A DNA stretch of 38,520 bases, taken from positions 1 to 38,520 of the IMG/VR virus record IMGVR_UViG_3300027659_000087; one strand, given 5' to 3'. The position numbers and the translations under genes were made by a program. Shown one piece after another: positions 1 through 38,520 of this stretch. The notes under the pieces are model-generated. The model did no database searches. It saw only the letters and a list, made by a program, of their open reading frames with translations, and was not told where the DNA came from. How positions within the stretch are numbered: the stretch's first letter is position 1; every line of letters begins with the position of its first letter. Source of the stretch: a virus.

Positions 1-1
1 G

Positions 2-925
2 CTTTGCGAGGCATTTTCATCAACGCCCTACCGGCTGGCGGCTACTGCTACGCCAGCTCCTAACGATCACATGGAGATTGGCCAGCACTCTGAGTTCTTG
101 GGCTATCTCGGCAGCATGGAGATGCTCTGCCGGTGGTTTGTCAACGACACCAGCACTGCTAGCCAGGATTGGCGGCTGAAGGGTCATGCTCGGGCCGATT
201 TCTGGGGATGGGTCGCCAGCTGGGCCAGGGCCGCCACATTGCCATCTGATCTCGGTGGTGATGACGCAGGGTTTGTGCTGCCACCACTCAGCTACGAGCT
301 GCATACGGTCGCGGCTGACATCACCGTGGACGTACCTGACGGGATGCTGTTCAGGATCCCCGATGGCAGCGCCACCACCATCCACAGGGAGAAGCGGCTC
401 ACGATGGAGGATCGGGTGGCTAAGGCTGCAGAGATCGCCAACGCTGCCGATGGCGCTGTGATTGTCTGGTGCGAAACCAATAGCGAATCAGCAGCATTGG
501 CGGGCGCCATTCCTGACGCGATTGAGGTGCATGGATCAATGGATCCAGAGCAAAAGATCGCTGCGCTGGATGACTTCACCTTTGGCCGCCGCCGGGTGAT
601 TGTCTCCAAGCCGAAGCTGGCTGGGTTGGGGCTCAACTGGCAGCACGCCAGCACGGTTGTGTTTGCCAGCGTCAGCCACAGCTATGAGCAGCATTACCAG
701 GCCGTGCGCCGCGCTTGGCGTTATGGGCAGACCAAGCCCGTGACCTGTCACGTCGTGATCAGCGACACGGAAACATCGATCTGGAACAACGTCCAGCGCA
801 AGGCGCAAGACCACCAGCGAATGAAACGCGCCATGGCTGACGCGATGAATGGCTTCCAGTGCTCGTCAACCAAGAAAACCTACTCCCGCACCGCAACGAT
901 CACCCTTCCTGACTTCCTCAAATGA
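2..925 (+). CDS. SNF2-type DEAD/H helicase, C-terminal part (5' end cut by window)
   Basis: The frame is open from the window edge. The first codons already encode helicase motif III (ATATPAPND at about residues 14-22 of the visible part), so the N-terminal part with the Walker A and DExH boxes lies upstream. Further on come a helicase C-terminal lobe (VIVWCETNSESA, then GLGLNW) and motif VI (QAVRRAWRYGQ, near nt 693-731). This is the SNF2/SF2 type found beside replication genes in many phages, expected to translocate on or remodel dsDNA. An internal ATG at 71 lies inside the conserved core and is not the true start. The stop overlaps the methyltransferase ATG (ATGA), so the two are probably translationally coupled. 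Confidence 0.85.
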   Translation, partial: LCEAFSSTPYRLAATATPAPNDHMEIGQHSEFLGYLGSMEMLCRWFVNDTSTASQDWRLKGHARADFWGWVASWARAATLPSDLGGDDAGFVLPPLSYELHTVAADITVDVPDGMLFRIPDGSATTIHREKRLTMEDRVAKAAEIANAADGAVIVWCETNSESAALAGAIPDAIEVHGSMDPEQKIAALDDFTFGRRRVIVSKPKLAGLGLNWQHASTVVFASVSHSYEQHYQAVRRAWRYGQTKPVTCHVVISDTETSIWNNVQRKAQDHQRMKRAMADAMNGFQCSSTKKTYSRTATITLPDFLK

Positions 926-1818
926 AACCTGACTACCAAGGCGACAACTGGGCCGTTTACCTAGCCGACTGCATTGAGGTGATGAACGGGATGCCTGATG
1001 GCATCATTGATTTGGCAATCTTTTCCCCGCCATTTTCAGATCTGTTCGTCTATTCAGATTCTGAGCGAGACATGGGCAACTGCGGCAGCCATGCCGAGTT
1101 CATGGAGCACTACGCCTATTTCACCGATGCGCTGATGCGGGTGTTGAAGCCCGGCCGGCTGGCCTGCGTGCATTGCTCTGACCTGCCTGCCCGCAAATCA
1201 AAGGATGGATTTATCGGCCTGCATGATTTCGGCGGTGACCTGATCCGCGCTCACCAGCAGTCGGGATGGGTGTATCACGCTCGCTGCACGATCTGGAAAG
1301 ATCCAGTGATTGAGATGCAGCGCACCAAGGCATTGGGCCTGCTGTATAAGCAGCTCAAGAAGGACAGCACCCGCAGCAGGGTGGGGATGCCTGATTACAT
1401 GCTGTTCTTCAGGAAGAATGAAGAGAATCCAGATCCGGTTACCCACTGCCCTGAGGACTTGCCGGTGGGGATGTGGCAGGAGCTGGCCAGCCCGGTATGG
1501 ATGCAGGTAAATCAGACCAAGGTGTTGAATGGCCGCATGGCCAAAGGGCAAGAAGACGAGCGGCATATCTGCCCGCTGCAGCTCGATGTGATCGAGCGCT
1601 GCCTGACCCTCTACAGCAACCCTGGCGATCTGGTGCTGGATCCGTTCAATGGCATCGGCAGCACCGGTTACCAGGCCGTGAAGATGGGCCGGAAGTACAT
1701 CGGCATCGAGCTGAAGCCCGAGTACGCCAAGCAAGCTGCAAAGTTCCTGCAGGCAGCTGAGCAGCAGAGCGGGTCATTGCTTGAGCTGATCACCGACACC
1801 AACGAAGAAACACTATGA
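922..1818 (+). CDS. DNA methyltransferase (N4-cytosine/N6-adenine type)
   Basis: A 298-residue SAM-dependent DNA methyltransferase. The catalytic motif IV, SPPF, is at residues 35-38. The SAM-binding motif I, LVLDPFNGIGSTG, comes late at about residues 237-249 and is followed by YIGIELKPEY. Catalytic motif before SAM motif is the beta-class order; SPPF/SPPY is typical of N4-cytosine enzymes, though some N6-adenine enzymes also carry it. No target-recognition specificity can be read. No restriction nuclease is adjacent, so it is probably an orphan enzyme that protects phage DNA or marks it for regulation. It overlaps its neighbours by 4 nt on both sides. Confidence 0.9.
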   Translation: MKPDYQGDNWAVYLADCIEVMNGMPDGIIDLAIFSPPFSDLFVYSDSERDMGNCGSHAEFMEHYAYFTDALMRVLKPGRLACVHCSDLPARKSKDGFIGLHDFGGDLIRAHQQSGWVYHARCTIWKDPVIEMQRTKALGLLYKQLKKDSTRSRVGMPDYMLFFRKNEENPDPVTHCPEDLPVGMWQELASPVWMQVNQTKVLNGRMAKGQEDERHICPLQLDVIERCLTLYSNPGDLVLDPFNGIGSTGYQAVKMGRKYIGIELKPEYAKQAAKFLQAAEQQSGSLLELITDTNEETL

Positions 1819-1976
1819 ACGGCCTCCAACCCTCCCACGAGATCCGAAAGCTCACCATCGTGCTACCTGCCCCCGTTGTTGATGCCCTGCGGTCACAGCT
1901 CAGGGGTGACGAGACGATCACCGACTGCATCAAGCAGCTGGTGATTCGTGAGGCGATGGGTGGGGGTGTGGTGTGA
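1815..1976 (+). CDS. Small ribbon-helix-helix-like protein (53 aa)
   Basis: The ATG at 1815 overlaps the methyltransferase stop and the TGA at 1974-1976 overlaps the GTG start of the next helicase, so this frame fills the gap exactly. The protein starts MNGLQPSHEIRKLTIVLP, a beta-strand-like stretch, followed by two predicted helices (PVVDALRSQL and TITDCIKQLVIREA). This is the length and pattern of a CopG/Arc-type ribbon-helix-helix DNA-binding protein. The fold call is by eye. The coding call rests mainly on the overlaps. Confidence 0.65.
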   Translation: MNGLQPSHEIRKLTIVLPAPVVDALRSQLRGDETITDCIKQLVIREAMGGGVV

Positions 1977-3529
1977 ATCTCCGCCCCCGCCAACACCAAG
2001 CCCTAGCCGACCTGCGCCAGGCTTATGCGTCAGGCTCGCGAGCACCGATCCTGGTTGCTCCTACGGGCTTCGGGAAGACGGCCACCGCTACCGAGATTGT
2101 GCGGCAAGCTGTCGCCAAGGTCCGCAATGTCTGGTTCCTAGCGCACCTGCGCGAGATCCTCGATGACACCAGCGCCAGGCTCACGGCCGGCGGCATTGGC
2201 CACGGCCACATCCGTGCCGGCAGGTCAGCTGACTACACCCAGAAGGTGCAGGTGGTCGCCGTGCAGACCGCAGTGCGCCGGCACAGGCTGCCGCGGCCGC
2301 ATCTGATCATTGTGGACGAGTGCCACCTAGCCATCGCCGAGAGCTATCAGAAGGTGATCGCCGCCGCCGGGTATCCGCTGCTGCTGGGGCTGACCGGCAC
2401 ACCACAACGCCTTGATGGCCGCGGCCTGCGCGAGGTGTTCGATCTGCTGGTGCCGACCTGCTCCACTGCCGAGTTGATTGATGAGCAGCTGCTGTCGCCG
2501 GTGCGGGTGTTTGCTCCACCAGGCGCTGACCTCTCAGGCATCGGCCGTCGTGGTGGTGACTTTGACCAGGGCCAGGCTGGTGCCGTGATGTCGCGGCCGG
2601 CGGTTGTAGGTGATGCGCTCATCCACTGGAAGAAGCTCTGCGCCGGCCGACGGGGCGTTGCGTTCACCACAACCGTGGCACATGCGGAAGCGGTAGCCGA
2701 GCAATGGAAATCCGCAGGATTCCGCGCCATGGCCGTGCATGGCAACAGCGACGACGCCCAGCGCCGCGAGGCCATTGCTGGGTTACGTGCGGGACGGCTG
2801 GATCTGGTGGCCTGCGCTCAGCTGTGGATCGCCGGCGTTGACGTGCCGGAAATTGACGCGGTGATCTGGCTGCGGCCGACGGCCAGCCTGACGGCCTGGC
2901 TGCAGGGCAACGGCCGCGGCCTGCGCATTGCGCCGGGGAAGCGCGATCTGCTGGTGCTTGATCACGTCGGGAATTGTGCGCGGCTGGGGCATCCGCTGAC
3001 TGTGCATGAATGGACGCTTGACGGCCGCACCAAGCGCGACCGCGAGGCAGCGCCATCGGTGAAGGTCTGCCCTCGGTGTTTTAGCTGTATGCCCAGCGGC
3101 CGGCCAGTGTGCCCCGACTGCGGCCACGAGTTTATAGCCGAGCGGCGCGAGCTGCAGACGGTTGATGGTGAGCTGGTTGAGGTGCAGCGGGTGGTCTACC
3201 AGGTGGGAGATGCTGTCGAATGGATGCGCGGCAGCAACGGTCGGTCTGCCCGGTGGGATCCCGGCTGGATTGTGCGAAAACTGATTGACGAGATGGTGCT
3301 CATCGCGCCAATCTCTGACCCCCGCGCTCAGGGAACGCAATGGGTTAAGTCCGTACAACTTCGCCGGCCATTGGATCGCCGCGAACAGGCCACCGCCAGC
3401 ACCCTCGAAGACCTGATCCAGATTGGCACCCGCCGTGGGATGAAGAACCCCCGCGGCTGGGCGCGGCATGTGATGGCAGCCCGCAGCCTGCGCAGCGGGA
3501 AGGCCAGGGTTCGGGAGGTGGTGGCGTGA
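1973..3529 (+). CDS. SF2 DEAD/DEAH helicase with C-terminal zinc finger
   Basis: A 518-residue superfamily 2 helicase resembling the type III restriction 'Res' / phage helicase group. Walker A is APTGFGKT at residues 29-36, motif II is DECH at about 115-118, motif III is LTGTPQR near 141, and the C-terminal lobe ends with GNGRGLRIAPGKRDLLVLDHVG. A four-cysteine zinc finger (CPRC...CPDC) sits at about residues 366-387. GTG at 1973 is the chosen start: it overlaps the preceding stop and gives the usual N-terminus RPRQHQALADLR just before Walker A. It could act in replication, transcription or repair. It is the second helicase in this operon. Confidence 0.88.
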   Translation: MNLRPRQHQALADLRQAYASGSRAPILVAPTGFGKTATATEIVRQAVAKVRNVWFLAHLREILDDTSARLTAGGIGHGHIRAGRSADYTQKVQVVAVQTAVRRHRLPRPHLIIVDECHLAIAESYQKVIAAAGYPLLLGLTGTPQRLDGRGLREVFDLLVPTCSTAELIDEQLLSPVRVFAPPGADLSGIGRRGGDFDQGQAGAVMSRPAVVGDALIHWKKLCAGRRGVAFTTTVAHAEAVAEQWKSAGFRAMAVHGNSDDAQRREAIAGLRAGRLDLVACAQLWIAGVDVPEIDAVIWLRPTASLTAWLQGNGRGLRIAPGKRDLLVLDHVGNCARLGHPLTVHEWTLDGRTKRDREAAPSVKVCPRCFSCMPSGRPVCPDCGHEFIAERRELQTVDGELVEVQRVVYQVGDAVEWMRGSNGRSARWDPGWIVRKLIDEMVLIAPISDPRAQGTQWVKSVQLRRPLDRREQATASTLEDLIQIGTRRGMKNPRGWARHVMAARSLRSGKARVREVVA

Positions 3530-4173
3530 CCCATCCCCCACGCTGGACCCAGCCCGAGATTGACCACCTGGAGCAACTCGCGGGCGATGTGCCGTTTCAG
3601 ACCTTGCTGCGGTCTATGCACTACATGGCCACCGCCGAAGGCTGGCCACCCAGAACTGACAAAGCCATCGTGATGCGGATGCGCCGCACCAGGCAGCTTT
3701 GCCGCGCTCGCACCGGCGAATGGACTACCACCTACGGCGCAGGCGAGCTGCTGGGCTGTCCTGGCAGCCGCGTCGATGCCTGGCTGAGGCGTAAGCCGAT
3801 CGCCAGGATTCTCGATCCGCAGGCGACTGGCGGCACGCGCTACATCAATCGCAGATCGTGGCGCCGGCTGGCTCGGGTTATGCCTCGCGTGCTGGGTGGT
3901 TTCAGCTCAGACGCGCTGTTTGCGCTGCTTGAGGATCGAGATTTGGCCGATGCGGTCGCCGCTGCTCACCCGCGCCCCATGGGTGACTGGCGGGTTAGGT
4001 GCGTTGAGACTGGGCAGATCTGGCCCAGCTGTGGTGCCGCGGCCCGTGAGCTGCACGTTTCGCAGGCAGCGGTCAGCCTGGCGATTCGTCAGGGCAGGCA
4101 GTTGACAGCGCTGGGGATGACGTTTGAGACGTTGCGGGGGGCTGGGGCGAAGGTGCGGATTGAGGGGAGCTAG
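3526..4173 (+). CDS. HTH/NUMOD-like DNA-binding protein
   Basis: A 215-residue protein whose ATG overlaps the helicase stop by 4 nt. The N-terminal part is basic and helical (WTQPEIDHLEQLAG, then AIVMRMRRTRQLC) and followed by a second HTH-like stretch (TTYGAGELLGCPGSRVDAWLRR). The C-terminal 50 residues look like a NUMOD1 repeat: RCVETGQIWPSCGAAARELHVSQAAVSLAIRQG. NUMOD1 usually accompanies homing endonucleases, but I see no nuclease motif here. It is the last gene of the first plus-strand operon and ends in convergent overlap with the minus-strand gene at 4170. Confidence 0.65.
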   Translation: MTHPPRWTQPEIDHLEQLAGDVPFQTLLRSMHYMATAEGWPPRTDKAIVMRMRRTRQLCRARTGEWTTTYGAGELLGCPGSRVDAWLRRKPIARILDPQATGGTRYINRRSWRRLARVMPRVLGGFSSDALFALLEDRDLADAVAAAHPRPMGDWRVRCVETGQIWPSCGAAARELHVSQAAVSLAIRQGRQLTALGMTFETLRGAGAKVRIEGS

Positions 4174-4445
4174 GTGCGAGCGCGTGCCTCCCGTGCGTCT
4201 GCAGCGTGCGATTCCCACTGCTCGGCATAGTCCGAAACCTGCTGGAGCAGCCGGAACGCCTCGGCGCGTTCAGATTGCGCGCGCTGCCATGCTCCGTGCT
4301 CCTGAGGGTAGAAGTCACGGCCGTTGCAGGTGGCAGCGGCAAGAGCGTCGGATGCAGCGGCAATAGCCAGCCGTACGGCGCGATATTCGCGTTCAAGACT
4401 GTCGGCGCCAGTGCCGTTTAGGTGAATTGTCGGGAGCGTGGTCAT
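4170..4445 (-). CDS. Conserved phage hypothetical protein (91 aa)
   Basis: A small acidic, helical protein starting MTTLPTIHLNGTGADSLEREY, an N-terminus I recall from short hypothetical proteins of several phages. A longer reading to 4541 is open, but the ATG at 4445 gives the family-like start. The middle carries ALAAATCNGRDFYPQ and the rest is rich in A, E and R and probably helical. There is no catalytic motif and I assign no function. Its stop codon overlaps the convergent plus-strand gene by 4 nt. Confidence 0.7.
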   Translation of the reverse strand: MTTLPTIHLNGTGADSLEREYRAVRLAIAAASDALAAATCNGRDFYPQEHGAWQRAQSERAEAFRLLQQVSDYAEQWESHAADAREARART

Positions 4446-4480
4446 GGCTTGCGATGCAGTGAAGTGGCTGTTGAAGTAAG

Positions 4481-4498
4481 CCTCCGGCCATCCGGAGG
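4481..4498. other. Intergenic hairpin between small minus-strand genes
   Basis: A perfect 7-bp inverted repeat, CCTCCGG / CCGGAGG with a CCAT loop, lies between the genes at 4522-4707 and 4170-4445. There is no T-run on the minus strand, so it is not a classical terminator. It may stabilise or process the transcript. A similar GC-rich hairpin sits at 5229-5247. Confidence 0.5.
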
Positions 4499-4521
4499 CA
4501 ACGCCGCTAGAGGCTTGCGCC

Positions 4522-4707
4522 TCAAGCTGCCTGAAGGTCAAAGATCTGAACTTCGGGACGGTATGGATAGTGCGACATCATGGCCAGCTCTTCCTGCAGC
4601 TTGACCCGGCCTTCAATCTTGTCCTCAGCGAAGAAGTGCCAAAGGATGTCAGCAGGACCCGTGGTGTTAGGGCGGCGGATGATGACGTGGAAGCGGGGGC
4701 TGGTCAT
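4522..4707 (-). CDS. Small hypothetical protein (61 aa)
   Basis: Starts MTSPRFHVIIRRPNTTG and runs through a compact, charged sequence with normal codon use. Its upstream region (4723-4810) resembles the one upstream of the gene at 5263-5424, and a -10-like TACTAT lies 43 nt before the ATG. That shared promoter-like context supports a real gene. I do not recognise a function. Confidence 0.6.
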   Translation of the reverse strand: MTSPRFHVIIRRPNTTGPADILWHFFAEDKIEGRVKLQEELAMMSHYPYRPEVQIFDLQAA

Positions 4708-4722
4708 GGCTGTCTGCGGGTG

Positions 4723-4810
4723 GTGGAAGCTCTCGCCCCCGGTGAACTAATAGTAGCGCATCCGTTACGGCAGCGGCGACCACCCGGCGACCAGTTCATA
4801 ATCTGTCACG
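4723..4810 (-). promoter_or_regulatory. Duplicated upstream region, copy A
   Basis: This segment aligns along its length with 5440-5530 (copy B). Shared blocks on the plus strand are TCGCCCCCGG, GTAGCG, CCGTTACG, CCAGTTCA and CTGT(C/A)AC. On the minus strand it carries a -10-like TACTAT at 4755-4750 preceded by GCGC, 43 nt upstream of the ATG at 4707. It contains one GTTACG (4764-4769), the motif that is clustered at 35324-35586. It partly overlaps the 3' end of the next minus-strand gene. Confidence 0.6.
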
Positions 4811-5020
4811 TTTCCGCGCTCTCGCCTTCGCCACGCGATCCCGCTTGAACTGCCGCCCTGCTGGGTCGAGGCGTTCCCAGCACCTAGAGCAGAACACGCC
4901 ACGGGCACCAGTGTGGACGATGCCACAGGCTGCGCAGATTGGTTTAGCTGGTGGTGGCAGCCGCCCGGCTTGGCGTTCTCGCCATCGGCGTTGGCGGGCT
5001 GCGTTGGTGGGGTCAGGCAT
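4796..5020 (-). CDS. Small zinc-ribbon protein (74 aa)
   Basis: Starts MPDPTNAARQRRWRERQAG, a basic helix, followed by two CxxC pairs (CAAC and CSRC), a likely structural zinc site, and a basic C-terminus (KRDRVAKARARKRDRL). The ATG at 5020 overlaps the stop of the upstream gene by 8 nt; an in-frame extension to 5065 would overlap that gene further and is unlikely. The composition suggests nucleic-acid binding. The function is unknown. Confidence 0.65.
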   Translation of the reverse strand: MPDPTNAARQRRWRERQAGRLPPPAKPICAACGIVHTGARGVFCSRCWERLDPAGRQFKRDRVAKARARKRDRL

Positions 5021-5204
5021 CCGAGTCGTCCTCGTAAGTCCCGCGCATGAAATCAATAAAGCCAATGTAATTCATCCACTTATCTGCATCTATTACGTTC
5101 AGGTTGCCTACCTGATTTGGGTATATGCGTGTATTAGTTGGCAGCTTTTTAAGTATTTGGATTAAGTCTTTAGTGCTGATCCATTTGCCTGTGCCGTCTT
5201 TCAT
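5013..5204 (-). CDS. Small hypothetical protein (63 aa)
   Basis: Starts MKDGTGKWISTKDLIQILKK and ends in an acidic tail (TYEDDSDA). It is noticeably more AT-rich than its neighbours, which suggests separate acquisition. It overlaps the downstream zinc-ribbon gene by 8 nt (ATG inside GGATGCCTGA), which supports coupled translation. I see no known domain. Confidence 0.6.
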   Translation of the reverse strand: MKDGTGKWISTKDLIQILKKLPTNTRIYPNQVGNLNVIDADKWMNYIGFIDFMRGTYEDDSDA

Positions 5205-5228
5205 GTTTAAGGATGCAATGAAGTGATC

Positions 5229-5247
5229 GCCGGGGTAAGCCCCCGGC
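5229..5247. other. Intergenic hairpin
   Basis: A perfect 7-bp inverted repeat, GCCGGGG / CCCCGGC with a TAAGC loop, lies between the stop of the gene at 5263-5424 and the start of the gene at 5013-5204. It has no T-run. It parallels the hairpin at 4481-4498; both have GTAAG beside or inside them. Confidence 0.45.
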
Positions 5248-5262
5248 AGGCTGTGGGTGGGG

Positions 5263-5424
5263 TCAAAATTGAGGAACGATTTGGCGGCCTTGAAAGTCAG
5301 AGTGGATGGCGTCTAGCAACTCTTCCCATGTGGAAAACTGAGCGACTTTGCGCTTAATCTTGCATCCCTGCTGATCTTCAAAGATGTGGAAAGCGGCGGC
5401 GGTTTTGCGGATGTAGATCGGCAT
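5263..5424 (-). CDS. Small hypothetical protein (53 aa)
   Basis: The ATG at 5424 opens a 53-codon frame, MPIYIRKTAAAFHIFEDQQG..., ending at TGA 5265-5263. The sequence alternates strand-like and helix-like stretches (STWEELLDAIHSDF) and has good codon use. It lies downstream of copy B of the duplicated regulatory region, with a -10-like TACGAT 44 nt upstream. The function is unknown. Confidence 0.6.
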   Translation of the reverse strand: MPIYIRKTAAAFHIFEDQQGCKIKRKVAQFSTWEELLDAIHSDFQGRQIVPQF

Positions 5425-5439
5425 TTGCTTGGCTCAGTA

Positions 5440-5530
5440 GTGGGAGCCTTTCGCCCCCGGTTCCCATATCGTAGCGTACCCGTTACGCCCTGCCGCCTAT
5501 CCGTATGGCCAGTTCACAACCTGTAACAGA
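5440..5530 (-). promoter_or_regulatory. Duplicated upstream region, copy B
   Basis: This is the counterpart of 4723-4810. On the minus strand it reads CGTAACGGGTACGCTACGAT followed by ATGGGAACCGGGGGCGAAAGG. The -10-like TACGAT is at 5473-5468, 44 nt before the ATG at 5424. It contains GTTACGCC (5482-5489), an 8-mer also present twice in the cluster at 35324-35586. The plus-strand nuclease gene starts 23 nt beyond its end, so it may serve divergent transcription. Confidence 0.6.
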
Positions 5531-5553
5531 GGCGCGCTCCGTTGACTGCTCCC

Positions 5554-5943
5554 ATGAGCGAACACACCACCCAGCAGCGCATTCTCCTGGCCTGCGGCTC
5601 CGGCCCCGTCCGCCTCTGGCGTAACAACGTCGGCACCGGCTGGGCAGGACAGGCGACAAAGATCCAGCGTCGCGGGATGGTGGCTGTGGAGCCCGGTGAC
5701 ATCATCGTGCGCCAAGGCCGCCCGCTCCATGCGGGCCTGTGCGTCGGCAGCTCCGATCTGATCGGTTACCGCCAGGTCGATGGCGTGGCCCAGTTCGTGG
5801 CGCTGGAAGTGAAATCAGCCACCGGGAGGCCAACGGCGCAGCAGACCCAGTTTATAGATCACATCACCGCCGTTGGCGGTTGCGCTGGGATCGTGCGCAG
5901 CGTTGAGGATGCGCGATCGGTGCTCAGCATCCCCACCCCTTAG
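5554..5943 (+). CDS. VRR-NUC domain nuclease
   Basis: A 129-residue protein of the phage VRR-NUC family, in the PD-(D/E)xK nuclease superfamily. The core GSSDLIG...FVALEVKSATGRPT...AQQTQFIDHI carries the conserved Asp, the E-V-K catalytic pair and Gln. It ends GGCAGIVRSVEDA, as in family members. An in-frame TTG lies at 5542 but the ATG at 5554 gives the usual start (MSEHTTQQRILLA). The family has structure-selective or Holliday-junction-type nuclease activity; the neighbouring recombination genes fit that role. Confidence 0.88.
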   Translation: MSEHTTQQRILLACGSGPVRLWRNNVGTGWAGQATKIQRRGMVAVEPGDIIVRQGRPLHAGLCVGSSDLIGYRQVDGVAQFVALEVKSATGRPTAQQTQFIDHITAVGGCAGIVRSVEDARSVLSIPTP

Positions 5944-5960
5944 GTGCGAAAGCGGAACCA

Positions 5961-5985
5961 TTGCGCTAGGATCTGGGAACCATCA
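5961..5985 (+). promoter_or_regulatory. -10-like element upstream of the recombination operon
   Basis: TTGCGCTAGGATCTGGGAAC matches the core of the minus-strand elements at 5473 (ACGCTACGATATGGGAACC) and 4755 (GCGCTACTAT). The putative -10 is TAGGAT at 5967-5972, 25 nt before the YqaJ gene start. No convincing -35 box is visible, so this may be an activator-dependent promoter. Confidence 0.4.
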
Positions 5986-5996
5986 GCATCTCCGCC

Positions 5997-6677
5997 ATGG
6001 TTCAGCCCCAGTATCACGTTGAGATCGAGCAAGGCACGGATCAATGGCACGCCCTTAGGCGTGGCATCGTCACGGCCTCAGCGATCAGCAAGCTCCTAAC
6101 CGCCACTTACAAGCCCGCCAACAACGACACCAGCCGCGCGCTGTTGTATCAGCTATTGGCCGAGCGCATCACGGGCGAAAGCGATCAATCGTTTTACAAC
6201 GACGATATGGCGCGCGGCCACCTGCTGGAGCCCTACGCCCGCGATTTGTACACCGAGCACTTTGACCCGGTTACAGAGTGCGGATTCGTCACCCTCACCA
6301 CCACCCGAGGAATCCTCGGCTACTCACCCGATGGCCTGGTAGGAGATGACGGCCTGATTGAGATCAAATGCCCACGGCCTAAGACGCATTTCAAGTCACT
6401 GCTAACCGGCGAAGTGCCGGCGGAGTATTTCCCCCAGGTTCAGACCGGGCTAGCCGTGACGGGCCGGCGGTGGTGTGACTACATCTCCTACGCCCCCGGC
6501 CTGCCGCTGTTTGTCAAGCGGTGCCAGCCAGCGCCTGCGGTGATCGCTGCGATCTTTGCTGCTCACGAGACAGCAGAGGATCAGCTGGCGGCGTTGATGG
6601 AGGACTACCAAACCGCCGCTACGAATTATCCGGCGACTGAGCCGCTAACCCCTGAATCTGACGAAATTATCATCTGA
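5997..6677 (+). CDS. YqaJ-type phage recombination exonuclease
   Basis: A 226-residue lambda-exonuclease/YqaJ family nuclease. Seen in order are IEQGTDQWHALRRGIVTAS (the N-terminal signature with the Arg), GHLLEPYARDLY (Glu), GILGYSPDGLVGDDGLIEIKCP (catalytic Asp, then E-x-K) and a late Gln motif, YFPQVQTGLAVTG. It degrades one strand of dsDNA ends and provides single strands for annealing. The neighbouring SSB fits a phage recombination module. The next gene starts at its stop (TGATGG). Confidence 0.92.
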   Translation: MVQPQYHVEIEQGTDQWHALRRGIVTASAISKLLTATYKPANNDTSRALLYQLLAERITGESDQSFYNDDMARGHLLEPYARDLYTEHFDPVTECGFVTLTTTRGILGYSPDGLVGDDGLIEIKCPRPKTHFKSLLTGEVPAEYFPQVQTGLAVTGRRWCDYISYAPGLPLFVKRCQPAPAVIAAIFAAHETAEDQLAALMEDYQTAATNYPATEPLTPESDEIII

Positions 6678-7330
6678 TGGACATTTCAAACACGCTGGCG
6701 GCCAAGTCCAACCAGCTCAACACTGACGACCTGATCAGCGGGCCAATCACCATCACGATCAGCAGCGTCAGTGCCGGCAGCCCAGAGCAGCCGGTAGCGA
6801 TCGGTTATGAGGGTGACGAGGGCAAGCCCTGGTATCCCTGCAAATCCATGCGCCGCGTGCTGGTTGCCGCCTGGGGCGCTGATGCGTCGCAGTATGCCGG
6901 CCGGCGGGTGACGCTATTCCGTGACCCTGAGGTGATGTACGGCGGCATCAAGGTCGGCGGCATCAGGCTGAGCCACCTAAGCAACCTCGACGGGCCGCTG
7001 AGCATTGCGCTCACAGTGACGCGCCAGAAGCGCGCGCCGTATCGAGTGCAGCCGCTGGCGCCGGCTGCACCACCAGCACCAGCCCCCGACCCGACAACGG
7101 CAGCCCTAGCCGTCTGTCAGTCCGCTGGCCTCACTGATCTCGGCCTAGCTGCGTTCTGCGACCTGGCGAGCAGCGGCACTGCTAGCACCCTTGCCCAGCT
7201 GCCAGCCGCCACGTTGGTGCGCATTGTCGAGGGCGGCATCAGTCCTGAGACGGTGGCGAAGTGCAACACGCCGCCCGCCACCGAGCTGGAGCCGGAGCCA
7301 GCCGAAGACCTGCCCTTGGCTTGGTCCTGA
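6677..7330 (+). CDS. Conserved phage protein of the recombination cluster
   Basis: A 217-residue protein lying between the exonuclease and SSB genes. The N-terminal 120 residues are conserved-looking (GDEGKPWYPCKSMRRVLVAAW, then GRRVTLFRDPEVMYGGIKVGGIRLSHL), resembling a phage family I recall beside YqaJ/Erf-type genes. A Pro/Ala-rich linker follows (AAPPAPAPDP), then a small helical C-terminal domain. The position is where a RecT/Erf annealing protein is often found, but I see no RecT or Erf signature. A beta-rich nucleic-acid-binding role is inference. Confidence 0.7.
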   Translation: MDISNTLAAKSNQLNTDDLISGPITITISSVSAGSPEQPVAIGYEGDEGKPWYPCKSMRRVLVAAWGADASQYAGRRVTLFRDPEVMYGGIKVGGIRLSHLSNLDGPLSIALTVTRQKRAPYRVQPLAPAAPPAPAPDPTTAALAVCQSAGLTDLGLAAFCDLASSGTASTLAQLPAATLVRIVEGGISPETVAKCNTPPATELEPEPAEDLPLAWS

Positions 7331-7366
7331 CCCATCCACTTACGGAATCACATCCCACCCCATCAC

Positions 7367-7771
7367 ATGAACAACATCACACTGGTCGGCCGTGCTGGCC
7401 GAGATCCTGAAGTCCGCTATTTCGAGAGCGGCACGATGGTGGCCAATTTCAGCCTGGCCGTTAACGCTTACAAGAAGGATGAAGCCCCCGACTGGTTCAA
7501 CCTGACCATCTGGGGCAAGCAGGCCCAGGTCGCTGCCGACTACGTGAAGAAGGGCAGTCAGATTGCCGTATCAGGCCGGATGACATCTGAGAAATGGACT
7601 GATAGGACCACCGCCGAAGAGAAATCTAAACCGGTTGTGGTTGTTGATCGAATCACGCTGCTCGGCAGCAAGAACAATTGGGTGGACGGTGGCGGCGGAC
7701 AGGCATCACCGGCAGCCGCTGCACCCGCTCCAGCCCCAGCCCTCAACGCCTTCGCCGCGGTGCCGTTCTGA
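7367..7771 (+). CDS. ssb: Single-stranded DNA-binding protein
   Basis: A 134-residue SSB with the OB fold of bacterial and phage SSBs: MNNITLVGRAGRDPEVRYFESG, ANFSLAVNAYKK, WFNLTIWGKQAQVAADYVKKGSQIAVSGRM, and ending VVVDRITLLGSK. The C-terminus is short and Pro/Ala-rich and ends AAVPF, without the acidic DDDIPF tip of E. coli SSB, so partner recruitment may differ. It would coat ssDNA in replication and recombination. The next ATG overlaps the stop. Confidence 0.95.
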   Translation: MNNITLVGRAGRDPEVRYFESGTMVANFSLAVNAYKKDEAPDWFNLTIWGKQAQVAADYVKKGSQIAVSGRMTSEKWTDRTTAEEKSKPVVVVDRITLLGSKNNWVDGGGGQASPAAAAPAPAPALNAFAAVPF

Positions 7772-8031
7772 TGGACGCCCTAACCCGCACCCGCCAGCAG
7801 CTGGACTCACTGCTGGCCGATCTGGAAGCCCGTGAGCAGTCCGTAGCGCAGGCTGCCGAAGAACTCACCACATCAGCCGCTGTGCAGGCTGCTTGGCAGC
7901 AGGGCGGCGCTGCTGAGCGTGATCGGGTGGTGATGTTAATTGACCACCAGCTCGATCAGCTCAGCCGTGGTGGCATCAACGCCATCGTGCTGACTGCTCT
8001 GCGGCGGATGGTGCTGGAGGTGGAGGCGTGA
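7771..8031 (+). CDS. Small coiled-coil hypothetical protein (86 aa)
   Basis: The ATG at 7771 shares a base with the SSB stop (TGATGG). The protein is nearly all helical and charged ([25 protein letters not shown]...), consistent with a coiled coil or a dimeric helical protein. An ORF extended upstream from 7678 overlaps ssb and is not credible. The GTGA at its end couples it to the pentapeptide-repeat gene. The function is unknown. Confidence 0.65.
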
Positions 8032-8576
8032 TTACTTCCGAACAGCTACAGCTCCACGCTGATTGGCTACGCGATGGCAGCGGCAAACGTTTTGAAGCCC
8101 GCTACGCCAACCTCCGCTACGCCGACCTCAGCGGCGCCAACCTCCGCTACGCCAACCTCCGCTACGCCGACCTCAGCGGCGCCGACCTCGGCGGCGCCGA
8201 CCTCCGCTACGCCGACCTCCGCGGCGCCGACCTCCGCGGCGCCAACCTCCGCGACGCCAACCTCCGCTACGCCAACCTCCGCTACGCCGACCTCCACGGC
8301 GCCAACATCAGCGACGCCGACCTCCGCTACGCCATTGGCAACATGCGTGAAATCAAATCCGCGCAATTTGATCAATGGGCGGTTACATGGTCTGCAGATG
8401 TGCTGGCGATTGGCTGCCAAGAACATGCCATTGAAAAGTGGCGCAATGCAGACCCGCGATGGATTGCAGCGATGGACAATGGCGCCACTGATTGGTGGTC
8501 ACGTTATGGCGCTTTAGTGCTGCAATTGATTGATGCTTCACCCGCTACCGGCGTAGTGGTGGAGGCCCAGCCATGA
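8028..8576 (+). CDS. Pentapeptide-repeat protein
   Basis: A 182-residue protein with a short N-terminal part ([17 protein letters not shown]), then about 15-16 consecutive A(D/N)LxX pentapeptides from residue about 24 to 101, forming a right-handed quadrilateral beta-helix. A C-terminal domain follows ([32 protein letters not shown]) that I recall from phage pentapeptide proteins. Start is GTG in the GTGA overlap. Some pentapeptide proteins mimic DNA and protect gyrase; here the function is unknown. The repeat DNA is almost perfectly periodic, leaving several other frames open. Confidence 0.88.
8098..8332 (+). repeat. 15-bp tandem repeat array inside the pentapeptide gene
   Basis: The unit is roughly CGCCGACCTCCGCTA, repeated about 15 times with very few changes (GACCTCCGC, AACCTCCGC, GACCTCAGC variants). 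Synonymous positions are also conserved, so the array probably expanded recently by slippage or unequal recombination. Confidence 0.85.
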
Positions 8577-8980
8577 CGCCCGAACTCCTAGCGCTTCTCG
8601 GCTTCATTGTCGTCGGCACTGGCGCACTGCTGTCCTATTGGGCTGGCTGGCGGGCCAGGGGTGCGCAAAGGCCACCAATGGGTAGCTATGGGCGTTGCCT
8701 TGACCCGGACTGGCGGCGCAGCTTCAGGTTACGTCGCTCTGAGGCTACCTGCGGAGGCGGTGAGATCACTCTGGCCGAATGGGAAGCCATGCGCACACCC
8801 TTCGCCGAAGGCCGCACCATCCGCGGCAACGGCACCGGAGGCACCACCACGCCGAAACCTGACATCACCCCCAATCCTCAGCCACTCGGCGCCCGACTGA
8901 TCGGGCCTAGTGGCGCCCCCATCGGCTACCGCCCCAACCCATCGCGTCCCGGCGCCAACCCACCACCACGCAACTCATGA
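8573..8980 (+). CDS. Small membrane-anchored hypothetical protein
   Basis: A 135-residue protein with one N-terminal membrane segment ([22 protein letters not shown]), then a basic stretch and a Pro/Gly/Thr-rich, probably disordered C-terminal half ([14 protein letters not shown]...). The start overlaps the previous stop by 4 nt (ATGA). The topology suggests an inner-membrane anchor. The function is unknown. Confidence 0.6.
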
Positions 8981-9324
8981 GCACACAACACCCCATCATC
9001 CCACCGCCTGAGCTGGTCAGAGATTGGGCTCGCTTTCAAAACCATGAAGACCCCGAGGCACTCTGGCGCAGAATCGCTACGTTGGCCGCCCAGTGGGGCG
9101 CCGACCAGGAGTTAGACGCGTGCTGTGAGTGGCTTGGCGATATTGCCTACCGTCAAAGCCTGCACCTCAACGGTTCGCATCTCCGCGACGCCCGCCGCCC
9201 CAATCCACCGAGCTTGAACAGCATCGCCCTGCAAATGCTGGGCACCATCGAACGCGACGCTCACTACATCCCTGAGATCACCGACACCATCCGACTCGCC
9301 CTGGAGGCCCTGCCCAATGACTAA
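8977..9324 (+). CDS. Small mosaic protein, 'PPPELV' type
   Basis: A 115-residue protein starting [20 protein letters not shown], a block I recall from many short proteins of freshwater Synechococcus-type genomes and their phages. A helical region follows (IATLAAQWGADQELDACCEWL) and a second (NSIALQMLGTIERD). ATGA overlap with the gene before; 8-nt overlap with the gene after. No function is known to me. It belongs to the same mosaic set as the genes at 9760-11309. Confidence 0.65.
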   Translation: MSTQHPIIPPPELVRDWARFQNHEDPEALWRRIATLAAQWGADQELDACCEWLGDIAYRQSLHLNGSHLRDARRPNPPSLNSIALQMLGTIERDAHYIPEITDTIRLALEALPND

Positions 9325-9763
9325 GCAACACCGCGCCACACCCGAGCAGTGGGCACAAATCAAGCGCACAGCCGAAGATATCCACGGCGATGGCTGCTGT
9401 GCCCTCCTTGAACTCCGCGCCCGCGTTGAGTTGCTGGAGGCAACGCAGCACGCGCACCTCGACACCTCACGGCTGAGCGAGACTGCGCGCGAGCGGATAG
9501 GTCAAGAGCTGTCTCAGCCTGCCGCCTGGCAACCGCTCAAGATTGCCACCGAAACCACCTACGGCGCCGCCCCTATTCAATCCGGCCCTGAATCGCCACT
9601 GGTTGAGCGCGTTGCTGATGCCATTGCAGCACAGGCCACGTCTGCTGGCATCGTCAACGACCGCCCAGCCCGCGCCGCGATCCTTGAGGTGGCGGATTGG
9701 TTCCGCACTGAACGAGATTCGACTGAAACTGCTGCCGCTCTCGAACAGGAGGCCAACCGATGA
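9317..9763 (+). CDS. Small hypothetical protein (148 aa)
   Basis: Starts MTKQHRATPEQWAQIKRTAED and continues with a helical segment CALLELRARVELLEATQHAH, likely coiled coil, then a Pro/Ala region and helices (VERVADAIAAQAT, RAAILEVADWFR). It overlaps both neighbours (8 nt and 4 nt), so it is part of a translationally coupled chain. The function is unknown. Confidence 0.65.
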   Translation: MTKQHRATPEQWAQIKRTAEDIHGDGCCALLELRARVELLEATQHAHLDTSRLSETARERIGQELSQPAAWQPLKIATETTYGAAPIQSGPESPLVERVADAIAAQATSAGIVNDRPARAAILEVADWFRTERDSTETAAALEQEANR

Positions 9764-10086
9764 GCAACCCCGACTTCCGCGCCCTGTGCGCTGAGCTGGC
9801 TGATGCCTTGGCTGAATGGCAGATTGGTGGCGGCCCACCTGAAGACACCGCAGACGCCGATCTGATCGACCGCGCCCGCGCCGCCTTGGCCCAGCCCGAG
9901 CCGGTGGCCAGGCCTGAGGATGAGTACCACGAGGACATGGGCGCCGTTCTCTGGTGGCGCTTCCCGATTGACGAGCCCCCCTATTGCGGCAGCCCACTTG
10001 ATAGCGAATGGCCTGGCTATCACACCCACTTCACTCCGCTGGGACCGATGCCCACACCCGCCAACACCACCAAAGAGGAGATCTAA
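9760..10086 (+). CDS. Mosaic protein with 'RALCAEL' and 'RAALAQPEPVA' blocks
   Basis: A 108-residue protein. The N-terminal block MSNPDFRALCAELADAL and the block RARAALAQPEPVA are shared with the protein at 10361-10825. The middle (DEYHEDMGAVLWWRFP) and the tail (GPMPTPANTTKEEI) differ. The 3' end of the gene is duplicated at 10855-10898. It looks assembled from interchangeable segments. The strong SD GAGGAG inside its last codons serves the next gene. Confidence 0.7.
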   Translation: MSNPDFRALCAELADALAEWQIGGGPPEDTADADLIDRARAALAQPEPVARPEDEYHEDMGAVLWWRFPIDEPPYCGSPLDSEWPGYHTHFTPLGPMPTPANTTKEEI

Positions 10087-10088
10087 TG
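10045..10088 (+). repeat. Gene-junction repeat, copy 1
   Basis: CCGATGCCCACACCCGCCAA, then a short variable part, then AAAGAGGAGATCTAATG. The segment encodes the C-terminus of the preceding gene (PMPTPANTTKEEI), carries the AAAGAGGAG ribosome site and ends in the next ATG. It matches 10855-10898 with only a few changes. Confidence 0.85.
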
Positions 10089-10364
10089 ACTGACCTATCC
10101 CCCGCTCAGGCAATCATGGTTGCCGCCACCAATGGCAACTTCAATCTCGTAAACGATCCGGTTTACAAACAGTGCATCGCCGCCGCCCTGCGCGCTGCTG
10201 CTGATCAGGTGGTGCCGGATGGCCCAAAACCCAGTGCCAATTCAGACTTCCACCTAATGAATTGGACTAAATCTCTCGACCAGTATTACCAGCGCCAACA
10301 AACCCGCGCCGAGATCCTCGCCATCGCCGCCGAGCTGGATGGCACTACCCTCACTGAATCATGA
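10086..10364 (+). CDS. Small hypothetical protein (92 aa)
   Basis: Starts MTDLSPAQAIMVAATNGNFN and contains CIAAALRAAADQVVPDG and RAEILAIAAELDG, features I recall from short cyanobacterial phage-like proteins. It has an exceptionally good ribosome site for this window (AAAGAGGAG, 5 nt before the ATG) and overlaps the next gene by ATGA. The ATG shares its A with the previous TAA. The function is unknown. Confidence 0.7.
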   Translation: MTDLSPAQAIMVAATNGNFNLVNDPVYKQCIAAALRAAADQVVPDGPKPSANSDFHLMNWTKSLDQYYQRQQTRAEILAIAAELDGTTLTES

Positions 10365-10825
10365 GCAACATTTACCGCGCCCTATGCGCTGAGCTGGTCG
10401 CATTAGACGGCCACTGCGTTGTGGACTGCACCGAAGAGTGGGCCGATGCCATGTGCCGGCTTCGCGCCGCCCTAGCCCAGCCCGAGCCGGTGGCGCCAAC
10501 GGATGAGGAGATTCACGATTGGGGTAGTCAGTGCGCCGATCTCACCCGGCGTGGCGCGGCTGATCATTACTGGGCGTTTGACCTGCAGAGTGATGATGTG
10601 GCCGGCGTAGTTCGCGCCGCCCTTGCCCGCTGGGGCACACCCACCAACCATCCGGTGCCGGCTCAGTTCCTAGCGGATAATAAAGTAGTCGTGGAAAAAG
10701 ACGGTGACATGATAAGAGTACACGAAATGACAAGCATTTTGGCTAACATTGGCGAGATTGAATCGCTAGAGGCGCTAGCCTATTCGCTGTTGCATCATCC
10801 AAGATTTACAGTGAATCCCCGTTAA
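10361..10825 (+). CDS. Mosaic protein, chimeric C-terminus
   Basis: A 154-residue protein. The N-terminus MSNIYRALCAELVAL and the blocks RAALAQPEPVAPTDEEI and RAALARWGTP belong to the same modular set as 9760-10086. After the linker NHPVPAQF the sequence switches to an unrelated, AT-richer segment (LADNKVVVEKDGDMIRVHEM...) and ends in TAA. The end expected for the family, WL-HHALP, is still readable in the DNA just downstream (10834-10896), outside the gene. This suggests the native 3' part was displaced by an inserted segment. Confidence 0.7.
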   Translation: MSNIYRALCAELVALDGHCVVDCTEEWADAMCRLRAALAQPEPVAPTDEEIHDWGSQCADLTRRGAADHYWAFDLQSDDVAGVVRAALARWGTPTNHPVPAQFLADNKVVVEKDGDMIRVHEMTSILANIGEIESLEALAYSLLHHPRFTVNPR

Positions 10826-10833
10826 TAATTTTT

Positions 10834-10896
10834 TGGCTGCATCACCACGCGCTGCCGATGCCCACACCCGCCAACAACACTAAAGAGGAGAACTAA
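10834..10896 (+). pseudogene. Orphan 3' end of a mosaic gene
   Basis: In frame, this stretch reads WLHHHALPMPTPANNTKEEN followed by TAA. The first half matches the 'W-L-P-HHALP' ending I recall in this family, and the second half matches the C-terminus of the protein at 9760-10086. It has no start of its own and follows closely on the TAA of the preceding gene. It still carries the AAAGAGGAG ribosome site for the gene at 10896. Confidence 0.6.
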
Positions 10897-10898
10897 TG
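10855..10898 (+). repeat. Gene-junction repeat, copy 2
   Basis: Second copy of the segment at 10045-10088: CCGATGCCCACACCCGCCAA then AAAGAGGAGAACTAATG. It provides the ribosome site and start codon of the gene at 10896. Confidence 0.85.
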
Positions 10899-11309
10899 GC
10901 TAATTCAATTACACCACCGCCCGAGCCGGCTGAGCTGACGGATGAGAAGATTCTGAGCTTGGCTGACGACTGCGGCTTTGAGGCGCAGGAGATCACAAAC
11001 TGGGACGGGAAAAGTAGAACTGTTGATCACGGTTGGGAATGCACAGACGCGCAGCTCCTGACCTTCGGCCGCGCCTTCCTCGCCCTCTACGCCTGCCCCG
11101 CCATCGAGCCGGTGCCGGTGAGCGAGCGGCCTTGGGAGCAAAAAGGCCATTGGCGTGATCTGGATGGGGAATGCTGGTGGTGCCCGCCCGATGGTCCGTG
11201 CTACTGGAGCATGGTCAATCCGGCAATGGTATATGGCGGCTGGCTGCTCCCCGCTGATGCAATCCCGCACCCCGACTTTGACCCCGCCTACGCCCGCCCC
11301 ACCCCATAA
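10896..11309 (+). CDS. Mosaic protein with DUF551-like C-terminus
   Basis: A 137-residue protein. The N-terminal part PPPEPAELTDEKILSLADDC is the common 'PTDEEI..LA' block. The C-terminal part IEPVPVSERPWEQKGHW...GECWWCPPDG...GGWLLPADAIPHP resembles the 'PVSERLP ... HWLPLP' pattern of DUF551-type proteins found in prophages. No catalytic residue is known to me. It is the last gene before the terminator at 11325 and starts from the second copy of the junction repeat. Confidence 0.7.
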   Translation: MANSITPPPEPAELTDEKILSLADDCGFEAQEITNWDGKSRTVDHGWECTDAQLLTFGRAFLALYACPAIEPVPVSERPWEQKGHWRDLDGECWWCPPDGPCYWSMVNPAMVYGGWLLPADAIPHPDFDPAYARPTP

Positions 11310-11324
11310 CGCCACGCGCTAAGG

Positions 11325-11376
11325 TGGGGATACATCAGCAGGCCGTGCGCGCCACTGATGTATCCCCAGCTTTTTT
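11325..11376 (+). terminator. Rho-independent terminator of the 5554-11309 operon
   Basis: A perfect 14-bp stem, TGGGGATACATCAG (11325-11338) with CTGATGTATCCCCA (11355-11368), continued inside by GGC/GCC, followed by GC and six T (11371-11376). This is the strongest terminator signal in the window, on the plus strand. Confidence 0.9.
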
Positions 11377-11379
11377 ACA

Positions 11380-11562
11380 ATGTCTATTCCCTGCCTTGCC
11401 GCCTGGTTGGCGGCGTTAATTTTGCTGCCGATCGTCGTTCTGATCTGGGCCACTGAGAGCCGCCAGCAACGTGCCCGCAGATGGCGCCAAGCTGGGCTCA
11501 CACAGCAGGCCATCGCTGATCGGTTGGGCTGCAGCCGCAGCACTGTGCGGAGGATGCTCTAG
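11380..11562 (+). CDS. Membrane-anchored small HTH protein (60 aa)
   Basis: An N-terminal membrane segment (LAAWLAALILLPIVVLIWA) is followed by a clear helix-turn-helix: RRWRQAGLTQQAIADRLGCSRSTVRRML, as in resolvase or Trp-repressor-like HTHs. I recall similar short 'TM plus HTH' proteins from Synechococcus. The ATG is only 3 nt beyond the T-run of the terminator, so it needs its own promoter or read-through. Its 3' 147 nt are antisense to the gene at 11416-11979. Confidence 0.6.
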   Translation: MSIPCLAAWLAALILLPIVVLIWATESRQQRARRWRQAGLTQQAIADRLGCSRSTVRRML

Positions 11563-11979
11563 GTCAAACACTGAGCAATCTCTAGCGAATCGTGGACCTT
11601 CGATCTCGACATCAGGAAACCCCATGCTGCAGCCATCGCTCCAGAACTTGCACTGATGGCAGGTCGGATCACCTGCTTTAGGTGGTGACCTAAACCACGT
11701 AGGCAGCAGGTCTTTGTAGATCAATCCGCCGCGGATCTGCCTAATTAGCTCACGGCTGCAGCCATAGTGATCAGCTAGTGATTGATGGCTGTCGGTTGAT
11801 TGGCGAATTGCCATTACTGCGGCGTCATCAATCAACCGATCAGCCTTTGACCCGCCATAGGAAACGTTGAAACGGTGCTGACATTCCTTGCACTCAAAAC
11901 GTCGATACCGCCCGTATTTAGTCGCTCGCGATTGAATCACAAACGTTGCGCCGTCGCACTTCAGGCAGTGATGCATCAC
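11416..11979 (-). CDS. Zinc-finger and HTH protein (187 aa)
   Basis: The N-terminus has two CxxC pairs, MMHHCLKCDGATFVIQ...FECKECQHRF, a zinc ribbon of the NrdR-like kind. An HTH follows (SLADHYGCSRELIRQIRGG), then a second cysteine set (CHQCKFWSDGCSMGF...CSVFD). The last 50 residues (Ala/Pro/Ser-rich) are antisense to the HTH gene at 11380 and look less constrained. It is probably a DNA-binding regulator. The double ATG at 11979/11976 overlaps the stop of the next gene upstream. Confidence 0.75.
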   Translation of the reverse strand: MMHHCLKCDGATFVIQSRATKYGRYRRFECKECQHRFNVSYGGSKADRLIDDAAVMAIRQSTDSHQSLADHYGCSRELIRQIRGGLIYKDLLPTWFRSPPKAGDPTCHQCKFWSDGCSMGFPDVEIEGPRFARDCSVFDLEHPPHSAAAAAQPISDGLLCEPSLAPSAGTLLAALSGPDQNDDRQQN

Positions 11980-12155
11980 GGCGCGATCACTCCGTAGGAC
12001 GGCTGGATCTGCACGTCACGCTCCTGCGCCGCAACGCAGGCAACCAGTCCCAGCAGGCAGAGCGTCACGCAGATCACGGTTCGGCGACGGGCAGCGGCCT
12101 GGGCAGCAAGCGCAGCACGCCGGCGTTGGCGCCGATAGACAGCCAGCGAAACCAC
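11976..12155 (-). CDS. Small membrane protein or lipoprotein candidate (59 aa)
   Basis: A GTG at 12155, 7 nt after the stop of the upstream gene, opens MVSLAVYRRQRRRAALAAQA. A basic stretch AARRR is followed by a hydrophobic segment TVICVTLCLLGLVAC that ends in a lipobox-like LVAC, then a 19-residue polar tail. It could be a bitopic membrane protein or a short lipoprotein such as an outer spanin; the long basic N-terminus is atypical for the latter. The in-frame extension to 12395 is antisense-like and rejected. Confidence 0.5.
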   Translation of the reverse strand: MVSLAVYRRQRRRAALAAQAAARRRTVICVTLCLLGLVACVAAQERDVQIQPSYGVIAP

Positions 12156-12162
12156 AGGCTGA

Positions 12163-12315
12163 TCACTGCAGGGATTCAAGGCTGATGATCTGGGCTTGCG
12201 AGAATTGAGCGTAGAAGGCGCGCCGGATTGACTCGGGGCTCCAGCTTGATGGTGCGATCCATTCCAAGGTTTGGAGTTCATCGTTCTTGTCGAAATAAGT
12301 GATTTCGTAGGCCAT
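12163..12315 (-). CDS. Small hypothetical protein (50 aa)
   Basis: ATG at 12315, TGA at 12165-12163. The protein MAYEITYFDKNDELQTLEWI...PSSWSPESIRRAFYAQFSQA reads like a compact alpha/beta miniprotein with good codon use. It sits snugly between the genes at 12319 (3-nt gap) and 12155 (7-nt gap). The function is unknown. Confidence 0.65.
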   Translation of the reverse strand: MAYEITYFDKNDELQTLEWIAPSSWSPESIRRAFYAQFSQAQIISLESLQ

Positions 12316-12318
12316 GGG

Positions 12319-12675
12319 TCAGGGTTTCTTAGTCGGTGCTGTTGTTGCAGCGCCAATGGCCATGTAGGCAGAGTGGCATGAATTGCACAGCTCAACGGTT
12401 AAACAATCATCAACGGGATAGCCCTCGTCCCATGCGTTATCTGCCACGGCTTCAGCTGTGACCTTCAACGCCTCAACCAGCCCGATCAGGAGCGGCATGA
12501 GGGGCTTATTGCGGGGTCCGCAGTCTGGCAGGGTGATCAGCTGCTCAACGTCGGATGGGATGGCCTGCCGTGCCGCCTGCAGGATCAGGTCAGACAGTGC
12601 TGCCAGAACTGACAGCTCCTGCGCGCGCTGGGCAGTAGCCGCCGCGTCGGCAGTTAGGTCGAAGAGGGTGGTCAT
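12319..12675 (-). CDS. Small hypothetical protein (118 aa)
   Basis: A mostly helical protein (MTTLFDLTADAAATAQRAQE...LSDLILQAARQAI), with a short CNSCHSAYM near the C-terminus that has a C-x2-C-H pattern resembling a haem or metal site; this is probably fortuitous. It shares one base with the stop of the gene upstream. The function is unknown. Confidence 0.65.
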   Translation of the reverse strand: MTTLFDLTADAAATAQRAQELSVLAALSDLILQAARQAIPSDVEQLITLPDCGPRNKPLMPLLIGLVEALKVTAEAVADNAWDEGYPVDDCLTVELCNSCHSAYMAIGAATTAPTKKP

Positions 12676-13001
12676 TAGCGAGGCTCCACAACAAGGCGGA
12701 ACCGGGACCCGTGCCGCAGCTGGCGCATGGTGGCTTCCATCCTCGCCACCCGCTGCTCTAGCGCGGCGATGCGGTCGGGCTCGGTGGTCTCAGGCTCAGC
12801 AGATGGCTTCCAGTAGCAGATGGCTTCCAGTAGCACATCCCCATCCCCATCCCCATCCGCCCTAGTCGGCAGCCGGTCTGTGATCCATTCGTCTGTCATG
12901 CGCTGGGGAATTGCGAACCCACCAACCCTAGCCTTTTGGTTCCGCATCTGCACCCCTATAGTGGGGCAGTCTTCAGGATCTGATTTTCGTGGCCGGCTCA
13001 T
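12675..13001 (-). CDS. Hypothetical protein with C-terminal coiled coil
   Basis: Starts MSRPRKSDPEDCPTIGVQ if the ATG at 13001 is used, which overlaps the divergent sigma gene start by 13 nt. The alternative ATG at 12947 (MRNQKARVGG...) avoids the overlap and has AGGGG 5 nt upstream. The C-terminal part is a heptad-like helix (RIAALEQRVARMEATMRQLRHG). A short run of GAT/GGG-type hexamer repeats encodes RADGDGDGD. The function is unknown. Confidence 0.6.
   Translation of the reverse strand: MSRPRKSDPEDCPTIGVQMRNQKARVGGFAIPQRMTDEWITDRLPTRADGDGDGDVLLEAICYWKPSAEPETTEPDRIAALEQRVARMEATMRQLRHGSRFRLVVEPR
12934..12962 (+). promoter_or_regulatory. Candidate promoter of the sigma factor gene
   Basis: TTTTGG (12934-12939), a 17-nt spacer and TATAGT (12957-12962), 27 nt before the GTG start. 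The -10 box is embedded in a short dyad, CCCC-TATAGT-GGGG, which could be an operator. The -35 match is weak. Confidence 0.4.
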
Positions 13002-13930
13002 GGTGGCTTGACACGATCGGCAGGATTCCCCTGCTGACGCCGGCTGAAGAGATTGAGCTAGGAACGCTGATCCAGAAAGGCCAGCAGCCGAACGCGACGC
13101 CACGGGAGAAACGAGCCGGCAGGCGCGCCCGTGATCGGTTTGTGCAGGCCAATCTGCGGCTGGCGGTGAATTATGTCACCAAGCGGTGTCACCGGCTTAG
13201 CAAGCTCCACGGCGGGGTTGAGGATCTGATACAGGCCGCCAATGAAGGGCTTATCAAAGGGGTGGAGCGGTTTGATCCGGCCAGGGGCTACAAGTTCAGC
13301 ACTTATGGATATTGGTGGATTCGGCAGGCGGTCAATACGTTCGCCAACAGTCAACGCAGCATTGCCATTCCCGGCAGCCACAGCCAGCACCTAGGCCGGT
13401 TGGCTGAGATTGAGCGGCGCCTTGCTGGTGAGTTGAGCCGCCCTCCAACACCAGACGAAATTGCCGAAGCGTTGGGATGCAGCGTGGCGGTGCTTGAGCA
13501 GGTGATTGAGAACGGCAGGCCGATTGGCAGCCTGGATCAGGTCGTGAGCGATGATGGCCTAGAGCTGAGCGGATTGGTTGCCACCTACGACCGCAGCATT
13601 GAAGACGAGGAGGAACAGCGTGAACGCTGGCGACAGGCTGAGCAGTTACGCGGACTGATATCCCGGCTGCCGGCGTCGGATCAACGGCTGCTGTCATTGG
13701 CGTGGGGTCTTGATGGTGTGGAGCTCCCCCGCGCTGAGCTGGCCCAGCAGGAGGGGCTGTCAAAGCGGGCGCTGGAGTCAAAGCTGCAGCGACTGCAGGC
13801 GTCCCTGGCGGCGCACTCGGTGCAGCTGGTGTTGGTTGCGGTGTGCAGGGTGCAGCCATCACCGCGGCCGCGGCAGAAACGCAAGCGCCCCGGGTGTGTT
13901 GGTGAGCAGCTTAGGCTGGTGGTGGTGTGA
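12989..13930 (+). CDS. Sigma-70 family RNA polymerase sigma factor
   Basis: A 313-residue SigA/group-2-like sigma factor. Region 1.2 is WWLDTIGRIPLLTPAEEIELG. Region 2 is FVQANLRLAVNYV...GGVEDLIQAANEGLIKGVERFDPARGYKFSTYGYWWIRQAV, followed by an unusual 2.4/3.0 stretch, NSQRSIAIPGSHSQHL. Region 3 is RPPTPDEIAEALGCSV. Region 4 is weaker (LPASDQRLLSLAWGLDG, ELAQQEGLSKRALESKLQRL). It would redirect host RNA polymerase, probably to phage promoters. GTG at 12989 is the only start that keeps region 1.2. The basic C-terminal tail (PSPRPRQKRKRPG) is extra. Confidence 0.92.
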   Translation: MAGSWWLDTIGRIPLLTPAEEIELGTLIQKGQQPNATPREKRAGRRARDRFVQANLRLAVNYVTKRCHRLSKLHGGVEDLIQAANEGLIKGVERFDPARGYKFSTYGYWWIRQAVNTFANSQRSIAIPGSHSQHLGRLAEIERRLAGELSRPPTPDEIAEALGCSVAVLEQVIENGRPIGSLDQVVSDDGLELSGLVATYDRSIEDEEEQRERWRQAEQLRGLISRLPASDQRLLSLAWGLDGVELPRAELAQQEGLSKRALESKLQRLQASLAAHSVQLVLVAVCRVQPSPRPRQKRKRPGCVGEQLRLVVV

Positions 13931-13961
13931 CTCTGCAGCCTGAGAGACCCCCACCAGACCC

Positions 13962-14135
13962 ATGCCACACGCCTACGCCCGCCCCTACATCACTGTTGGC
14001 CTCAATGATGCCGGCGGCGTCTGCTGGCTGGTGGTTACAGCCGATCGCGTCATCACCTGCAGCTGCGGCAAAGAGGCCTTAGCTGAACTCAGGGCCGCCA
14101 CCAATCCACCCAGCGATCCTGGCCGCACGGATTGA
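13962..14135 (+). CDS. Small hypothetical protein (57 aa)
   Basis: ATG at 13962, 31 nt after the sigma gene stop; TGA at 14133-14135. Starts MPHAYARPYITVGLNDAGGV and contains a CSCG motif (residues 33-36) after a strand-rich CWLVVTADRVIT, a pattern I recall from short cyanobacterial proteins. It overlaps the convergent HNH gene by 57 nt. The function is unknown. Confidence 0.6.
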   Translation: MPHAYARPYITVGLNDAGGVCWLVVTADRVITCSCGKEALAELRAATNPPSDPGRTD

Positions 14136-14399
14136 ACAGTACCAGTCCTGCTGCTCGAACCACTCCCGCCAGTTATCGGACCCCTTGGCGCCGTTGCAAG
14201 GCCGGCACGCAGGCACCAGGTTTTCGCGCACTGTCAGCCCACCCTTGAGCCGCGGCAGAACATGGTCGAGGGTGTCGGCTGGGGCGGTGCAATAGGCACA
14301 GGCGTGATCCCACTCGGCAAAGATCGAGGCGCGGAATCTGGATTTACTGGAGCGCTTGGGCAGTAGTTCGGTCTCGTCGATCAGGTGATCGAAGGCCAT
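14079..14399 (-). CDS. HNH endonuclease
   Basis: A 106-residue HNH nuclease: CAYC, then ADTLDHVLPRLKGG (the first His), then LVPACRPCNGAKG (Asn and zinc cysteines). The two CxxC pairs and D-H...N form the beta-beta-alpha metal fold. In HK97-like phages an HNH protein near the terminase genes helps packaging. Here it is the last gene of the late operon, beyond the lysis genes, so a packaging or DNA-cutting role is open. It starts directly after the endolysin stop. Confidence 0.88.
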   Translation of the reverse strand: MAFDHLIDETELLPKRSSKSRFRASIFAEWDHACAYCTAPADTLDHVLPRLKGGLTVRENLVPACRPCNGAKGSDNWREWFEQQDWYCSIRAARIAGWIGGGPEFS

Positions 14400-15470
14400 T
14401 TAGTAATCCCACCGGACGCGCGGACGACCCGCACGAATACCGAGATGCACAAACCCCTTAGGCGCGCCATAGCCGAGCGAGTGCGGCCAGCTCTGATCAC
14501 ACCAGTCCTGCACTACCTGCACCGATACGCCTTCAATGAAGAAATCGACAGCGCCGACGCCGGGGGCGTCGTAGAGGTGCTCCGATCCCGAAGCGCCACC
14601 GACTGATCGGTTCACCGCTGGCGGCCTGTATCCGCTGGTGATCACCACCGGCTTGCCGCCAAACTGTGTTCTGCACCGCTCCAGAAATGCTGCTAGCTCG
14701 GCGGCGGTGTCCAGCTGGTGCTGATGATCGAATCGCCGAGCCTCCTGGAATAATGCAAACTCACCAATCCGAATGTGTGGCGTGAGTCGCGCGGCGAACG
14801 GACTGGCGAGGCTGAGCTTGGATGGCTGCTGCTGCGTTTCGATTGCAGCGCCCCCCGTAAATAACCGCACCTCAGCCGCGCGCCTGCGGGTCAGGCCGGC
14901 CAGGGGTTTGCCGTCTGCCTTATCCCACCTCGGCAGCTCTTCCCCGGCAACGGTGTTCGGGTTATCGCCCGCCAGCAGCCTGCGGCGGAGCGTTGAATCC
15001 TGCATTGCCCCAACGCCTACGTTGTAGGTCCAGCTCACCAGCGCCGCTTGCTGCTCAGGGCGAAGCGTGGCGACTCTGGGGATAGCGCGGACAATGGCGC
15101 TATGGAACCGTTGCGCATCGGCTGTCAGCTGCTCATCGGCCTGGGCCTGAGTGATCGTGTCGCCCTCGCGCACCACCTTGTTGTTGATCGTGGTGCTGCC
15201 CCATCCAATGGTCCAGACACCAGCAGGGCAGCGGTAGACGCTGAGGTGGCACCCCTCGAACTTGCGGATAATCTTGAGCGCTGGTGCCAGCCACGCATCA
15301 GGCCCCGCCGCCGCCGGACTCCCCGCCGCCCGCCACAGCTCAGTGAACGCCTGGCGTTGCTCATCGCTCAGGGACTGATCCAGTGCGGTTAATGCCGCCA
15401 GCTGATGCGGCGTTATGGTGCCAACCCTGGCGAGGTGCTCAGCTGCGGCGCGAACGGTGGCGTAGGTCAT
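14400..15470 (-). CDS. Modular endolysin: GH24 lysozyme plus M15-type peptidase domain
   Basis: A 356-residue lysis enzyme. A short N-terminal helical part is followed by a GH24 phage-lysozyme domain (about residues 66-215): IRKFEGCHLSVYRCPAGVWTIGWGS with catalytic Glu, then ALVSWTYNVG and GLTRRRAAEVRLF. The C-terminal domain (about 230-356) resembles peptidase M15-type carboxypeptidases: ITSGYRPPAVNRSVGG, SEHLYDAPGVGAVDFF and GFVHLGI, with the zinc-ligand His and Asp. It probably cuts both glycan and peptide bonds. There is no signal peptide, so a holin is needed. 4-nt overlap with the gene upstream. Confidence 0.9.
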   Translation of the reverse strand: MTYATVRAAAEHLARVGTITPHQLAALTALDQSLSDEQRQAFTELWRAAGSPAAAGPDAWLAPALKIIRKFEGCHLSVYRCPAGVWTIGWGSTTINNKVVREGDTITQAQADEQLTADAQRFHSAIVRAIPRVATLRPEQQAALVSWTYNVGVGAMQDSTLRRRLLAGDNPNTVAGEELPRWDKADGKPLAGLTRRRAAEVRLFTGGAAIETQQQPSKLSLASPFAARLTPHIRIGEFALFQEARRFDHQHQLDTAAELAAFLERCRTQFGGKPVVITSGYRPPAVNRSVGGASGSEHLYDAPGVGAVDFFIEGVSVQVVQDWCDQSWPHSLGYGAPKGFVHLGIRAGRPRVRWDY

Positions 15471-15748
15471 CGGTTGATGTTGCGGAGTGCGGCCTTGACG
15501 GGGTCGTACAGGCCCAGCACAGCGGCCACCTGGGTGGCGGTAGCGGTGTGGCCCAGCTTCTCCTCGATGGCCTCTGTGACGGCAGCCTGGACCTGCAGAG
15601 GCTTGGCCTTGTTCATCAGCATGTAAGGCACTGTCAGATCGAGCCGCTTAAAGATCGCGGGCAGCTCTTTCTGGAGCGCACGATCCACGGCCAGCTTGAG
15701 CAGGGCGTGGGCAATCTGCAGGGAGATGGTGCGGAAGATGGTTGTCAT
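15467..15748 (-). CDS. Hypothetical protein of the lysis cassette (93 aa)
   Basis: A helical 93-residue protein (MTTIFRTISLQIAHALLKLAVDRALQ...VQAAVTEAIEEKLGHTATATQVAAVLG), with no membrane segment. It lies between the endolysin and the holin-like gene and overlaps both by 4 nt. The position suggests a structural or lysis-accessory role. Not recognised. Confidence 0.65.
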   Translation of the reverse strand: MTTIFRTISLQIAHALLKLAVDRALQKELPAIFKRLDLTVPYMLMNKAKPLQVQAAVTEAIEEKLGHTATATQVAAVLGLYDPVKAALRNINR

Positions 15749-15948
15749 GGTTTTGTGGGTACAAGAAGGCCACCGATCCAGCCAGCGGCTGCACCAACGG
15801 CGGCGCTGATTGCGCTGGACTGGGCGTCACAGCTGGCTGGAGTGCGAATGCGGCAGCCGGCCAGGTCGATGCCGCTGATCACGATGCCCGTGGCCAGCAG
15901 CCCCACCAGGCAGCGGAGTAGATAGCTGCGCTCGGTTGATGTGGTCAT
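15745..15948 (-). CDS. Small membrane protein, holin candidate (67 aa)
   Basis: Two hydrophobic segments, YLLRCLVGLLATGIVISGI and SAISAAVGAAAGWIGGLLV, separated by a short loop with three cysteines. LAGC at the end of the first segment matches a lipobox, so a lipoprotein reading is also possible. Size, topology and position two genes before the endolysin fit a class II holin. 4-nt overlaps on both sides. Confidence 0.6.
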   Translation of the reverse strand: MTTSTERSYLLRCLVGLLATGIVISGIDLAGCRIRTPASCDAQSSAISAAVGAAAGWIGGLLVPTKP

Positions 15949-16187
15949 TTCTGCCCCTCCAGCTTGCTAACGCGCTGCTCGACGCTGCCAATGCGGCCGA
16001 ACATCTCCTTTCGCTCGTCTTTGATGTCGGTGTGGAGGATCTGTAGCTGTGTGGCTATGTTTTCAACCCCTGCGGTGAGCCGAATAACGGCCTCCCGCGC
16101 TTCATCGTTGCGCCGTGAAAACCCCATGCTGCCCATCGCAGCCCAGGTGATTGACGCTCCCGCTACTGCCGCGATGACCTCAATCAC
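15945..16187 (-). CDS. Membrane-anchored coiled-coil protein, spanin or holin-associated candidate (80 aa)
   Basis: GTG start. An N-terminal membrane segment (IEVIAAVAGASITWAAMGSMGF) is followed by a long heptad-like helix (RLTAGVENIATQLQILHTDIKDERKEM...VEQRVSKLEGQK). This is the layout of an inner-membrane spanin or of XhlA-type haemolysin-like proteins, in the right place beside the lysis genes. A late-operon motif lies 25 nt upstream. Confidence 0.6.
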   Translation of the reverse strand: MIEVIAAVAGASITWAAMGSMGFSRRNDEAREAVIRLTAGVENIATQLQILHTDIKDERKEMFGRIGSVEQRVSKLEGQK

Positions 16188-16211
16188 AACCCGAAGCAGC
16201 TCTACCCCTGC

Positions 16212-16221
16212 AGGCTATGGA
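16212..16221 (-). promoter_or_regulatory. Late-operon intergenic motif, copy 1
   Basis: TCCATAGCCT on the minus strand, directly after the TGA stop of the gene at 16222-16662, 25 nt before the GTG at 16187. Confidence 0.7.
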
Positions 16222-16662
16222 TCAGGCGCCTGTTGCAGCGCCCGCGGCCATGATCAGGTAGACCGGCGGAAGGGCTAGTTCGTCGTCGGCGGTGCCATCA
16301 GATCCCAGCTCTACGGTCATGGTCACGTATCCGCCTGATGCGTGGTCCTCTTCTGGCGGCGCAACGTATCGCCAGAGGGTGGTGTATGGCGCCACGTTGC
16401 CGCTGAAGGTATGCCCCAGCCAGATGATTGACGGCAGCTGGAAGCTCCTATAGCCGCCGCCCTGGCCCTGGTAGTGCTGGCGGATTAGATCGGCCTCTGC
16501 ATCGGTCAGGTCGATGTAGCCAAGCGTTAGCCGGTAGTTTTCCGGCTCATCGCCATGCCTGAACCGCACAGTACCCGCGCTGACGCTGGGTACCTCCGTC
16601 AGCGGGAACTGCCCAAAGTCGTAGGCCCTGGCGGCAGGTTCCAGCGCAGGGAACGCGGCCAT
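16222..16662 (-). CDS. Tail-associated protein, paralogue of 17116-18216 N-terminus
   Basis: A 146-residue protein, MAAFPALEPAARAYDFGQFP...ENYRLTLGYIDLTDAEADLIRQHYQGQGGGYRSFQLP. The same plan (MATFPTLTPSSRTF..., LTFLGLTESQMLSIRSHYVGQRGRFLSFTIP) forms the first 130 residues of the larger protein at 17116-18216, so the two are paralogues. Position after the tail tip gene suggests a distal tail or receptor-region component. No enzymatic motif. Confidence 0.75.
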   Translation of the reverse strand: MAAFPALEPAARAYDFGQFPLTEVPSVSAGTVRFRHGDEPENYRLTLGYIDLTDAEADLIRQHYQGQGGGYRSFQLPSIIWLGHTFSGNVAPYTTLWRYVAPPEEDHASGGYVTMTVELGSDGTADDELALPPVYLIMAAGAATGA

Positions 16663-17078
16663 TAGTTCTGCAGCGTGATGGTGCTGGCTGCCACGGCGAA
16701 TGTTCCGCCGCTGCTGCTGACGTCGCTGCCGAAGTCGTTGTAGGCCACCAGCTCATCAGCTGATGACGCGCCCCCTCTGGATTTGTAAATCACCAGCCCC
16801 CGTGCTGTGATTGTGGAAGACGCCCACGACACCGCGGCGAACTGTATCGTCACCCGATCGGTGGCGGTGTCTTTGGTGACGGTGCAAACGGTGGCAACCC
16901 CGCCAGCTGTGTAGCCGGTGCCGGTGACTTCATTGGTTACGTCGTCGCGCTTGTCATGCGTGTCCTTGTTTGGCGTGTAGGTGCTGGTGACCAGCATCGC
17001 TTTAAAGCTGTTGGTGTCAAAGTCGATATTCCCGCGCGCTACGTCGTCAATGCACGAGTTGAAGATGAGTGATGCCAC
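16662..17078 (-). CDS. Conserved phage structural protein
   Basis: A 138-residue protein starting with GTG: MASLIFNSCIDDVARGNIDF...KAMLVTSTYTPNKDTHDKRDDV...ITARGLVIYKSRGGASSADELVAY. I recall this family as a virion or tail-associated protein of unknown role in many phages. It is beta-rich and has no catalytic motif. It overlaps the next gene by 1 nt. A late-operon motif lies 22 nt upstream of the start. Confidence 0.75.
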   Translation of the reverse strand: MASLIFNSCIDDVARGNIDFDTNSFKAMLVTSTYTPNKDTHDKRDDVTNEVTGTGYTAGGVATVCTVTKDTATDRVTIQFAAVSWASSTITARGLVIYKSRGGASSADELVAYNDFGSDVSSSGGTFAVAASTITLQN

Positions 17079-17099
17079 GGGTCATATTGCATTTAAGTA

Positions 17100-17109
17100 A
17101 GGCTATGGA
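17100..17109 (-). promoter_or_regulatory. Late-operon intergenic motif, copy 2
   Basis: TCCATAGCCT on the minus strand, in the 37-nt gap between the stop at 17116 and the start at 17078, 22 nt before the start. Confidence 0.7.
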
Positions 17110-17115
17110 GGGCTT

Positions 17116-18216
17116 TTAAGTGAACAGGAACCGGAACCAGGCGTAGGTGGCGGAAACTGTGCCTGTTGGCTGGGTGCTGCCAGGTTCGCCATAAACGTAG
17201 GAAATAGAACCTATGGCAGGGTTAAAACTTAGTCCTGAATAGTCTAAATAAACACTTCGAGTTTGCGAGTTTGCCCTGGCCCCTGAAATCACGTATTGAA
17301 CGCCGGCGGACAAGACAACAGGCGTAATTGAAACATCTACCCATTGATTCACAACGCTAGTAATATCCGCGGAAGCAATAACCGCCCCCGTGTTTACTCT
17401 GTGAATTATCACGCGCTCTTCAACTAAACTGTTAGGCATGTAAGCTCCAAGCGCTTGGCAAGTAATGTCAGAAGCGCCCACCGTAAACCTATAGCCAAAT
17501 CTTAACGAGCCGCTTTGAGCATTTGACGCAGTAGCAAACAAATGGCTTGCCGTTGATACGCCGCTAGAGGCAGCACCAGCCGTGAATGACACCGCAACTG
17601 TCAGCGCAGCACCTGGGGCATTGATGAAGGATTCCGCAGCACCAGCTGCCAGCGATGCGCTAACCGTCAGATTGAACCCTGGCACCGACGCCCCGAGATC
17701 ACCACTTACCGCACCAGTTGCTAGCGACACCGCAACGGTAAGCGCAGCACCTGGAGCCGATGCCCCCAGGTCACCACTGACCGCACCAGCTGTCAGCGAT
17801 GCGGTTACCGTGAGGTCAAAGCCGTTGATGTTGGCTCCTTCAGGCGGCACCGTGGCCAGCTCAATGCTCACGTCATAACGTTGAGCGCATGGAATATCAA
17901 CGACCTGCGGCGACTTGACGTAAATCCAGCTATAGCCAGCCGGCGTAAAATATGCCGGCGTGGTCATGCCACTGAGCAGGCTGTCGGGAATGGTGAAGCT
18001 GAGAAAGCGCCCCCGCTGGCCAACGTAGTGGCTGCGGATGCTAAGCATCTGCGATTCAGTGAGCCCTAGGAAAGTCAGCCGCAGCTGCTGATCGAGCAGC
18101 ACGTTGCTAGTCCGCACACGACTCTGTAGCCCCTTAAGGGTTGGGATCTCAGAGTGAGGATGCCGCCCTGGTGTAAAGGTCCGACTTGATGGAGTAAGCG
18201 TGGGGAAGGTGGCCAT
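17116..18216 (-). CDS. Tail protein with tandem repeats and DUF4082-like C-terminus
   Basis: A 366-residue protein in three parts. Residues 1-130 are paralogous to the protein at 16222-16662. Residues about 132-222 are four degenerate 22-24-residue repeats of the type G-x-x-LTVxxSLxxGAVSGDLGASxP. Residues about 225-366 form a beta-rich domain (GSLRFGYRFTVGASDITCQALGAYMP, then VQYVISGARA) resembling DUF4082, a likely jelly-roll adhesion domain. It is probably exposed at the tail tip and involved in host contact; the family of the N-terminal part is known to me only as phage tail-associated. Confidence 0.75.
   Translation of the reverse strand: MATFPTLTPSSRTFTPGRHPHSEIPTLKGLQSRVRTSNVLLDQQLRLTFLGLTESQMLSIRSHYVGQRGRFLSFTIPDSLLSGMTTPAYFTPAGYSWIYVKSPQVVDIPCAQRYDVSIELATVPPEGANINGFDLTVTASLTAGAVSGDLGASAPGAALTVAVSLATGAVSGDLGASVPGFNLTVSASLAAGAAESFINAPGAALTVAVSFTAGAASSGVSTASHLFATASNAQSGSLRFGYRFTVGASDITCQALGAYMPNSLVEERVIIHRVNTGAVIASADITSVVNQWVDVSITPVVLSAGVQYVISGARANSQTRSVYLDYSGLSFNPAIGSISYVYGEPGSTQPTGTVSATYAWFRFLFT
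17551..17823 (-). repeat. Four tandem ~72-bp coding repeats
   Basis: The repeats encode GFDLTVTASLTAGAVSGDLG, GAALTVAVSLATGAVSGDLG, GFNLTVSASLAAGAA and GAALTVAVSFTAGAA. Nucleotide similarity is also high (shared CACCGCAAC, CAGCGCAGCACCTGG), which marks a duplication-prone linker. Confidence 0.75.
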
Positions 18217-18219
18217 GAT

Positions 18220-20337
18220 CTACGCCGGCCTCCCTGTGGGTGTTGTGAAGAATCTTAGTTTGCACTGGTAGAAGGCGTTACGGTGCCAAGTGTATGCTTC
18301 GGTTGAGAAAACAAGCACCAAGGTATTGGTGGTCCCTGGCGCCAAAAGGTAGGGAGACTGCACGTTTTCCACCTGCAAAGGCGGAGACATAACGCACTCG
18401 TAAGCGGGTTCTGGTGCGTTGTTATTCGATGATGCTCGCCTAATCTGTTGCCCATTCAAGGATATGGTCATCACGTCAAAATCGGTGAAAAAAGCTATTA
18501 CCGCGCCTGTCAGCTCCAGGCCCAAGAAAAGCCTCCGAGTCGTAGTAATCGTTGCCGTGGCCTGGCCGGTTTGCAAGTTTGAATTAGAAACGGGCACGGC
18601 ACAAGGCTCGAATTCTGGTTCATATGGGCTATCCGGGCCGCCGTCTTGAATGTTAAACCTAATCGTTAATCCTCCTGGCTCAAGCTCCCAGCCGCCGGGG
18701 CCGTCAATCAGCCCGCTCTGCGTAGTCTCCCAGTTAATGCTTACGTCGGGGGCTAGCTCGTCCTTAGGATTCTCCTGATCATCTCCAAGCTCTTCCTCTT
18801 CGATCTCGCTGATCCCAATTCCATAATCAGGGAATGTTGCTTCCGTAAACGTCTCAGCCGGTACGCTGGTATCCGCTGAAGAGTTCACATCGCAGGTGAT
18901 GCCGGTCAACCCAGTTGGCAGCAACAGGCCGGTGCCTGTGGCGGCGGCGACTTCTTGCGCTACCACGCTGGCGCGGTTGGCATCGACCGGGAAATGAGTT
19001 AGCTCTAAAAGCACCTCGCCTGATACTGATTTGCCGATCCTGTCCACCTCGTAGAGATAATCGTGAAGGCTGGCTGCTCCGGTAGATGCCACACGCTCCA
19101 ATCGCACCCGCACCAGATCACCATTCGCCAGCGTTGGGTTAAACGCATCAGGCTTCACGCCTAGCTGCAGCCGGTGGGTGACGTGCTTGCGCTTGGAGAT
19201 GATGTAGGTGCCCACCTTGACTGCGTGATTTTCAGTAGAGCAGAATCCGCTCAGGTCGTGCTGCTCATACGGTCCATCAACAGCAGTGCCGGTGTAACGC
19301 ACCTCAGCAGTGCGCATCACGGGGATGCCTAGATCATCCTGCTGCCGCCACAGCACCGTGGCGCAGAATGGCTTACGGTCTGCCAGTGGCGTGTAGGTGA
19401 TCTCATCGCTGTCTGGGATGATGTGCTCTTCGGTGAACGTGAACACCCAGCTCACTGCTGTGGTCTTGATGGTGCCGTCGTCGTCAGTTGGCACCAGTGG
19501 CTTAAGCGCTTCCTTGCCGCCGATTCGTGTTTGACGCAACAAGAAATACTTAAGCCTGTCGCTTATCCAATCGACTAAATTATTAGATTGTCTTTCCTCT
19601 CCGTTAAACCAAAACCCATTGACATCGGTAAATGTTGCTGCTGCTAGGAAGCTGTTTGCGGTGTCGATCATTGCCTCAGGCACTCTGGAGCTATTGCGCA
19701 ACAGATACAGCAGCAGATCGGCCACGTTGTTACTGGGGCCGGTGACGCTATCGAGTAGCCGCGTGACATAGAGCCCGCCACGAATGAAGCAATGCACCTG
19801 GCGGTTCCACTGGTCAAATCCCGCCGGGATCGTGACCGAGAACGCCATCGTGCTTAGCCCGTCATACGTTCCGCCTGTTCCGCAATAGGTCGGCGCTTCT
19901 AGGTTTGGCGTGTTGTTGATGAAGTTACCTGCCACGAAGGTGCCAGCTCGCCGGTCGTAGGTCTGGGTGAAGCTCCCCACCCGGCAGCTGCGCTGGAATA
20001 CATCGCGCACCTGGATCGAGTCAATCTGGCCCTCGCTCAGTACTAGGTGGTAACTGGCGGTGATGTTGCTTGATGCGTCGTCTTCAAACCTGGCCTCAGT
20101 TGCCGGCGGGCTGATCAACACGCCACCAGTGCCACCAGTGCGGCGGCAGAACACAATCGGGATCGGCTCACCGACGACTGCGCTGCGCTGTTTTACATCA
20201 AGTGGCGAAGCACCTGATGCGGCTGCTTCAACAAGTGGCGTATTGATTATTGCTGAACTGGATGCACCGGGCAGCACCCCAGAGGTTGACCTAACCCTTC
20301 GGGGAACTTGAGTGTAAGGGGTGTTTACAGCTGGCAT
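18220..20337 (-). CDS. Tail tip / host-specificity protein (tail hub)
   Basis: A 705-residue protein, the largest in the tail region after the tape measure. The N-terminal third has SAVVGEPIPIVFCRRTGGTGGVLISPP, the region that in J-like or GTA-like hub proteins starts the tail-hub domains. The middle includes LIDTANSFLAAATF-type helices and beta-rich domains (YTPLADRKPFCATVLWRQQDD). After an acidic linker (EIEEEELGDDQENPKDEL) comes a beta-rich C-terminal domain that probably binds receptor or fibre. The order after the tape measure and minor tail protein is that of lambda-like siphoviruses. The precise family is not certain. Confidence 0.75.
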   Translation of the reverse strand: MPAVNTPYTQVPRRVRSTSGVLPGASSSAIINTPLVEAAASGASPLDVKQRSAVVGEPIPIVFCRRTGGTGGVLISPPATEARFEDDASSNITASYHLVLSEGQIDSIQVRDVFQRSCRVGSFTQTYDRRAGTFVAGNFINNTPNLEAPTYCGTGGTYDGLSTMAFSVTIPAGFDQWNRQVHCFIRGGLYVTRLLDSVTGPSNNVADLLLYLLRNSSRVPEAMIDTANSFLAAATFTDVNGFWFNGEERQSNNLVDWISDRLKYFLLRQTRIGGKEALKPLVPTDDDGTIKTTAVSWVFTFTEEHIIPDSDEITYTPLADRKPFCATVLWRQQDDLGIPVMRTAEVRYTGTAVDGPYEQHDLSGFCSTENHAVKVGTYIISKRKHVTHRLQLGVKPDAFNPTLANGDLVRVRLERVASTGAASLHDYLYEVDRIGKSVSGEVLLELTHFPVDANRASVVAQEVAAATGTGLLLPTGLTGITCDVNSSADTSVPAETFTEATFPDYGIGISEIEEEELGDDQENPKDELAPDVSINWETTQSGLIDGPGGWELEPGGLTIRFNIQDGGPDSPYEPEFEPCAVPVSNSNLQTGQATATITTTRRLFLGLELTGAVIAFFTDFDVMTISLNGQQIRRASSNNNAPEPAYECVMSPPLQVENVQSPYLLAPGTTNTLVLVFSTEAYTWHRNAFYQCKLRFFTTPTGRPA

Positions 20338-20786
20338 GGCGCTCCTATTAGTTTTGTTGTGAACTTACGCGGCGGCACTTGCGCGCCAACTGGTGAGATG
20401 CTACTGCCAAGCTCCATTGTGATCTGAGTAAAGCTGCCCGACACTCCAACCACCTCGCCGAGGTAAGACGCGATCAGCGTCTGCCCAGCCTGCGGAGTGC
20501 TGTTGCCCAGGGTGGTGTCAAACTCGTATATCTGCAGCTCTGCCAGGCGGGCTTCGTTGAGCGCCTGCAGCACCACCTCCATCACGTTGGTGGTGGCTGG
20601 CAAGGTGACTGAAATTGAAGATTCCGATTGCACCTCACCAGCGGTGATGCCATCAGCATCAAATGGCTGATATGACCAGGCTGCGCTCTCCCAGGTAACG
20701 CTGGTGTTGACGTAGTAGGACTGCCACCGCTGGTAGGTGGTGTCACCAGAGAAGATGCGCAGGAACTGGGATTGACCGCGAGCCAT
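20325..20786 (-). CDS. Minor tail protein
   Basis: A 153-residue beta-rich protein, MARGQSQFLRIFSGDTTYQRW...SESSISVTLPATTNVMEVVLQALN...LIASYLGEVVGVSGSFTQITMELGSS. It lies between the tape measure and the tail tip gene, where lambda M/L-type minor tail proteins sit. The ATG at 20786 shares a base with the tape measure stop; the extension to 20891 is an antisense-type artefact. It overlaps the next gene by 13 nt. Confidence 0.75.
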   Translation of the reverse strand: MARGQSQFLRIFSGDTTYQRWQSYYVNTSVTWESAAWSYQPFDADGITAGEVQSESSISVTLPATTNVMEVVLQALNEARLAELQIYEFDTTLGNSTPQAGQTLIASYLGEVVGVSGSFTQITMELGSSISPVGAQVPPRKFTTKLIGAPCQL

Positions 20787-22537
20787 TACCGCACCCCCGT
20801 GGCGTAGCGCCCTGCGGGTGTGCGCAGGCTGGCGTAGATGCCGTCGGCCGTGGCGCGTGCCACCTTCTCCAGGTCGGCCATGGTTGCCCACTGCTGGCCG
20901 CCCTGCTGCATCACAGGGCCAGTGGTGACATTGATCTGGGCATTGCCGCCGACGAAGCCGCCAGATGCACTGCCGCCGCCCACGAAGCCGCCATTGGCGA
21001 AGGCGGGAATTGCAGCACCACCGCGAGCGCCGTTGAGGTAGTTCATGGCGAAGGCTGCGGCTTTGCGCTCAGGCACGATGTACTCAGGGCCAGCCTCACC
21101 AACTACGGCAAGCGTTCCCTGGCCGACGTAGCCACCCTGCGCAAACTGGGGAACTTTCAGCGTTGGCAGGGTGGGCAGTTGGGGCCCGCTTACCTTGGCT
21201 GATAGTGCGTTAGCGCGATTGATTAAAGAATTGATATTGTTAATTGCTTGATTTACGGAGTTAAATACACCGCGCAGTACGCCATTCATTACACCCTTGA
21301 TAGCGGCAGTCATTCCTACAAAGACAGATCGAACCGCCGTTGCTGCGGTATTTGCCGTTTTGACCACTCCATCCCACAGTCCTGCAAAGAACTGACCGAC
21401 CGGCTTGCCCCAGCTCACCAGCCACCCGGCAAAATCTTGCAGCGGTTTGCGGAACAGGATTGCCATCGCCACCACTGCGGCCACAGCCAGCACAGTCCAA
21501 CCAACGGGGCCGGAGAAGAAGGCGATTAGACCAGGCAGCAGGGTTCCGGTCAGGAAGGTCAGGAAGCCGGTAAATGCGGCACTGATCGCTGCGATTGCAG
21601 GGCCAGCCAGAGCAGCCCAGCCGGCGATGGTGGCGCCGATCTTTAGGCCGGCCAAGACGGGGCCGATGGAAGCAAGAGCAGTAATGGCCGGAGCCAAGGC
21701 AACAAAGCTGATTGCCAGCAAACCAGCGGCAACAATGATTCCTTGCATCGGGCCAGGTAGCGCGTTGAAACCATCAAGCAGCCTTACCAGCGACTCAGTT
21801 ATTGCGGTGATTGACGGAAGCAGCACCACAGCCAGCTTGCCGCCCAACATACCCACCTTGCCTTGCAAGGTCACCATGGCAACTTCGCCCGCCTTGGCAT
21901 CCTTGGCGTATTGAGTTGTCATTGCGCCAAACTTGCCGATGGCTTCGCCGCCCATATTCAGCATTGGAATCATATCGGCGCCAGCTCTACCGAACAGTTG
22001 CAGCGCTATTGCGGTTTTTTCAGCTCCGTTAGGCATTGTCTTGAACTTGTTGGATATTTCCAGCATGATCTGATCTGTATCTTTCAGCTTCCCGTTTGCA
22101 TCTACTGCGCTGATTCCCATCGACTTCAACGCTTCACCGGCTTGCCCTTGACCGTTCTTCGCTTCCACCAGTCCCTTACTTAATTTAATCATTGCCTTGG
22201 TAACGCCTTCAACATCAGTGCCGCTGACTTTGGCAGCCTTCGAGAATCTGCTCAACGCTTCGACACTGACCCCTGTCTTCTGGCTCAGATCAAACATCTT
22301 CGCCGCGTTATCCATTGAGTTTTTCGCCAGGGTGATTAGCCCTGCGCCAGTCGCCAGCGGCACCAATGCGCCGAGTGCGCCACCTAGCCCACCAGCCGCA
22401 CCAGCTAGGCCCTTCAGCCCGCCTGACACCCTGGCAGCGGTGCCGCTAAGACCGCCGATGGCACGGCCCAGGGCGTTGACCTTACCCTCGCCCTCAACGT
22501 CGGCTTTGATCTTCAGCAGCGCCTGCATCTGTGCCAT
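20786..22537 (-). CDS. Tape measure protein
   Basis: A 583-residue protein with the tape-measure pattern: an Ala/Gly-rich helical N-terminus (GLSGTAARVSGGLKGLAGAAGG), a TMP domain (TGVSVEALSRFSKAAKVSGTDVEGV...LQLFGRAGADMIPML), several hydrophobic segments (IIVAAGLLAISFVALAPAI, WTVLAVAAVVAMAILF) and a Gly-rich C-terminus (GGYVGQGTLAVVGEAGPEYIVP). It sets tail length. At about 1.5 angstrom per residue it predicts a tail near 85-90 nm. Its start shares one base with the stop of the chaperone T gene. Confidence 0.9.
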   Translation of the reverse strand: MAQMQALLKIKADVEGEGKVNALGRAIGGLSGTAARVSGGLKGLAGAAGGLGGALGALVPLATGAGLITLAKNSMDNAAKMFDLSQKTGVSVEALSRFSKAAKVSGTDVEGVTKAMIKLSKGLVEAKNGQGQAGEALKSMGISAVDANGKLKDTDQIMLEISNKFKTMPNGAEKTAIALQLFGRAGADMIPMLNMGGEAIGKFGAMTTQYAKDAKAGEVAMVTLQGKVGMLGGKLAVVLLPSITAITESLVRLLDGFNALPGPMQGIIVAAGLLAISFVALAPAITALASIGPVLAGLKIGATIAGWAALAGPAIAAISAAFTGFLTFLTGTLLPGLIAFFSGPVGWTVLAVAAVVAMAILFRKPLQDFAGWLVSWGKPVGQFFAGLWDGVVKTANTAATAVRSVFVGMTAAIKGVMNGVLRGVFNSVNQAINNINSLINRANALSAKVSGPQLPTLPTLKVPQFAQGGYVGQGTLAVVGEAGPEYIVPERKAAAFAMNYLNGARGGAAIPAFANGGFVGGGSASGGFVGGNAQINVTTGPVMQQGGQQWATMADLEKVARATADGIYASLRTPAGRYATGVR

Positions 22538-22857
22538 TACTTTGCCTCCTTGTTGATCAGGTCGCGTGCGTGCAGCTCCATGATCTGCAGGTCTTCCATC
22601 ACGCGGGCCAGATCCTCGGTGATCTGATACAGGCTAGCCATCTGCAACACCACGCCATAATCCAGCCCGATCACACCACTGGCACCGCAGCGCCATTGCG
22701 TCATGCAGCGCAGGAACAGACTCAGCACCTCCATGTGCTCAGGCCAGATGTGGTAGACCTTTGGCGCCAAGATTGCCTCCGGCAAGGTCATGCCAAAGGC
22801 TGCCGCATCAGCAAGCAGCTCTTTGTTGGCGCTGCTGCCATGGAGCAAGTGCTCCAC
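22537..22857 (-). CDS. Tail assembly chaperone, T part (DUF1799-like)
   Basis: 106 codons from a GTG at 22857 (MEHLLHGSSANKEL...). The segment IWPEHMEVLSLFLRCMTQWRCGASGVIGLDYGVV matches the DUF1799 pattern (W-P-e-...-F-l-r-...-tQWr-g-g-G-GLdY). In lambda-type phages this part is expressed mainly as a frameshift fusion to the preceding G gene. Here the -1 frame from the slippery site at 22875 runs straight into this frame, so the GTG start may not be used at all. The fusion would be about 235 residues. Confidence 0.8.
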   Translation of the reverse strand: MEHLLHGSSANKELLADAAAFGMTLPEAILAPKVYHIWPEHMEVLSLFLRCMTQWRCGASGVIGLDYGVVLQMASLYQITEDLARVMEDLQIMELHARDLINKEAK

Positions 22858-22865
22858 AGCGCCTG

Positions 22866-23243
22866 TTAGTTTTTTGCTTTGGCCTTCGCGTGCGCGTCGA
22901 AGAACGTCTCAACCAGCACATCAGCGACCGTGGCCACCTCTAGCAGCTGGGCCTTGTAGGACTCAGAGAACTCCACCGGCGTGCCGTCAGGGTTGGTGAT
23001 GCCTTCCCATCCCTGCAGGATCTCGGCGGCGATCTCGCGGGTGGGGATGCTCTCCAGCGGCTGATCGCGTACTGCTGCGGCCTTCATCGCCTGGTACTGC
23101 AGCTGCACCTCTTCCATCCGGCTCTGGGGCAGCCGGCGGTAGATCGCCTCAAACTGGTGAGTCCGGTACTTGCCGCCGTCTCGCAGCTCCCGAATGATGA
23201 TCGGGTGCGTAAACGTTGGCGACTGCTCAAGAACAAAGGCCAT
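22866..23243 (-). CDS. Tail assembly chaperone, G part
   Basis: A 125-residue protein, MAFVLEQSPTFTHPIIIREL...MEEVQLQYQAMKAAAV...VADVLVETFFDAHAKAKAKN. It lies directly between the tail tube and the tape measure genes, as gpG does in lambda-like phages, and ends in the -1 slippery site. G and the low-abundance GT fusion bind the tape measure during tail assembly and are absent from the virion. The start codon sits 3 nt after the tail tube stop. Confidence 0.85.
   Translation of the reverse strand: MAFVLEQSPTFTHPIIIRELRDGGKYRTHQFEAIYRRLPQSRMEEVQLQYQAMKAAAVRDQPLESIPTREIAAEILQGWEGITNPDGTPVEFSESYKAQLLEVATVADVLVETFFDAHAKAKAKN
22869..22875 (-). other. Programmed -1 ribosomal frameshift site, A AAA AAC
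   Basis: On the minus strand the G gene ends GCC AAA GCA AAA AAC TAA. The heptamer A AAA AAC (22875-22869) has the classical X XXY YYZ form in the G reading frame. After a -1 slip the frame reads AAA AAA CTA ACA GGC GCT GTG GAG and continues without a stop into the gene at 22857-22537. Confidence 0.88.
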
Positions 23244-23246
23244 GGA

Positions 23247-24176
23247 TCAAGTCAGCGCAATGGTAAATTCATCATTGCCTGCAGCGGTTGGCTGAGGCAT
23301 GAAGGGCAGCTTCAGCATGATGATGCCGTCGTCTTCATCGTATTCTGGGGAGCCCAGGGTGCAGGTCGGCGCCGTAAACGTGATGATGTTCCCGGCGGTG
23401 GTGCCGTGAACCCAGCTGAACTGGCCTGCGGTCTGGGCGCTGGCAGCGCTGAAGTAGTTCTTGGCGGTGATGGTTGGCGCCTCGATTGTGACTTCGCCCT
23501 CGGGTTTGCGGTCGGTGATCATCACCTGCTGGGTGCAGCCGGCCAGCTGACGGAATGGTGTCTCGTTGGCTAGGTCGAGGCTGAAGGCGCTCAGGCAGGC
23601 TGCGTAGCCATGCACTTGCAGGGTGGCGGTGTTGGCGCTGTTGACCACCACCGGATCAGCCTGGTTGGTGAACGTGGGCGAAGGCTGCGTCTCGTCGGTT
23701 GGCGCGTTGAAGATGCCCGTGAAAGAGAAGCTGATCTTGGGGATCTCGCCAGTTTCCAATGCCATGCTCCAGGTGCCGCGGCAGCCGGTGACTTTGTGGC
23801 GCACACCATCAGCGAAGAAGTAGAGCGTGACGCCCTTGAAGCTGGCGCTGACTGGGGAGTAGGTGACGCTGGTGGTGGCCACGATAGTTTCAGCAAACCC
23901 GCAGGCCTGCATCAGGGCCGACCACTTGGGCGCCGTCCCTGCTGTACCAGAGCCGGCGATCTCCACATCAAAGGAGACGCTGACCAATCGCTGGCCCACG
24001 ACCATCTCAGTGTTACCGAGATAGCCAAGGATCAGCTCGCGGTCCTTCAGCTCCAGCTGCAGCGGCTGCACCTCAAGGGCTGACACCAGCACCGCATCAG
24101 TCGCTGCGGGTGTGGGGTCAGTGCCGTAGGTGGTTTCAATCTTCGCCAGCAGTAGGCGCTTGCGAGTCAGTGCCAT
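23247..24176 (-). CDS. Major tail tube protein
   Basis: A 309-residue protein, MALTRKRLLLAKIETTYGTDPTP (the usual start of phage tail tube proteins: K-I-E-x-x-Y-G-T-D/A-P), then VSVSFDVEIAGSGTAGTAPKW...LMQACGFAET and C-terminal beta-strands with an Ig-like portion. It polymerises as hexamer rings around the tape measure. It lies next to the tail terminator and chaperone genes. A small ORF (24136-24297) overlaps its 5' end by 41 nt. Confidence 0.9.
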   Translation of the reverse strand: MALTRKRLLLAKIETTYGTDPTPAATDAVLVSALEVQPLQLELKDRELILGYLGNTEMVVGQRLVSVSFDVEIAGSGTAGTAPKWSALMQACGFAETIVATTSVTYSPVSASFKGVTLYFFADGVRHKVTGCRGTWSMALETGEIPKISFSFTGIFNAPTDETQPSPTFTNQADPVVVNSANTATLQVHGYAACLSAFSLDLANETPFRQLAGCTQQVMITDRKPEGEVTIEAPTITAKNYFSAASAQTAGQFSWVHGTTAGNIITFTAPTCTLGSPEYDEDDGIIMLKLPFMPQPTAAGNDEFTIALT

Positions 24177-24297
24177 TGGTGCTCTCGGGGATAGGCAGGT
24201 CTGCTGGCGTTTCGTCGATCAGTACCCATTGGTTCTTCTTGGCATCCAATAGGTATGAGCCACCTTCTGATGGGAGAGGGGGTAGTTCCTTCGCCAC
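24136..24297 (-). CDS. Small hypothetical protein overlapping the tail tube start (53 aa)
   Basis: GTG at 24297, TGA at 24138-24136. MAKELPPLPSEGGSYLLDAK...KNQWVLIDETPADLP resembles short proteins I recall between tail terminator and tail tube genes in related phages ('GGSY...VLIERT'). A stop lies just upstream in frame, so GTG is the only reasonable start. The 41-nt overlap with the tail tube gene argues for caution. A late-operon motif lies 27 nt upstream. Confidence 0.55.
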   Translation of the reverse strand: MAKELPPLPSEGGSYLLDAKKNQWVLIDETPADLPIPESTNGTDSQAPTAGED

Positions 24298-24323
24298 GAT
24301 CGCCAGGTGTTAACGCCATCAAC

Positions 24324-24333
24324 AGGCTATGGA
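24324..24333 (-). promoter_or_regulatory. Late-operon intergenic motif, copy 3
   Basis: TCCATAGCCT on the minus strand in the 42-nt gap after the stop at 24340, 27 nt before the GTG at 24297. Confidence 0.7.
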
Positions 24334-24339
24334 GCACCT

Positions 24340-24768
24340 CTAGGTGGTCAGATCAGTGACGCTGGAGCGATACCGGACGTTGTAGGTGCAGACGGTCCAG
24401 AGCGCGGGCTGATCGGCTTTCTCCATCTGCGGGTCCACCGTGCCGGGGAATATGTCCATGCATAATCCGCCAAGGGTACGATCGGCCATGAGCTTGCCGT
24501 GCAGGCTGATGATGATCGGATCGGCCAGCTGGTCGGGGATGGCGCCACGGGTATAGACCGCGATCAGCACCGGCAGCCGCCAGTCAATCTTGCAGTTACT
24601 CACCAGCTCCTCAGATGCTGAATCAGTGCCTGGCTCGATCACTAAAGCTGGCGCTTCATTGCGGGCGAATGCTTCCACCCTGCTACGATAGATGCGAGTG
24701 CCTACGTCGGCGGTGCCTTCAAGAGTCGTGGCAATGGCTGCCAGGATTTGCTCGCGTTTGCTGGTCAT
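24340..24768 (-). CDS. Tail terminator / minor tail protein
   Basis: A 142-residue protein, MTSKREQILAAIATTLEGTADVGTRIYRSR...APALVIEPGTDSAS...WRLPVLIAVYTRGA...LHGKLMADRTLGGL. Size, N-terminal helix and beta layout match the gpU-type tail terminators that cap the tail tube, and the gene lies directly before the tail tube gene. 4-nt overlap with the gene upstream. Confidence 0.75.
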   Translation of the reverse strand: MTSKREQILAAIATTLEGTADVGTRIYRSRVEAFARNEAPALVIEPGTDSASEELVSNCKIDWRLPVLIAVYTRGAIPDQLADPIIISLHGKLMADRTLGGLCMDIFPGTVDPQMEKADQPALWTVCTYNVRYRSSVTDLTT

Positions 24769-25178
24769 GGCTGCAGCTGGTAAACGTCTGATAGGTGGTA
24801 TTGATTCATCAGGCCCGTCAGTTCAGCAGCGTGGGCCATATCCAGCGGGATCTGAGGCAGCAGCAGCCAGATGGCGCCCTGCATTGCTGGCCGGTTCTCG
24901 CGCGATGCCATACAGTCCTGTATCGCGCTCACAAATACCGCCATTGCAAAGGCCGAGTCAGCCGTTTTTGGCTGATTGATTACTGCCGCGTAGATATTGC
25001 TACCCAGCAATGCGCTATAAAATCCAACATAGTCAGGCTCTATTATCGCCGGCGAATACTCCGCTGCTGCTGCTGCTACCTCAGCCGATGCAGACCCTGC
25101 CGGCAACACCAGCGGCGCGCGACTTGGGTCCAGGTCGTCAGTAATGATGATGCCAGCAGTGGAGTACGCAATTGCCAT
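24765..25178 (-). CDS. Hypothetical protein of the head-tail region (137 aa)
   Basis: MAIAYSTAGIIITDDLDPSRAPLVLPAGSASAEVAAAAAEYSP..., then helical segments (FAMAVFVSAIQDCMA, MAHAAELTGLMNQYHLSD). No family recognised. It sits between the tail fibre and tail terminator genes and overlaps both, so it is probably a virion or assembly protein. Confidence 0.65.
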   Translation of the reverse strand: MAIAYSTAGIIITDDLDPSRAPLVLPAGSASAEVAAAAAEYSPAIIEPDYVGFYSALLGSNIYAAVINQPKTADSAFAMAVFVSAIQDCMASRENRPAMQGAIWLLLPQIPLDMAHAAELTGLMNQYHLSDVYQLQP

Positions 25179-26827
25179 CAGAGAAGTGCAGCAACCTGCA
25201 GATAAACAATCCCGCCGCGAGCGCTGCCGGTTTGAACCGTTGTTGCGCTAGCCGTCAACGTCGGCCACGTACCAAACGTCTGCGACACAGATCGCCAGCC
25301 GCCTGACCCTGTGCCACCCGATGACACTTGCGCCAATGTTGGAGCACCTAATACTGATGCTGCAAAGTTAATGGCGGTGCCAGTCAAGTGCTGCAATACC
25401 GGCGCGCCATCGCTATTCGTCGCCATCCAATATGTAACACCCCCTGTTAAATTAAAGTCGGTAACGTTATCAGATACAACAGCAGCCGTAGCTGAACTGA
25501 GGCTTGCAGTAGAACCAAGCGGAGCACCATTTGGCTCACCGTTCACCGTTGCGTAAATTGCCAGCTGAATTGAGCTGCCTGCAGCGACTGTGTTTACCCG
25601 AGCGCCAAGTTCCCCAACCGTGATTGATCGCGCAAGTACAAACGGATACAAATAAATAACGCTTGCCACCATCGCAGTGGCGTTCCCCACAGAGCCTTGT
25701 ACCGGTGCCAGCCAGTAGCCGGCCGCATATTGCTGGTTGCTGGTTCCGCCGCCGCCTGGAGGGGCGGCCCATGTGCCATCAGCTCGCAGAAAGTTGGTAG
25801 TTCCGCCACCGCTTAGAGGGGCCAGTCCTGCCGTGGTGCTGGTCACTAGGGGTAGGGTTACATCTGCGCCCGTGCTGCTGCTCAGCAGCCTTGTGGTGGC
25901 GTCAAAGGTTAGGTCTGTTGCAAACCTGCTGTCATCGCCAGCGGCGACCGTGCCGGCGGTTGTGCCGACGCTTAGCACTGCAGCGCCGCCTAGGCCGAGT
26001 GTGGTTCGTTGTGCGGCGGCGTCTGCATCGTCAAGTAGAGCCTTGCCTGCTGCCGTGATGTCGCCGCCGAGCTTGGCGGTGATTACTGCTCCGTTGTCAA
26101 TCGTCCATGTTGCGCCGCTGGCCGATACTGTGATGTCGCCTTTATCGCCGTCGCTGATCCCACCGCCGCCACCGCCCGGCAGGTTGGTCAGCTGTGAACC
26201 GTCAACAGCGGGAAGGCGGCCGCTGCCGTCCAGCCTGACCAGATTGCCTGCTGCTGTGCCGTGGTCCAGGGTGGCAGCAGTGCCTAGAGATGGAGTCCCT
26301 GACAGCGAGCTGTAGGCGATCTGCGCCCCATCGCCGCCGTTGTGGTCGTGGCTGTTACCGTTGGTGACGCCCTGCGCTGCTGGGGCGTAATCCGTTGAGG
26401 CCGTGGCGGCAGCAGTGCCGAGCGTTGGCTTGCCGCTCAGGTCGCCGTAAGCGCCGGTGGTGGCCACCGTGGCCAGACCAGTGATCGTGCCGGCCGCCTG
26501 CGTGCCGGTGTGGTTTGCCCTCGCCAGCAGGGTGGCATCAGTGCTATTGGCGGTGGCGCCTGTAGCTACGCCATCAAGTTTGGTTTTATCTGCTGCGCTC
26601 TCTAGTCCCGCGTCCGTGGTCGTTGCGACTGGCAGCACTACATCTGCGCCCGTGCTGCTGGCCAGGGTCCGCGTTGCAGCGGTAAAAGTTAAGTCGGTGC
26701 CGGGTGCCGTTGCGCTGATCGCTCCTGTCGTAGTGCGTCGCTGGTTGCCGCTCTGCACCACATAGACCAGCTCCGCGCCAGTTAGGGAGGCGGCGGCGGT
26801 CAGTTGTGAGAGCTTTTGATCAGCCAT
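25178..26827 (-). CDS. Tail fibre-like protein
   Basis: A 549-residue fibrous protein. The N-terminus MADQKLSQLTAAASLTGAELVYVVQ is a common virion-attachment start in phage fibres. The shaft holds repeats: TDLTFTAATRTLASSTGADV and TDLTFDATTRLLSSSTGADV (an internal duplication), NHTGTQAAGTITGL, GDLSGKPTLGTAA and GGGGGG. The C-terminal about 170 residues are beta-rich (ITVGELGARVNTVAAGSSIQLAIYATVNG), likely a jelly-roll receptor-binding head. It is placed between head and tail genes rather than after the tail tip. Confidence 0.8.
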   Translation of the reverse strand: MADQKLSQLTAAASLTGAELVYVVQSGNQRRTTTGAISATAPGTDLTFTAATRTLASSTGADVVLPVATTTDAGLESAADKTKLDGVATGATANSTDATLLARANHTGTQAAGTITGLATVATTGAYGDLSGKPTLGTAAATASTDYAPAAQGVTNGNSHDHNGGDGAQIAYSSLSGTPSLGTAATLDHGTAAGNLVRLDGSGRLPAVDGSQLTNLPGGGGGGISDGDKGDITVSASGATWTIDNGAVITAKLGGDITAAGKALLDDADAAAQRTTLGLGGAAVLSVGTTAGTVAAGDDSRFATDLTFDATTRLLSSSTGADVTLPLVTSTTAGLAPLSGGGTTNFLRADGTWAAPPGGGGTSNQQYAAGYWLAPVQGSVGNATAMVASVIYLYPFVLARSITVGELGARVNTVAAGSSIQLAIYATVNGEPNGAPLGSTASLSSATAAVVSDNVTDFNLTGGVTYWMATNSDGAPVLQHLTGTAINFAASVLGAPTLAQVSSGGTGSGGWRSVSQTFGTWPTLTASATTVQTGSARGGIVYLQVAALL

Positions 26828-27186
26828 TACGCCTCTAAGAGCAAGAAGCTGGAATCCTCCAGCAGAAAATAAAATCCATCCTCAAGCAACAGCTTACTGA
26901 GTACGGCCGTCACCTTCGTCAAAATAATTGCGCAGAACGCGCCATCATCCACCGGTCGGTTGTCGCGCACCTCGTAGGAGTTGCCGTCAATGGTCATTGC
27001 TGCGCCGTAAATCAGGTCGCCAAATTTCGACGCCTCGCATGTCAGGCTGTAGTCAGTGCTGATCACCATGCCATCTAGAACTAGATCGCCCGGCATATCC
27101 AGCACGCCAAAACCAGAAACGGCGCCAGCAGTTACGCTAACGCCGAGGTCTGATAAGAACAGAGTGAGATCCTCTGTTAATGCCAT
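26827..27186 (-). CDS. Head-tail connector protein (gpFII-like) with 'LLLED' tail
   Basis: A 119-residue protein from the ATG at 27186 (ATGA overlap). MALTEDLTLFLSDLGVSVTAGAVSGFGVLDMP...LICEASKFGD-type middle...NSYEVRDNRPVDDGAFCAIIL fits the FII-like connector pattern. The C-terminus, LLLEDGFYFLLEDSSFLLLE, is the short repetitive 'LLLED' motif often seen at ends of phage structural proteins next to fibre genes. It shares a base with the fibre start. Confidence 0.7.
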   Translation of the reverse strand: MALTEDLTLFLSDLGVSVTAGAVSGFGVLDMPGDLVLDGMVISTDYSLTCEASKFGDLIYGAAMTIDGNSYEVRDNRPVDDGAFCAIILTKVTAVLSKLLLEDGFYFLLEDSSFLLLEA

Positions 27187-27563
27187 CAGCTGTACTTCTT
27201 CAGGCCAAAGCCAAAGCAAGTCACGCTGCTAGATGCGGTGCCCGTCTCAGCGGTGCAGCTCAAACGGATATAACGCTTATGGTCATTGCTGTTCAGGGTG
27301 ATCACCTGCTTTGATGCAGCGTTGGCAATCGCGGTGAAACTGCCGCCGGTGGCAGCGGCATAGGTCGAGTTGTCATCCGACTCTTCAATGCGGAAGGTCA
27401 GGTCAGCGCTAGCACCAGCAGCAGTGCCGGCCAGGATGATCTGAACATCACCCTCAAATCCTTGCAGGTCCACGCCGGTCTGGTTGCCGGTCGCGGTGAT
27501 TGTGGTCGTAGGTAACAGGGTAAAGTGCTGGAGCTTGTCCAGCGAAAGCTCATGAACAGCCAT
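27186..27563 (-). CDS. Virion-associated protein, possible capsid decoration protein
   Basis: A 125-residue beta-rich protein: TTTITATGNQTGVDLQGFEG, ADLTFRIEESDDNSTYAAATGG, KRYIRLSCTAETGTASSSVT. The 'F-R-I-E-E-S-D-D-N' pattern recalls a common phage structural family found after capsid genes. Decoration or head-completion role is inferred from position. It overlaps both neighbours. Confidence 0.7.
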   Translation of the reverse strand: MAVHELSLDKLQHFTLLPTTTITATGNQTGVDLQGFEGDVQIILAGTAAGASADLTFRIEESDDNSTYAAATGGSFTAIANAASKQVITLNSNDHKRYIRLSCTAETGTASSSVTCFGFGLKKYS

Positions 27564-27765
27564 TGATTTGACGGGGGGTTGATTTACGGGAGCGAGGCTT
27601 TGCGGCCTCTAAGGCGGTGATCACCACGGGATCAGGATCTGGCGCCTGCTCAGCCCTGCCCATGGCCAGCAGTAGCCGGGCATCTGCAGGGGTTGCCTCA
27701 ACCACGTCGCCAACCCAGACAGGTTGGCCATTGATTGAGGTTTGGCGCAAGATCCTAATCCTCAT
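27550..27765 (-). CDS. Small head-completion-region protein (71 aa)
   Basis: MRIRILRQTSINGQPVWVGDVVEATPADARLLLAMGRAEQAP... is a small beta-barrel-like protein of a type often found just after the capsid gene. The ATG at 27765 is listed; a GTG at 27774 overlapping the capsid stop (GTGA) is equally possible. The basic C-terminus (KPRSRKSTPRQ) overlaps the next gene by 14 nt. Confidence 0.7.
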   Translation of the reverse strand: MRIRILRQTSINGQPVWVGDVVEATPADARLLLAMGRAEQAPDPDPVVITALEAAKPRSRKSTPRQINGCS

Positions 27766-27770
27766 GGCTA

Positions 27771-29624
27771 TCACAGGGTGTTGTTGCCGCGGCAGAAGGC
27801 CTGGGGATGACGCACCGCGTAGTCAATGGCCTGGTGGGCCACAACGCGAATGTTGCCTTCCTTGTCTTCGCTGTAAGGGTTGACCTGCAGATCGACGGCG
27901 CCGAATAGACCCAGGACAAGCTGGCTCCAAACACCGAAGAACACATCACCGGACTCGACCTGATTGGAGCGCACCACGCCGTAGCTGTTCACGGTGCCGC
28001 CAGGCTCCAGAACAAACTGAGCGGTGCTGCTGGCCTTCTCGGTGGTCTTGAAGCCGCCGTAGATGGTGGCGTTGGTGACGTAACCCATGGTGCCGATGTC
28101 AGCATCATCTGCCGCCACCTGGGTTTCCATGTCCACCAGCTCCGCGTAGGTGGGCTGGTTGGCGGCAAAATCCTTGGTGTTGATTCCAGTGGTCAGCTTT
28201 AGACCTTCAGGCTGCGAGGCTGAACCCAAGCCGTAAAGAGCAACACGCGCCTGCTCTAGCGCCATCACGGTCACCAGGTCATTGCGAACAAACGTCTCAA
28301 CGTCGATGGAGCTTTGCAGCATCAGCGAACGGGAGAAGCGGGTCCAGGCGCTCATTTCCTTGAGCGTCATCGTGACCTGACCCACGCTGGGCTCGGACTC
28401 GGAAGCAGCCACGCCTTCACCCTTCCAGTAAACCTGGCTGGCGCCGGTCTGCTTGGGGATACCCACGGGGCCGGTTAGTCCAGACAGGATTGTTACACCC
28501 AGTCCGGTCAGGAAATTGCGCTTGCGCAGTAGCTCGATAAACGAACCGGGGCGGGCATCGGTGAAAATTAAATCTCCAGCGGCGGAAGCCTGGCCAGCGG
28601 TCAGAGACCGGCTGAGCACGTCGTTGGGGATTAGCAGGCCCTTGGGGCTCATGCCCATCCGCTGAGCGGCAGCATTGCTGGCCTCGCGCTCAAAAGCGGC
28701 CTCTTCTTGGAATGCCCGCTCGTTGGGGAACAGCTGGGCGCGCATTGCCTTCAGGAAGCTGAAGGAGCGTGCTTCCTTGTCGGTCAGACCAATGTCAGCA
28801 GATGCGCCGGCGATGGGTTGAGCAGAGGTGGCCTTGGGGGCAGCAGGCTGGCTGGCGCGCTTGCCGATGGCGGCGAGCACTTCCTTCATGGCTTCAGATT
28901 CAGTAGCGCCGCGCTCGATTAGGCCTTGGGCCAGATCGTCAGCGGAGTGAGTGCGGCAAAGGGCGGTGATGCTAGAAACGCGGGCGCGCTCATCGGCCGC
29001 AGCCTGAGCCCGCACCTCTTCAAGGTTGATGGTGTTTTCCACAGGTTGAATTGGGGGTTGGGTTTGGTCTGCGGCCGCGGCCGCGATTGTGGTATCGAGC
29101 TGGCGCCCGATTCCAACGGAGGCATCAGCAGGGACCGACACCACTGAAACCTCATGGGGTTGCCATGAAGTTGCGACAATGGAGCCGTCGCGTGTCTGAT
29201 CGGCGTCGTTGATGCTGTAGCCGACGGAGACATTGCGCAAAATGCCATCGCGGATATCGGCCAGCTTTTCCTCAGCAAACGCTGAGCGGCTGAACCGAAC
29301 CGCGACCATTCCGCGCTTTTTCTCGCCGTCAATCCAGCCGCGCTCTACAACGCCAAGCACCTGATCTGGGTTGTGATTCCAGAGCAAGGGCGCGCCGTCG
29401 TTGAGGCGGGTGAGATCAACAGATTCGGAGTCGTGGCTTAGCACCTCGTCTCCAAACCACCGAGCTACTGGGGCCTCGCTGCTGAAGCTGAACTCCAGCG
29501 ATCGTGATTCCTCTCCAATCGCGCTGGCATCAAATGACGCAACGCGACGGAGCGGCTCACGATTGAGGTCTCGAAGTTGCATCGGCGAGGCTGTATCTAA
29601 GTTCAGGCTATGGACGTTGCTCAT
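27771..29624 (-). CDS. Prohead protease-major capsid fusion protein
   Basis: A 617-residue fusion. The N-terminal part (to about 190) is an HK97-type prohead protease: LWNHNPDQVLG with the catalytic His, LRNVSVGYSI with the Ser, and WQPHEVSVVSVPADASVG. A Gln/Ala/Pro-rich linker and helical scaffold-like delta region follow (about 195-330). The C-terminal part (about 340-617) is an HK97-fold capsid (FIELLRKRNFLTGLGVTILSG, YWKGEGVAASESEPSVGQVTM, SSIDVETFVRNDLV). The long start (29624) overlaps the portal stop; ATG at 29582 (MQLRDLNREP) is the alternative and lies 23 nt after a late-operon motif. Confidence 0.92.
   Translation of the reverse strand: MSNVHSLNLDTASPMQLRDLNREPLRRVASFDASAIGEESRSLEFSFSSEAPVARWFGDEVLSHDSESVDLTRLNDGAPLLWNHNPDQVLGVVERGWIDGEKKRGMVAVRFSRSAFAEEKLADIRDGILRNVSVGYSINDADQTRDGSIVATSWQPHEVSVVSVPADASVGIGRQLDTTIAAAAADQTQPPIQPVENTINLEEVRAQAAADERARVSSITALCRTHSADDLAQGLIERGATESEAMKEVLAAIGKRASQPAAPKATSAQPIAGASADIGLTDKEARSFSFLKAMRAQLFPNERAFQEEAAFEREASNAAAQRMGMSPKGLLIPNDVLSRSLTAGQASAAGDLIFTDARPGSFIELLRKRNFLTGLGVTILSGLTGPVGIPKQTGASQVYWKGEGVAASESEPSVGQVTMTLKEMSAWTRFSRSLMLQSSIDVETFVRNDLVTVMALEQARVALYGLGSASQPEGLKLTTGINTKDFAANQPTYAELVDMETQVAADDADIGTMGYVTNATIYGGFKTTEKASSTAQFVLEPGGTVNSYGVVRSNQVESGDVFFGVWSQLVLGLFGAVDLQVNPYSEDKEGNIRVVAHQAIDYAVRHPQAFCRGNNTL
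29605..29614 (-). promoter_or_regulatory. Late-operon motif, copy 4
   Basis: TCCATAGCCT on the minus strand. It lies in the first codons of the capsid frame if the 29624 start is used, but is intergenic, 23 nt before the ATG, if 29582 is used. The latter spacing equals that of copies 1-3 (22-27 nt). Confidence 0.65.
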
Positions 29625-31147
29625 TAGGCCAAATCCTCCGCGTCGTCGTCGGGCTTGTTGGGATCTTCCGGCTCGTCCTCTGTTTCTGGCTCAGCGTCTG
29701 TAGCTCCGCCTTGCATGTCATCGGCGGGGTTCGTGTCAAACTGAATACCGAGTTCTTGAGCACGCTGCACCTCAGATGCGCGAGCGGTGAGCAGGTCTTC
29801 CAGATCGCCGCCCTGCTCAGCCACGATCTGCGCTTGGGTCTTGAAGCCAGAGCGGACAAGCTCTTTATTGGCGGCCGATTCTTTCTGTGGGTCAACGAAC
29901 TCCCAGCCGCGCGGGAACCACTTAACTGCCTCGTATCGCTCCGGTGCCAAGTCGTAGCCGGCAAGCGTCAGGGTGCCGGCGTCAACGGCTGCGGCCATAG
30001 CGCGCTCAAACACAACCTGGCACACGTCTTCAATAATCCAATCCTGCAGGCTGCGCCATAGCTCAAGCACCTCTAGCCGCTCTAATCGGCTGCTGCTGTA
30101 GTTGGCCTGGCTGTAGTCCGCGCTCACTGTGGGATAGGGAACGCCGGAGCCAGCCGCTAACGCCCGCAGCATTGGCCGCAGGAAGGCTTCGTATTGGGTG
30201 TCGGCGTTGCCTAGCTGGGGGACGGTGACGCTCTCGCCGGCTGCTAGGTGTTTGAACACGCCAGGCTCAAAGTTGCTTACCCGCTCGCCGTCTTGCACGT
30301 CATCACCAACCAGTTCACCCTCGGGGCTGGTGATAAAACCCATCAGGCTGGATCGCGCGCGCTTGCCCACGACTTCGGCCTCCTCGAAACCCGCAACGTG
30401 GTGCATCCGCTTGATGCTGCTGGCAAACCACGGGGCGCCCCTGGTCTGGCCTGGCCGCTCAGGGATGAATAGGTGAATGATCTGGTTGGCCGGTACGTCG
30501 GTGCTGGTGTAGCCAACCGATCCCGACACGTCGCCAGGGTGGCGGGTGCGGAAGCGGTACTGGACCGGCCTGCCCCAGCGGTTGACCTTGACGCCCATGC
30601 GCCATTCGTTGCCCTCGGCGTCAGGGCCAGCCGTGTACATCTCGTCGCAAAGGTCAGCTTCGAGAATCTCCAGGCCCATCGGTGTGTCGCTGTCTCCGAA
30701 CTCTTCAGGTACTAGGCGAATGAACACCTCACCCGACTCGGGAACAGCGGCCATGGCTTGCCGCAAGATGCGCGCAAAGCTCAATTTCCCTGCGGCGTGG
30801 ATATGTTCCTTGCGGCAGTAGCGCCGCCACCATGACTCGATGCGGTCGTTAGTTGGCTTGTCAAGGCGGCCAGCCCCGCGCACCATCGGCACCCGTGATT
30901 GCATCCGAATTCCGCGGCCGATCACGTTGGTGACGATCGCCCGGCGGGCTGCTTTTACGTAGTCGTTATCTCTGAGCAGCTGCCGCGACCTGTTCCGCAG
31001 CTTCACCAAGCTGCCATCAATCTCAGCGTCTGCGCTGGTGCTGCTGGTTACCCAGTCAGCCGTCAGCCGTGACACCATCGCGCCCTCGTAGGCGCGGCGG
31101 CGTGGTGCAGCTGGGGCGGGGGGCTGTGGTTTCTTGCGCTTGCTCAT
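29624..31147 (-). CDS. Portal protein (lambda gpB family)
   Basis: A 507-residue portal of the phage_portal_2 type: RNRSRQLLRDNDYVKAARRAIVTNVIGRGIRMQS at the N-terminus, QMAAVPESGEVFIRLV-type strand region, LFIPERPGQTRGAPWF, and the long helix region DYSQANYSSSRLERLEVLELWRSLQDW, all typical of the lambda-like group. It ends in a Pro/Asp/Glu-rich tail (DAEPETEDEPEDPNKPDDDAEDLA). The dodecameric ring is the DNA entry channel. It overlaps the gpW-like gene by 4 nt. Confidence 0.93.
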   Translation of the reverse strand: MSKRKKPQPPAPAAPRRRAYEGAMVSRLTADWVTSSTSADAEIDGSLVKLRNRSRQLLRDNDYVKAARRAIVTNVIGRGIRMQSRVPMVRGAGRLDKPTNDRIESWWRRYCRKEHIHAAGKLSFARILRQAMAAVPESGEVFIRLVPEEFGDSDTPMGLEILEADLCDEMYTAGPDAEGNEWRMGVKVNRWGRPVQYRFRTRHPGDVSGSVGYTSTDVPANQIIHLFIPERPGQTRGAPWFASSIKRMHHVAGFEEAEVVGKRARSSLMGFITSPEGELVGDDVQDGERVSNFEPGVFKHLAAGESVTVPQLGNADTQYEAFLRPMLRALAAGSGVPYPTVSADYSQANYSSSRLERLEVLELWRSLQDWIIEDVCQVVFERAMAAAVDAGTLTLAGYDLAPERYEAVKWFPRGWEFVDPQKESAANKELVRSGFKTQAQIVAEQGGDLEDLLTARASEVQRAQELGIQFDTNPADDMQGGATDAEPETEDEPEDPNKPDDDAEDLA

Positions 31148-31719
31148 CTTCCAAACCTCACGAATAGCGAGCGCGGATCACCCAAGCCGGCGGCCACCTT
31201 CTCGGCGGCACGCTCGCGGGCGACGATTGCCTTTAACTGCGCTTCACGCTGCATCAGCTGGCCCAGATCGTTGGATGTAAAACTGCGGGTTCCGATCGTG
31301 TAAGACTTGGCGCCCTTGCTGACGATTGCGCGGATTGCAGCCTGCACCGCTGCTAGGTCTTGTTCAGCTTGGCTCTGGCCGTTGAACGCGGCAGGAGTGC
31401 CGGTGTAGTTCAGACCCGGCAGCACCTGCGTAGTGCCAGATCCCACGGTGATCACCGTGGCGCCGCTGGTGATTCGGCTCTGCCAGCTCCAGACGCCAGC
31501 ATCAAATGCAGCGGACGTGTTGGCGGTGATTGCCATATCCCAGCCGCCATCGGCGCGAGCTGTGCCGGTCACAGTGGCGCCTTCGCTGGCAGCGTTAAAG
31601 CGCAGGAAGGTCGTAAATGTCCAAGCCGCTGACGTGGCAGCATTGCCGTCCAGGTCGAGCGCAGCCGGCTCCACCCATGCCACTGTGTCGCCAGCGCGGA
31701 TTGTCGCAGGGACTGTCAT
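31144..31719 (-). CDS. Ig/beta domain plus gpW-like head-tail joining protein
   Basis: A 191-residue protein in two parts. Residues 1-105 are beta-rich (IRAGDTVAWVEPAALDLDG, AAFDAGVWSWQSRITSG), looking like a small beta-sandwich. The C-terminal part, EQDLAAVQAAIRAIVSKGAKSYTIGTRSFTSNDLGQLMQREAQLKAIV, resembles gpW-type joining proteins (helix, 'G-x-x-S-Y-x-I-G-x-R-S/T', helix). The position between terminase and portal genes is that of lambda W. The fusion with a beta domain seems unusual. Confidence 0.7.
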   Translation of the reverse strand: MTVPATIRAGDTVAWVEPAALDLDGNAATSAAWTFTTFLRFNAASEGATVTGTARADGGWDMAITANTSAAFDAGVWSWQSRITSGATVITVGSGTTQVLPGLNYTGTPAAFNGQSQAEQDLAAVQAAIRAIVSKGAKSYTIGTRSFTSNDLGQLMQREAQLKAIVARERAAEKVAAGLGDPRSLFVRFGR

Positions 31720-31725
31720 AGCTTC

Positions 31726-31735
31726 AGGCTATGGA
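31726..31735 (-). promoter_or_regulatory. Late-operon intergenic motif, copy 5
   Basis: TCCATAGCCT on the minus strand, directly after the TGA of the terminase gene as in copy 1, and 7 nt before the ATG at 31719. Confidence 0.7.
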
Positions 31736-33676
31736 TCACCAGCCAGACACGAATCCGCCGGGGCGTGATGCAGGGGCAGTGCGGCGCCTGGTGGTCTCTG
31801 GCGCGGCTTTCGTTAGGCCGGCTTCCAGTTGGTCCCACATGGTTGCGCGGTTGTAGCGGCGGGCTACCAGCTGCAGCGCGGCGTAGGCCATGCGGGTGCA
31901 GTCGCCGCCTTCGTCACGGCTGCCGGGCGGCAAGTCCCACTTGTACTCCCTGCGCTCCTTGGTCTTAGGAACCCACTTCCACGGAAACAACTCGCGTAAG
32001 AAGTCATCGGTTGAGGCGGTGCCAAAATGCAAATAGCCGGGCCCCGGTTGCTCTACCCTGAGCTGCTTTTTCAGATGGTTCACGCTATTGGTGTAACCCA
32101 CCGTGTAGAGCTTGGCTCCCTTGGCGATGGTCTGGTTTTTTCTGTTGACCTCCACCGGCTTGCCTTTCTGGATGATCGGCAAATCTTTGGCGCCTGATCC
32201 CTTCATCGCCGCCCACCGATCCGTGCGGGTCCTGCAATAGTCCTCCACCTGCTTGCTTGATAGACCGCCGTGATCAATGCCGCCCAGGGCGATGCGCATC
32301 TTCCCGCCGTCCTGCCGGGCCCAGGTTGTTTGGCTGACCTGATCCAATTGGTCCCACACTTCCTGCTGCTGGGGGTCGCCGTCTATCTCATAGTGCGCAA
32401 TATGCCAGCCCTCCTCTCCCCTGCCCCATCCCCAGACTGTCAGCACTAGGCGCTCGCCAACAGTGCCACCTCCGCCCTGCACGTCAACGCCAGCGGTCAG
32501 CACCAGCACCCCTGTAGGGATGTCCCACGTCTCGCCGCTCCAGGGGTAGCCGTTACCAAACCCTTCGTGCTTGCGGCGCTCTGCTAGGCCATCACCGGTG
32601 AGCTTGCTGGTGATTGAGTCTTCCCACGGCACACCTAGGTCGGTGTTATGAAACGTCTGCATCGGGTCTGTATTGCCCATCTTCATCTGCTCAAGCGCCA
32701 CGCGATGACGGCTCACCAGCTCGGGCCACATCGCTGCCCGGTGGTAACTCATGCCGGGGCCAACCTGCTGTGATCGCCAGATCGGTACGCCATTGCGCAA
32801 CACCTGCTTGCTGCGGTCCAGTCCTAGTGGGCAGGCCCATCCGGCGTCCTCGTCCATCTCTCTTAGATGGCTGTAATCAATTGGCTGCTGGCAGTTCTCG
32901 CAACTGATGCGGCCCTCGTCTGGCCCTTCCTTGATAAACCGCTCCCACCTCAGCTGCTGGTAGTGCTTGCAATGCGGGCATGGATAGTAGCGGTATTGCT
33001 GATCGCCTTTCTTGAAGGCCTGATCCATGTAGTCATTGGGATAGATCGGGGTCCCGCCAATCGTAAAGAATGGGTCCCAGATATTCCCGGCACGCTGAAA
33101 CAGGTTGCCGATCGTGTCACCCTCGGGGCTGTCATAGGTAGCAGGCTCCTCAAACAGGATCGGGCTTCTCTCCACCCGACGGCCAGATCGTGGCGTAGCT
33201 GCGCTCACCAGGTGGATCAATGCGCCATTCACCAGCTGCTTGAAGTTGTAGGAGTTCTTTGGCGCGCCTTTCACCTTGCGATTGCTCAGCATTCCCTTAA
33301 GGCGCGGGATGCCGTGGTTGTCATCAAACATTGAATCAATATCTTCGTGGCTGTAGGTGTCAACCTCCGAATCAGTCGGCTGCACAATCATCACCTTGCA
33401 AGGTCGCCAGTCGGTAAAGAATGCGATCACCGCTTTGACGTACTCGGACCAGCCAACACGCGAGGGCTTCTGGCAGACCATGCACTCCACTTCCGGGTCA
33501 GTAGGCGCTAAAAACCAGTCCCGTTGGTAAGGCCTGGTGTACCACCGCTGCCGCCCGTCCGTTGCGCTGGTGATGTAGTAATTCTGATCCGAGTATTCCA
33601 ACATCGTCATAGGCGGGCGGGGCTTGACCTTTGCCGCCAACCGCTGGGCCATCCTGCGCACGCTGCGGTCAATCAT
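31736..33676 (-). CDS. Terminase large subunit (lambda gpA family)
   Basis: A 646-residue GpA-type terminase. The ATPase region has VCQKPSRVGWSE (residues 67-78, the deviant P-loop of this family), VMIVQPTDSEVDTYS, and Walker B SPILFEEPA. A zinc-binding pair follows (CPHCKHYQQL, CENCQQPI). The nuclease part contains LTAGVDVQGG with the catalytic Asp and GGIDHGG. It cuts and packages DNA; this family usually works at cos ends or by its own headful mechanism. The TerS gene overlaps upstream by 4 nt. Confidence 0.95.
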   Translation of the reverse strand: MIDRSVRRMAQRLAAKVKPRPPMTMLEYSDQNYYITSATDGRQRWYTRPYQRDWFLAPTDPEVECMVCQKPSRVGWSEYVKAVIAFFTDWRPCKVMIVQPTDSEVDTYSHEDIDSMFDDNHGIPRLKGMLSNRKVKGAPKNSYNFKQLVNGALIHLVSAATPRSGRRVERSPILFEEPATYDSPEGDTIGNLFQRAGNIWDPFFTIGGTPIYPNDYMDQAFKKGDQQYRYYPCPHCKHYQQLRWERFIKEGPDEGRISCENCQQPIDYSHLREMDEDAGWACPLGLDRSKQVLRNGVPIWRSQQVGPGMSYHRAAMWPELVSRHRVALEQMKMGNTDPMQTFHNTDLGVPWEDSITSKLTGDGLAERRKHEGFGNGYPWSGETWDIPTGVLVLTAGVDVQGGGGTVGERLVLTVWGWGRGEEGWHIAHYEIDGDPQQQEVWDQLDQVSQTTWARQDGGKMRIALGGIDHGGLSSKQVEDYCRTRTDRWAAMKGSGAKDLPIIQKGKPVEVNRKNQTIAKGAKLYTVGYTNSVNHLKKQLRVEQPGPGYLHFGTASTDDFLRELFPWKWVPKTKERREYKWDLPPGSRDEGGDCTRMAYAALQLVARRYNRATMWDQLEAGLTKAAPETTRRRTAPASRPGGFVSGW

Positions 33677-34257
33677 TCCGGCAAATCCTCAAATGCGCTA
33701 GATGCCACGGACTCGAAGATGTCGGACACCATGCGCTCGATCTTCTCCAGCTCCCTGTGAGTCAGGTGCGGTATGGCTGCTTTGATCTGCTTATGCAGCG
33801 ACCCAGCCTTGGTCGTCAGCTGCAGCAAGACAGCGTTGTAGGCCATCTCCATGTCTTCGATGTAGGCGAGCTGCTTGGCTTTCACCTTCCGATCTATTTC
33901 AGCAATCAGACGTTTCTCCCTTTCGTGGAGGGCCCGCTCATCGTTGAAGTTCGGGACCTCAGTGGGGTCGGTATCGGCGGGAGAGTCTGGGGGGCGGCGC
34001 GGCGCCGGCTGCTCCCTCTTTGCTGTTGGCTGCTGCGCCTCGCTCTGGCCTTGACCCACCCTTGCCAGGTACTCGCTCACCAGCAGGTCAGGGTCCAGCC
34101 GTAGCGGCTTTGCTTGCAGGATGCACGAACTGCCCTGGAGCGCTCCCTTGTCGCACAGCTTCTCTAGGTTCTGCCGGGAGCAGGCGCGGCCGGTTTTGGC
34201 GCGGATCAGGTCAGCACCCTTGCCGGCGCTTAGACCTTGGCTGGTTGCAACCGTCAT
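33673..34257 (-). CDS. Terminase small subunit
   Basis: A 194-residue protein. The N-terminal part is a winged HTH-like Nu1-type domain (SAGKGADLIRAKTGRACSRQNLEKLCDKGAL...RLDPDLLVSEYLA). A Pro/Gln/Ala linker leads to a long helical region (ERALHEREKRLIAEIDRKVKAKQLAYIEDMEMAYNAVLLQLTTKAGSLHKQI), as in DUF1441/Nu1-like small terminases that bind the packaging site and TerL. Its position directly before TerL supports the call. Confidence 0.85.
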   Translation of the reverse strand: MTVATSQGLSAGKGADLIRAKTGRACSRQNLEKLCDKGALQGSSCILQAKPLRLDPDLLVSEYLARVGQGQSEAQQPTAKREQPAPRRPPDSPADTDPTEVPNFNDERALHEREKRLIAEIDRKVKAKQLAYIEDMEMAYNAVLLQLTTKAGSLHKQIKAAIPHLTHRELEKIERMVSDIFESVASSAFEDLPE

Positions 34258-34412
34258 GCAACCAGCCTATGGCGGGGTTGCGCTTCCGTATCTATACTTC
34301 CAGCCGGCACAAAACCAGGAAGCAACCTTATTGAGAACCGTTATCAACAGATTTTCTGCGTGTGCGTGGACCGTCACTATTACCTGGCCGGAAGGACCCA
34401 AAAGCCGGGGGG
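34258..34412. other. Intergenic stretch with a variant late-operon motif
   Basis: A 155-nt gap, the longest in the late operon. The minus strand has GCCATAGGCT at 34273-34264, a variant of TCCATAGCCT, 7 nt before the TerS start. A cos or pac site could lie here, as gaps before TerS often hold one, but I see no clear dyad or repeat that marks it. Confidence 0.4.
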
Positions 34413-35030
34413 TCACCGACCGCGAGCCGCTGAGTCAAGCACTCGCTGAAAACCTTTGATGAACTGTTCGTTGACGCGCTTGCTCACGTCTTGGCGCAAC
34501 TCAGGCCCGATCTTCGAGCGACCTAGGAACATCGACCCGACCGATGGCCCGTAGACGCCATGAAAGCGACCGTTGGAATCTTTGCGGAGCACCAGGCTGT
34601 TGGCGTTAAGACCTCGGGCAGCGAATGCACCGGCGAAGGGCACGCGACCTGTGGTGCGAGCAACGACGGCGGTAAGGGGCTTGCCTGGCTTTGATGGCTT
34701 GCCCCAGCCCATGCCGCGGCCTAGGCCTGGTTGTGGGTTGCGGGTGCCTGGTTTCGGCTTGAACTGCGACAGGGTGGGAGCGCGGCGAGAGAAGCGGATT
34801 AGCGCTGTCTGACCGCCATCAACGAATTGTGTGCCGCTGATGTCCTTCTTGACTCGGGCAGAGGTGAGGTTGTACTTGGAAGTAATCCCTTTAGCTACAG
34901 CCGGGGGCACTGCCTTGGATGCGTAGGAGACGCCGCCTTTGATTGCTTTTTCGTAGAGCTTGGGGTTCAGCAGCAATTGCAGCCGCTTGAGATCGTCAAC
35001 ACCTTTGACTGAGATTGAGACGCTCGCCAC
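34413..35030 (-). CDS. GPZ-like minor tail / virion protein
   Basis: A 205-residue protein from the GTG at 35030: MASVSISVKGVDDLKRLQLL...YEKAIKGGVSYASKAVPPAVAKGITSKYNLTSARVKKDI. This matches the prophage minor tail protein Z (GPZ) pattern in the N-terminal part; PFAGAFAARG and HGVYGPSVGSMFLGR complete it. In lambda, Z lies between head and tail genes; here it precedes the terminase genes. It acts in tail completion in the family. Confidence 0.8.
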   Translation of the reverse strand: MASVSISVKGVDDLKRLQLLLNPKLYEKAIKGGVSYASKAVPPAVAKGITSKYNLTSARVKKDISGTQFVDGGQTALIRFSRRAPTLSQFKPKPGTRNPQPGLGRGMGWGKPSKPGKPLTAVVARTTGRVPFAGAFAARGLNANSLVLRKDSNGRFHGVYGPSVGSMFLGRSKIGPELRQDVSKRVNEQFIKGFQRVLDSAARGR

Positions 35031-35033
35031 CGC

Positions 35034-35267
35034 TCAGCCCTCCCGCTGACCCATCTCAACATCAAGCAACTCTTCCAGCTTCAGCCGTGCAAGGTCCCAG
35101 TCACTCGGCACGTCCCAGGTCAGGCAATCATCGGTCCTGGCGCTGGTGACGTGCAGGGTTTCGATCGTTTCCCACGATGCCGCCCAGTTCAGGATCAACT
35201 CCTGCCACCAGGTAAGCCATGGAGTGCTGGTGTCGAGCAGCGTGGAGATAGTCGATGTGCGCTTCAT
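35034..35267 (-). CDS. Hypothetical protein, first gene of the late operon (77 aa)
   Basis: MKRTSTISTLLDTSTPWLTWWQELILNWAASWETIETLH... is Trp-rich (six Trp) and ends acidic (KLEELLDVEMGQREG). I recognise no family. It lies 3 nt before the GPZ-like gene and is the first gene downstream of the repeat-rich region at 35324-35586. Confidence 0.6.
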   Translation of the reverse strand: MKRTSTISTLLDTSTPWLTWWQELILNWAASWETIETLHVTSARTDDCLTWDVPSDWDLARLKLEELLDVEMGQREG

Positions 35268-35323
35268 GGCTTGGCGGTGGCTGGTTCAGTCTGGGGATAG
35301 GGCGAACGGCACGCTGGAGGCAT

Positions 35324-35586
35324 GTTACGCCTGTTACGGTCCTGTTACGGTAGGCGTAACACCTGAAACCGACTGCGCCACAGCCGTTCTGCCCTACCTT
35401 GTTACGTTGTTACACCTAAAGTAAAAGAGATATAGATAGAGAGAGAGTGGCCAAAGCGTTACGCTTTACTCCCTTGCACCTATGCCTTTCTCTATAGGGG
35501 GATATATACCCTCCTTTTGACCGTAACAACGTAACAAACCTGTCAGTGACAGGAATCTCGGCGTTACGCCTGCTGTTACAGTTACG
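35324..35586. repeat. GTTAC repeat cluster (iteron-like), candidate origin or operator array
   Basis: In 263 bp I count ten exact GTTACG hexamers: plus orientation at 35324, 35333, 35344, 35401, 35458, 35563 and 35581; reverse (CGTAAC) at 35355, 35522 and 35530. GTTACA occurs at 35409 and 35575. The first four are spaced 9, 11 and 11 nt. Dyads include GTTACGCC/GGCGTAAC (35324/35353), AAAGCG-TTA-CGCTTT (35453-35467) and CCTGTC-AGT-GACAGG (35539-35553). AT-rich stretches lie at 35413-35445 and 35485-35520. There is no gene here except the last codons of the primase. Position next to the primase fits an origin. Confidence 0.75.
35501..35529 (-). promoter_or_regulatory. Candidate late-operon promoter
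   Basis: On the minus strand, TTGTTA (35529-35524), a 17-nt spacer and TATATC (35506-35501), reading toward the gene at 35267. It overlaps two CGTAAC repeats, so a protein binding them could control it. A plus-strand counterpart, TTGTTA (35407-35412), 18 nt, TATAGA (35431-35436), has no gene downstream. Confidence 0.4.
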
Positions 35587-38257
35587 GTCCAGTGCTTGGA
35601 AAGGCCAATGAAACGGCCCTGCTGACCCCAGCAAGGCCTTTGAAGCGCACAACGCCTGCCTTGGATGCTGCAGGCAGCCTGCCCAGCACGGTGGCGTAAC
35701 AATCGGCCCAGGCCGTGCCATCAAGGATGCGACGCATCCCCTTGGCGCTGTTGCTTACGAAGATCCGATCGCTTTCGATCTTGATGCCGATGCGGCCTAG
35801 GTGCGCCTCGGCCGCGGTCATGGTTATCTCCATGGATGTGGCAATGCCGCGGGCCAGCTCCACCAGCTCCCAGACGGTGCGGTTGTAGGCCGAGCCGCGG
35901 TCACCTTCCACCCTGACCTGGTGCTGGAGGATGTGCTGCAGGCAGCGCTCTTCATCGGCTTCGGTCTGCTCGGTGTAAGCGTCCCAGTTGTTGGCATCTA
36001 TGAGCTGGTAGGCGTCGTCAATGGTGGCTGGCCTGGAGTTGGCTAGGGACCAGGCGCCGGCCAGCAGGGTGCCGTATTGATCGCCTTGGCGCTGGCTGTC
36101 GAAGCGTTCAGCAGCAGCACGGCGGAACACTGCCACCGAATCACGAATGATGGGGATCTGGCCCACCATGCGCAGCAGTAGGCGATGCCCCATCTCGGCG
36201 GTGCATAGGCGGGTTATGTCGGCGTCGAGCGCTGACCAGTGAGCAGTGCGCTGAACCTTGGGCAGGTATGAAGGATTGCGCAGGGTGAGCTGCGCGAAGC
36301 GGGATTGATCGGCGCCTTGCTTTAGCGCGGTGGAGATTGAGCACAGCAGGAACATTGATCGGATGGTGAACGATTGCGCCGTGCCATCGGCGCCACCTTT
36401 GCCGATCACGCCACGGCCTGAGCTGCTGGCGACACGGGCTAGGGAGAGAATGTTCTGAATGCGTTGACGGTCGGCCTTCTCATTGCTCTCGGCTTCATCA
36501 AAGATCACCGGAATGGCATCGGCGCGCAGCTGCTGACGGATGAAGGCTTCGGTGGTGTTGCCTTCGGGGAATAGGGCCATTGACTCCAGCAGGATGCCGA
36601 TGAAGCGATCAAGGATGGCGCTCTTGCCAGATCCTGCTGATGCGGTGAGCCAGACGTGCGGCCGCCATTGCATGGCGCCACAGATCGGAGCTAAGGCAAT
36701 CCAGCCGGCCAGCAGCAGGCCTGATGCAGGGACTTCCCAATGGAAGCGTGATGCGATATCGATGATCTCCATGCCGAGCTCATCAGAGAGCAGCTCAAGG
36801 CGCTTGGGTAGGTCGATCGATGCCAGGCGCTGGTAGTGGAACTTTGAGTTGGCGGTTTTTCTTATTGAGTGCTCGGCGCCATCAATCAGCAGGCGATCAC
36901 CTAGGTGCAGCACGGAGCGGCCGGCGTCCCACCATGCGCCGCGGCCACGGATGCGATCAGCGCTGAAGATGCCGACAGCGGCCTGAGTCTCGAATAGGGA
37001 GCTGGCAGCAGCCAGCCAGTTGGCGCCGGTCTTGGATGGGAAGAGTGTTTCCCAGTAGGAGAGCGGCGCAAGGGTAAGCAGGTTGGTGCCGGTGTGTGAG
37101 CTGCGCGATAGCGAGATCACCTGCCCGGTGCTGCCTGGTTGGTAGTAGTAGACGCCTTCACTGAATCCCAGGCAGACGAAAGGTGCGTTGGTGGGTATCT
37201 CTGCAGCGGGTGGCGTTGGCGCTGCCGTGGCCGGCGTTGGCTCTGGCGCAGGCAGCTCGACAGGTTTGGCACGCTTAGCCATGGATTCAGCGGCAATAGC
37301 CGGCGTCCATTTCTGTGCCAGCGCATCGGCTAGGTCCCAGCCCTCGGGGAGGTGCTCGGGTGGGTTGACGACCTGAACGTTGCAGCCGAGTTCAAGGAGC
37401 GCTACGGCGAGCTTGGCCATGCACTCGCGGCCCTTGGCATCGGCATCAGGCCAGAGGGTGCAGCTACGGCCGGCGATGGGTTGCCAATCGGTGTAAGCCC
37501 AGCCAGCTGTACCACCAGTCCATGCAATGCAGACGTGGCCGGGGAATAACTGGGTAGCTGCATCGGTCTTGCCCTCGCCCTCGGAGATTAGAACCGGATC
37601 AGTGGGGCGGTCGTTGAGATCGGGCAGGCGGTAGATAAATCGGGGCTCAGGCCAATGGGACTGGAAAGCGTCGCGTTTGCTGGGGTAGTGCCAGCGGCCA
37701 TCGATCCAGGTGCGCTGGACGAACAGTTTTTGGGGTTTGCCGTTTTTGGGCGGCATCGGCACGCGTTGCACCCAGTAGCAGGGATTGGCGCGATCAGGGC
37801 CATACGGGAACTGAGCTACGGCGCTGCCAAGTGCCGGCGGTGGTGTCCCTGCTGGCGGGGTCTCGGGAATGCGATGCGGCCGGCCTTTGGCCTTGGGTTT
37901 GGCTGCTGCTGGCGGTCGTGCTGGGGTTGGATCCACCGGCCCGGTCGAGCTGGTGCCTAGGTGCTGCTCAATCCGCCGGCAGGCCTGCTTGAAATCCCAG
38001 CCGGTCACCCTGGTGAGCAGGTCCATGCCGGAGCCGCCACCGCCGAGACGGTCCTTGCCGCCGCAGTGTGAGCAGAACCATCCGCCATTGCCGGTGTCGT
38101 CATCCCACTTGAACCGGGTGTTGCCGGCGTCACCCGAGAGCACGCGACACGATGGACATGGCCCTTCGCGTTCGCATAGATCGCCCGGAGCAATTCCCGC
38201 GAGCGCTCCCAGCAGCTCCGGCCACCGGCCAGAGGCAGCGTCAATGGCTGATGGCAT
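35582..38257 (-). CDS. Primase-helicase: zinc ribbon, TOPRIM and DUF927-like ATPase
   Basis: An 891-residue replication protein. An N-terminal zinc ribbon has CPSC at 34-37 and CSHC at 62-65 around NTRFKWDDD. The TOPRIM-like part has LISEGEGK (223-230, Glu) and WPDADAKG (269-276, Asp-x-Asp). After a Pro/Ala linker (331-357), the helicase part has Walker A ASAGSGKSAI (539-548) and Walker B VIFDEAES (584-591), in the style of DUF927 helicases. It would prime and unwind the phage origin. The start is ATG 38257, 4 nt after the upstream stop; an extension to 38299 would overlap that gene. The stop lies in the GTTAC cluster. Confidence 0.9.
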   Translation of the reverse strand: MPSAIDAASGRWPELLGALAGIAPGDLCEREGPCPSCRVLSGDAGNTRFKWDDDTGNGGWFCSHCGGKDRLGGGGSGMDLLTRVTGWDFKQACRRIEQHLGTSSTGPVDPTPARPPAAAKPKAKGRPHRIPETPPAGTPPPALGSAVAQFPYGPDRANPCYWVQRVPMPPKNGKPQKLFVQRTWIDGRWHYPSKRDAFQSHWPEPRFIYRLPDLNDRPTDPVLISEGEGKTDAATQLFPGHVCIAWTGGTAGWAYTDWQPIAGRSCTLWPDADAKGRECMAKLAVALLELGCNVQVVNPPEHLPEGWDLADALAQKWTPAIAAESMAKRAKPVELPAPEPTPATAAPTPPAAEIPTNAPFVCLGFSEGVYYYQPGSTGQVISLSRSSHTGTNLLTLAPLSYWETLFPSKTGANWLAAASSLFETQAAVGIFSADRIRGRGAWWDAGRSVLHLGDRLLIDGAEHSIRKTANSKFHYQRLASIDLPKRLELLSDELGMEIIDIASRFHWEVPASGLLLAGWIALAPICGAMQWRPHVWLTASAGSGKSAILDRFIGILLESMALFPEGNTTEAFIRQQLRADAIPVIFDEAESNEKADRQRIQNILSLARVASSSGRGVIGKGGADGTAQSFTIRSMFLLCSISTALKQGADQSRFAQLTLRNPSYLPKVQRTAHWSALDADITRLCTAEMGHRLLLRMVGQIPIIRDSVAVFRRAAAERFDSQRQGDQYGTLLAGAWSLANSRPATIDDAYQLIDANNWDAYTEQTEADEERCLQHILQHQVRVEGDRGSAYNRTVWELVELARGIATSMEITMTAAEAHLGRIGIKIESDRIFVSNSAKGMRRILDGTAWADCYATVLGRLPAASKAGVVRFKGLAGVSRAVSLAFPSTGP

Positions 38258-38261
38258 GGGG

Positions 38262-38441
38262 TTAGGCCGTCGCCACGCGGCCAGGCCCTTGGCGCTCAAT
38301 ATCGCGGACGATCAGCCGGCGCAGGTATGCAGCACGGCTGCAGCCCTCGTATTGAGACTGGACATCGAGGTGCTCAACGTGCTCAGTGGCGAGCTCAATC
38401 GTTACGCAGCGCTTGCCTTCAGCAGTGGGCCAACCGGGCAT
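38262..38441 (-). CDS. Small ribbon-helix-helix protein (59 aa)
   Basis: ATG at 38441, TAA at 38264-38262, 4 nt before the primase start. MPGWPTAEGKRCVTIELATE has the strand of a CopG/Arc fold (RCVTIELAT), followed by two helices (HVEHLDVQSQYEG, SRAAYLRRLIVRDIERQ). Such proteins bind DNA as dimers and often repress their own promoter. It heads the primase operon, so it is a candidate to bind the GTTAC repeats or the promoter region at 38442-38520. Confidence 0.65.
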   Translation of the reverse strand: MPGWPTAEGKRCVTIELATEHVEHLDVQSQYEGCSRAAYLRRLIVRDIERQGPGRVATA

Positions 38442-38464
38442 GATGGGTAGTGGTGTGTTTTTAG

Positions 38465-38493
38465 AGTATAGGGGGTACCAAAGCGGTATGGAA
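38465..38493 (-). promoter_or_regulatory. Candidate promoter of the primase operon
   Basis: On the minus strand, TATACT (38470-38465) stands 24 nt before the ATG at 38441, with a weak -35 (TTCCAT) 17 nt upstream. The spacer contains the short dyad TACC-AAAGC-GGTA, a possible operator. The rest of 38494-38520 is G-rich on the plus strand, with a GGAGG. Confidence 0.45.
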
Positions 38494-38520
38494 TGGGGTA
38501 GGGTGGGGAGGTAGCCGCAT

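Follow-up and report, generated by a model that had tools for sequence, protein, structure and literature searches.

Background

The alpha protein of phage P4, a satellite, combines primase and helicase in a fusion and has an origin-binding domain at its C-terminus; repeats (ori/crr) lie behind its gene. SaPI Rep is described as recognising, through its C-terminal domain, an iteron origin that immediately follows its gene, apparently in the form of two hexamers, and the C-terminal domain of Cch2 binds direct repeats downstream of its operon (PMC7581432). PICI origins contain two iteron sets around an AT-rich region (PMC6092414). In PLE RepA the DNA-binding domain and the origin have been swapped recurrently, which was attributed to an origin-directed nuclease (PMC8263062). 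The kind of module described below, an initiator with an adjacent iteron origin, is already known from SaPI/PICI satellites and from SCCmec.

The DNA analysed here (the window) is the whole 38,520-nucleotide stretch of a 38.5-kb virus contig (IMG/VR record IMGVR_UViG_3300027659_000087), which encodes terminase, portal, major head, tape measure and tail proteins. An RNA polymerase sigma factor gene is located at 12989-13930 (phrog_351, 8.5e-51). Positions 35323-35586 are read, with a probability of about 0.85, as an origin whose iterons would be recognised by the C-terminal domain (CTD) of the neighboring primase-helicase; domain and origin would form a swappable cassette, with residue 885 reading the last bases of the repeat word.

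Repeat array and primase-helicase

The array lies immediately behind the 3' end of the primase-helicase gene, the stop codon of which falls within the iteron at 35581-35586. All genes around the array point in one direction, and those downstream of it on the same strand are structural. The features of the locus are as follows.

35582-38299, minus strand: primase-helicase gene, with zinc ribbon, TOPRIM (DnaG-type), AAA+ helicase and C-terminal domain
35585-35908, minus strand: CTD, about residues 798-905, proposed iteron reader, which tracks the word
35645-35647, minus strand: codon of R885, the residue that follows the last bases of the iteron word
35695-35701, plus strand: extra full CGTAACA copy within the primase gene
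35522-35586, minus strand: primase-proximal half of the putative origin, at the same place in relatives; iterons 35581-35586, 35575-35580, 35563-35568, 35530-35536 and 35522-35528
35458-35463: lone iteron between the two AT-rich stretches
35414-35442, no strand: AT-rich/pyrimidine tract, proposed from its AT content as DNA-unwinding element
35323-35414, minus strand: distal half of the putative origin, drawn from the repeat positions; iterons 35409-35414, 35400-35406, 35355-35361, 35343-35349, 35332-35338 and 35323-35329

The preliminary description of this DNA had reported a dense GTTAC cluster, and its counts were reproduced: ten GTTACG hexamers in both orientations are present in 35324-35586, two GTTACA are found at 35409-35414 and 35575-35580, and the first four repeats, described as phased at 9-11 nt, are spaced 9, 11 and 11 nt apart. 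Between the repeats, where dyads and AT-rich tracts had been reported, there is a perfect inverted pair of 15 nt (35399-35413 / 35523-35537), and a small hairpin is seen as well. AT-rich stretches lie near 35414-35442, which ranks with the most AT-rich 24-mers in the window, and at about 35491-35520. The whole window contains 22 GTTACG (6.9 expected), and the densest 263-bp stretch holds 12 GTTAC/GTAAC, compared with a maximum of 6 in 200 shuffles. The small hairpin, CCTGTCACTGACAGG at 35539-35553, is terminator-like; it lies between the primase-proximal iterons and is followed by TTTG.

The repeat unit is better described as a 7-bp word, CGTAACA on the primase strand. Outside the array region, a full CGTAACA occurs in the window as a single copy, at 5620. 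It had been suggested that the protein binding the array also serves sites at 4764 and 5482; this was not supported, as the GTTACG found there is not the full CGTAACA. The intergenic stretches 4730-4780 and 5440-5540 (TAGTAGCGCATCCGTTACG and ATCGTAGCGTACCCGTTACG) resemble each other, contain GTTACG without the full iteron, and are probably duplicated regulatory regions. A nucleotide search of the phage collection with the 801 bp around the array gave no match.

The zinc ribbon of the primase-helicase matches Pfam Zn_Ribbon_Prim (1.6e-7), the protein matches the PHROG DNA primase (2.6e-131), and the TOPRIM domain has fold matches to DnaG (Z about 15). The top Foldseek match of the full model was SCCmec Cch (5dgk, E 4e-8), which aligned to model residues 364-904 (Z 14.2), with MCM helicases reaching similar scores. 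No DUF927 match for the helicase part was present among the Pfam matches listed. The CTD alone is predicted with a pLDDT of 94 to consist of strands and helices ending in a beta-hairpin, and residue 885 is placed by the predicted model at the end of the first strand of this hairpin. Pfam, PDB-sequence and Foldseek searches with the CTD gave no significant match. VIA-align, applied to the Foldseek candidates, ranked the C-terminal domain of SaPIbov1 Rep first (8tch, residues 459-554; Z 3.0), with an equal score for winged-helix domains of interferon regulatory factors; for the modelled fold this is a hint only of kinship with SaPIbov1 Rep.

Conservation in related phages

Several hundred related loci, many of them from the same contigs, were collected from viral and genome collections; the first set comprised 153 distinct loci, 144 of them with a usable word. 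The preliminary description had proposed a comparison of spacing among relatives, and the position and the symmetric layout of the array were found to be conserved. Of about 150 related phage loci, most have a repeat array that follows the primase at the same place. Most of the first 80 loci (46-92% identity) have 7-14 GTTAC copies no more than 600 bp from the primase stop, and most of the remainder have a different repeated word at the same place. Written in the CG-first orientation, the words are CGTAACA, CGTTACA, CGTTAGG, CGTAAGA, CGTGAGA, CGTAATG, CGGAACA, CGCAACA, CGTTAGA and rarer ones, and all iteron copies within one array switch word together. In two loci (L017, L018), whose primases are about 60% identical to that of the window, no obvious iteron array follows the gene. 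Of 144 loci, 81 have the primase stop codon within an iteron; GTAAC, GTTAG and GTGAG each include a stop codon.

The layout was computed on 67 non-redundant origins. The AT-rich tract lies a median of 140 bp behind the stop, its best 24-mer averages 81% AT, and it is flanked by a mean of 5.1 and 5.7 iterons on either side. The inner pair of iterons, usually spaced 8-9 bp, has the orientation -- on the primase side (59 of 66 origins) and ++ on the distal side (51 of 67); the perfect 15-nt inverted repeat is the form that these inverted inner pairs take in the window. The dyad CCTTGC..GCAAGG recurs between iterons. Conserved hairpins between iterons were considered but are not claimed, the stems barely exceeding those of shuffles (4.15 vs 3.60 pairs on the left, 3.93 vs 3.73 on the right).

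In Synechococcus phage S-H1, which is in culture, the arrangement is the same and the repeats read GTTAGG/GTTCGG. Because most close relatives in the genome collection come from Cyanobium, Synechococcus and Vulcanococcus genomes, a picocyanobacterial host range is suggested for the phage group. Several picocyanobacterial genomes carry 2-5 relatives of the primase-origin module each, often sharing one word (L325, L327, L345, L364; L340, L342, L349, L351, L363; L344, L350). Replicon incompatibility, under which co-resident prophages need different words, is not supported and is no evident driver of word diversity, since several copies in some hosts share one word.

Covariation of the CTD with the repeat word

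At least three clear natural swaps of the CTD together with the origin are seen in the alignments (core 96-99%, CTD 37-62% identical). The primases of the window and of L010 share 96% identity over the core, against 37% over the final 105 or so residues, and their words are CGTAACA and CGCAACA, respectively; nucleotide similarity between the two is lost only over the CTD, the origin and the sequence immediately flanking it, beyond which it recovers to 84%. L057 (CGGAACA) and L020 (CGTAACA) share 99% of the core and 60% of the CTD, and the CTD of L057 resembles those of the otherwise distant L022 and L064, which have the word of L057. The third swap is that of L203 and L212 (core 97%, CTD 62% identical); further, weaker cases exist. 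Near-identical CTDs with different words (L202, L208, L211-216; L121/L124) looked like counterexamples but were traced to word-calling artefacts of mixed arrays.

Word identity was also scanned along the primase, with correction for core identity, in 487 pairs whose cores were at least 0.80 identical. The segments 801-840, 841-880 and 881-905 clearly track the word, with z of 4.7, 5.9 and 9.0, and all other primase segments in these pairs gave z below 2. The CTD and the origin are adjacent DNA, so that co-transfer alone could link them; single columns were therefore searched. Among columns 380-905, residue 885 ranked first (p 1.4e-9; next column 4.3e-5), where the p-values assume exchangeable branches and are usable as a ranking, not as exact probabilities. 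The residue directly precedes the invariant F886 and changes 12 times on the helicase-core tree, along with the word tail. All 94 loci with the tail ACA have R at this position, all 24 with AGG have W, all 20 with AGA have Y or H, and ATG/ATT goes with H; the lone exception is L068, a locus with a weakly called word.

The rule for residue 885 was written down before new loci were fetched. The new set comprised 57 CTDs with no more than 95% identity to the first set, of which 46 had both a rule residue and a word above the 99th shuffle percentile. The strict three-base rule was correct for 34 of these 46 and failed for 12. A post hoc rule for the last two bases was correct for 41 (permutation mean 19.5, maximum 29), and a post hoc contrast at base 6 alone, C with R and G or T with W, Y or H, for all 46; base 6 was already the strongest association in the first set. 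S883, which accompanied G at word position 4 in six of six cases of the first set, was dropped when L234 in the new set broke the pattern. The single-column result argues against mere linkage and falls short of proof of contact; an apparent one-residue recognition code for the iteron word is suggested by these alignments.

Proposed mechanism

The repeat cluster is very probably the site where the virus starts DNA copying, and its repeats are very likely read by the CTD, to judge from the comparison of sequences. An iteron origin beside its primase-helicase was among the proposals of the preliminary description, and this one is strongly supported by the conserved position, the symmetry about the AT-rich tract and the coevolution with the primase CTD. 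In the proposed mechanism the CTD (about 105 residues) would bind the 7-bp iterons CGTAACA. The primase-helicase would combine a DnaG-type (TOPRIM) primase with a self-loading AAA+ initiator helicase, and two oppositely oriented assemblies, probably hexamers, would form on the halves that flank the AT-rich tract. These would melt the tract, load as helicases and prime synthesis. The CTD and the origin may act as a specificity cassette that phages exchange by recombination in one piece, and residue 885 may help to read the end of the word, an R going with C at base 6 and a W, Y or H with G or T. The wider proposal of a portable 'replicon identity' cassette, in which one residue picks the last bases and exchange possibly provides escape from satellites or origin-directed nucleases, is tentative and given rather less than even odds.

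Alternative explanations

Iterons serve copy control in many plasmids, and the array could mainly be a control element, at which binding of the primase-helicase limits re-initiation or handcuffs copies while initiation takes place elsewhere. The GC skew would agree with this, since it leaves the array unmarked, with its lowest point at 12.05 kb and a further, local minimum at 34.5 kb; it is confounded by gene direction. Control of this type is nevertheless considered improbable, because an AT-rich tract between inverted iteron pairs is the layout of an origin, found also in PICI origins (PMC6092414), and because the window has no second cluster of the 7-bp word.

The position of the array between the primase gene and the structural genes had also prompted the proposal of a cluster of operators for a separate regulator, such as the 59-aa ORF, switching between early primase and late structural transcription. 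The promoter-like boxes reported over the repeats were not recovered, no sigma-70-like promoter being found in 35100-35800, and the surrounding genes all share one direction. Between loci the downstream genes vary whereas the array remains beside the primase, and it is the primase CTD that the word tracks. The 59-aa ORF itself, put forward as the binder, is recognisable in only 8 of 93 loci, a count limited by the shortness of the protein. An operator cluster is therefore rated as quite unlikely, below a control element. A recognition site for packaging (pac/cos) is given hardly any weight: in the window the terminase genes are indeed only about 1.1-3.6 kb away from the array, but across relatives the array keeps company with the primase, and homologues of the large and small terminase were detected downstream of it in 15 and 2 of 93 loci, respectively, counts from which divergent terminases could have escaped. 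The origin read by the CTD remains the preferred explanation.

Comparison with known systems

The TOPRIM-fused version in tailed phages of this group, the breadth of word diversity, the cassette swaps and the association of residue and word were not found in the openly licensed papers searched. The locus provides a candidate origin and initiator for tailed phages related to picocyanobacterial prophages, for which no description was found in the literature searched. Its relatives add a set of naturally swapped domains, and with them comes a one-residue hypothesis on the way in which an initiator may adopt a new DNA word.

Like phage P4 alpha, to which it is likened by description only, the protein is a fused primase-helicase with repeats behind its gene; the P4 alpha structure was absent among the fold matches listed. 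As in SaPI/PICI elements (SaPIbov1 Rep, SaPI5 PriRep, E. coli PICI pri-rep-ori), an iteron array lies directly downstream of an initiator helicase gene, two iteron sets flank an AT-rich region, and the CTD would be the origin reader, to which covariation, swaps and the residue association point here. In contrast to SaPIbov1 and SaPI5, which have AEP-type primases (PMC7581432), the primase fused to the helicase is of the TOPRIM/DnaG type, and the carrier is not a satellite but a tailed phage that encodes capsid and tail proteins of its own. The fused primase is absent in SCCmec Cch/Cch2, and the Cch2 site has three AAGTG iterons where about twelve 7-bp iterons are present here. In Vibrio cholerae PLE RepA the DNA-binding domain and the iterons covary and swap together (PMC8263062), as the putative iteron-reading CTD and the array do here. 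RepA differs in that it belongs to the RepA_N family, is without primase or helicase, has its DNA-binding domain at the N-terminus and is carried by a satellite. These comparisons suggest that PICI-like rep-ori modules occur beyond satellites, and that the identity of phage origins turns over fast, as reported for the PLE satellites of Vibrio, which face an origin-directed nuclease.
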